A program made the translations under genes and the position numbers. Shown here piece by piece: positions 1 through 32,374 of a stretch of DNA of 32,374 bases. Positions within the stretch are counted from its first letter, which is position 1; every line of letters begins with the position of its first letter. Under the pieces are notes generated by a model. It ran no database searches and was not told the DNA's origin. It saw only the letters and a list, made by a program, of their open reading frames with translations. The DNA is from a virus. Location: positions 1 through 32,374 of IMG/VR virus record IMGVR_UViG_3300025687_000184. One strand, 5' to 3'.

Positions 1-561
1 TATATTGTTAGTGTTGGCACTAGCCCTATGGTGTTTTTTACCAATGGCGGTGAGGCGGCTCGATTTAATTCATCTAAAAACTTAGCCTTCCCATCAGGCC
101 AAGGCATCGACTTCTCTGCCACCTCTGGCACTGGCACAAGTGAACTGTTCGATGACTATGAAGAGGGGACGTGGACGCCGACCTATACCACAGACGGAAC
201 AGATTTTGACAGTGTAACTTATGACGGGGTTACATCAGGAAATTATACAAAGATAGGCAACCTTGTAACTTTGGTTGCTCGTATTCGCACTGATGCAATT
301 ACTGTTGGGTCGGCTAGTGGAAATCTTATTGTGGGTGGTTTGCCTTTTACACCTTCTGCAAACTTTGGGTCTGCCTCTGTCTATGCAAGTGCTTTTGCTG
401 CAAGTGAGCCAAGAGTTTTAACGCCTGCGACTGCTGGTATCCTATACCTTTATAAGAGAACCGCTGCTGACGGTGCAGACACACTAATGACGGCTGCTGA
501 AGCAGGGACTGGTACAAACCAAAACACAATGTATTTCACGGTTAGCTACCAAACGGCATGA
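1..561 (+). CDS. Tail fibre protein, C-terminal part (5' truncated by window edge)
   Basis: The frame is open from base 1 (Y-I-V-S-V-G...) and ends in TGA at 559-561, so the gene starts outside the window. The first in-frame ATG, at 28, is probably internal. The segment DDYEEGTWTPTYTTDGTDF near residue 46 is a very common start of the C-terminal beta-rich domain of phage tail fibres. It is followed by a Gly/Thr/Ser-rich beta-sandwich sequence without Cys. The spike gene follows 8 bases downstream, in the same direction. The role is probably receptor binding at the fibre tip. It could be the 3' end of the fibre gene that begins at 31240, but the frames do not join if the window ends are simply abutted. 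Confidence 0.75.
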   Translation, partial: YIVSVGTSPMVFFTNGGEAARFNSSKNLAFPSGQGIDFSATSGTGTSELFDDYEEGTWTPTYTTDGTDFDSVTYDGVTSGNYTKIGNLVTLVARIRTDAITVGSASGNLIVGGLPFTPSANFGSASVYASAFAASEPRVLTPATAGILYLYKRTAADGADTLMTAAEAGTGTNQNTMYFTVSYQTA

Positions 562-568
562 GGACAAT

Positions 569-1783
569 ATGGCTCTGACAAAAACACATAACCGAATGAT
601 CCAAGGCTCACGGTTTCACATAGATGACTATGGAGCTGTTGGCGATGGGGTTACAGACGACACCGCAGCTATCCAAGCTGCTTTTGATGCTGCTGAAGCC
701 GTGAGGGATGCAAAAGCCGAAACTTACGTTGAGTTTGGTGTAGGCCGAGTTTATCTTGTATCATCCATGATTAACGTCCTAAACGTCAGCATTAATGGTA
801 ACGGTGGCACCTTGCTGTCGAACACCCCGATCACAATCATGCGGATCATCGGTAACGGACAGATGTATGTAGACTTCAATCTTCGCTTTGCATCAGAGCA
901 AAGTAATTCTGCTGCAATAGGGTTGGAACTGACAGACAGTGTTTCGCAAGCGTCGAAAAACACATTCATCAACATTATTGCCAGAAACTGCTACATCGGT
1001 TTCTACAATCAAGGCGGTAGTGGTGCTTTAGGCTCTACATGGGGCAATGTTTTCCAAAACTGTAGAGCCACAAACTCTTATGATTGGGGGTGGTATTTTG
1101 ATGGAGCTACGGGCGCAACGACTTGCCACTTTGATACTTGTCAGGTACGTGGTTCTGCTTCTGGCTCACAATCAAAAGGCTTTTATTTAAATAACATTGC
1201 TGACGTTGTTATGACGAATACTGCGGTTGATCAGGTTGATGATGGAGATGCTCTGGTAATCAATACTTCTTCTCAAGTGTTCATTGACACGCTTGCACTT
1301 GAAAGCTGCGTTGTCACTACAGCAGACAAACATCTGGTTTCTTTGTCTGCTGACCAAGTGATCGATATTAAATCCATTTCAAACAAAGTATGCACTTACG
1401 ATGTTGGCCCTGGGAACAATGCCTACATTTTGAAGGTTAGCACTGGGTCTGAAGTCCGTGTTGGCAGCATCCGTGATGTGCTCAACACCGTTACTTCTGG
1501 CACGGTCTACAAAATCAGAGGTTCATCAACTGCCCGTATCCGCACCCAAGATGTCGCACTCTCTGAGGTGGATACGGTTGGAAACTACGAGTTATTTTTC
1601 GACTTCGGTCGGTTCAAAGGTTTAGCAACAGCAGACCCATCAGGATCATGGACTAAAACCTATGAGGTCGGGGATGTTGCGTGGAACCGTGCGCCGACAG
1701 CAGGTGGTACAGAGCCTATTGGTTGGGTTTGTGTGACAGCAGGAACGCCTGGGACATGGGCAGCTTTTGGAACTATTTCTTAA
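569..1783 (+). CDS. Tail spike/fibre with pectate-lyase-like beta-helix
   Basis: The 404-residue protein has FHIDDYGAVGDGVTDDTAAI at about residues 16-35. This is the signature entry of the pectate lyase 3 (right-handed beta-helix) family used by phage tailspikes. It is followed by repeated short Asn/Gly/Val-rich beta turns up to about residue 330. The last ~55 residues (TYEVGDVAWNRAP...GWVCVTAGTPGTW) resemble the small C-terminal module on many phage spikes. GAGGACA just upstream of ATG 569 can serve as ribosome binding site. The likely role is binding or degrading a surface polysaccharide on the host. Catalytic residues cannot be assigned by eye, so enzymatic activity is inference. Confidence 0.75.
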   Translation: MALTKTHNRMIQGSRFHIDDYGAVGDGVTDDTAAIQAAFDAAEAVRDAKAETYVEFGVGRVYLVSSMINVLNVSINGNGGTLLSNTPITIMRIIGNGQMYVDFNLRFASEQSNSAAIGLELTDSVSQASKNTFINIIARNCYIGFYNQGGSGALGSTWGNVFQNCRATNSYDWGWYFDGATGATTCHFDTCQVRGSASGSQSKGFYLNNIADVVMTNTAVDQVDDGDALVINTSSQVFIDTLALESCVVTTADKHLVSLSADQVIDIKSISNKVCTYDVGPGNNAYILKVSTGSEVRVGSIRDVLNTVTSGTVYKIRGSSTARIRTQDVALSEVDTVGNYELFFDFGRFKGLATADPSGSWTKTYEVGDVAWNRAPTAGGTEPIGWVCVTAGTPGTWAAFGTIS

Positions 1784-1822
1784 TGCGCCTAGTGCGTGGA
1801 CAGTCCAGCCAAGGAGGTAAAC

Positions 1823-2077
1823 ATGGCACTGACTAAAACAACAGTAAACGACAAGATCGAAGTCATCAACCAAGGTGATTGGTCATCGGTGCAGGTACGC
1901 ACTGCAACTATCATTGCAGAAGATGGCACAGAAATCAGCCGTACATTCCACCGTCATGTGGTAATGCCTGATGCTGATCTCTCAGCCGAAGATGCAGACG
2001 TATCTGCAATCTGCACTCCAGTATTTACAGACGCGGTAAAGGCAGCGTATCAGACGCACTTATCTTCACAGGAATAA
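1823..2077 (+). CDS. Small conserved phage protein of the fibre region
   Basis: I chose ATG 1823 because AAGGAGGT lies at the right distance upstream, whereas the longer in-frame start at 1796 has no such site. The 84-residue product begins MALTKT, the same six residues as the spike encoded just upstream. It contains DGTEISRTFHRHVV and an acidic stretch DADLSAEDADVSAICTPVF. I see no catalytic motif, signal peptide or membrane segment. Similar short proteins sit beside tail-fibre genes in marine podoviruses and myoviruses. A virion or fibre-assembly role is a guess from position. Confidence 0.6.
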   Translation: MALTKTTVNDKIEVINQGDWSSVQVRTATIIAEDGTEISRTFHRHVVMPDADLSAEDADVSAICTPVFTDAVKAAYQTHLSSQE

Positions 2078-2081
2078 ATAG

Positions 2082-2273
2082 ATGGACAAGCGCACAGTAC
2101 AATCAGCACACAGTCGTATTGACGGATTGGAGAAGGAAATCGTGGCGATCAAGACCGAGATGGAAATCCAATTCAAAGACCTATTCAATCGTGTAAAGCG
2201 TTTAGAAGCTATTCTAATTGGTGCGTCTGCATTTATCATAGCACTTCTTCTGCGCGTAAATATGATTAGCTGA
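2082..2273 (+). CDS. Holin-like protein of the XhlA type (coiled coil plus one membrane segment)
   Basis: The 63-residue protein has an N-terminal amphipathic coiled coil (about residues 8-45, ending RVKRLE). One strongly hydrophobic segment follows (about 46-60, AILIGASAFIIALLL), with a short charged tail. This is the layout of the haemolysin XhlA family, which often acts as a phage holin or holin partner. It starts 4 bases after the preceding stop and opens the lysis cassette that also holds the amidase and spanins. The function is inferred from topology and position. Confidence 0.6.
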   Translation: MDKRTVQSAHSRIDGLEKEIVAIKTEMEIQFKDLFNRVKRLEAILIGASAFIIALLLRVNMIS

Positions 2274-2440
2274 TGTTGTGTACTCTGGTCGCCATATTCT
2301 GGGGCCAGAGTTTTCAACTGGGGCTGTATCAGGTTTGTCTTTATGATTGTGGACATGAGCGTCCCGATTATGAATGGTATGATAGAAGTTATGTAGTGCC
2401 GCCCAACTACACTTGCCCAGCGAGGTTCTATGAAACATGA
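2273..2440 (+). CDS. Small secreted-type Cys-containing protein in the lysis cassette
   Basis: This 55-codon gene is shorter than usual ORF cut-offs, but it is locked into the operon. Its ATG (2273-2275) overlaps the TGA of the holin-like gene, and its TGA (2438-2440) overlaps the ATG of the next gene (ATGA). The product starts MLCTLVAIFWGQSFQLGLYQ, a short hydrophobic leader. It continues with a Cys- and Tyr-rich part, YDCGHERPDYEWYDRSYVVP, and NYTCPARF. Four Cys residues suggest an exported, disulfide-bonded protein. I do not recognise the family. A periplasmic role in lysis is inferred from the neighbours only. Confidence 0.6.
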   Translation: MLCTLVAIFWGQSFQLGLYQVCLYDCGHERPDYEWYDRSYVVPPNYTCPARFYET

Positions 2441-2904
2441 TAGACCCTGTTACTGCGATAGCTGGTGCAACAGCCGCATTTAATTTTCTCAAGAAAGGCG
2501 TTCAAGTCGGGCGCGATTTGCAAGACATGGGCAAGCAGCTACAAGACTGGGCTGGCTGCATGGCTGAGTTGGATCAAGCTGAGAAGATGGTTGAGAAACC
2601 ACCTTGGTATAAGGCTCTTGGTTCTGGCACACAGGCTCAAGCTATGGAAGTATTCTTAGCAAGAAAGAAAGCGCAGAAAATGCGTGATGAGTTGCGAGAG
2701 ATTATTAGCCACCCTGCAATCCTTGGTCCTAGTCATTGGCAAGAGTTCTTGAGAATAGAGGCTGAGATTAGAAAGCAAAAACGTGAGCATGAGTTTAGAC
2801 GCATGGAAATAAAACAAGCTATTATTGAGTGGATTGCTGGCATTACTTTATTCTTAATTTTGTTTGCTGGTCTTGTGGGCTTTGTGTGGTTGGCTAATGC
2901 TTGA
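2437..2904 (+). CDS. Conserved phage membrane protein with C-terminal anchor
   Basis: The 155-residue protein starts MIDPVTAIAGATAAFNFLKK, a helical opening seen in a conserved protein next to the lysis genes of marine T7-like phages. A long charged, helical middle follows (about residues 60-128, rich in Lys, Arg and Glu). A single hydrophobic C-terminal segment lies at about 132-153 (ITLFLILFAGLVGFVWL). It overlaps the upstream small gene by ATGA. The tail-anchored topology and location suggest a membrane-associated late protein. No enzymatic motif is visible. Confidence 0.6.
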   Translation: MIDPVTAIAGATAAFNFLKKGVQVGRDLQDMGKQLQDWAGCMAELDQAEKMVEKPPWYKALGSGTQAQAMEVFLARKKAQKMRDELREIISHPAILGPSHWQEFLRIEAEIRKQKREHEFRRMEIKQAIIEWIAGITLFLILFAGLVGFVWLANA

Positions 2905-3127
2905 TCCAATAGGCAGCTTACCTTTCGCCGTAGAGACGCAGAGAGCGCGTGAGAGCATCGAAAACCATCAAGCGCAGCAACAGGTGCAGAAAGAACATAA
3001 CCGTTCTCACAAGCTCGCTAAGGCGCTGGAGAGACAACAGCTTGATTTAATGCTCAGTTATGATAAGTTTGGGGCATCAAACACTGGCTTAAAACCGCAA
3101 GGCTCGATTGTGGATATGGAGGTTTGA
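2897..3127 (+). CDS. Small helical hypothetical protein
   Basis: I chose ATG 2897 over the longer in-frame start at 2864, which would overlap the previous gene by 41 bases. The shorter start overlaps by only 8. The 76-residue product begins MLDPIGSLPFAVETQRA and has a Gln-rich helical middle (QAQQQVQKEHNRSHKLAKAL), probably a coiled coil. No membrane segment, Cys or catalytic motif is seen. It ends immediately before the ATG of the amidase, so it is co-translated within the lysis operon. The function is unknown. Confidence 0.55.
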   Translation: MLDPIGSLPFAVETQRARESIENHQAQQQVQKEHNRSHKLAKALERQQLDLMLSYDKFGASNTGLKPQGSIVDMEV

Positions 3128-3796
3128 ATGCGCGACATCAAGAGAATTATCCTGCACTGCACAGCTACGCGGCCCGAGTGGTGGGCCGATAAATCCGCTG
3201 AAGAGAAAATGAAAGAATGCGAGCGGTGGCATCTTGACAGAGGCTTTCGATCTATCGGTTATCATTTCCTTGTGGACCGTGACGGCAAAGTTACAGAAGG
3301 GCGTCCGCTAGATCAGCAAGGCGCACACTGTAAGGGTCACAACGCGGATACAATTGGCATCGCAATGTGGGGCGGCTTTGGCTCCGACAGCGACGACTTG
3401 CCCTCGGATCACTTCACGCCTGTGCAGCTTGCGGCGACCTATGACTTAATCCGCAAATTGCAGGGTCAGTTTAACATCAAGAAGGATCAAGTGTTCGGAC
3501 ACAATAGGTTTAGCTCGAAGTCCTGCCCCGGCTTTAGAGTGCAGAAATGGATCTCCGGCATGTCACTGTCAGAGGCTACAGTTAAAAAGCCAGAGCGTGA
3601 GAAGCCCGTACAGTCCAAGACCGTGAAGGCATCAGCGGCTACAGTTGCAGCCTCTGCTGGCACAACTATCACAGCCCTGTCAGGCATGAATGATTATGCG
3701 CAGTATATCATTCTTGGCTTTGCTGGCATTACAATACTGTTTGCTCTTGTCATTATGCGAGAGCGATTAAAGGCATGGGCTGAGGGCTGGCACTGA
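3128..3796 (+). CDS. Endolysin: N-acetylmuramoyl-L-alanine amidase (T7 lysozyme type) with membrane tail
   Basis: The 222-residue protein carries an Amidase_2/PGRP domain over about residues 3-145. It cleaves the amide bond between MurNAc and L-Ala in peptidoglycan. The zinc and catalytic residues of T7 lysozyme are all matched by position: H10 (ILHCTA), Y45 (GYHF), H125 (GHNR), K131 and C133 (SSKSCPGF). Beyond the T7-like domain is a Lys/Ala/Thr linker, then a hydrophobic segment at about 192-212 (YIILGFAGITILFALVIM) followed by a basic tail. A C-terminal membrane anchor is unusual for a soluble T7-type lysozyme. It could hold the enzyme at the inner membrane before lysis. Confidence 0.92.
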   Translation: MRDIKRIILHCTATRPEWWADKSAEEKMKECERWHLDRGFRSIGYHFLVDRDGKVTEGRPLDQQGAHCKGHNADTIGIAMWGGFGSDSDDLPSDHFTPVQLAATYDLIRKLQGQFNIKKDQVFGHNRFSSKSCPGFRVQKWISGMSLSEATVKKPEREKPVQSKTVKASAATVAASAGTTITALSGMNDYAQYIILGFAGITILFALVIMRERLKAWAEGWH

Positions 3797-3987
3797 TGTG
3801 GGTCTTGGTTGTTCTCTTCCTTTTGCCTGACGCACACCAAATAGCGAGCAACCAAGTAATTTATCAAGACGAGGAAACATGCGAAGCAGGGCGCATGGAT
3901 TTACTCGCAAGGCTGGAAGCAACTCGCCCTGCGGAAGGGAGAGTATTTATTAAATGCGTCGAAATTCTTGGAGGCAGAAAGGCTTAA
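3796..3987 (+). CDS. Small exported protein between endolysin and spanin
   Basis: ATG 3796 overlaps the TGA of the amidase gene. The 63-residue product starts with a short hydrophobic leader (MWVLVVLFLLPDAHQ) that could be a signal peptide or signal anchor. A charged domain with two Cys (ETCEAG...VFIKCVEI) follows, and could form one disulfide in the periplasm. The stop is directly followed by the ATG of the Rz-like gene, so it is an integral member of the lysis operon. I do not recognise the family. A lysis accessory role is inferred from context. Confidence 0.55.
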   Translation: MWVLVVLFLLPDAHQIASNQVIYQDEETCEAGRMDLLARLEATRPAEGRVFIKCVEILGGRKA

Positions 3988-4227
3988 ATGTTTGGAATAA
4001 ACAAACTACAAATATATGGATTGATTGCCGTGTCATTCGTACTCGGCTTGCTTGGAATTTATTCGGCAGGTATTGCGCGGGGCAAAGATAAAATCAAACG
4101 CAAGCTGGATGAAAAGCTAATTGATAATATGAAAACCGCAAAGGAAGTGGAAGATGAGATTGAGAGCTTGGGCGACAATGCCTTGCTTGATCGTGCTAAT
4201 AAGTGGGTGCGAAAAGATAACGAATGA
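3988..4227 (+). CDS. Rz-like inner-membrane spanin (i-spanin)
   Basis: The 79-residue protein has an N-terminal membrane segment (about residues 8-29, LIAVSFVLGLLGIYSAGIA). It is followed by a positively charged helical domain with coiled-coil spacing and the ending DNALLDRANKWVRKDNE, typical of Rz-like proteins. It sits directly downstream of the endolysin, and a lipoprotein ORF begins inside it in another frame, the classic embedded Rz/Rz1 arrangement. In the family, the i-spanin spans the periplasm with the o-spanin and fuses inner and outer membranes in the last step of Gram-negative lysis. Confidence 0.8.
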   Translation: MFGINKLQIYGLIAVSFVLGLLGIYSAGIARGKDKIKRKLDEKLIDNMKTAKEVEDEIESLGDNALLDRANKWVRKDNE

Positions 4228-4360
4228 CAGCTACTGCGAAGTAGCCAAGCCACATTACTTTGCTGATGCTAAAGTCGCAGAGTGGCTGCTAAAAAACGAT
4301 CAGCAATTATTGACAGATACTATCGTGCATAACGAAAAGTATGAAAGATTGTGCGGTTAA
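4154..4360 (+). CDS. Rz1-like outer-membrane lipoprotein spanin (o-spanin)
   Basis: The 68-residue ORF starts inside the Rz-like gene in another frame and runs 133 bases past its end. The N-terminus MRLRAWATMPCLIVLISGC is a lipoprotein signal peptide with lipobox I-S-G-C and lipidated Cys19. An AAGGAAG site precedes ATG 4154. An alternative internal ATG at 4178 would give a shorter leader. The mature part has YCEVAKPHYFAD and HNEKYERLCG, a pattern common in Rz1-like proteins, with a possible disulfide. It should partner with the protein encoded at 3988. Its TAA overlaps the stop of the convergent gene on the other strand. Confidence 0.78.
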   Translation: MRLRAWATMPCLIVLISGCEKITNDSYCEVAKPHYFADAKVAEWLLKNDQQLLTDTIVHNEKYERLCG

Positions 4361-4554
4361 ATATCCATAGCATCTGATCCTTTCTGGATCATGTCATTGT
4401 GCATTGTCTCGCAAGTGCGCAGCAAGGCTATGTAAGCTCTCACTAATGCTTCAACCTCATGGTCGCCACGCATCCATCTGTCTTGCGGCAAACCCCTCTC
4501 TGCGCGTTCTATAATCTTCGCAGCGATAGTAAAATATTCTGGTATCTCATTCAA
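4357..4554 (-). CDS. Small hypothetical protein downstream of HNH gene
   Basis: This 65-residue ORF begins at a TTG (4554) with AGGAGG upstream on the minus strand. It overlaps the end of the HNH gene by 8 bases, so translational coupling is likely. The product starts MNEIPEYFTIAAKIIERAER, is helical and mixed-charge, and has no membrane segment. Its stop overlaps the stop of the convergent o-spanin gene. I do not recognise the family. The strong Shine-Dalgarno and coupled overlap are the best evidence that it is real. Confidence 0.5.
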   Translation of the reverse strand: MNEIPEYFTIAAKIIERAERGLPQDRWMRGDHEVEALVRAYIALLRTCETMHNDMIQKGSDAMDI

Positions 4555-4900
4555 CTTTCTTTCCCTCCTGTTCCATCCAATGATATATCCTGTGGCAGTT
4601 TGCGCACAAGGGTATGCACTTTTCTATCTCTTCCCACATCCTTTTATATTTTCCAGAACTAAGCAACTCATGGACCTTGGGATCTCCCTCAGCTTCACGG
4701 TGATGAAAATCTATAGCAGCCGGATGCGAGAAGCCACAAAAAAAACAGGACAAACCTGCTTTGTACTTTCTGTATTTTTCGCGCTCTTGTTGTCGTCGTA
4801 GCTTTGTTCTGGCAATAACTTTCTCACGGTTCCGCTCATACCAAGTGGCCCCGTATTTTTCGCTATGCTGCTTTCTCTTGTCCTTATCTTTATAAGGCAA
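4547..4900 (-). CDS. HNH endonuclease
   Basis: The 117-residue protein has a basic N-terminal segment (residues 1-45, KDKDKRKQHSEKYGATWYER) like the DNA-binding lead of small HNH proteins. A zinc-type HNH core follows: C52-x2-C55, DFHH with H66/H67, and C99-x2-C102 followed by H103 and H107. The start is a TTG at 4900 with GGAAGAG upstream on the minus strand. It lies on the opposite strand between the lysis cassette and the small structural genes, a typical place for a selfish homing-type nuclease. A free-standing homing endonuclease is most likely. A role in packaging or restriction is possible but not indicated. Confidence 0.8.
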   Translation of the reverse strand: MPYKDKDKRKQHSEKYGATWYERNREKVIARTKLRRQQEREKYRKYKAGLSCFFCGFSHPAAIDFHHREAEGDPKVHELLSSGKYKRMWEEIEKCIPLCANCHRIYHWMEQEGKKVE

Positions 4901-5060
4901 GCCGCTCTTCCCGTGTGTTGGCTACACAAGGGATAAATAGCATACTTCAAAGGTGCATTATAGACCTTGCAAATTAAACATAGACTTTTCTTGACGCAAA
5001 TCGTTTGATATAGATGAATAACGTAAAATGTGTTAAAACACACATGAAGGAGTTTTATCT
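4901..5060. promoter_or_regulatory. Divergent promoter region between HNH gene and small structural operon
   Basis: This 160-base gap separates two divergent transcription units. On the minus strand a perfect -10 hexamer TATAAT occupies 4962-4957, about 57 bases before the HNH start, though no good -35 accompanies it. On the plus strand TTGACG at 4991-4996 is a candidate -35, with TATAGA at 5009 or ATGAAT at 5014 as weak -10 choices. Between these and the gene at 5061 lies an inverted repeat, TGTGTT-AA-AACACA (5029-5042), that could be an operator. AAGGAG at 5046-5051 is the ribosome binding site. Promoter strength is inferred by eye only. Confidence 0.45.
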
Positions 5061-5348
5061 ATGCCCGAAGTAACGAAAGATATTGGCGCAGAGAATATAT
5101 TCTCTGACGCGATCCGCGTAAAAGATCATTTCAATCTGTCAGTCTATGGGACATTCTCGGCGACTGTCACCGTGCAACGCTCGCTTGATGGCACAACTTG
5201 GCGTGATGTTGATACATTTACAGCAGCAACGGAAACATATGGCTTTGACCCGGAGCCGTTCTTTTACCGAGCAGGTGTAAAGACAGGCGAATATACATCC
5301 GGCACAGCCTCTGTACGTATCGGCGATCCTGATTATAAGAACCAATAA
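5061..5348 (+). CDS. Small beta-rich virion-type protein
   Basis: The 95-residue product (MPEVTKDIGAENIFSDAIRV...) has alternating beta-strand patterning, including LSVYGTFSATVTVQRSLDGT and TWRDVDTF, which reads like a small beta-sandwich. It ends YRAGVKTGEYTSGTASVRIG. Proteins with this pattern occur in gene clusters of marine phages and are usually taken as structural or decoration proteins. It opens the rightward operon 5061-6624 with a clear AAGGAG. No membrane segment or catalytic motif is seen. Confidence 0.6.
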   Translation: MPEVTKDIGAENIFSDAIRVKDHFNLSVYGTFSATVTVQRSLDGTTWRDVDTFTAATETYGFDPEPFFYRAGVKTGEYTSGTASVRIGDPDYKNQ

Positions 5349-5350
5349 TT

Positions 5351-5524
5351 ATGGCTAAGCAGGGTTTATATGCAAACATCCATGCCAAGCGCAAGCGTAT
5401 CGCTGCGGGGTCTGGTGAGAAAATGCGTAAAGTAGGTGAGGCAGGCGCACCAACAGCGCAGGCATTCAAAGAGGCAGCTAAGACTGCCAAGAAACCTAAG
5501 CGCAAATCTATGATGAGTTCGTAA
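5351..5524 (+). CDS. Short basic protein with KSMM ending
   Basis: This 57-residue gene starts 2 bases after the preceding stop and stops 1 base before the next start. The product begins MAKQGLYANIHAKRKRIAAG and is rich in Lys, Arg and Ala with no acidic clusters. It ends KKPKRKSMMSS. Similar 'AK(Q)GLYANIHAKRKRI' proteins are widespread in marine phages, with no established function. The charge suggests nucleic-acid or capsid-interior binding, but this is inference. Another gene in the same operon also ends in a KSMM motif. Confidence 0.65.
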   Translation: MAKQGLYANIHAKRKRIAAGSGEKMRKVGEAGAPTAQAFKEAAKTAKKPKRKSMMSS

Positions 5525-5525
5525 G

Positions 5526-5741
5526 ATGTCAGCACCTCCTGAGAAATCTGGCAGCAGCCCACGCCGAGCAGCCTTTCTGCAACGTATGGGCAAGATGCCC
5601 GGACCAACAAAAGACAAGAAGGGTCGAGACACGCCGCTGCTCAAGGCATTGAAAGATTGGGGCGCATCGTCAAAAGAAGAGGCGGTCCGTAAAGGCAAAC
5701 GGATTTCAATGATAAATAAAAATAAAGAGAAGCGTGGTTAA
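5526..5741 (+). CDS. Short basic protein (DUF6321-like)
   Basis: The 71-residue product begins MSAPPEKSGSSPRRAAFLQR and continues MGKMPGPTKDKKGRDTPLL and ALKDWGASSKEEAVRKGKR. It is strongly basic and probably partly disordered. The pattern resembles DUF6321-type small phage proteins, whose role is not established. Its TAA overlaps the ATG of the next gene (TAATG), so translation is coupled to the structural protein at 5741. Confidence 0.6.
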   Translation: MSAPPEKSGSSPRRAAFLQRMGKMPGPTKDKKGRDTPLLKALKDWGASSKEEAVRKGKRISMINKNKEKRG

Positions 5742-6451
5742 TGGGCTACGTCAACGAAAAGCTATCGTCACCGCACGCAATGCTGGAACTGGTACACAAA
5801 GGTGTTCCGGGGACAGGTGCCGTGAATATCTTTGGCTTCAGTCGTGCGCTCGGCACGAGCTTTGAAACAGTATGGAATGATGGCGGTACATACACCTTTC
5901 CTGCCTCGGCTGTCACAATGGATTGCGTATCAAGCAGCGTATCCGACACAATGAATATTCTCGTAAATGGCCTTGATGCGGATTACAAAAGCGTGGCTGC
6001 AATCGTAACACTAAACGGCACAACGCCTGTAACGACGACACAGACATTCCTGCGCATCAACTCTGCGGTGATCCTGTCAGGCAGCAATGTCGGTAACATT
6101 ACGATCAGCAATGGCGGCACGACATATGGCTACATTGAGGCAACTTTAGGAACAACACAGGCGTGCGTTTACACAGTCCCAGCAGGATTTGCCTTGTATC
6201 TATTCCGCATTGACGTGACATCAGGCACAGTCAACCAGAACAAGTATATCACAATGCGCAATGTTATATGCACAAGCACAGGTCGCAAATTGCGCGTGGG
6301 AGAGGCTACGCTTCAAAACAACCAAGTTAGTTTCGACAGGCAGGTGCCATTTCGCATTGCTGAAAAAACAGACTTTCAGTTTGAAATGAAAAGCAGTTCT
6401 AGCACAAACGAAGTTTCTATTTTTGTTGAAGCAATATTGGTAGAGAACTGA
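5741..6451 (+). CDS. Putative structural (beta-rich virion) protein
   Basis: The 236-residue protein starts MGYVNEKLSSPHAMLELVHK and is dominated by beta-strand/Thr/Ser/Gly/Asn stretches. Recognisable segments are FGFSRALGTSFETVWNDGG, GYIEATLGTTQACVYTVPAG and FDRQVPFRIAEKTDFQF. This family recurs in marine cyanophages and pelagiphages and is usually annotated as a virion structural protein. No signal peptide or membrane segment is seen. It overlaps its neighbours by one base on each side, so it is translated together with the small basic proteins, which may co-assemble with it. Confidence 0.65.
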   Translation: MGYVNEKLSSPHAMLELVHKGVPGTGAVNIFGFSRALGTSFETVWNDGGTYTFPASAVTMDCVSSSVSDTMNILVNGLDADYKSVAAIVTLNGTTPVTTTQTFLRINSAVILSGSNVGNITISNGGTTYGYIEATLGTTQACVYTVPAGFALYLFRIDVTSGTVNQNKYITMRNVICTSTGRKLRVGEATLQNNQVSFDRQVPFRIAEKTDFQFEMKSSSSTNEVSIFVEAILVEN

Positions 6452-6624
6452 TGCCTAAGAAATTACATGCTGAGTTAAAAAAACGAGCCGAAGAAATGGG
6501 CTTAACTGGTGAGCGCAAAGACGCTTACATTTATGGAACCATGCAGAAAGTGGAGAAAGAAATGCACGGCGATAAGAAAAAAGGTAAGAAAAAATCTATG
6601 ATGGGCGGGGGTTACGGAAAGTAA
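6451..6624 (+). CDS. Short basic protein with KSMMGGG ending
   Basis: The ATG at 6451 uses the last A of the preceding TGA. The 57-residue product starts MPKKLHAELKKRAEEMGLTG, then RKDAYIYGTMQKVEK, and ends in a Lys/Gly tail, KKKSMMGGGYGK. Its size and C-terminal motif match the 57-residue protein encoded at 5351. The first half resembles small helix-turn phage proteins that recur with virion genes. The function is unknown. It is the last gene of the rightward operon and faces a convergent leftward operon 25 bases away. Confidence 0.6.
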   Translation: MPKKLHAELKKRAEEMGLTGERKDAYIYGTMQKVEKEMHGDKKKGKKKSMMGGGYGK

Positions 6625-6649
6625 TTACCATATCCCCCATTGCATTGTT

Positions 6650-6835
6650 TTAAATTCGCTTGCCTTCCAAGCGTAAGCTGCGGACAAACTCTTTCAACTC
6701 TCGCCGCGCTCTCCATAGATCCTGTTGGATATTAGGGTGTTTTGTACCTGTGCGAAGATATTGATCCTGATAGTGATCTACTTCCCGTCGGAGATGTCGT
6801 AAAAGTGCGTGATCGTGGAGTGTGAGGTCGTGCAT
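6650..6835 (-). CDS. Small helical hypothetical protein (last gene of leftward operon)
   Basis: The 61-residue product, MHDLTLHDHALLRHLRREVD..., is helical and rich in His, Arg and Glu, ending KEFVRSLRLEGKRI. A strong GGGAG lies 7 bases before ATG 6835 on the minus strand, inside the upstream gene. The coding region overlaps that gene by 104 bases in another frame, so one of them may be shorter than drawn. I do not recognise the family. The ribosome binding site and reasonable composition support translation. Confidence 0.55.
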   Translation of the reverse strand: MHDLTLHDHALLRHLRREVDHYQDQYLRTGTKHPNIQQDLWRARRELKEFVRSLRLEGKRI

Positions 6836-6932
6836 TTTCTAGCTCCCTGCGCATGTAACATTCGGCACAGTATGTGTCATAGTCTGATTTTATCAGAGCA
6901 TCCCTGTCGCAGTCCAAACATTTCTCAGTCAT
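6732..6932 (-). CDS. Small zinc-ribbon-like protein
   Basis: I chose ATG 6932 because it overlaps the stop of the 31-codon gene upstream as ATGA. A GTG at 6941 would only add three residues. The 66-residue product starts MTEKCLDCDRDALIKSDYDT and has a second pair, YCAECYMRREL, giving C-x2-C ... C-x2-C spacing of a zinc ribbon in the first ~30 residues. The rest is a Ser/Thr/Arg-rich stretch overlapped by the next gene in another frame. It looks less protein-like there, so an overprinted tail or a frameshift is possible. Confidence 0.55.
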   Translation of the reverse strand: MTEKCLDCDRDALIKSDYDTYCAECYMRRELENARPHTPRSRTFTTSPTGSRSLSGSISSHRYKTP

Positions 6933-7024
6933 AACCACCACTCTGCGCTAACACCAAAAACAAACACTGATGCCAGTGTAACGACGATGGCAAAGATTAC
7001 CCAGTCTTCTTTATTAATTTTCAT
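6929..7024 (-). CDS. Very small single-membrane-segment protein (31 residues)
   Basis: The frame reads MKINKEDWVIFAIVVTLASV and ends VFVFGVSAEWWL, a basic/polar start followed by one membrane helix. It starts 11 bases inside the end of the upstream gene. Its TGA (6931-6929) overlaps the ATG (6932-6930) of the zinc-ribbon gene as ATGA. It closes a gap that would otherwise be the only break in the leftward operon, which supports it being real despite its size. The function is unknown. Small membrane proteins of this kind in phages can be early host-takeover or superinfection factors, but that is inference. Confidence 0.55.
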   Translation of the reverse strand: MKINKEDWVIFAIVVTLASVFVFGVSAEWWL

Positions 7025-7280
7025 CTGACTTCTCCCAAGGTGCGCGGGTCAATGTGACCTGCATGTTTTCCTGATTTTTCTTCTGACTGCCGAGCGCGAC
7101 TTTCATGTTAAAGTCAACGCGAGGCTTTACGTCTGTACGCTCATAGATCTTAACAGAATTACGCCTGGCAGGATACGGGCGACCGTACAGCAAAGTGTTT
7201 AATTCTTCGAGCGTGTCGGCATTCACCGTCATTCGCTCGTTTGTGCCTGTCTGAATAAATTCAGCGCAATATCGTTTCAT
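7014..7280 (-). CDS. Hypothetical protein of leftward operon
   Basis: The 88-residue product starts MKRYCAEFIQTGTNERMTVN and has an alpha/beta pattern: ADTLEELNTLLYGRPYPARR, NSVKIYERTDVKPRVDFN. The tail is polar (KKNQENMQVTLTRAPWEKSD). The ATG at 7280 overlaps the stop of the upstream gene as ATGA. There is one Cys, no membrane segment and no recognised motif. Small early genes next to a control region often modulate host functions, which would fit, but nothing in this sequence shows a target. Confidence 0.55.
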   Translation of the reverse strand: MKRYCAEFIQTGTNERMTVNADTLEELNTLLYGRPYPARRNSVKIYERTDVKPRVDFNMKVALGSQKKNQENMQVTLTRAPWEKSDEN

Positions 7281-7465
7281 TCCATTAACTCCTTTATTCT
7301 TGCCTCTGCATTTTCAATCGCCGTATCAAACGCAGCAATGTCAGCACCAATACCACCGGGGCGTATATGCAAATCATACTCCCGCATCAGTTGCTGGCTG
7401 CGCTGCAAACGCTCAATTAGTTTGCGCTCGCAGTCTATTTGATATTGCGTTTGTTCTTTGGTCAC
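7277..7465 (-). CDS. Small coiled-coil protein, first gene of leftward operon
   Basis: The 62-residue product starts at GTG 7465, preceded on the minus strand by AAAGG about 10 bases upstream. It begins MTKEQTQYQIDCERKLIERL and is almost wholly helical with heptad-like leucines (LIERLQRSQQLMREYDL, AFDTAIENAEARIKELME). Its stop overlaps the next ATG. It lies 141 bases from the divergent ribbon-helix-helix gene, so its promoter should be in the palindrome-rich control region. The function is unknown. Confidence 0.5.
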   Translation of the reverse strand: MTKEQTQYQIDCERKLIERLQRSQQLMREYDLHIRPGGIGADIAAFDTAIENAEARIKELME

Positions 7466-7606
7466 AGCAACATAACCTTTATCTTTGTTTTGTTATTGAC
7501 ATGCTTGCTAGCAAATTTGCTAGAAGCCGTCAAGAAAATAATTACACTTGATTTACTGTTGTTCTAGCTATATTGCTAGCAAAGCAAAAATAAATGAGCG
7601 GCTGTT
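7466..7606. promoter_or_regulatory. Divergent control region with repeated TTGCTAGCAA palindromes
   Basis: The 10-base perfect palindrome TTGCTAGCAA occurs twice, at 7505-7514 and 7573-7582. Related half-sites are TTGCTAGAA (7517-7525) and TTCTAGC (7562-7568). Candidate -35 elements flank the left cluster on both strands: TTGACA at 7496-7501 (plus) and TTGACG at 7533-7528 (minus). The matching -10 elements would fall inside the palindromes. A second plus-strand choice is TTGATT (7548) with TATATT (7569), overlapping the right palindrome. The arrangement suggests operators that block both divergent promoters. The adjacent RHH-like protein is the obvious candidate repressor. Confidence 0.65.
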
Positions 7607-7789
7607 ATGAGATATAAAAAAGCACAGTGGAACCACAGGATAAAAGCCGAATTGGCTGAGCGTATGCGCAAAGTGCAGCAGCTAAAGTCCGACGCAAGCG
7701 GTAACGAATATTCGCTGCGCGATGTAACAGAAGAAGCATTTGATCTGTATTGCAACTATCACGGCGTAAAAGCAAAGGACGCAGCATGA
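7607..7789 (+). CDS. Ribbon-helix-helix-like small regulator
   Basis: The 60-residue protein starts MRYKKAQWNHRIKAELAERM. A short basic strand (QWNHRIK) precedes a helix (AELAERMRKVQQL), a loop, and a second helix (LRDVTEEAFDLYCNYHG). This is the strand-helix-helix plan of CopG/Arc-type dimeric DNA-binding proteins. It is the first rightward gene beside palindromic sites at 7505 and 7573, so autoregulation is likely. Its TGA overlaps the ATG of the resolvase gene. The family match is by pattern only. A non-regulatory nucleoid-like role is the main alternative. Confidence 0.55.
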   Translation: MRYKKAQWNHRIKAELAERMRKVQQLKSDASGNEYSLRDVTEEAFDLYCNYHGVKAKDAA

Positions 7790-8256
7790 CAATCTATATC
7801 GGCATAGATCCCGGCTTCTCAGGCGCTATTGCATTCTACGCACCAAAAGAAAACATCGTTTCAGTATACGATATGCCTGTCTATCAAAATGCCAAAGGCA
7901 AGACAGAAATAAATCTTTACGAACTGCATGACATCCTCGCGCCGGAAACGGACGAACCACACATGGCAATCATTGAGCAGGTCGCAGCCATGCGGGGGCA
8001 GGGCGTCACCAGCATGTTTCGATTTGGGCAGTCATACGGTGCCACGCAAATGGCAGTCGCAGCGCACAAGATACCTATGCAATTTGTCACGCCAGCCAAG
8101 TGGAAATCCTACTTAGGCTTGAGCCGTGATAAAGGGGTGTCGCGGAGTTTGGCAAGCCAGAGGTTTCCCAAGCAGGCAGATTTATTTAAGCGCGTGAAAG
8201 ACGATGGACGCGCAGAGGCAGCATTGTTGGCATTATATGGGAAGCTATCGACATGA
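7786..8256 (+). CDS. RuvC-like Holliday junction resolvase / nuclease
   Basis: I chose ATG 7786 because it overlaps the preceding stop as ATGA. A start at 7750 would extend into the RHH gene. The 156-residue product begins MTIYIGIDPGFSGAIAF, the first strand of the RNase H fold with catalytic D8. Further acidic residues fit the family: E64 (AIIEQ) and the DDGRAEA block with D139/D140 and E144. The length matches RuvC (~150-170). In phages these enzymes resolve branched DNA before packaging or act as structure-specific nucleases in recombination. It is translationally coupled to the PD-(D/E)XK nuclease downstream. Confidence 0.85.
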   Translation: MTIYIGIDPGFSGAIAFYAPKENIVSVYDMPVYQNAKGKTEINLYELHDILAPETDEPHMAIIEQVAAMRGQGVTSMFRFGQSYGATQMAVAAHKIPMQFVTPAKWKSYLGLSRDKGVSRSLASQRFPKQADLFKRVKDDGRAEAALLALYGKLST

Positions 8257-8999
8257 ACGGATTTCAAAAGCACAACGTCAAGCACCTGTCAGCATCAAGC
8301 ATTAACCTCTGGACCAATGCGCCTGACGTGTGGGTTGCGCAATACTTGTTTGGAAAGCGTGGACCAATGTCATCAGCCGCGATGCGTGGCATCTGTACAG
8401 AAGATGCAGTCGTATCAGTGCTGACAGGAACGGACGTAGCAGAGGCGCTTAAAGCCGCGCACGATAAGTTTGACGGGTTCTTTCCTATCGGCGATGAAAA
8501 GACAACGAAAGAGCGAGACATGATCCAACCCTGCATGGCATTGGCATTGGATGCGCTGAAAGATTATGGCGAGCCTGAGTTTCCAGAAGAGGGGCAGGAG
8601 AAGATTAGTATTACAGCCAAGACAGACGATTACGAAATCCCTGTGATCGGTTTCTTGGATCTGGTTTTCCCAAAGCAGGGTGTGATCATTGATCTTAAAA
8701 CAACGGGCCGTATGCCAAGCACCATGTCGGCAGAGCATCAGCTACAACGCGCCATTTACCAGAAAGCCAAAGGCAATCAGGCGGTCAAGTTTCTATACGT
8801 GACGCCAAAGAAAACCAGCTTGCTGGAAGACGGTGATCCCAATGAGCTACTCGCTACAGCCAAAAAGCAAATCAGTCGGATGGAAAAGTTCCTACGGGCT
8901 GGCAGCAAAGAGGACATTGCACAAGTCATCCCAGTTAACCCGAACACATTCTACTGGAATGGTGCGGAAGCCATTAGAGAAGAATTATATGGTATCTAA
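8253..8999 (+). CDS. PD-(D/E)XK exonuclease (Cas4/RecB-like)
   Basis: The 248-residue protein has the core signature GFLDLVFPKQGVIIDLKTTG: D136 on one strand and D147-L-K149 on the next. Upstream E50 lies in RGICTEDAV, and Q163 and Y169 lie in EHQLQRAIYQKA. All are expected positions in the PDDEXK_1/Cas4-like family. The N-terminus HLSASSINLWTNAPDVWVAQ is typical of phage members. It probably acts as a 5' or 3' exonuclease in recombination or host-DNA processing. The four Cys of iron-sulfur Cas4 proteins are not apparent. The start overlaps the RuvC-like stop as ATGA. Confidence 0.85.
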   Translation: MNGFQKHNVKHLSASSINLWTNAPDVWVAQYLFGKRGPMSSAAMRGICTEDAVVSVLTGTDVAEALKAAHDKFDGFFPIGDEKTTKERDMIQPCMALALDALKDYGEPEFPEEGQEKISITAKTDDYEIPVIGFLDLVFPKQGVIIDLKTTGRMPSTMSAEHQLQRAIYQKAKGNQAVKFLYVTPKKTSLLEDGDPNELLATAKKQISRMEKFLRAGSKEDIAQVIPVNPNTFYWNGAEAIREELYGI

Positions 9000-9061
9000 T
9001 CCCAGCGCAGGGTCACGCGCACAACAACGTCAACAATCAAACAACGTGAAAGGACACAAAA

Positions 9062-9673
9062 ATGTTTGAAATCGACTTAGGAGCAACAGGCTCAGACGTA
9101 AACACTTTCCTGCAATGGTCAGCCAGAGGCACACAAGACGGAGCAGTACGCGCCAAGCAATTCTACCTACGCGAAGGCGCAGGCAAGGATGAATACGCAG
9201 CCGCGCAAACAACAGGCTTCGTCATTGATCTCGACAGTCTCAAGACAGGCTGGCAGAAATCGGAAGGCATCCAAGGTGTAGCACCCGAATGGAAGTGGAA
9301 CCCATCGGTCAACCAAATGATGGCAAAGCCGGGAGATGATTACAAGAAAGGCATCTCAGTTAAGGTCGCAATTGGTGGTGGAAAGGTCGCAATGTGGGAG
9401 CAAGCAGGCGCTGCCATATGGTCAGCACTCACAGACCTTGCGCCCAAACTCAAAGACCAACCAGCCGCAGGGCAAATGCCGCTGATCAAAATGGTGGAAG
9501 CCAAGGAACTTAAATTCACCAAAGGCTCCACATGCTATCCCGTTTTTGAAATCGTCAAGTGGGTAGACAAACCCGACTGCCTCAAAGAAGGCGCAGCCGC
9601 AGGCATTGCTATTGAACCAGCACCCGCTCCCGCCCCTGCTCCCGTAGCTGCTCCGGCAGACGCAGAGTTTTAA
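9062..9673 (+). CDS. Probable ssDNA-binding protein
   Basis: The 203-residue protein starts MFEIDLGATGSDVNTFLQWS after a GAAAGG site. The middle has beta-rich, aromatic segments (FVIDLDSLKTGWQK, YKKGISVKVAIGGGKVAMW, CYPVFEIVKWVDKPDCL) that could form an OB-like fold. The C-terminus is a Pro/Ala linker of PAPAPAPAP type ending PADAEF. A flexible linker with an acidic, Phe-terminated tip is the layout of SSB proteins, although DAEF departs from the usual DDIPF. Its position between an exonuclease and a primase-helicase supports this. The fold itself is not proven by sequence alone. Confidence 0.55.
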   Translation: MFEIDLGATGSDVNTFLQWSARGTQDGAVRAKQFYLREGAGKDEYAAAQTTGFVIDLDSLKTGWQKSEGIQGVAPEWKWNPSVNQMMAKPGDDYKKGISVKVAIGGGKVAMWEQAGAAIWSALTDLAPKLKDQPAAGQMPLIKMVEAKELKFTKGSTCYPVFEIVKWVDKPDCLKEGAAAGIAIEPAPAPAPAPVAAPADAEF

Positions 9674-9681
9674 AACAAAAA

Positions 9682-9707
9682 TGCCCAGCGGTTTACGCCG
9701 CTGGGCA
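9682..9707. terminator. Strong GC-rich stem-loop after the SSB-like gene
   Basis: TGCCCAGCGG (9682-9691) pairs perfectly with CCGCTGGGCA (9698-9707) around the loop TTTACG. On the plus strand no U-tract follows (GTTCAACAGGGG). On the minus strand the hairpin is followed by TTTTTGTTTTA, the canonical terminator tail. It may attenuate or process the rightward mRNA ahead of the primase-helicase gene, or terminate antisense transcription. Confidence 0.6.
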
Positions 9708-9732
9708 GTTCAACAGGGGAGGAATAACTAAA

Positions 9733-11880
9733 ATGGAAATGGAAAATAAAATGAGCCTATGCCCCAAGTCCACCGTTATTAAGCAGTTCATAACACAAGT
9801 CACAGAAAATTGGAATACCTGTGGTGATCCGCTGATAGAAATACGTGCGATCGGACAAGCAGGATCAGTCTCAGCCGCAAGATTTACACTCAGCAAAATT
9901 CAGCAGGCCGTTGATCACGCCGAAGCAATGAACAACGCCAAGCAAAATATCTACATGTGCATCAATCCAATTGATCCCATCAAACCAATCCCGGCAGGCC
10001 GAGCCGCCAGAGATGGCGACATCCTCGCAGCCTTCTACTGCTTCGCAGACGCAGACACAGAAGGCGCAATGGAAAACATCCTGTCATTCGCCGGACCAAA
10101 GTTCACAATGTCGGTCAAGACAGGCACAACGCCATTTGCTAGAGGCCATGCATACTGGCAGCTGGAAGAGCCAATCTATAATCTTAACGCATGGCGCAAC
10201 GTGCAGAAGTCAATCGCCGCCAGCCTGCAAACAGACAGCGCAGTCGTAAACCCCAGCAGGATCATGCGCGTGGCAGGCACAGTCTCATGGCCCAATGAAA
10301 AGAAACAGACAAAAGGATACGTGCCGGAGCTAGTCACAATGCGTACGCAATTCAGTACGGATCGTGACCCCGTGCCATTCGAACGCATGATGCGTGCATT
10401 CCCAGAACCCAAGCCGCCGGAACCAACAATACAAATTGATCTGGGCCAGCAGGCAATGGACAGACAACTGGCAGTGCAAAACGTCATGGCAGGCAATGAC
10501 TGGCACGTCAACATGATCCGCCTTGTCGGCTCATACGTCACTAAAGGACTGTCAGACGAAGAGATCCACGCAATCACAGACAGCTTTACGCTGGCAGGCT
10601 ACACAGTAGACGATACGCGCAGAGAAGTGCAGAAAGCCATAGACGGTGCCAGAGACAAAGGCTGGACCCCAGAGCCGGACCCAGCGCAGGAACGCATGGA
10701 ACAGCAGAACGAGCAGCTACAGCACGATGATGACTTCAAGTGGCCTACACCATACGAAACATTCGATGCGCTCACGCTGCCGCGCAGAGAATGGGTGTAC
10801 GGCTATGACTACATCAAGAAGTACATCAGCGTCACAGCCTCGGCAGGCGGGATCGGCAAAACTAGTGCAATCATTGTCGAGGCACTAGCAATCGCAACAG
10901 GCAAGCCGCTGCTCGGCATACAAGTCAAAGAACAAACAAACGTATGGATTATCAATCTCGAAGATCCAATATCCGAAATGCAAATGCGAACCATAGCAGC
11001 CATGCAGCACTACAGCCTGACGCCCGAAGACGTCAAAGGCAAGCTCTTCATGGACGGCGAAGACACCATGCAGATCACCCTTGCGGCAGAAGGCCGAGAC
11101 GGGCTGATCACAAATGACACGCTGCTCAAGTTTATGGTTGACAAAATCAAAGCCAACAACATCGGCGTCATTATCATTGATCCATTTGTGTCAGCGCATC
11201 TGGTCAACGAAAATAACAATGGTAGCATCCAAGCAGTCGTGGCAATGCTGCGCAAAATGGCACGCGATACCAACAGCAGCGTCCAGCTTGTGCATCATAT
11301 CAGAAAAACAAACGGCGATGATGCCACAATCGACAGCGTCAGAGGCGCAGGCTCACTCATCGGAGCAGCCAGAGCAGCCAGAGTGATCAACAGAATAACA
11401 CCAGACGATGCAATGGCGCTGGGCGTAGACGAACACGATGCGCTCGGCATCTTCGCAGTGGACGATGGAAAAGCAAACCTCGCACCGCCAAGCGACAAGC
11501 GTATATACAGACGTATGCTCTCAGTCGAAATTGCAAACGGTGAACACATTGGGGTCGCCACAGAGTTTAAGATGCCGGATCTGTTCGACGGCGTGACAGC
11601 CAAAGACTTGTACAATGTGCAGCGCACAGTCGCAGAGGCAGAGAAAAACGATAAAGCATACCGAGCAGACGTCAGAGCAAAGAACTGGGTCGGCGTGGCG
11701 GTAGCCGAGCAGTTAAAACTCGACCTAGAGAAGCAGAAAGATAAAGCCAAGGCAAAGGCAGTTGCCAAGCAGTGGATCAGTTCCGGCAGTCTCAAGATTG
11801 CAGACGTGCCAGACAAACGAGCAGGCAGAGACGTGCCGTGCGTGATTGTCGGGGAGTGGGTAAAGTGGGAGGAGGTTTGA
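9733..11880 (+). CDS. Primase-helicase fusion (RepB-like primase plus RepA/RecA-like ATPase)
   Basis: This 715-residue protein has two parts. Residues ~1-215 resemble the RepB-like/archaeo-eukaryotic primase fold: FYCFADADTEG (acidic D106/D108), FARGHAYWQLEEP (H139), and the family-like NPSRIMRVAGTVSWPNEKK. Residues ~340-600 are a hexameric RecA/RepA-type helicase: Walker A ASAGGIGKTS (K376), Walker B VIIIDP (D483), VHHIRK (H521/H522) and RGAGSLIGAARAAR. A helical C-terminal tail follows. It should open and prime the phage replication origin, and the repeat cluster immediately downstream is a natural target. GGGGAGGA precedes ATG 9733. No phage DNA polymerase is seen, so host polymerase is probably recruited. 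Confidence 0.85.
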   Translation: MEMENKMSLCPKSTVIKQFITQVTENWNTCGDPLIEIRAIGQAGSVSAARFTLSKIQQAVDHAEAMNNAKQNIYMCINPIDPIKPIPAGRAARDGDILAAFYCFADADTEGAMENILSFAGPKFTMSVKTGTTPFARGHAYWQLEEPIYNLNAWRNVQKSIAASLQTDSAVVNPSRIMRVAGTVSWPNEKKQTKGYVPELVTMRTQFSTDRDPVPFERMMRAFPEPKPPEPTIQIDLGQQAMDRQLAVQNVMAGNDWHVNMIRLVGSYVTKGLSDEEIHAITDSFTLAGYTVDDTRREVQKAIDGARDKGWTPEPDPAQERMEQQNEQLQHDDDFKWPTPYETFDALTLPRREWVYGYDYIKKYISVTASAGGIGKTSAIIVEALAIATGKPLLGIQVKEQTNVWIINLEDPISEMQMRTIAAMQHYSLTPEDVKGKLFMDGEDTMQITLAAEGRDGLITNDTLLKFMVDKIKANNIGVIIIDPFVSAHLVNENNNGSIQAVVAMLRKMARDTNSSVQLVHHIRKTNGDDATIDSVRGAGSLIGAARAARVINRITPDDAMALGVDEHDALGIFAVDDGKANLAPPSDKRIYRRMLSVEIANGEHIGVATEFKMPDLFDGVTAKDLYNVQRTVAEAEKNDKAYRADVRAKNWVGVAVAEQLKLDLEKQKDKAKAKAVAKQWISSGSLKIADVPDKRAGRDVPCVIVGEWVKWEEV

Positions 11881-12050
11881 TGCCTTCCACACTTCCACAC
11901 TTGATTTCCAAAGAGTGTGGATGAAGTGTGGAAGTGTGGAGAAAAAGACCACAAATAGTTCCACCACACTAGTTGTATGTATATGACATACAAGTGTGGT
12001 GGAATGTGGATTAAATGAAACCGTGGCAAATTAAGTGTGGAGAATTGGGT
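11881..12050. other. Candidate replication origin: GTGTGGA repeats, DnaA-box-like sites and hairpins
   Basis: GTGTGGA is present four times on the plus strand (11915, 11926, 11934, 12035) and twice inverted as TCCACAC (11886, 11894). Four 9-mers match the DnaA box TGTGGATAA at 8 of 9 positions: 11916-11924, 11935-11943, 12005-12013 and 12036-12044. Two large inverted repeats are built from these. CTTCCACACTTCCACACTT (11884-11902) faces AAGTGTGGAAGTGTGGA (11924-11940). A longer hairpin pairs TTCCACCACACT (11959-11970) with AGTGTGGTGGAA (11993-12004), with an inner TGTATGT/ACATACA stem. It directly follows the primase-helicase gene. Confidence 0.65.
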
Positions 12051-12623
12051 ATGAAAGAGCAGCGGGGGAAGAGACAAAAGAAATCGGACAGGATCTTGTT
12101 TAGCAATCAAAGCAAGAATGCAATCATGTGCGACTTCGCTATGGGGCCAGTGGACAGGCTGGCAATTGAAATGGATGACAAGTGGGGGATCGACGTGCTG
12201 CCGGAGTTGGTCAGCGTTGAGACAGCGCAGAAGTATGGCAGTGCGGTTGCCAAGATGAATGCAGCAGTTTGGGAAGAAGACGTGGAAGAAACCAAACTGC
12301 GCTGTGAGGTCGTCATTCGAGGGCTAAGGGCAATGGATGCGGAAGCAGAGCGTTTGGGCGCTCAGCGAGCCTCTACGGAAGTGTGGGAGGTGGAAATAGA
12401 TGGCAAGCTGTTTGGCGTTATGAAGGATGGGAGGTCGTGGCGGACGATAAAGGAGCAGAGGCCAGAGCTAGAGTTGTTGACGCTGCGGGAAGTCGGGCTG
12501 GCGTACCAAGCGTTTCAAGAAAGTAGAGCAGGAGAATTTGAACGGGCAGTGAAGCAGTCGTTCAAGGGCGCAGAAATTATCGACATCAAGGCGAAAGTGT
12601 TTGATGATCCGATACCGTTCTGA
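12051..12623 (+). CDS. Unknown replication-module protein with SSB-type C-terminal tip
   Basis: I chose ATG 12051 because GGAG lies 8 bases before it. The longer in-frame start at 12015 would place coding sequence over an origin repeat. The 190-residue product is basic at the N-terminus (MKEQRGKRQKKSDR), has a mixed helical middle, and ends KAKVFDDPIPF. The ending D-D-P-I-P-F is essentially the conserved tip (DDDIPF) by which SSB recruits helicases, primase and exonucleases. The body (VEIDGKLFGVMKDGRSWRTI) has some beta-strand pattern but is not a recognisable SSB OB fold. It may be a divergent SSB or a mimic that competes for SSB partners. Confidence 0.6.
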   Translation: MKEQRGKRQKKSDRILFSNQSKNAIMCDFAMGPVDRLAIEMDDKWGIDVLPELVSVETAQKYGSAVAKMNAAVWEEDVEETKLRCEVVIRGLRAMDAEAERLGAQRASTEVWEVEIDGKLFGVMKDGRSWRTIKEQRPELELLTLREVGLAYQAFQESRAGEFERAVKQSFKGAEIIDIKAKVFDDPIPF

Positions 12624-12676
12624 TAAATTGTTTGTATTGCGTTGGGTCTCATTTCCTCCCAATTGCCTCACAAACT

Positions 12677-12705
12677 GGCTCAGCATTGCGCTGAGCCTAT
12701 TTTTT
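12677..12705 (+). terminator. Intrinsic terminator after the replication module
   Basis: GGCTCAGC (12677-12684) pairs with GCTGAGCC (12690-12697) around the loop ATTGC. The sequence TATTTTTT follows. This is a standard Rho-independent terminator for the rightward replication operon, lying 36 bases before the terminase small subunit start. Confidence 0.85.
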
Positions 12706-12740
12706 GAGTATCGTGTAATTGAAGTTATGAGAGGTGAGAG

Positions 12741-13202
12741 ATGGGCAAAAGCAGAACAGTCAGCATAGCCATCATGGAAAAGATTGTTGACCGCTTAGCA
12801 CACGGCGAAACATTAGTTGACATTACCAAAGACGAGAAGATGCCAACATACCGGGCAGTGACAAGAGCAGTCGCTGGGGATGATGAGATGTGGGAGTTGT
12901 ATCGCAAGGGGCGTATCTTGCAGGCAGAGTATTATGCAGATCGTTTGAATGGATTGGCGATGGAGCCGTTGCCAAAAGGTTTAGATGTCCGCGAGCTAAA
13001 CGCAGAGGTCAACAGACGCAGACTTGAGATAGATACTTTGAAGTGGACCACAGCACGCAACCAGCCATTCGGCATTCGCGATAAGAAAGAGGATCAACCG
13101 CAAGCGCAAACCTTCACGATCAGTTGGGCTGGCAATGATGTTGAGGTAACGGCAACGCCGGAGAAGCAGCAGGAAGAGAAGCAGCATGTTGTTAAGCATT
13201 AG
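12741..13202 (+). CDS. terS: Terminase small subunit
   Basis: The 153-residue protein starts MGKSRTVSIAIMEKIVDRLA. Its N-terminal helix-turn-helix-like region contains LVDITKDEKMPTYRAVTRAV. A central helical part (ILQAEYYADRLNGLAMEPLP, RRLEIDTLKWTTARNQP) has the family motif KWTTARNQPFG near residue 102. The length and motifs fit Sf6-gp1-like small terminases, which bind the pac or cos site and load the large subunit. The C-terminal tail is Glu/Gln/Lys-rich. GAGGTGAGAG precedes the ATG. It is separated from the replication module by an intrinsic terminator, so it probably heads a new transcript. Confidence 0.85.
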   Translation: MGKSRTVSIAIMEKIVDRLAHGETLVDITKDEKMPTYRAVTRAVAGDDEMWELYRKGRILQAEYYADRLNGLAMEPLPKGLDVRELNAEVNRRRLEIDTLKWTTARNQPFGIRDKKEDQPQAQTFTISWAGNDVEVTATPEKQQEEKQHVVKH

Positions 13203-13377
13203 CTCAAATGATGTGTATATCACACGTCCTGCCTGTCCGATCTACGCGCGTGAGGCAGGCGGCCTGATCTGCCTCGGCACCGGGGCTGATCAGGCGGGGC
13301 AAGCACAACATCTTGTGGTTTGCAAAAATTGCATGGCTGCTGCAGAAACTTTTGCGTGTAAAAACAATGTGTTATAG
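13186..13377 (+). CDS. Small Cys-containing hypothetical protein
   Basis: The 63-residue ORF starts at ATG 13186, 17 bases inside the end of the terminase small subunit gene, with AGGAAGAG upstream. The product begins MLLSISSNDVYITRPACPIY, contains five Cys (CPIY, CLGT, CKNC, ACKN), and includes GLICLGTGADQAGQAQHLVV. A C-x2-C pair (CKNC) could bind zinc with other Cys. The nucleotide sequence also contains the inverted repeat GCCTGATC/GATCAGGC, so some conservation could be at RNA level. A real small gene is plausible but not certain. Confidence 0.45.
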   Translation: MLLSISSNDVYITRPACPIYAREAGGLICLGTGADQAGQAQHLVVCKNCMAAAETFACKNNVL

Positions 13378-13503
13378 AATATTTAACATAATAACTATTA
13401 TACGCCATGGGGTTAGCCATGCATTTTGCGCAACCCAGACCCCCACCCCCCGCCGAAACGCCCGCCACCTGTATATACGTATATCACCCTTGGAGATGGG
13501 ACC

Positions 13504-13677
13504 GTGACTGACACTGGCCTCTTCAACCATATCACACAACTGCGCCACCTTGTCGTCAACGCAGAAAGCGCCACAGCCCAATATGAAGCAGCGGTCTTGC
13601 TTTTAGATTTATATGAAACCATACTAGAGCAGAACGGGCTGCTTATATTTTCAAATGGAGGGTATACCAAGCATTGA
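13504..13677 (+). CDS. Small helical hypothetical protein before the large terminase
   Basis: I chose GTG 13504 with GGAG 8 bases upstream. A longer ORF from 13426 would begin with an implausible Pro-rich stretch that reflects a C-rich tract. The 57-residue product (starting MTDTGLFNHITQLRHLVV) is helical, with AESATAQYEAAVLLLDLYET in the middle and NGGYTKH at the end. Its TGA overlaps the TTG start of the large terminase. The function is unknown. The position suggests co-translation with terL, perhaps as a packaging accessory. Confidence 0.5.
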   Translation: MTDTGLFNHITQLRHLVVNAESATAQYEAAVLLLDLYETILEQNGLLIFSNGGYTKH

Positions 13678-14951
13678 CGCATATTGAGATACCATATGAT
13701 CCGCGTCCATTGCAGATGGAACTGCACAACGAGATGCAGGTAAAGCGTTGGGGTGTTGTTGTGTGCCATCGTCGGTTTGGCAAGACTGTCTGGGCGATCA
13801 ATCATATTTTGCGGGATGCGTTATTATCTGCCAAGCCGAACCCCCGGTATGCCTACATGGCACCCACCTATCGTCAGGCGAAGAATGTAGCTTGGGATTA
13901 TATAAAACAATTTGCGGGTGGCATACCGAATGTAAAGTTTCACGAGACTGAATTGCGGTGCGACTTGCCAACAGGCGCGAGGATTTCGTTGCTTGGTGCT
14001 GAAAATCCTGACAGCCTGCGCGGTATTTATCTTGACGGCTGCGTAATGGACGAGGTTGCTGACATGCCTGAGAGCGTGTTTCCAGAGGTTATTCGTCCTG
14101 CCTTGTCTGATCGGAAGGGCTGGTGCGTTTTTGTTGGTACGCCGAAGGGGCATAATGCGTTTCATGAGGTGTATGAACAGAGCGTTGCGAATGATGATTG
14201 GTTGACTGCGATATACAAGGCGAGCGAGACGGGGATCTTGGACGACGAAGAATTGTCGGCTGCGCGGCAGATGATGTCTGCGGATCAGTATGCGCAGGAA
14301 TTTGAGTGTAGTTGGAATGCGAATGTTCCGGGTGCGATTTATGGCGGCGAGTTAGAGGTATCGTTGCGGGAGGGTCGGATTTGCAATGTTCCGTATGATC
14401 CGAGCCAGCGTGTTGATACGTGGTGGGATTTGGGAGTTGGTGACAGCACGGCGATTTGGTTTACGCAGAGTGTTGGTCGTGCTGTTCATGTGATTGATTT
14501 TTATGAGAACAGAAATCAGGGTTTGCCGCATTATTGTCAGATATTGAATGCGAAGAATTATTTGTATGGGACGCATAATGCGCCGCATGACATTGAGGTG
14601 CGTGAGTTGGGGTCTGGAAAGTCTAGGCGGGAGACGGCTTGGGATTTGGGATTGAATTTTCGCGTTGTGCCTAAGTTGCCGTTAGAGGATGGGATACATG
14701 CGGCGCAGATGTTGCTGCCGCGTTTGTGGTTTGATCGTGAGAGGTGCAAGGATGGTTTGGATGCTTTGCGGCAGTATCATCGGGCTTATAATGATAAGAC
14801 TAGAAGTTTTCGCGCAAATCCTGTACATGATTGGAGTAGCCATGCATCAGATGCGTTTCGGTATTTTGCTGTGGGGCTGCGAGAGGGTGGTGATCGATCA
14901 AGGCCACCGCAAAGGCAAGCGGTTATGGAGTATGACCCATTTGCAGCATAG
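13674..14951 (+). CDS. terL: Terminase large subunit
   Basis: The 425-residue protein has the packaging ATPase domain with Walker A RRFGKT (residues 33-38) and Walker B CVMDE (D126/E127). The coupling segment FVGTPKGHNAFHEVYE follows. The RNase H-like nuclease domain starts at DTWWDLGVGDSTAIWF (about 250) and ends with a conserved Asp in HDWSSHASDAFRYFAVGL. It cuts concatemers and pumps DNA into the prohead. The start is a TTG at 13674 overlapping the previous TGA (TTGA), with GGAGGG at 13657. There is no earlier ATG in frame, and the next ATG (13716) would cut into the N-terminal segment before Walker A. Confidence 0.95.
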   Translation: MTHIEIPYDPRPLQMELHNEMQVKRWGVVVCHRRFGKTVWAINHILRDALLSAKPNPRYAYMAPTYRQAKNVAWDYIKQFAGGIPNVKFHETELRCDLPTGARISLLGAENPDSLRGIYLDGCVMDEVADMPESVFPEVIRPALSDRKGWCVFVGTPKGHNAFHEVYEQSVANDDWLTAIYKASETGILDDEELSAARQMMSADQYAQEFECSWNANVPGAIYGGELEVSLREGRICNVPYDPSQRVDTWWDLGVGDSTAIWFTQSVGRAVHVIDFYENRNQGLPHYCQILNAKNYLYGTHNAPHDIEVRELGSGKSRRETAWDLGLNFRVVPKLPLEDGIHAAQMLLPRLWFDRERCKDGLDALRQYHRAYNDKTRSFRANPVHDWSSHASDAFRYFAVGLREGGDRSRPPQRQAVMEYDPFAA

Positions 14952-14961
14952 GAGATAGATA

Positions 14962-15441
14962 ATGGCTTGGTATGATAGTTTTTTTGGCGGCTCTAAAAAG
15001 ACGGACCAGTCAAAAGAAAAGACGGGTTTATCTGCTGTAGCGAGCGACATTGCTAAGGATGTTTCTATTGCCGTTAAGACGTTTGGTCAGAGTTCTGAGC
15101 AGCAGGCTCAGACTATGAAAGAGATGGGTTACAGCGATGCTGAAGTAAAGGCTTATCAGGAGCAAACGGCGCAGACGGCTGAGGAGCAAAGAAAATCTAT
15201 GATGGGTTCTAGGGATAGAACGACACCTGCTGTTGAGGCTGCGCCTGCCACGACTGTTCCGGCTGTTGCGGAGGTTGATATTGGTGTTCCGAAGGGAGCG
15301 CGTCCTGCGGGTGCAGTTGAGGAGGCGACGAGGGAGGCTGGGAAGCGCGGTCGTCGTGGAACGATTGCAACGGGTGCGCGTGGTTTGTTGCGCGAGCCGG
15401 AGACGGCGGCTCGGCGGTCTTTGATGGGATTGATTGCATGA
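14962..15441 (+). CDS. Conserved pre-portal protein
   Basis: The 159-residue protein starts MAWYDSFFGGSKKTDQSKEK, has a Gln/Glu-rich helical middle (EQQAQTMKEMGYSDAEVKAY), a QRKSMMGSR motif at about residues 76-84, and a low-complexity Ala/Val/Pro linker. It ends with GKRGRRGTIATGARGLLREP, a short Arg/Gly motif that recurs in small proteins next to phage portals. No catalytic signature is seen. Its place between terminase and portal suggests a head-assembly or virion role. The C-terminus overlaps the next start as ATGA. Confidence 0.6.
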   Translation: MAWYDSFFGGSKKTDQSKEKTGLSAVASDIAKDVSIAVKTFGQSSEQQAQTMKEMGYSDAEVKAYQEQTAQTAEEQRKSMMGSRDRTTPAVEAAPATTVPAVAEVDIGVPKGARPAGAVEEATREAGKRGRRGTIATGARGLLREPETAARRSLMGLIA

Positions 15442-15635
15442 TAAGGTTACCGCAGCAAATTGCGGGGATGATGGGAAGGCAGGCTATGCAGCCAGCGCAG
15501 ATGAAGGTTGCTCAGACTGTTGATCCTTTGGAGCGGTTGCAGCAGCGCATGGCGGGTCGGACGCTTGGCGGTGCGTTAGAGGGTGTTAAGAAGAAAGAAA
15601 CCAGCAGTTTGCTAAATATGTTTGGGGTGAAGTAA
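15438..15635 (+). CDS. Small Gln/Met-rich protein before portal
   Basis: The 65-residue product starts MIRLPQQIAGMMGRQAMQPA and continues QTVDPLERLQQRMAGRTLGG, ending LLNMFGVK. It is helical and basic, with no membrane segment. It overlaps the upstream gene as ATGA and the portal start as TAATG, so all three are translationally coupled. The function is unknown. A portal-assembly accessory or minor head protein is the contextual guess. Confidence 0.5.
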   Translation: MIRLPQQIAGMMGRQAMQPAQMKVAQTVDPLERLQQRMAGRTLGGALEGVKKKETSSLLNMFGVK

Positions 15636-17227
15636 TGGCACAGGTATCGCCTATCGTTACGCAGTTGGAGCGCCGTTATAAGACGTTGCAGTCGCAGCGG
15701 TCTAACTGGGAGAAGCATTGGCAGGAGTTGGCTGATTATATGTTGCCGCGTAAGGCTGACATTACGAAAAAGCGGACGCAGGGCGATAAGCGGACTGAGT
15801 TGATTTATGACGGGACGGCTATTCATGCTGTTGAGTTGTTAGCGTCTTCGTTGCATGGGATGCTGACATCGCCGAGTACGCCTTGGTTTTCTATGCGGTA
15901 TCGTGATCCGGCGTTACAGCAGAACGATGAGGCAAATGAGTGGTTAGAGTTGTGCATGGATCAGATGTATCAGGCGTTTAACCGCTCCAACTTCCAGCAA
16001 GAGATACATGAGTTGTACTATGACTTAGTCGTGTTTGGCACGGCTGCGTTTTATGTTGAGGGTGACAATGATGGTTTGCGGTTTAGTTCGCGCCACATTG
16101 CGGAGATAATGATTTCCGAGGATGCCGAGGGCCGCGTTGATACGGTGTATCGCAAGTTTAAAATGACGGCGCGTTCATTGATTATGCGTTTTGGCGAAGA
16201 GAATATGCCGCGATCTGTATTGTCTGACATGAAGACAGATCCGTATAAGGAGCATGAGATTATTCATGCAGTATTCCCGCGCGGAGAGACGAAGGGTCGG
16301 ACTGCCAAGAATAAACCGATTGCATCGGTGTATTACCATCAGGGTGCCAAGCATTTAATTAGCGAAGGTGGGTTTGATGATTTTCCGTTTATGGTGCCGC
16401 GATTTGTTAAAGACAGCGTGAGCATATATGGGCGCTCGCCTGCCATGACTGCTTTGCCTGATGTAAAGATGGTCAACAAGATGTCAGAGGTGACGATCAG
16501 GGCGGCGCAGAAGCAGATTGACCCGCCGTTGATGGTTCCTGATGATGGATTTATGATGCCTATACGGACAACGCCGGGGTCATTGAATTTTTATCGATCC
16601 GGCACGCGTGATCGTATGGAGCCGTTGCAGATTGGTGCGAATAATCCTCTTGGCTTAAACATGGAGGAGCAACGCCGGAATGCTATTCGGCAGGCGTTTT
16701 ATGTAGATCAGTTGCTGTTGGGGCAGGGTCCGACAATGACAGCGACTGAGGTTTTGCAGCGCAATGAGGAAAAGATGCGACTTCTTGGGCCTGTTCTCGG
16801 TAGGCTCCAGTCTGAGTTGTTGCAACCTCTTATTTCTCGTTCATTTGCGCTGCTCCTCCGGGATGGGCTTCTCCCTGCCGCCCCGGAGGAATTACAAGGT
16901 CAGGACATTGATATTGAGTATGTATCGCCATTGGCGAAGGCTCAGAAGCTGACTGACTTGCAATCTGTACTGCGTGGATTTGAGGTTCTTGTGCAGTTGG
17001 GCGAACTTGCGCCAGTGCAGGATTATATCGATCCAGATCGTATGGTGCAGTATTTGGTTGAAACGACTGGTATGCCTGCGCGTATTATTCGCAGTAATGA
17101 TGAGATTGCGCAGTTACGCCGTCAGCAGGCGGCGGCTCAGCAGGCACAGGCTGCTCAGCAGCAGGAGCTAGTTGACGCGCAGGTTGCGCAGCAGACAGCG
17201 CCAATGGTTAAGGCATTGAGCGGATGA
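15635..17227 (+). CDS. Portal / head-tail connector (T7 gp8-like)
   Basis: The 530-residue protein is close to the T7 connector in length. It starts with the family pattern RRYKTLQSQRSNWEKHWQEL, ADYMLPRK and LLASSLHGMLTSPSTPWFSM (about residues 10-90). Later conserved blocks are YGRSPAMTALPDVKMVNKMS, the GANNPLG region and LGQGPTMTATEVLQRNEEKM. The C-terminus is a Gln/Ala-rich coiled tail. It forms the dodecameric ring at the capsid vertex through which DNA is packaged and ejected, and it binds the terminase and tail tube. Its stop overlaps the following gene as ATGA. Confidence 0.95.
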   Translation: MAQVSPIVTQLERRYKTLQSQRSNWEKHWQELADYMLPRKADITKKRTQGDKRTELIYDGTAIHAVELLASSLHGMLTSPSTPWFSMRYRDPALQQNDEANEWLELCMDQMYQAFNRSNFQQEIHELYYDLVVFGTAAFYVEGDNDGLRFSSRHIAEIMISEDAEGRVDTVYRKFKMTARSLIMRFGEENMPRSVLSDMKTDPYKEHEIIHAVFPRGETKGRTAKNKPIASVYYHQGAKHLISEGGFDDFPFMVPRFVKDSVSIYGRSPAMTALPDVKMVNKMSEVTIRAAQKQIDPPLMVPDDGFMMPIRTTPGSLNFYRSGTRDRMEPLQIGANNPLGLNMEEQRRNAIRQAFYVDQLLLGQGPTMTATEVLQRNEEKMRLLGPVLGRLQSELLQPLISRSFALLLRDGLLPAAPEELQGQDIDIEYVSPLAKAQKLTDLQSVLRGFEVLVQLGELAPVQDYIDPDRMVQYLVETTGMPARIIRSNDEIAQLRRQQAAAQQAQAAQQQELVDAQVAQQTAPMVKALSG

Positions 17228-17442
17228 ACAAACTAAGGGCAATGGATGAATTAAAGCTGGCTTATCGGCGCACATTTAATAACGAAGATGGCGAGCAAGT
17301 TTTAAGTGATCTTAAAAAGCGTTTTGCTTTTGAGACAACCACGTTTTCGGGCGATCCTTATCAATCAGCGTTTAATGAAGGGCAGCGAGCAGCAGTGCTG
17401 CTGATCGTCCGTATGCTGTCCGAAGAGAAGGAAATCACATGA
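17224..17442 (+). CDS. Bbp19-like small conserved phage protein
   Basis: The 72-residue product has LAYRRTFNNEDGEQVLSDLK near residues 12-31, then ETTTFSGDPYQSAFNEGQRA and a hydrophobic helix VLLIVRML. The AYRRTF..EDG.QVL.DL pattern with a following NEG-R helix is characteristic of the Bbp19-type family, encoded between portal and scaffold in many podoviruses. The exact role is not established. It overlaps both neighbours by 4 bases, consistent with co-assembly with head proteins. Confidence 0.7.
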   Translation: MNKLRAMDELKLAYRRTFNNEDGEQVLSDLKKRFAFETTTFSGDPYQSAFNEGQRAAVLLIVRMLSEEKEIT

Positions 17443-18242
17443 GCGAAGAGGCAATCCAAGAAAGTGGATCTCAAGAAGTCGCAAATACTGGCGCAGCGTC
17501 AGTAGGATTTTTAGATAGTTTACCAGAAGATTTGCGCAATGAGCCAAGTTTGCGCAACTTTACTGATCCCGGTTCTTTGGCAAAAAGTTATGTACACGCG
17601 CAGCGTATGATCGGCGCGGACAAAATACCGTTGCCCGGCAAGTCTGCAACGGATGATGAGTGGCGAGCAGTTTATTCTAGGTTGGGTGCACCAAACGATC
17701 CGAGCGAATATGACATTTCGTTTAGTTCTTCGTCTATGGGTGAGAATGAGATTGCGAGCTTAAAGACGGCTTTACATCAGGCAGGATTGACAAACCGTCA
17801 AGCGCAGGCGTTTGCAAATTATTTGGATCAGTCGTACAGCGAAGGCATGAGCCAGCGTGAAAGTGCGGCAGAGGATGCACGCTATCAAGGCGAGCAGGAA
17901 TTGCGTCAAGAGTATGGCAAGGCGTTCGAACAAAAGTTAGAACGTGCGCAGATGGCGGCTAATGTTTTGTTGGGCGGTACGGAAATCTTTGATGAGATTA
18001 CGTTGTCAGACGGGCGCATGTTGGGCGATCATCCGGCGATTGTTCGCATGTTTGCGTCCCTTGCAGATCAGATTGGAGAAGATAGTTTGGAGGGTCAGAC
18101 CACTGAAATGATTATGACCCCAGAAGAGGCATCACGTCAAATTGCGGAGATGACTAGACAAGATGGCCCTTATTGGAATAAAATGCATCCAGAGCATGAC
18201 AGTTACATCAGTCAAGTTCTTGCTCTACGTGAATACTTATAG
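17439..18242 (+). CDS. Capsid scaffold protein
   Basis: The 267-residue protein has an acidic start, then SVGFLDSLPEDLRNEPSLRN and DPGSLAKSYVHAQRMIGADK (about residues 21-66). This motif is highly typical of podovirus scaffold proteins upstream of the capsid gene. The middle is helical and Gln/Glu-rich (ERAQMAANVLLGGTEI). The C-terminal region PYWNKMHPEHDSYISQVLAL is a usual capsid-binding end. It directs prohead assembly and is then lost. The stop TAG at 18240-18242 overlaps the GTG of a possible mini-gene. Confidence 0.88.
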   Translation: MSEEAIQESGSQEVANTGAASVGFLDSLPEDLRNEPSLRNFTDPGSLAKSYVHAQRMIGADKIPLPGKSATDDEWRAVYSRLGAPNDPSEYDISFSSSSMGENEIASLKTALHQAGLTNRQAQAFANYLDQSYSEGMSQRESAAEDARYQGEQELRQEYGKAFEQKLERAQMAANVLLGGTEIFDEITLSDGRMLGDHPAIVRMFASLADQIGEDSLEGQTTEMIMTPEEASRQIAEMTRQDGPYWNKMHPEHDSYISQVLALREYL

Positions 18243-18346
18243 TGGATAACCGAGAGGCCCACACACAAGCATGTGCGTCATGCGGAGTGACTGCCCAAGC
18301 AGTAAGCAAGACCCCGCAAGGGACAATCGAGCGACATCACCTGTAA
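18242..18346 (+). CDS. Possible 34-residue mini-gene with CxxC and HH
   Basis: A GTG at 18242 overlaps the scaffold stop (TAGTG) and opens a frame with the product VDNREAHTQACASCGVTAQA ending QGTIERHHL, then TAA. C11-x2-C14 and H32/H33 could make a small zinc site. However, there is no purine-rich ribosome binding site upstream, so translation would need reinitiation after the scaffold. The same bases form three consecutive stem-loops, so the coding potential may be accidental. I list it as an alternative reading of the structured element. Confidence 0.3.
   Translation: MDNREAHTQACASCGVTAQAVSKTPQGTIERHHL
18243..18346 (+). ncRNA. Structured element between scaffold and capsid genes
   Basis: Three perfect short hairpins follow one another: GCATG-TGCGT-CATGC (18269-18283), ACTGC-CCAA-GCAGT (18290-18303) and CCC-GCAA-GGG (18313-18322), the last a GNRA tetraloop. 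They lie in an otherwise unexplained 128-base gap before the capsid gene, in a genome where most genes overlap. The capsid ribosome binding sites (AGGAG, GGAG) follow at 18356-18367. It could stabilise or process the mRNA of the most highly expressed gene. It could be a regulatory RNA domain or a packaging-related signal. No terminator U-tract is present. Confidence 0.45.
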
Positions 18347-18370
18347 CCTTTTCTTAGGAGTTGGAGACAA

Positions 18371-19243
18371 ATGTCTACTCAAATTACTACGGCATTCGTC
18401 AATCAGTTTTCTTCGAACGTACAGATGCTGTCACAGCAGATGGGTTCACTACTGCGCACAGCGGTAGACGTAGAAACTGTTAATGGCGAGAAAGCCTTTT
18501 TTGATCAGGTCGGCAGTGCTGCTGCTGTTCTGAGAACTACACGTCATGCGGATACTCCGCTGATTGATACACCTCACTCTCGTCGCATGGTGACGATGGC
18601 GGATTATGAATATGCGGATCTGATTGATGATCAGGACAAAGTTCGCATGTTGATCGATCCAACATCAACATACAGCCGCGCTGCTGCTGCTGCTATGGGT
18701 CGCGCAATGGATGACGTGATTATCTCTGCCGCTCTTGGCAATGCCAAGACTGGTAAAGATGGTGGAACAACAACACCATTCGATACATCAAATCAGCAAA
18801 TCGGTGTAGGTTCACCGGCGGCTGGTTTGACACTGGCGAAGTTGCTAGAGGCAAAAGAAATCCTCGACAGCAATGATGTTGATCCATCAATCCCACGTTA
18901 CATCGTTGTTTCACCAAAACAGATCTCTGATTTGTTGGGCGACACAACCGTGACATCAAGTGACTTCAACACTGTTAAGGCTTTGGCGCAAGGCGAGCTA
19001 AATCAGTTTGTTGGCTTCACATTCATCACGTCAAACCGTCTAGGCGTTGATGGCTCAGCCTATCGTCGCGTAATTGCATTCGCAATGGACGGCATCAAGC
19101 TAGCGATCGGCAAAGAGCCAACTGCTCGCATTGATGAACGCGCAGACAAATCATATGCAACACAAGTCTACTATTGCCAATCTATCGGGGCGACCCGTAT
19201 GGAAGAAGCAAAAGTGGTCGAAGTGTTGTGTTCTGAAGCGTAA
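18371..19243 (+). CDS. Major capsid protein
   Basis: The 290-residue protein starts MSTQITTAFVNQFSSNVQML after a double Shine-Dalgarno (TAGGAG, TTGGAG). Characteristic segments are QQMGSLLRTAVDVETVNGEK, RHADTPLIDTPHSRRMVTMA and DYEYADLIDDQDKVRMLIDP in the N-terminal half. The C-terminal half has SNRLGVDGSAYRRVIAFAMD and AIGKEPTARIDERADKSYAT. These match the compact HK97-fold capsid proteins of T7-like marine podoviruses. It lies directly after the scaffold, as expected. Length is short for T7 gp10 but usual for this subgroup. Confidence 0.9.
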   Translation: MSTQITTAFVNQFSSNVQMLSQQMGSLLRTAVDVETVNGEKAFFDQVGSAAAVLRTTRHADTPLIDTPHSRRMVTMADYEYADLIDDQDKVRMLIDPTSTYSRAAAAAMGRAMDDVIISAALGNAKTGKDGGTTTPFDTSNQQIGVGSPAAGLTLAKLLEAKEILDSNDVDPSIPRYIVVSPKQISDLLGDTTVTSSDFNTVKALAQGELNQFVGFTFITSNRLGVDGSAYRRVIAFAMDGIKLAIGKEPTARIDERADKSYATQVYYCQSIGATRMEEAKVVEVLCSEA

Positions 19244-19255
19244 GGAGTTTGAACA

Positions 19256-19714
19256 ATGGCTACAGTTTATTCAGCACAACGTACAAACTCGCTGGCAGAC
19301 CCAGTCGTGATGAACAAAGCCAATGAGATGGGCGGACGTATCCGCGTAGCTCATGGTACATATGAGGCATCTTCTTTGGCTGACGCCAGCACAATTGAGA
19401 TGTTTGTTCTACCAGACGGCGCACGCTTGCTGGAAGGCTCACTGGCGCATGACGCGTTGGGTGCAGGTACTACTTTGTCAGTAGGGTATGCTGCGCATAC
19501 CAGTTCTGCGGGTGCTGCGGTTTCAGCTTCCGCTGCTGCTTACAAAGCTGCTGCTGCTTCGACATCTGCCCAAAAGGTAGACATCTTGGCAACGCTGGCT
19601 TTGGGTTCCGGCACAGAGACAGACACCAATGAAGATGGTGTTGCGATCACTGTGACGAACGCAAACACAGCGACTGGCACAATTGAGCTAACCATTAAGT
19701 ATGTGGTTGACTAA
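19256..19714 (+). CDS. Head decoration / capsid-associated protein
   Basis: The 152-residue protein starts MATVYSAQRTNSLADPVVMN after TAAGGAG. It has a beta-rich pattern (GGRIRVAHGTYEAS, TIEMFVLPDGARLLEGSLAH) and an Ala/Ser-rich region with many alanines (about 80-105). It ends with beta strands, GTIELTIKYVVD. Its position immediately after the capsid gene, co-transcribed and ended by a strong terminator, suggests an abundant virion protein, such as a decoration or vertex protein. Family recognition is from context and general pattern. Confidence 0.6.
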   Translation: MATVYSAQRTNSLADPVVMNKANEMGGRIRVAHGTYEASSLADASTIEMFVLPDGARLLEGSLAHDALGAGTTLSVGYAAHTSSAGAAVSASAAAYKAAAASTSAQKVDILATLALGSGTETDTNEDGVAITVTNANTATGTIELTIKYVVD

Positions 19715-19721
19715 ATAAGTC

Positions 19722-19750
19722 GGGGCGGTTCGCCGCCCCCTCTTTTCTTT
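19722..19750 (+). terminator. Intrinsic terminator with UUCG tetraloop after the head genes
   Basis: GGGGCGG (19722-19728) pairs with CCGCCCC (19733-19739) around a TTCG loop, an exceptionally stable tetraloop. CTCTTTTCTTT follows. It marks the end of the capsid/decoration transcript. The next gene starts at 19762 with its own GGAGG. Confidence 0.9.
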
Positions 19751-19761
19751 GGAGGCAGACT

Positions 19762-20082
19762 TTGGCTGATTTAGTTCCATTTGACCCTAAAAAACACAAG
19801 GCAATTAATTTGCCGGGTGGTGGGAAGGCGACAGAATACTTGGCTTCGGAAATGTCTCCAGAAGGATCAGCGTGGAATATTCCTCAAATTTGGTTTAATG
19901 TTGAGACTGGAGAGCCAAAGTTTTTAGAAGGCGACCGCGCTTGGGATGAAGCAAAAAGCTACGAGGAAAGAACAGGTAAGAAGTTCCCTAGATACAAAAC
20001 AATTAAACAAGCTGTAAAAGCCGCACAAGAAAGATCTTCAAGCGGTGGTGCATCTAAGAAAAGCCTGATGAATAGGAAATAA
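19762..20082 (+). CDS. Small conserved virion-region protein
   Basis: The start is TTG 19762 with GGAGG (19751-19755) well placed. There is no ATG nearby in frame. The 106-residue product begins MADLVPFDPKKHKAINLPGG, includes SAWNIPQIWFNVETGEPKFL and ends in a basic tail, SSSGGASKKSLMNRK. Such short proteins between capsid and tail-tube genes are common in marine podoviruses, often placed with head-completion proteins, but the role is not established. The C-terminal KKSLM echoes the KSMM motif of three other small proteins here. Confidence 0.6.
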   Translation: MADLVPFDPKKHKAINLPGGGKATEYLASEMSPEGSAWNIPQIWFNVETGEPKFLEGDRAWDEAKSYEERTGKKFPRYKTIKQAVKAAQERSSSGGASKKSLMNRK

Positions 20083-20084
20083 GC

Positions 20085-20690
20085 ATGACAAGTAAAGTTG
20101 ATATTGCAAACTACGCTTTAAACAAAATCGGCGGGTCAAACATCATTAGCTTTACTGAGGACAGCAAGGCTGCGCGGATTGTTAATCAGCGTTATGATGC
20201 AGCCCGTGACGCTGTTTTTCGGGCGCATCCGTGGAATTGTTTAATTCGTCGCGCAGAATTAGCGCGGAGTTCAACGGCTCCTACGTTTGGGTACACGTAT
20301 CAATACGCACTGCCAACTGACCCATACTGCTTGCGTGTTTTGGAATTTAGCAATGGATCTTTATCATATCCGCAAGATAACATGGTTTCTGCGCTTGGTG
20401 AGCCAGTGTTTGTTATTGAGGGTAGAAATCTTCTGACAAATGAAGGCACAGCAAAAATTAAGTATGTGGCGCAAATTACAGACCCAGCGCAGTATGATGC
20501 CAACTTAGTTGAAACAGTTGCCGCGCGTCTGGCGCATGAGATTGCGTATGCAATTTCGGGATCGACAACTTTGGTGCAATTAATGGACGTACAGTATCAA
20601 ACGCAATTAAAAGAGGCTCGGTTTGTTGACGCGACTGAGGGCGCGACAACACACATTGAGGCGAGCGACTTTATTGAAGCGAGGTTCTGA
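20085..20690 (+). CDS. Tail tubular protein A (T7 gp11-like gatekeeper)
   Basis: The 201-residue protein matches T7 gp11 in length. It begins SKVDIANYALNKIGGSNIIS, then EDSKAARIVNQRYDAARDAV and FRAHPWNCLIRRAELA, the standard pattern of this family. A beta-rich part (YQYALPTDPYCLRVLEF) and a C-terminal helix with ETVAARLAHEIAYAISGS follow. It forms the ring that joins the portal to the tail nozzle. Its stop overlaps the ATG of the nozzle gene. Confidence 0.92.
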   Translation: MTSKVDIANYALNKIGGSNIISFTEDSKAARIVNQRYDAARDAVFRAHPWNCLIRRAELARSSTAPTFGYTYQYALPTDPYCLRVLEFSNGSLSYPQDNMVSALGEPVFVIEGRNLLTNEGTAKIKYVAQITDPAQYDANLVETVAARLAHEIAYAISGSTTLVQLMDVQYQTQLKEARFVDATEGATTHIEASDFIEARF

Positions 20691-22969
20691 TGGCGCGATC
20701 AGCACCAGCATATAGCTCATTCACCGCTGGTGAGATTGGGCCAAAGTTTGAAGGTCGAACGAATATTGAAAAATATCGTGAGGGTTTGGCTGATTTGACA
20801 AACATGATTGTCATGCCAAGCGGTGGCGTAACACGCCGCCCCGGCACAGAGTTTTTAGATGAAGTTAAAAATAGCGCGGTCAAGACGCGTCTTATCCCGT
20901 TTCAGTTCAAAGCCAGTGATACGTATATTTTAGAGTTTGGCGATCAAGTGTTTCGGATTTATCGTAACGGTGCGCTGGTTACGAGTGGCGGAGTTCCTGT
21001 TGAAGTTGTTACGCCTTATGTGGCTGCGGACATCTTTAATCTGCGTTTTGTACAATCTGCCGATACAATGTATTTTACGCATCCAAGCTATGACGTGCGC
21101 AAATTAACGCGGACAGATCATGATGCTTGGAAGTTTTCCATTCCGATCTTTCAAGGTGGATTGGATGCTGCAAAGTATATTGAAAACATTACGCAAGCTA
21201 ATCCCGGTGTTATTACTGTAACAGGTCATGGATTTAGCAATGGCAATGAGGTTTCATTGTCAGGCATTCAAGGCATGACAGAAATATCGGGTGCAAATTA
21301 TCGCGTTGCCAATGCAACAACCAATACATTTACACTTGTTGACGAGGCTGGTGATAATGTTGACACAACCAGCTTTACGGCGTTTGAAGATGGTGGAGGC
21401 ACTGAGGTTGCAATTACTGGTGCGACACAAGCCAACCCATGCGTGATTACCAGCAACAGTCATCCGTTCTTTGATAACGATGTTATCTATATCAAAGACG
21501 TGGCTGGCATGACAGAATTGAATGATGCTTATTATATCGTTGCATCTGCCACAACAAATACATTTGCATTAAAAGATATGTCTGGCACTGACGTTGATGC
21601 GACAGGATATACTGCTTACACCTCTGGCGGCACGGCTGAGCTTGCATTATCCAAGGTGCAGAAGATACAGGCTGTCGGAACAGAAATGAGCGGTACGGAC
21701 AACCGTCCCAGCGTTGTAACATTCTTTGAGCAGCGTTTGGTATTTGCCAACACAAACAACAATCCGCAGACGATCTTCTTTAGCAAAAATGCTGATTACC
21801 AAAACTTTGAGACAGGCACGGCTGACGATGATGCTTTGATCTACACGATTGCGTCAAACCAAGTGAACGCAATTCGTTATCTGTCTGCCACGCGGATCTT
21901 GACGATTGGCACTACTGGTGGCGAATATGTTTTAACATCTGCAAATGATGGTCCCATTACACCAACAGCAACTTTGATCCGCAAATATTCCAATTATGGA
22001 TCAGGAAATGTTGAGCCTGTGCAAGTTGCAGATGTGACGTTATTCTTGCAGCGCGGTGGACGTAAAGTGCGTGAATTTAAATATGTCGGCGAATTGAATA
22101 TTGAAGCATATGCAGCGCCTGACATGACGATCTTAGCAGAGCATTTGACTGAAGGCGGCGTTGTTGGGTTTGCATATCAACAAGAACCGGAAAGCATTAT
22201 CTGGGCAATTCGCGCAGACGGCACGCTGCTTGGCTTGTCATATCGCCGAGAAGAGCAGATTGTTGCATGGCATAAGCACATCATTGGCGGCACGTTTAGT
22301 GGCGGTCAGGCTGTTGTTGAAAGCATTACAACTTTGCCGACAGACACGGGCGAAGACGAATTATATATGATTGTAAAGCGTACTATTAATGGTGCTACTA
22401 AAAGATATGTTGAGCGCATGAAAGTGTTTGACTTTGGTTCTGACACGACAACTGCATTTTTTGTTGACAGCGGGTTGACGTATAGTGGCTCGGCTGTGAA
22501 TACACTTTCTGGCTTGTCTCACTTGGAAGGCGAAAGCGTAACGGTATTGGCAAATGGCGCTGCGCATCCAGTTCGTACAGTATCTAGTGGCGCAATAAGC
22601 ATGGCTTATGATACAACTAATGCAGCAGTCGGTTACAGTTACACAAGTTCAATGCAAACAATGCGGTTAGATACAGGCTCAGCAGATGGCACAGCGCAAG
22701 GCAAACCAAAGCGTATTCATGGTTTGACTGTGCGTTTCCATGAAACTGTTGGCGCAGAGATTGGTAATGACAGCGGCGAGACAGATCGTATTCCGTTTCG
22801 CAGTTCTGCCAATCCAATGGATCAGGGTGTTCCATTGTTTAGCGGCGATAAGAAGATTGAGTTTCCCGGCGGTTTTCAAGATGATGATCGTGTTTACGTG
22901 CGACAAGATCAAGCGTTGCCAATGACGGTTCTGGCGTTGTTCCCGCGTTTGAACACGTTTGATATATGA
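20690..22969 (+). CDS. Tail tubular protein B (T7 gp12-like nozzle) with two FCCH-like repeats
   Basis: The 759-residue protein starts with SSFTAGEIGPKFEGRTNIEK, LTNMIVMPSGGVTRRPGTEF and YILEFGDQVFRIYRNG, the classic gp12 N-terminus. Residues about 166-240 and 241-318 are two related inserts (TQANPGVITVTGHGFSNGNE and TQANPCVITSNSHPFFDNDV, each ending with TTNTF[TA]L). They resemble the E1 FCCH-type beta modules seen in phage tail proteins. The remainder has the family blocks TVVTFFEQRLVFANT-like VVTFFEQRLVFAN and GNVEPVQVADVTLFLQRGGR. It forms the hexameric nozzle of the short tail and contacts fibres. Confidence 0.92.
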   Translation: MARSAPAYSSFTAGEIGPKFEGRTNIEKYREGLADLTNMIVMPSGGVTRRPGTEFLDEVKNSAVKTRLIPFQFKASDTYILEFGDQVFRIYRNGALVTSGGVPVEVVTPYVAADIFNLRFVQSADTMYFTHPSYDVRKLTRTDHDAWKFSIPIFQGGLDAAKYIENITQANPGVITVTGHGFSNGNEVSLSGIQGMTEISGANYRVANATTNTFTLVDEAGDNVDTTSFTAFEDGGGTEVAITGATQANPCVITSNSHPFFDNDVIYIKDVAGMTELNDAYYIVASATTNTFALKDMSGTDVDATGYTAYTSGGTAELALSKVQKIQAVGTEMSGTDNRPSVVTFFEQRLVFANTNNNPQTIFFSKNADYQNFETGTADDDALIYTIASNQVNAIRYLSATRILTIGTTGGEYVLTSANDGPITPTATLIRKYSNYGSGNVEPVQVADVTLFLQRGGRKVREFKYVGELNIEAYAAPDMTILAEHLTEGGVVGFAYQQEPESIIWAIRADGTLLGLSYRREEQIVAWHKHIIGGTFSGGQAVVESITTLPTDTGEDELYMIVKRTINGATKRYVERMKVFDFGSDTTTAFFVDSGLTYSGSAVNTLSGLSHLEGESVTVLANGAAHPVRTVSSGAISMAYDTTNAAVGYSYTSSMQTMRLDTGSADGTAQGKPKRIHGLTVRFHETVGAEIGNDSGETDRIPFRSSANPMDQGVPLFSGDKKIEFPGGFQDDDRVYVRQDQALPMTVLALFPRLNTFDI

Positions 22970-22979
22970 GGCTAGATAG

Positions 22980-23516
22980 ATGAGTATCTTTGCAGCAATC
23001 AGTTTAGGTGCACAGCTTATAGGCGGGGTTCAATCAAGAAATGCGGCAAACCGAGCCGCAAAGAAGGCGCAGCAAGCGGCAGAATTTAATGCAAGTATAA
23101 TTGAACGCGATATTGATCTGTTGGAAAGACAGCGCGGAATTATCAATGCAAACTTTTTAGTGCAGCAAGAAAGAGCAGAGCAAGAATTTGAGCGTGACGT
23201 GCAAGCAGTTGCTCGGTCTGGTTTTGCTTACGGTGGCTTTGATATGAGCCAAGGCACGCCAATGGAGGTGCTGCGTAACAATGCGCGTGAGTTTGAATAT
23301 CAAAAATCTGTTGAGCGGTTTAATAATCAAATTACAAATCTGCAAATTACAGACGCACAAGAAGAGGCTGAGTTAAACGCACAGTTGGCGCGTATGGAAG
23401 GCGGCGCGACAGCCGCAGGTTTAAGGGCGCAAGGCACAAGAAGTTTGATTAGTAGTTTGGGTCAAGCTGCTCAATTTACTTATCAAGCTGGCGGATTGAA
23501 GGAAATATTTAAATGA
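22980..23516 (+). CDS. Internal virion protein, T7 gp14-like
   Basis: The 178-residue protein starts with a short hydrophobic stretch (MSIFAAISLGAQLIGGVQS). A long Ala/Gln-rich helix with QRGIINANFLVQQERAEQEF follows, then the conserved block ARSGFAYGGFDMSQGTPMEV (about 77-96). This is typical of small ejection proteins of T7-like phages. In the family it leaves the virion first and forms a pore in the host outer membrane. It lies between the nozzle and a larger ejection protein, as expected, and overlaps the next gene as ATGA. Confidence 0.78.
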   Translation: MSIFAAISLGAQLIGGVQSRNAANRAAKKAQQAAEFNASIIERDIDLLERQRGIINANFLVQQERAEQEFERDVQAVARSGFAYGGFDMSQGTPMEVLRNNAREFEYQKSVERFNNQITNLQITDAQEEAELNAQLARMEGGATAAGLRAQGTRSLISSLGQAAQFTYQAGGLKEIFK

Positions 23517-25291
23517 GGATACCAGTATTTCGCACCCGTGCCGCAGCAACTCAAGAAGCACCCGGACGCAGCATTCAAGCTAGAATGCGCGGCGATGTTC
23601 TTGCTCAAGCAGAATTGCAGAAAGTCTCAGTGGGGCAGGAAATGGTCGCACAGATTGGCGAATACGCTAAGATGCGATATAAAGAGGCAGAGGAGCTTAA
23701 ACTAAACGAAGCACTGTTGGCGGCTGAGGATGGCATTCGGACAGCCTCACGCGATCTATCGCGCTCCTCGCAGCTATACAATATCTTTGAGGGTGAAAAC
23801 CTATGGGATCAGCAGACATCTGCGATCCGCGATCAGGCTTTGGATGCGCTGGGCGGGAATAGATTTACGCGTCAGAAGTTTTTAGAGCGTTACGGGCAAA
23901 TGGAAGTGACAAGTCGTTTTGAATTGCGCGGCGTTGTTGATCGTAAAATAGAAGCTGCCAAGCAGGCTGCGATTACTGCCCGTAACGAGCAAACGGTAGT
24001 GGATTTATCTGATCCGGGCCTTACGGACCCAGCGGCAATGATTGAGAAATATAATGCAACGCTCGCAGGCCTGACCGTTGATCAGGCTCGTTCTGTTAAA
24101 AATGGCACGGCAAATCCAACCGTTGTGCAGGCTGCAAATTTAAAATTAAAAAAACGCATCGCGGAAAATGTTGCAAGTGCATATATTGGATCAGATCCAA
24201 TATTAGCGGCAACAATGCTTGGCGCATTAGAAATACAAGATCGGATTGATCTGGGTGAAGATGTTCCAAAAGATGAAATGCCTGCATTGCCCGGCGGCTC
24301 ATATGCTCTTTATACTTTGCAAAACTTGCCGCGTGATGAGGCTATAAATGTTTTGGCTAACGCATTAACAAATGCAAACAAGTTTGCAGCGTTAGAAGAA
24401 AAGATGCAACAGCGTGCTGAAGCTGCTGAAAAAGATGTTATTCAGAATGCAAAGAATAGATATTTTTATTATCAGCCAGACGAAACGTATAGCATAGTTG
24501 ATTTAAATAGATTTTTACCAAATGCGATAGGATACTTGCCTAAAGAGGCTTTTGCTGATGTTGAGAACATTAAAGGCACAGATATGCGTACTGCAATTGA
24601 AACTTATTTAGATGCATCAAATGCAATCACGCCGGATTTCCGTGAAAAGATAAATAAGCTAGATGAAGAAGAAAATGTTAGTTTTTTACCATATCGTGAG
24701 AAATCAGATCAAAAAACCTATGATGAATTGTTTGCTTATAAAAATAAAGGCGATTTAAGATATAGTGATGTAGAAGATTACAAAAGACAATTATCACGCG
24801 AAGATTACGTCTATTTTATAAACAGTATAGAAACCGAAGAAGAGGAAGCAGTTAGCGCGGCAAAGCGTTATGCGCAGGCAACCTTCCAGTATGATGAGCA
24901 GACAGCACTTGATCCAAACATGGGTCGCGCATCTAAGGCTGCATTTTATTCTGTTGTTGCCGAGTTGGAGCGTGCGGTTGCCGATCGTCGATTATCGGCT
25001 GAAGGACCAATGACGCCCACTGAAATTAATCAGCTAACACGCAACTTAATCAACGATCAGAAAGAGTTTTTCGAGCAGCAGCTACGTCAGGATTATGTCG
25101 GCCAGATTGATCGTTACAATAAAGATAATAGCGGAATTGGCATGCTTTTAAGCTATGAAAATCCTTTAGCTGATTTGGATAATTGGTATGCTGGCCTTTC
25201 AGTTGCAGAACAAACCGCCCAAAACTCTAAATATGGTCGGATTAGAAGCAATTTGAAACTTGAATACTTTAACAAAGGGTTTGAATACTAA
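23513..25291 (+). CDS. Internal virion protein, T7 gp15-like
   Basis: The 592-residue protein is predominantly helical and mixed-charge with no membrane segment. It begins MRIPVFRTRAAATQEAPGRS, then VGQEMVAQIGEYAKMRYKEA. Middle and C-terminal segments such as SVVAELERAVADRRLSAEGP and TPTEINQLTRNLINDQKEFF are typical of the elongated helical ejection proteins. Size and order (gp14-, gp15-, gp16-like) support the call. It would form part of the periplasmic DNA-ejection tunnel. Its final A is shared with the ATG of the next gene. Confidence 0.72.
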   Translation: MRIPVFRTRAAATQEAPGRSIQARMRGDVLAQAELQKVSVGQEMVAQIGEYAKMRYKEAEELKLNEALLAAEDGIRTASRDLSRSSQLYNIFEGENLWDQQTSAIRDQALDALGGNRFTRQKFLERYGQMEVTSRFELRGVVDRKIEAAKQAAITARNEQTVVDLSDPGLTDPAAMIEKYNATLAGLTVDQARSVKNGTANPTVVQAANLKLKKRIAENVASAYIGSDPILAATMLGALEIQDRIDLGEDVPKDEMPALPGGSYALYTLQNLPRDEAINVLANALTNANKFAALEEKMQQRAEAAEKDVIQNAKNRYFYYQPDETYSIVDLNRFLPNAIGYLPKEAFADVENIKGTDMRTAIETYLDASNAITPDFREKINKLDEEENVSFLPYREKSDQKTYDELFAYKNKGDLRYSDVEDYKRQLSREDYVYFINSIETEEEEAVSAAKRYAQATFQYDEQTALDPNMGRASKAAFYSVVAELERAVADRRLSAEGPMTPTEINQLTRNLINDQKEFFEQQLRQDYVGQIDRYNKDNSGIGMLLSYENPLADLDNWYAGLSVAEQTAQNSKYGRIRSNLKLEYFNKGFEY

Positions 25292-27993
25292 TGGCTGACT
25301 TAATCCAAATAGATACAGACGAGGAAATGGATAAGTATGCCGAGGCTGAGCTTATCTCGCAAAATCCACCACCTGTTGCTGCGATCAAAGAAAAAACTTT
25401 GAACTACAACCCAATAACTGGGCGTAATGACGTTTTAACGTCATTGTCTACTGGCGGATATGTCAAAGTGGGTGAAGAGGAATTGCCACGCATTGAGCAA
25501 GTTCAGCAATATACGCGTACTTTAAAAAACATTGGTGTGCCACTTGACATAGCTGAATATGAGGCTGCTGGCTTTAGCGCAGAAGAGGTGCAGGCGGCTG
25601 GCGTTATGCCTATGGTTCAAGAAAAGCCTAAACGCACCGAGCCATTGAGTGAGGGTGAAGTGCTTCGCCTTCATCGTGAAGGTAAAAAAACTGTTGCGCC
25701 AAATCGCATGTTTATGCGTGATAATTTTAATACGGCTGTGCGTGATGGGTTATCTGCAATTGGCCTTCCCTCGCAGCAAGCCAATCAAATTGCTGATGTG
25801 ATTATGGGTCAAGTTGATACAACCGGCGGGACAGGACTGTTTGACACAGGCATCGGTATTGTAGATTTTACACCACTTGGATTGGCATTTGGGATTGAAG
25901 AGATTGGCACTGATTTAAATCGCAGTGTTCGCCAAGATGATTATACAGGCATGGGTATAGGTATTTTGCTTTTAGCTTTATCAGCCGCTGAGGCATATCC
26001 GCTTACAAAAGTTGGTGCTAAAAAAGTTAAAGCACAAATTCCAACAATACGCAAAGCAATTGCCGATCTAGGCCAAGGCGCAGAGGCACGCATTGCAGAG
26101 CGTAGTACAGGAACGACTTTATATTCTGGGTTTGATCCTACACTCTTAACAGATCCATTGTTTGCATATATTGGGAAGCGTGCTGGTAATCCCGGAAATG
26201 AAGAGGCTTTGACTGCAATTTCTGAACTTACTCAAGGTAAAAAAACAAAAGTTGAAGATTTAATAAATTATTTTGAAAAAGAACATATAAACATTCATGG
26301 TCGCAAACTTGATCCATATGTTGATGAAGATTTTGATGTTGCTGTTCAAGCTGCATCAAATGAAGTTAAATATCAAATGGATGAAGCTATCAGCGGCAGA
26401 GGCTGGTATGATAGTGACGTAAAGAAAACTTTTGAAACTTTATCACAAGTTCCCGGTTTAGAGCGTTTAGCTGATGATGAAACATTGCGCATTATATGGT
26501 CAGCATTTGCAGCGCCAACATCTATTGGTAACAAAGTTGATTTAAATACTCGTGCGGCAACAGCGGCATTTTTGCAATATTTAAAAACGGGCAAAGTTCC
26601 TGTCGATCCACCAATGAAAGGTGCAACTACTGAAGGCATCCGAGGTGCAGGTTGGGGTATGAAAGGAAAGTCTGTTGCCGCTGGTATGAAGGTCATTGCG
26701 CATTTAATTGATACCAAGGGACCAGAGGGTTTTGCAGATTGGTGGCTTTCACCTCATACGCTAGAAGAGCTAACTAATGTTCGTAAAGCTGCCGGATTGA
26801 GTGGTGGGCCAAGCGGATTAAGTGGAGGTAAGGATAGCCTGCATCTTGGTGCTATGGTCCTTGGCGATAAAACAGGTCGGTATTCTTTAAATATTAACGG
26901 CTATCAAGGAACGACAAAAGATCTTTGGTTCTCACGTTCATATAACAGACACTTTGGCGATATGCGTAATCCAGATGGGTCAATTGCTGGCGGTCCAAGA
27001 AATCAAACAGAGCGCCGTCGCATGGAAGAATTTACAGCACGGATGCTTGACAGCATTAAAGAGGAAGGTCTAACTGAGCAAGATGCTCAAGCCATTTTGT
27101 GGTTCTATGAGCAAAATCTATTCACTGATCTTGGCGTGACATCACGTCCGGGATCATTTTCTGAAGCAGCGGAGAAAATAGCAAATGAGTTACGATCAGG
27201 AGTTCGCACAAGCGATGAAATTGAAACTGGAGTTGAACAGGCAGGCGAAGGGCTTGCAGGGTTCAGAGAAATCAGCGCCCCGAAGCGGACCGTTCGATCG
27301 GAGCGCAGAAGTAGACAAACTGATGGCGAAGCATTCGGGCCTTACACGCGAGGAAGCGGAGAAGGGGCTGAGGGAACTGGGCTTCTAGTTCTTAATCCTG
27401 ACGAGCAAACACAGCGTATATACAACGAGGCAGGCATTTCACTGCCTAGCATTAAAGAGCAGCCTGCGGCAGATACAGCAGTACAATACAATGCCGATAT
27501 GACAGAGGCAATGTCGGGGCATACTTATGGTGCACAGGTTGAAATTAAATCGGCAGAAGAGCTTGCAAACGCAAGATTGTTCAGAACAGAAAACAACAGC
27601 GGATTTGCAATTAAACCTGACGGCGATATTGTTGCTGTGTTTCAGTCTGGTAATGAAACTGGTAGCGTAGGATATGCGATGATCCAAGCGGCTGTTGAGG
27701 CTGGTGGACGTAAATTAGATGCATTTGATACATTCTTGCCCGGCATTTATGAAACCGCTGGATTTAAGCCAGTCGCCAGATTGCCTTGGGATGATGAATT
27801 TTCGCCGCCTAATTGGGATAAAGAAGTATTTAAAAAGTTTAACAATGGAGAGCCTGATGTAGTATTCTTTGTGTACGATCCTAATTACTTTGGTGGCGCA
27901 ACGGATGTACCTATATTTAAAAATTATGATGATGCTGTTGCTGCGCAGGATGCAGAAATAGCACGACTAAAGGAGACAATAGATGGCTATTGA
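25291..27993 (+). CDS. Large internal virion protein with C-terminal acetyltransferase-like domain
   Basis: This 900-residue protein begins MADLIQIDTDEEMDKYAEAE. It has a hydrophobic stretch near residue 222-237 (GMGIGILLLALSAAEAYP), and a central helical domain (about 300-600) with ISGRGWYDSDVKKTFETLSQ. A low-complexity Arg/Ser/Gly linker spans about 640-700. The C-terminal ~150 residues read NSGFAIKPDGDIVAVFQSG, GSVGYAMIQAAVEAGGRKLD and FLPGIYETAGFKPVARLPWD, a GNAT-like fold pattern. Such domains occur in polyvalent phage proteins ejected into the cell. The linker is overlapped by a nested ORF in another frame. The enzyme activity is inference. Confidence 0.65.
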   Translation: MADLIQIDTDEEMDKYAEAELISQNPPPVAAIKEKTLNYNPITGRNDVLTSLSTGGYVKVGEEELPRIEQVQQYTRTLKNIGVPLDIAEYEAAGFSAEEVQAAGVMPMVQEKPKRTEPLSEGEVLRLHREGKKTVAPNRMFMRDNFNTAVRDGLSAIGLPSQQANQIADVIMGQVDTTGGTGLFDTGIGIVDFTPLGLAFGIEEIGTDLNRSVRQDDYTGMGIGILLLALSAAEAYPLTKVGAKKVKAQIPTIRKAIADLGQGAEARIAERSTGTTLYSGFDPTLLTDPLFAYIGKRAGNPGNEEALTAISELTQGKKTKVEDLINYFEKEHINIHGRKLDPYVDEDFDVAVQAASNEVKYQMDEAISGRGWYDSDVKKTFETLSQVPGLERLADDETLRIIWSAFAAPTSIGNKVDLNTRAATAAFLQYLKTGKVPVDPPMKGATTEGIRGAGWGMKGKSVAAGMKVIAHLIDTKGPEGFADWWLSPHTLEELTNVRKAAGLSGGPSGLSGGKDSLHLGAMVLGDKTGRYSLNINGYQGTTKDLWFSRSYNRHFGDMRNPDGSIAGGPRNQTERRRMEEFTARMLDSIKEEGLTEQDAQAILWFYEQNLFTDLGVTSRPGSFSEAAEKIANELRSGVRTSDEIETGVEQAGEGLAGFREISAPKRTVRSERRSRQTDGEAFGPYTRGSGEGAEGTGLLVLNPDEQTQRIYNEAGISLPSIKEQPAADTAVQYNADMTEAMSGHTYGAQVEIKSAEELANARLFRTENNSGFAIKPDGDIVAVFQSGNETGSVGYAMIQAAVEAGGRKLDAFDTFLPGIYETAGFKPVARLPWDDEFSPPNWDKEVFKKFNNGEPDVVFFVYDPNYFGGATDVPIFKNYDDAVAAQDAEIARLKETIDGY
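27185..27388 (+). CDS. Nested out-of-frame small gene within the ejection protein gene
   Basis: A 67-residue ORF lies wholly inside the 900-codon gene in the +1 frame. It starts at ATG 27185 with GGAGA 10 bases upstream. The product is more protein-like than the host frame here: MSYDQEFAQAMKLKLELNRQ, a polar linker with SGPFDRSAEV, and KLMAKHSGLTREEAEKGLRE ending LGF, which looks like a small UBA-like helical end. The host frame in the same bases encodes a low-complexity linker, and base composition is visibly GC-richer than in the flanks. The function is unknown. It could be overprinted, or an acquired gene that became read through. Confidence 0.5.
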   Translation: MSYDQEFAQAMKLKLELNRQAKGLQGSEKSAPRSGPFDRSAEVDKLMAKHSGLTREEAEKGLRELGF

Positions 27994-30900
27994 TCCAGCA
28001 GAATTAGCAAGGCAACAAGAACAGCGCCAGCGCATTGAGGTTGCTGGTGCGCCTACTGAATTTGCCAAAGGGCCAGAGGCAGGCGTGCAGCTTGCAGGTG
28101 GCGGGACAAAAGCGTTGCTGGAGGTTTTGAATAAATTAAAACCATCTGTTACACCTGTTTTGCCTTATGAGGCTGATGCGGCAATACCACCGGGAGTATC
28201 GCCGGAAAGCGTAGTGCAGCCATCACGCGTACCAACACCACAAGAAATTGGCCTTGTGCCAGATCCGGGCAAATACTCAGAGCGGCGCACGCAGGAGATA
28301 CTAGCGCCGGAGGTTTTGTCGCCGGAAGGTGTAGAAGAATTTCAGCGCCGTGGCTTTAAAGCGCAAGAGCCTGTTGAAGAGCAAACAATTCAAAACGCAG
28401 CAGAAGCGTTGGACGAGCAAGCGGCAGAAGCTGAATTATTGGTCGGTGACGTAAAGAAGCAAGCGCGTGATGCGTTGACGGCTGAAACGCGTGGCTTCAA
28501 GCCGGAGACAGGCGTGGCTGATGAAAAGCTGGCAGATCAAATGGCTGACCAGTTGCTAATGCGCAGAGGTCAAATCAAAACGCTAGAAGATGGTGGCGAC
28601 TTTAACTTTGATTACATGACAACAACGGATGATGTTAAAGAAACTATTACTGCACTTTCTGAAGTTTATAGGGATCAAACAAAAGCCGTTAAGCGTGGTT
28701 ATATCAGCAACGAAGTCACAGCCGACAAAGCTGCAAAAATCATTGCAGATGAGGTTGGTTTAACGCGCACATTGCTTAAACGTAAAATCGGCGATGGCAC
28801 ATTAAGTGCAGAGATGATGCTGGCATCGCGTGAATTGCTTGTGCGCAGCGCGGAGAAGCTAACAGGTTTAGCAACTAAAATTAAAGACGGCACAGCAACT
28901 GCAACAGATCGACTGGCATTCCGCAGGCAAATGGCGATCCATGCTGGCATTCAATTGCAGGTTAAGGGTGCGCAGACAGAAGCGGCTCGGACATTGCAAT
29001 CATTTCAGATCAAGGTTGGCGGCGAGCTAAGTGCTGTTGAGCAGGCGCGTGAGGCGCAGCGTTTATTGCAGGAAACTGGCGGAGCCGATTTAGTTGACGC
29101 AATGGCGGACAACTTGCTGAAGGTACAAAAAGAAAACGGTCAACGCGGCATCAATGAGTTTGCGCGTGGCGGCTGGAGAGCCAAGACACGTCAGATGCTT
29201 TCAGAAGCGTATTTGTCTGGGCTGCTCAGCAACCCAGCAACGCAGGTAAAAAATGTTGTTGGTACTGGAGTATTTATGGCGTATCAGCTACCAGCCGAAA
29301 TGATTGCAGGCATGTATGGATCTGTTATTCGGGGGGGCCGTGGAGCGTTGAAGTTGCCGATCAGCGATGATCAGGTTTACGTTGACGATGCCATGCTACG
29401 CTTTAAGGGCTGGATGGACAGCTACAAGGACGGATTAAAGGCGGCATCGATTGCATGGCGCACTGAGGTGCCAGCGGCTGAAGCAAGCAGATTGGACGTT
29501 GAAAACTATACGTCTATTGCAGGTGAAAGTAATGCTTGGACATCCAAGGCAATTTCTGAATTTGGCAAGCGTGTGCGTATTCCGTTCCGCCTGCTGCTGG
29601 CAGCAGACGAATATTTTAAAACAATCGGGCAACGCGGCGAATTGTATGTGCAGGCCAACAAGGCATATAAAAAAGCATTGCGCAATGGAAAGACTGTGCA
29701 GGAGGCGCAAGACGAGGCAGGCATGATCCTGTTAGATCCGCGTTCTGTTTCTGAAGAGTTGGATTATAAAGCTAAATTTGACACGTTGCAAAGCGATCTA
29801 GGCCAGTTCGGTAAATTTACAGGAATGGCGCAGAGGTTTGATATTGCGGGCATTCCAGTAGGTCGCATGATACTACCTTTTGCCACTGCGCCGACAAACT
29901 CATTTTTGCGCTCTGCAGAGTTTATGGGTATCAATCCAAAAATTTACTCTGACATCGTAGGCAAAAACGGTTCACGCGCACAGCAGATGGCAATGGGACG
30001 GCTGACTGTTGGCGGTGCAACTATGGCTGTTGTGGCTGATTATGCAATTCAAGGCAGCATTACAGGCGGTATGCCGAGCGATCCAAAGGTGCGGGATGCT
30101 TTGCCGCCGGGTTGGCAACCATATAGCTTTGTGTTTAGAGGCGAAGGCTTTCCAGAAGACATGCCATTGTATGATGTATATGGACGCCCAAATGGTCCAT
30201 TAGAATACGTAAGTTATGCGGGGTATGAGCCTGTTGGCGCTGTGATTGCTGTAACTGCCGATACAGTTCAGAGAATGCACCGCACGCGCGATCCAGAAGT
30301 GCGTAACAACTTAGCTGCCGCAGCAGTTGGTTCAGTTATTGATTATTACAAAGAATTGCCAATGTTGCAGGGTTTATCTGACGTTGCATTTGCATTGGAA
30401 TATAATGATCCAATGCGCTTCTTTAGAAGTCCAGCCGAGGCAGCAACGCCGATTGGCTTGCCAAACCCTGTTAGCTCGTTGCAGCGTGCAGGGGGTCGCA
30501 TGGTTGATCCGCGCGTTATGCGTCCAAGAGGTGATATTGAATACTACACAATGGCAGACATTGAAGCTAAGAACGAAGATGGTACGTATGTTTTTGCCAA
30601 GCCAGACGGCACGCCAGATTATAATATGGTTGGGTTGCCTAAAGGGGATTTTGGCAGCAGCATTATTAGCATGATGTCTGATCTGTCTGCGTATCAATCT
30701 AAAGACAGCGTATTCCGCGATGAGTATGATCGGAATGCGCCTGCATATGATACGCTTGGCAACGAGATTGGCGCGAATGATGTCAGCCTAGCAACCAACC
30801 CCGGCTTGGCAATCTTTAATAATCTAAGCGGCATTCGCATTCGACAGGGTGAAGAGGTGCCGGATTATCAAGCAGAGCTAATGCGTTTGGCATCTATGAC

Positions 30901-31243
30901 AGGTGGCTGGCCTTTAACCAATCCAACAAGCATGGGCGGCGTGCAACTTGCGTTTGGCGCACAGTCTGATCTTGTCAATATTGCTAAAAATGAGATAGAA
31001 ATAAGGCAAGCGCGGATTGGGCGTGTGACATTTAAAGAAGCGTTGGAAGCAATGACAACGACAGTGACGACACCGCTTGGACGCGCGTATGATCTTGCTA
31101 GTGACAAAGATCGTGTGACAATGATAAAAGCGTTGAATAAGCAATATATTGATGCAGGATTTCAGGTCTTACTTGAAATGCCAAGATATGCTAATTTAGC
31201 GCAAGCATACGCTGACAAGCAGCGAGTGAAGGAAGAGCAATGA
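27983..31243 (+). CDS. Large internal virion / ejection protein, T7 gp16-like
   Basis: The 1086-residue protein starts MAIDPAELARQQEQRQRIEV after GGAG, 11 bases inside the previous gene. The first ~370 residues are Ala/Glu/Gln-rich and helical. The middle has LSEAYLSGLLSNPATQVKNV with hydrophobic segments nearby (GTGVFMAYQLPAEMIAGMYG). Later comes PVGRMILPFATAPTNSFLRS, typical of large polyvalent ejection proteins, then DYAIQGSITGGMPSDPKVRD. In the family, this protein spans the inner membrane and helps pull DNA into the cell. No lytic transglycosylase motif like that of T7 gp16 is apparent. The stop overlaps the fibre start as ATGA. Confidence 0.75.
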   Translation: MAIDPAELARQQEQRQRIEVAGAPTEFAKGPEAGVQLAGGGTKALLEVLNKLKPSVTPVLPYEADAAIPPGVSPESVVQPSRVPTPQEIGLVPDPGKYSERRTQEILAPEVLSPEGVEEFQRRGFKAQEPVEEQTIQNAAEALDEQAAEAELLVGDVKKQARDALTAETRGFKPETGVADEKLADQMADQLLMRRGQIKTLEDGGDFNFDYMTTTDDVKETITALSEVYRDQTKAVKRGYISNEVTADKAAKIIADEVGLTRTLLKRKIGDGTLSAEMMLASRELLVRSAEKLTGLATKIKDGTATATDRLAFRRQMAIHAGIQLQVKGAQTEAARTLQSFQIKVGGELSAVEQAREAQRLLQETGGADLVDAMADNLLKVQKENGQRGINEFARGGWRAKTRQMLSEAYLSGLLSNPATQVKNVVGTGVFMAYQLPAEMIAGMYGSVIRGGRGALKLPISDDQVYVDDAMLRFKGWMDSYKDGLKAASIAWRTEVPAAEASRLDVENYTSIAGESNAWTSKAISEFGKRVRIPFRLLLAADEYFKTIGQRGELYVQANKAYKKALRNGKTVQEAQDEAGMILLDPRSVSEELDYKAKFDTLQSDLGQFGKFTGMAQRFDIAGIPVGRMILPFATAPTNSFLRSAEFMGINPKIYSDIVGKNGSRAQQMAMGRLTVGGATMAVVADYAIQGSITGGMPSDPKVRDALPPGWQPYSFVFRGEGFPEDMPLYDVYGRPNGPLEYVSYAGYEPVGAVIAVTADTVQRMHRTRDPEVRNNLAAAAVGSVIDYYKELPMLQGLSDVAFALEYNDPMRFFRSPAEAATPIGLPNPVSSLQRAGGRMVDPRVMRPRGDIEYYTMADIEAKNEDGTYVFAKPDGTPDYNMVGLPKGDFGSSIISMMSDLSAYQSKDSVFRDEYDRNAPAYDTLGNEIGANDVSLATNPGLAIFNNLSGIRIRQGEEVPDYQAELMRLASMTGGWPLTNPTSMGGVQLAFGAQSDLVNIAKNEIEIRQARIGRVTFKEALEAMTTTVTTPLGRAYDLASDKDRVTMIKALNKQYIDAGFQVLLEMPRYANLAQAYADKQRVKEEQ

Positions 31244-32374
31244 CAGTAAGCACAAGCACAAGTTTTGTAAGCTACGCGGGGAATGGCTCGCTCACTACCT
31301 TTGCTTACACGTTTAAAATATTCCAAGACAGCGACTTGCTTGTCACTTTGGTCAACGATGCATCAGGCGTCGAAACAACTCAGGTGCTAACAACCAACTA
31401 CACTGTGACAGGCGCAGGCACGGCTGGTGGAGGTAATGTTGTGTTTACGGCTGCGCCAGCATCTGGCGTAACTATAAAGATACGCCGCGTGCTGCCAGTA
31501 ACGCAGGAAACAGATTACGTTGCAAACGATCCATTCCCTGCGGAAGCGCATGAGGATGCGTTGGATAAGCTGACTATGCTGGTGCAACAGGAAGCATCCA
31601 ACAGTGATCTGGCAATCTCATTTCCAGAAGGTGACGTTGGGGCAGGCTTGAATAATATTGTACCGTCTGCGGTTGATCGTGCGGATAAATTGCTAAAGTT
31701 TGACACCGAGGGTAATGTTGAAGCAGTTGCAGCAGCAGACGTTTTAACAGGCTCTGTGCTTGGCGCTAACTACACAAAGGCAAGCCATACTGGTAATGGC
31801 TCAATAACAGCTTATAGCACTGTGTCTGCGGCTGGATCAAAGAACAATATCCAAGTCTACATTGATGGTGTTTACCAAAACAAAGACACGTTCTCAATCA
31901 GTGGGACAACGCTGACATTCACAGAAGCCCCGCCCTTAAACGCTGCGATTGAGTTCATTGTGGGTAATGCAATTACTTCACTAACAACTGACCCTGATGT
32001 TGTGACCTACAACCAAGGCGGCACAGGCGCACAGGATCGTACACTGACATCTCGCTTGCAGGACTTTGTATCGGTCAAAGACTTTGGTGCTGTCGGTGAT
32101 GGTGTGACGGATAACACTGCAGTGTTTCAAGCTGCTATTGACAGTCTTGGCGCAAATGGTGGAACCGTGCGAGTTACTGGCGGCTCTCAAAACCAATACT
32201 TGTTTACAACAAAATCAGGCCCATCAAATCCAACAATCTCTATCCCTTCTAATGTTCACATTGCAATGGATGATGATGTTGTGCTTCTCACTCAGGGCGG
32301 TGTGGCTTCTCAAGTCAATGGTTACAATCAGTCTGGGTCTACTAGCAAGGCGCTTTTTGTAAACTCAACGCCAG
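31240..32374 (+). CDS. Tail fibre, N-terminal part (3' truncated by window edge)
   Basis: ATG 31240 overlaps the previous TGA as ATGA, and the frame is open to the end of the window (378 residues). Residues 1-150 match the T7 gp17-like tail-attachment domain: SFVSYAGNGSLTTFAYTFKI, then IRRVLPVTQETDYVANDPFP and AEAHEDALDKLTMLVQQ. Residues ~180-245 form a second, related beta module (TGNGSITAYSTVSAAGSKNN, VYIDGVYQNKDTFSISGTTL). From ~280, VKDFGAVGDGVTDNTAVFQA begins a pectate-lyase-like beta-helix. It should be the receptor-binding fibre or spike attached to the nozzle. Confidence 0.9.
   Translation, partial: MTVSTSTSFVSYAGNGSLTTFAYTFKIFQDSDLLVTLVNDASGVETTQVLTTNYTVTGAGTAGGGNVVFTAAPASGVTIKIRRVLPVTQETDYVANDPFPAEAHEDALDKLTMLVQQEASNSDLAISFPEGDVGAGLNNIVPSAVDRADKLLKFDTEGNVEAVAAADVLTGSVLGANYTKASHTGNGSITAYSTVSAAGSKNNIQVYIDGVYQNKDTFSISGTTLTFTEAPPLNAAIEFIVGNAITSLTTDPDVVTYNQGGTGAQDRTLTSRLQDFVSVKDFGAVGDGVTDNTAVFQAAIDSLGANGGTVRVTGGSQNQYLFTTKSGPSNPTISIPSNVHIAMDDDVVLLTQGGVASQVNGYNQSGSTSKALFVNSTP

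Follow-up and report, generated by a model that had tools for sequence, protein, structure and literature searches.

The repeat array lying between the primase-helicase gene and the gene that starts at 12051 is probably a phage replication origin, whose repeated words would be bound by the C-terminal domain, predicted to be a winged helix, of the primase-helicase encoded immediately upstream. The window, namely the whole stretch of 32,374 nucleotides analysed here, is the IMG/VR virus record IMGVR_UViG_3300025687_000184 and derives from a podovirus-like phage. Support for this reading comes from the array itself, the layout it keeps among relatives, the concerted changes of its words, the link between word and domain, natural swaps of domain plus array and the predicted fold of the domain.

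Among the genes of the window are those for a head-tail connector, the major head protein, tail tubular proteins, internal virion proteins, lysis and terminase, with the small subunit gene at 12741 and the large subunit gene at 13674; a PD-(D/E)XK nuclease and a Holliday junction resolvase are encoded as well. Neither a DNA polymerase nor an RNA polymerase of the phage was recognised in the window proteins scanned, so that the contrast originally drawn with the replication scheme of T7 is a fair one. Since reading frames are open at both ends of the window (1-561 and 31240-32373), and the 3' terminal frame resembles a tail-spike gene, as does that at 569-1783, the record may represent a nearly complete genome in circularly permuted form.

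The protein encoded just before the array matches Pfam AAA_25 and the PHROG primase/helicase families; its helicase region matches the profile of RSF1010 RepA (1g8y, E 3e-8) and its primase region, weakly, the PrimPol AEP domain 6zp9 (E 0.003). A single polypeptide thus contains both the primase and the RepA-type helicase, in contrast to the RepB-like primase plus RepA-like helicase of the original prediction. No RepC-like protein turned up in family scans of the window proteins, and the iteron reader appears to be fused to the helicase. The protein encoded just after the array has homologues in Roseobacter siphophages and in a Manatee Spring myophage. Its C-terminus, DDPIPF, resembles an SSB tail, the IPF ending being kept in podophage and myophage homologues and not in those of CRP siphophages; the CRP SSB-like protein ends in DDDIPW or DDALPF, and g9062 of the window in ADAEF.

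Within the array, GTGTGGA occurs in the six exact copies reported earlier (four direct, two inverted), which fall within 156 bases (11886-12041) and are the only ones in the window. Their total is ordinary, as 3.1 copies are expected and 12 of 100 shuffles reach six, but their clustering is unusual, with about 0.015 copies expected per 156 nt in a post hoc estimate for which both the word and the interval were picked from the data. The word AGTGTGG occurs eight times between 11887 and 12040. Two long inverted repeats are present as originally described, the first with 20-nt arms that are 95% complementary and the second with 15-nt arms (table 1), and the 170 bases of the array, folded as single-stranded DNA, give z = -9.7 against shuffles. 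Across relatives, the central hairpin has double compensatory changes at 7 of 12 consensus pairs. The cumulative GC-skew minimum of the whole window, originally proposed as a check, is not at the array; in most podovirus relatives the skew increases on the right side of the array without a clean change of sign, and in siphophages it does little.

Table 1. Features of the candidate origin and its flanking genes (positions in the window)
Feature	Position	Strand	Basis
Initiator gene, 715 aa: N-terminal AEP-type primase, RepA-type helicase (residues about 340-610), C-terminal predicted winged helix	9733..11880	+	Pfam, PHROG, profile matches
C-terminal domain, residues 621-715, predicted winged helix and putative iteron reader; key residues R648, S686, A697	11593..11877	+	
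Iteron array, candidate replication origin	11881..12050	.	Repeats, inverted repeats, clustering, single-strand DNA folding
GTGTGGA, exact copies	11886, 11894 (-); 11915, 11926, 11934, 12035 (+)		Exact match
Inverted AGTGTGG, two copies (11887-11893, 11895-11901); inverted repeat 1, left arm	11886..11905	-	
Three direct words (11914-11920, 11925-11931, 11933-11939); contains right arm (11921-11940) of inverted repeat 1	11914..11940	+	
Central hairpin (inverted repeat 2, arms 11959-11973/11990-12004); word in each arm (11964-11970 -, 11993-11999 +), AT-rich inner stem	11959..12004	.	
Degenerate word TGTGGATTA	12005..12013	+	
Last word; appears to overlap the likely ribosome-binding site (GGAG) of the 12051 gene	12034..12040	+	
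Protein of 190 aa, no known family; nearest annotated neighbour of the array in podophage, siphophage and myophage relatives	12051..12623	+	

Scanning IMG/VR with both array-flanking proteins yielded about 80 loci. They come from metagenomes and include some redundancy, near-identical rows having been reduced only for the analysis of entropy-matched columns, and these relatives have the same array layout in the same place. The conserved plan opens with a pair of inverted words and continues with two or three direct ones, a hairpin that has one word per arm and two to four further direct words. The word differs between phages, with nearly every copy changing in concert. Words in relatives include AAGTGTGGA, AACTGTGGA, AGGTGAGGA and AAGGTGTGG and, further out, GTGCGGA, TTTGTAGT, TTTATACA, TGTAGAAA, GTGTAAAA, CGGTAGACA, GTGTTCA, GTCGGAAAC and GGGACA, so that one layout is found with at least a dozen different words, while mixed arrays are few (L016, L023, L063 and L068). 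A second array layout (L013, L055 and L091) likewise exists in two word versions.

Among cultured phages with more distant RepA-type helicases, other repeat words accompanied by a hairpin lie near the helicase in Rhodoferax phage P26218 (about 2815-3010 of L262) and in Manatee Spring podovirus MW202557 (about 4898-5110 of L264); arrays were not found in BUCT618 or RHph_X2_26. A search of bacterial genomes with two peptide patterns found no relatives, and four scans with array DNA, considered for satellites that have the array but lack a replication gene, returned almost only contigs of this phage family. Of the 29 stretches in the final scan, one (L303) is a chance match, in which a GTGAGG pattern lies at two repeated gene starts (about 8074-8348), and no homologue of the window proteins was found on this 40-kb contig.

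Cargo genes are often inserted at the junction between helicase and array (L017, L020, L033, L035, L037, L064 and others); judged by eye from the DNA, these are small genes, among them PAPS-reductase-like and methyltransferase-like ones. In CRP-831, a PAPS reductase is annotated near the array. In the inserted loci that were checked individually the array mostly lies beyond the insert, and in L055, L091 and L013 the words start right after the helicase. In L194 (3137-4001) the array adjoins the helicase, and a gene that is nuclease-like by eye only separates it from the homologue of the 12051 gene; hence the array is tied to neither of its flanking genes.

Which protein, then, would read the word? 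The word class changes 3 times on the tree of the C-terminal domain of the primase-helicase, against 12 times on that of its N-terminus, 10 for the helicase, 11 for the 12051 protein, 10 for g9062 and 9 for g8253. When the word is predicted from the nearest neighbour at no more than 92% identity, the domain is correct in 76 of 79 cases, compared with 49/79 for the helicase, 53/77 for the 12051 protein and 24/59 for g9062. The domain also predicts the word class in 22 of the 23 loci that have 0.4-2.2 kb of extra DNA between the helicase gene and g12 (an insert or a lengthened interval, mostly one inserted gene), and in entropy-matched columns it is 1.6-3 times more informative on the word. One exception is L023, which is of the A697 type but has a mixed array.

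The strongest single case for the domain as reader is the comparison between the window and L018. Nucleotide identity is about 85-90% just before the domain, 57-70% over domain plus array and about 90% after; at the protein level, the flanking genes are 95-98% identical, helicase residues 531-620 98%, residues 621-715 57% and the 12051 protein 95%, and the words differ. The cultured pair CRP-823 and CRP-831 presents the same pattern, with about 95% identity before, 54-80% over domain plus array and about 94% after. Judging from these alignments, the two natural swaps exchanged only the C-terminal domain plus the array, and related phages have most likely traded tail and repeats together repeatedly. 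This evidence needs to be read with the physical closeness of word and domain in mind, for which some co-inheritance is expected; recognition is argued because neither the 12051 gene, which is equally near, nor the helicase segment immediately preceding the domain follows the word. We infer that residues 621-715 of the primase-helicase are the reader of the word. Other candidates were rejected: the 12051 protein, given its identity where the word differs and its 11 label changes, as well as g9062 and g8253, which are 96-98% identical in the pair formed by the window and L018, where the words differ.

At the level of sequence, residues 697 and 648 of the protein predict the word, and distant contigs obey the rule. 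Residue 697, in the predicted wing, is A, S or H with NTGTGG, Q with GTGAGG (19/19), K with GGTGTGG (13/14) and N with GTGCGG, the last entry being derived from L193 and L194 themselves. Residue 648 is Q in all 34 arrays having G at the first word position, while R occurs with arrays having C or mixtures, plus three cases with G. Twelve of 14 further loci have a countable array of the class predicted from residue 697 (L143 with three copies only); the other two are L194, with one copy in the stretch tested, and L247, with no word in the stretch tested. An independent check of the rule was provided by scans with array DNA alone, which found distant contigs: L293 and L297 (helicase 54-55% identical, word GTGAGG) have Q648, V686 and Q697, L302 (helicase 55%, word GTGAGG) is a member of the same group, and L270 (helicase 37%, word CTGTGG) has R648 as well as, according to the alignment, A686 and an S near 697.

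The C-terminal segment of about 95 residues is predicted to be a winged helix. AlphaFold2 models it as helix-helix-helix-strand-strand, with pLDDT of about 75-90 over most of the domain (most blocks 80-90) in a full-length model that is poor elsewhere, and a mean of 77 when the domain is modelled alone. VIA-align returns mostly winged-helix DNA-binding domains for this model, with Z up to 7.5, a Z of about 7 being the level that common folds usually give; Foldseek on the domain model found nothing significant (best E 0.07). Pfam matches to the domain (fn3, CBM) were under their cut-offs and taken as noise.

The original prediction was of a plasmid-style origin with iterons and DnaA boxes. Its iteron-type origin beside a primase-helicase is well supported, but an origin fired by host DnaA bound to near-DnaA boxes is extremely unlikely: four sites (11916, 11935, 12005 and 12036, as reported earlier) do match TGTGGATAA at eight of nine positions, yet exact TTWTNCACA, with 4 occurrences expected by chance, is absent from the window, and relatives have in the conserved layout words that do not resemble a DnaA box, for example GTGAGGA, TTTGTAGT and TTTATACA. 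That the array is instead a packaging site (pac or cos) recognised by the terminase would fit its position, as the small terminase gene lies about 0.7 kb further downstream. This too is very improbable, considering that the small terminase of G021, a phage with the word GTGAGG, is 99% identical to that of the window with GTGTGG, and that the arrays of CRP siphophages have no annotated terminase nearby.

A further alternative is that the C-terminal domain of the primase-helicase binds the array as an operator and so controls how the 12051 gene and the packaging genes are transcribed, while replication starts elsewhere. The apparent overlap of the last word with the likely ribosome-binding site of the 12051 gene would suit such a role, as would the fact that the array mostly stays beside this gene when others are inserted upstream; in L194, however, where the array comes after the helicase, another gene lies between it and the 12051 homologue. 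Moreover, a search for promoters of the sigma-70-like type, the only one covered, found none at the array, nor was there any convincing terminator, at least eight sites and two long hairpins are many for an operator, and the putative reader domain is fused to a replicative helicase. We consider control of transcription unlikely.

Returning to the array as a replication origin, we infer physical binding of the words, start of replication at this site, melting, hairpin use and priming along the following lines. The words of 7-9 bp would be binding sites for the winged helix of the initiator encoded just upstream, several copies of which would gather on the words of both orientations; its RepA-type helicase domain would open the DNA, the two inverted repeats could extrude as hairpins, and the fused primase domain would lay primers on the exposed strand. 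These primers would be extended by the host replisome, which is proposed because no phage DNA polymerase was found.

By analogy, the best-supported mechanism would operate on the same principle as Rep of staphylococcal pathogenicity islands (SaPI), the alpha protein of phage P4 and ORF904 of pRN1 (PMC7581432, PMC4234260), executed with the helicase family of RSF1010. In SaPI Rep and SCCmec Cch2, the C-terminal domain reads short iterons directly downstream of its own gene (PMC7581432). The window likewise has an initiator helicase, multiple short repeats just 3' of its gene and a probable C-terminal reader, but the helicases of Rep and Cch2 are of DUF927 or D5 type, whereas that of the window is of RSF1010 RepA/RecA-like type. 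P4 alpha combines primase, helicase and a winged-helix domain binding origin repeats in one protein (PMC4234260), as the window protein is predicted to do, with a Toprim primase in place of the AEP primase and RepA-type helicase found here. A C-terminal winged helix setting specificity, as in these initiators, is indicated in the window by covariation, swaps and predicted fold; its helicase is not of the SF3, D5 or DUF927 type, being an AAA_25 protein homologous to RSF1010 RepA. The initiator would thus work like SaPI Rep and P4 alpha without being a member of those helicase families.

The IncQ plasmid RSF1010 has three separate proteins, RepA, RepB' and RepC, the last being the iteron reader (PMC4234260). 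It shares with the window the homologous RepA-type hexameric helicase, iterons and hairpins at the known or candidate origin and, going by the weak PrimPol match, a primase without a polymerase of its own, but the functions distributed over three proteins in RSF1010 are apparently fused in one polypeptide here. In pRN1, a stem-loop directly downstream of ORF904 is needed for replication (PMC4234260); both ORF904 and the BIP-1 phage replicon resemble the window in having a single protein that combines an AEP primase, a helicase and a winged helix at its C-terminus, and a stem-loop immediately after its gene, and differ in having an SF3 helicase and no iterons identified. Finally, the initiator of the V. 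cholerae satellite PLE has a DNA-binding domain that covaries with the origin and has been swapped repeatedly, an origin-directed nuclease of phage ICP1 being the likely driver (PMC8263062). The domain in PLE RepA thus covaries and swaps with its origin as in the window; PLE, though, is a satellite with a RepA_N initiator, an N-terminal DNA-binding domain and few origin types, whereas lytic-type phages with at least a dozen words are involved here.

In evolutionary terms, it is conceivable, if tentative, that the origin word is a fast-changing replication type by which phages escape satellites, origin-directed nucleases or competing co-infecting phages, either through exchange of winged-helix tail and array as a cassette or through a shift of one reader residue together with nearly every copy of the word. 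The swaps themselves suggest that origin specificity is traded as a module between lytic-type phages, as is known for PLE (PMC8263062). The array and the primase-helicase provide a concrete candidate origin and initiator for widespread, little-studied aquatic tailed phages without a recognised DNA polymerase gene. If the reading of the word as a replication type is true, a natural protein-DNA recognition code is spread across many phages. The many words paired with their putative reader domains constitute a natural experiment for deriving and testing the recognition code of the winged helix.

Follow-up and report, generated by a model that had tools for sequence, protein, structure and literature searches.

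A predicted folded RNA with AYAA/C internal loops is kept upstream of capsid genes in many unrelated short-tailed phages

The MS2-type coat operator of RNA phages is a hairpin that controls a virus gene and bears a short A-rich unpaired motif in an apical loop at a start codon. In the T4 gene 32 operator, the leader pseudoknot gives way on its 3′ side to an A/U-rich segment that has less structure and contains the ribosome site (PMC535899). The HK022 put RNA, in the part of PMC9378689 drawn on here, is a ~70 nt RNA downstream of the early promoters that contains two bulged hairpins and acts without a phage protein. We analyzed the gap between a scaffold-like gene and the major capsid gene in a 32,374-base record of a marine phage (IMG/VR IMGVR_UViG_3300025687_000184; the whole stretch is called the window), and its comparison with relatives strongly supports that this gap encodes a selected, folded RNA. 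As in the MS2-type operator, a hairpin here presents a short A-rich unpaired motif, but the motif lies in an internal loop at least 40 nt from the start (the AYAA strand ends 44 nt before the ATG), and an apical loop overlapping the start codon was not found. The likeness to the T4 gene 32 operator, the closest system in its working, is one of layout: a pseudoknot lies in the 5′ leader here too, followed on its 3′ side by a hairpin (D) and then by a linker that is 42% A and shows no conserved pairing among 60 relatives. However, the T4 operator has no twin AYAA/C hairpins, measures ~28 nt against ~90 nt for the structure here, and governs the gene of an ssDNA-binding protein, whereas the element here precedes a capsid gene. 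Like the put RNA, as far as that part of the source describes it, the element has two hairpins with bulges or internal loops; the put RNA is not tied to a capsid gene and no pseudoknot between its hairpins is described there (PMC9378689), and the element sits in the structural cluster, between the scaffold and capsid genes, instead of downstream of early promoters. Rfam 15 gave no match in the whole window, nothing for the element at E ≤ 10, and chance matches only in two relatives. The earlier note had taken both of its readings of the region to be undescribed, and we likewise found no description of the element in the literature searched; an earlier report in subscription papers is possible.

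IMG/VR holds a record near-identical to the window (L001), and the capsid protein of the window is 70% identical to its counterpart in pelagiphage HTVC010P. The local gene order is portal, small gene, scaffold-like gene, capsid gene, and small head gene. The scaffold-like gene (17439–18242, + strand; phrog_3742, weakly phrog_458), which is annotated as a capsid assembly protein at the same position in named relatives, ends with the stop codon TAG at 18240–18242, and the major capsid gene (18371–19243, + strand; phrog_3437) follows after a gap of 128 nt (18243–18370), the length given in the earlier note. The last part of the gap (18333–18370, + strand), as read from the sequence, is the linker, with the Shine–Dalgarno motif (AGGAG, 18356–18360) before the capsid ATG at 18371. 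This motif is mostly paired in predicted single-sequence folds (29% unpaired) and has no conserved partners; masking of the Shine–Dalgarno was rejected as the mechanism because no conserved pairing was found. No intrinsic terminator or attenuator was called on the + strand at 18242–18370, and the element itself was rejected as a terminator because no U-run follows the hairpin. An intrinsic terminator (19722–19739, + strand; GGGGCGG-UUCG-CCGCCCC followed by CUCUUUUCUU) lies 3′ of the gene after the capsid gene; it is strong, is located within the structural gene cluster, and keeps its position in many relatives. Among 62 relatives, 39 have a strong terminator no more than 700 nt from the capsid stop, compared with 4 of 186 shuffles. 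With this terminator downstream and, in two relatives, a likely one ahead of the element, the capsid unit looks like a separate mRNA segment with the structured RNA at its head.

We gathered capsid homologues from IMG/VR, extracted the scaffold–capsid gaps, and aligned 60 distinct sequences (alignment A1), in which RNAalifold yielded four hairpins. Together with a pseudoknot, these hairpins (A, B, C, and D) make up one fold common to the 60 gap relatives, which covers 18242–18332 on the + strand of the window. Hairpin A (18242–18262) pairs GUGG (18242–18245) with CCAC (18259–18262), above which AUAA (18246–18249) lies opposite C18258 in an internal loop, followed by CC/GG and a GAGA loop; five of its six pairs have changed on both sides, and 99–100% are paired in the 60 relatives. 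Hairpin B (18269–18283) pairs GCAUG (18269–18273) with CAUGC (18279–18283) and is 99.7% paired, with compensatory change in four of five pairs. Four of five pairs are also compensatory in hairpin C (18290–18303; ACUGC at 18290–18294, GCAGU at 18299–18303), which is 97.3% paired. The pseudoknot (18284–18296) links the two bases directly after hairpin B (GG, 18284–18285) to CC (18295–18296) in the loop of hairpin C. In hairpin D (18306–18332), GC (18306–18307) pairs with GC (18331–18332) and GA (18310–18311) with UC (18327–18328); C18312 is then opposite ACAA (18323–18326), and CCC (18313–18315) pairs with GGG (18320–18322) under a GCAA loop. This hairpin is 93–98% paired and shows compensatory change. 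The GCATG/CATGC, ACTGC/GCAGT, and CCC-GCAA-GGG (18313–18322) hairpins that the earlier note had reported are all present and real, but they are part of this larger fold, of which hairpin A, the pseudoknot, and the repeated AYAA/C loop had been missed.

Several variants of the fold were observed. About 55 extra nucleotides lie between hairpins B and D in L016, L062, L069, L602, L606, L608, and L618, and a longer arm seems to replace hairpin C there. L225 (3697–3785) shows a minimal form, with hairpins A and D and without B or C, and a TTG-started capsid gene downstream. L074 and L079 have a likely terminator (GGCTTAGACATTGTCTAAGCC plus a T-run) between the scaffold gene and the RNA element. In L082 (2727–2903; HTVC010P AGE60278.1) and L086 (1726–1905), both HTVC010P-type, annotated small hypothetical proteins overlie the position of hairpin A; the RNA element may have been over-annotated there, or these may be true genes on the same DNA.

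Before the pseudoknot was added, 98.3% of the cells in A1 were paired, compared with 88.1% in shuffled alignments and 24–36% with partners slid. In a mutual-information scan of all column pairs that was blind to the structure, pairs already in the fold led the ranking by far, and a strong extra pair (columns 60–72, z 10.9) was the pseudoknot. With the two pseudoknot pairs included, 98.4% of the cells are paired (slid controls, 25–40%), and the covariation score is 0.347 against 0.145±0.007 for shuffled and 0.014–0.065 for slid alignments. The covariation analysis across homologous regions, proposed as a check in the earlier note, found 18 of the 25 pairs of the whole structure in A1 to be compensatory, with changes on both sides. 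The pseudoknot is paired in all 60 sequences, and its variable pair is GC in 49, AU in 8, CG in 2, and GU in 1. In two further sets of leaders, whose capsid proteins are ~30% identical to that of the window, the covariation scores with the pseudoknot included are 0.415 versus 0.153 (A2, L251-type) and 0.503 versus 0.196 (A3, L206-type). The pseudoknot pairs of A2 and A3 are swapped wholesale with the pairing retained; in A2, one pair is AU in 12 and CG in 8, and the next is UA in 9, GC in 7, and CG in 4. Folding energy was rejected as evidence because z is near zero (the 161-nt window fold has z = −0.54, unremarkable from a single sequence, and the mean over the 60 relatives is −0.2), and covariation carries the case. 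It is the comparison across relatives that shows the pairing to be selected, and G–U pairs, which are common in the A1 structure, point to RNA rather than DNA.

Hairpins A and D share a module in which AYAA lies opposite a single C, with a flanking G–C pair. The strand order of the module is inverted between them: the AYAA strand comes first in hairpin A (X-first) and second in hairpin D (Y-first). Pelagiphage Baldr carries the Y-first module twice, and one L206-type leader carries the X-first module twice. With a module finder, all 66 of the 66 window-type leaders gave at least one module, and 60 gave two or more; at least one was found in 11 of 660 shuffles and in 17 of 2,123 other windows of the same loci, and two or more in none of either. 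The module is present in 32 of 32 leaders of the L206 set versus 0 of 421 other windows of the same loci, and in 36 of 58 leaders of the L251 set versus 4 of 742. When all combinations of a 4-mer and an opposite base were counted over 215 leaders, ACAA/C (120) and AUAA/C (97) were the most frequent and the next reached 23. A G–U swap for the A–C mismatch of the module was seen in only five cases, too few for a claim. L251-type leaders without the strict module (in L495–L568, and also L419 and MEP301) show CAUA opposite C in a similar hairpin; this form, found in 12 leaders, is a possible variant of the module loop. The L206-type leaders L426–L482 have a conserved ACACAAUUC...AGCGUU stretch 3′ of the second module, which may pair with GAACGUU before that module and enclose it.

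In a gene-independent scan of IMG/VR with a 19-base hairpin A pattern, most structural matches had a capsid homologue 100–180 nt downstream, with identities as low as ~24–35%; one preceded an epsilon15-type capsid gene (phrog_212; L223, E = 5e-12). A scan with a hairpin D pattern added T7-like (phrog_267) and phrog_9953 capsids. The module is located 40–170 nt upstream of major capsid genes of phrog_3437 (~30% identical), phrog_267, phrog_9953, and phrog_212. In the T7-like leaders, it is found in 37 of 38, versus 10 of 760 shuffles and 4 of 497 other windows of the same loci, with one module each and no pseudoknot seen. Relatedness among the phages makes the counts in any one family non-independent, and the patterns of both scans were picked for their likeness to the element of the window; the fairer evidence comes from the homology-collected sets and the within-locus controls. 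Named phages bearing the module are HTVC010P (A type), Baldr, Caulobacter phage S2B (an isolate with the Y-first module), Mycobacterium phage jiawei, and MedDCM-OCT-S37-C6. A search of 19 records with R1 found a single copy in each of 12 and none in the others; several of these others carry a module that has diverged too far for R1. In epsilon15, BPP-1, and a Microcystis phage, the leader cannot accommodate the element. The strict module was not found in Vibrio 1.257.O, 1.182.O, ZP6, YeP5, MEP301, Hodr, and Dunaliella virus SI2, and some phages within the module-bearing capsid families have no recognisable module. Host-encoded copies were rejected: the 19-nt X-first pattern gave chance matches only in bacterial and archaeal genomes, and the best R1 match there (L315, E = 0.004) falls within what looks like a protein-coding frame. 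Judged from these sequence comparisons, many short-tailed phages unrelated to one another keep a folded RNA ahead of their capsid genes.

Besides a structured leader, the earlier note had offered a very small Cys/His protein, encoded by a GTG-started frame of 34 residues (18242–18346). This frame exists in the window genome and overlaps the scaffold stop, but its start codon is present in 39 of 60 relatives, and the mini-gene reading fails because in 49 the frame does not survive to its end; it is open throughout in only 10. Codon-position substitutions in it are 0.354/0.264/0.256, the third position not being the fastest, and with a frame that is not kept and no bias of the coding kind, we rejected the gene, to which we give practically no credence. 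A conserved DNA site, such as a packaging site, an origin, or a promoter, might be expected in the gap of a tightly packed genome; however, the changes are compensatory and include many G–U pairs, the stem sequence changes freely, and the element lies on the sense strand in a constant orientation relative to the capsid gene, which makes a DNA site hardly credible. A self-cleaving ribozyme or specific cleavage site that frees a separate capsid mRNA would fit the strictly conserved unpaired bases, the pseudoknot, and the terminator-bounded capsid unit. Such an activity is very improbable, as no Rfam ribozyme matches and it would be unusual for a catalytic core to be present in two copies of opposite strand order, as this loop is.

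Excess capsid or scaffold protein might bind the twin AYAA/C loops and repress capsid translation in the manner of T4 gp32. The pseudoknot with its A-rich 3′ segment resembles the T4 gene 32 operator (PMC535899), and the element always adjoins the capsid gene, often directly 3′ of the scaffold gene. However, the same loop accompanies phrog_3437, phrog_267, phrog_212, and phrog_9953 capsids, which share so little sequence that it is difficult to envisage one RNA-binding protein surface conserved among them. The constancy of the loop across unrelated capsids argues, not decisively, against the capsid protein as the ligand, and we consider autogenous repression unlikely. Alternatively, the nascent RNA might act on RNA polymerase, as the HK022 put RNA does, so that downstream terminators are passed; the two internal-loop hairpins, the strong terminator downstream within the structural operon, and RNA polymerase as a conserved host partner would all be compatible with this. 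However, the module is also found in T7-like Autographiviridae, which transcribe with their own polymerase. Furthermore, the element follows the capsid gene in its placement, not early promoters or operon starts, whereas put RNAs lie downstream of early promoters in the part of PMC9378689 drawn on here. Such a tie to the capsid gene speaks against an elongation element of a general kind, again not decisively, and leaves this alternative quite improbable.

The reading that we favor, with a probability of about 0.6, is that the element acts in cis, as a leader RNA through which capsid output is set post-transcriptionally, with twin recognition sites held by the pseudoknot and a putative host partner. 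Its role is probably to control the amount of shell protein made. The two AYAA/C loops would form the twin recognition site, and hairpin B and the pseudoknot would hold them in place. A factor docked on the twin loops would affect how ribosomes load onto the capsid unit or how long its mRNA lasts, and would in this way raise or set the amount of capsid protein produced; the unit so controlled would end at the conserved terminator. The docking partner would be a conserved host factor: the ribosome, a ribosomal protein, or an RNA-decay enzyme. Since the loop is constant while the stems and the capsid proteins turn over, a conserved host factor is more likely as the partner than the capsid protein, and this is the least certain step. 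The leader controlling capsid expression that the earlier note had suggested is borne out as a structured leader, by covariation in three leader sets and by a constant site upstream of the capsid gene; the control itself we infer.

More tentatively, and at slightly less than an even chance, this apparently undescribed RNA class, with twin strand-permuted AYAA/C loops and often a pseudoknot, may be a capsid-expression device that short-tailed phages of four or more capsid families and a number of host groups have in common, via a conserved bacterial factor that all of them recruit. Of all phage proteins, the capsid protein usually reaches the highest abundance, and the element is a possible handle on how such phages, including relatives of the very abundant pelagiphage HTVC010P, balance the dose of capsid against that of scaffold. 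One recurring loop with unrelated capsids predicts a single shared binding partner, which would be retrievable, and the leader RNA can be tested in named isolates that carry the Y-first module, Caulobacter phage S2B among them. In addition, the strand-permuted reuse of one internal loop is an unusual example of RNA module evolution.
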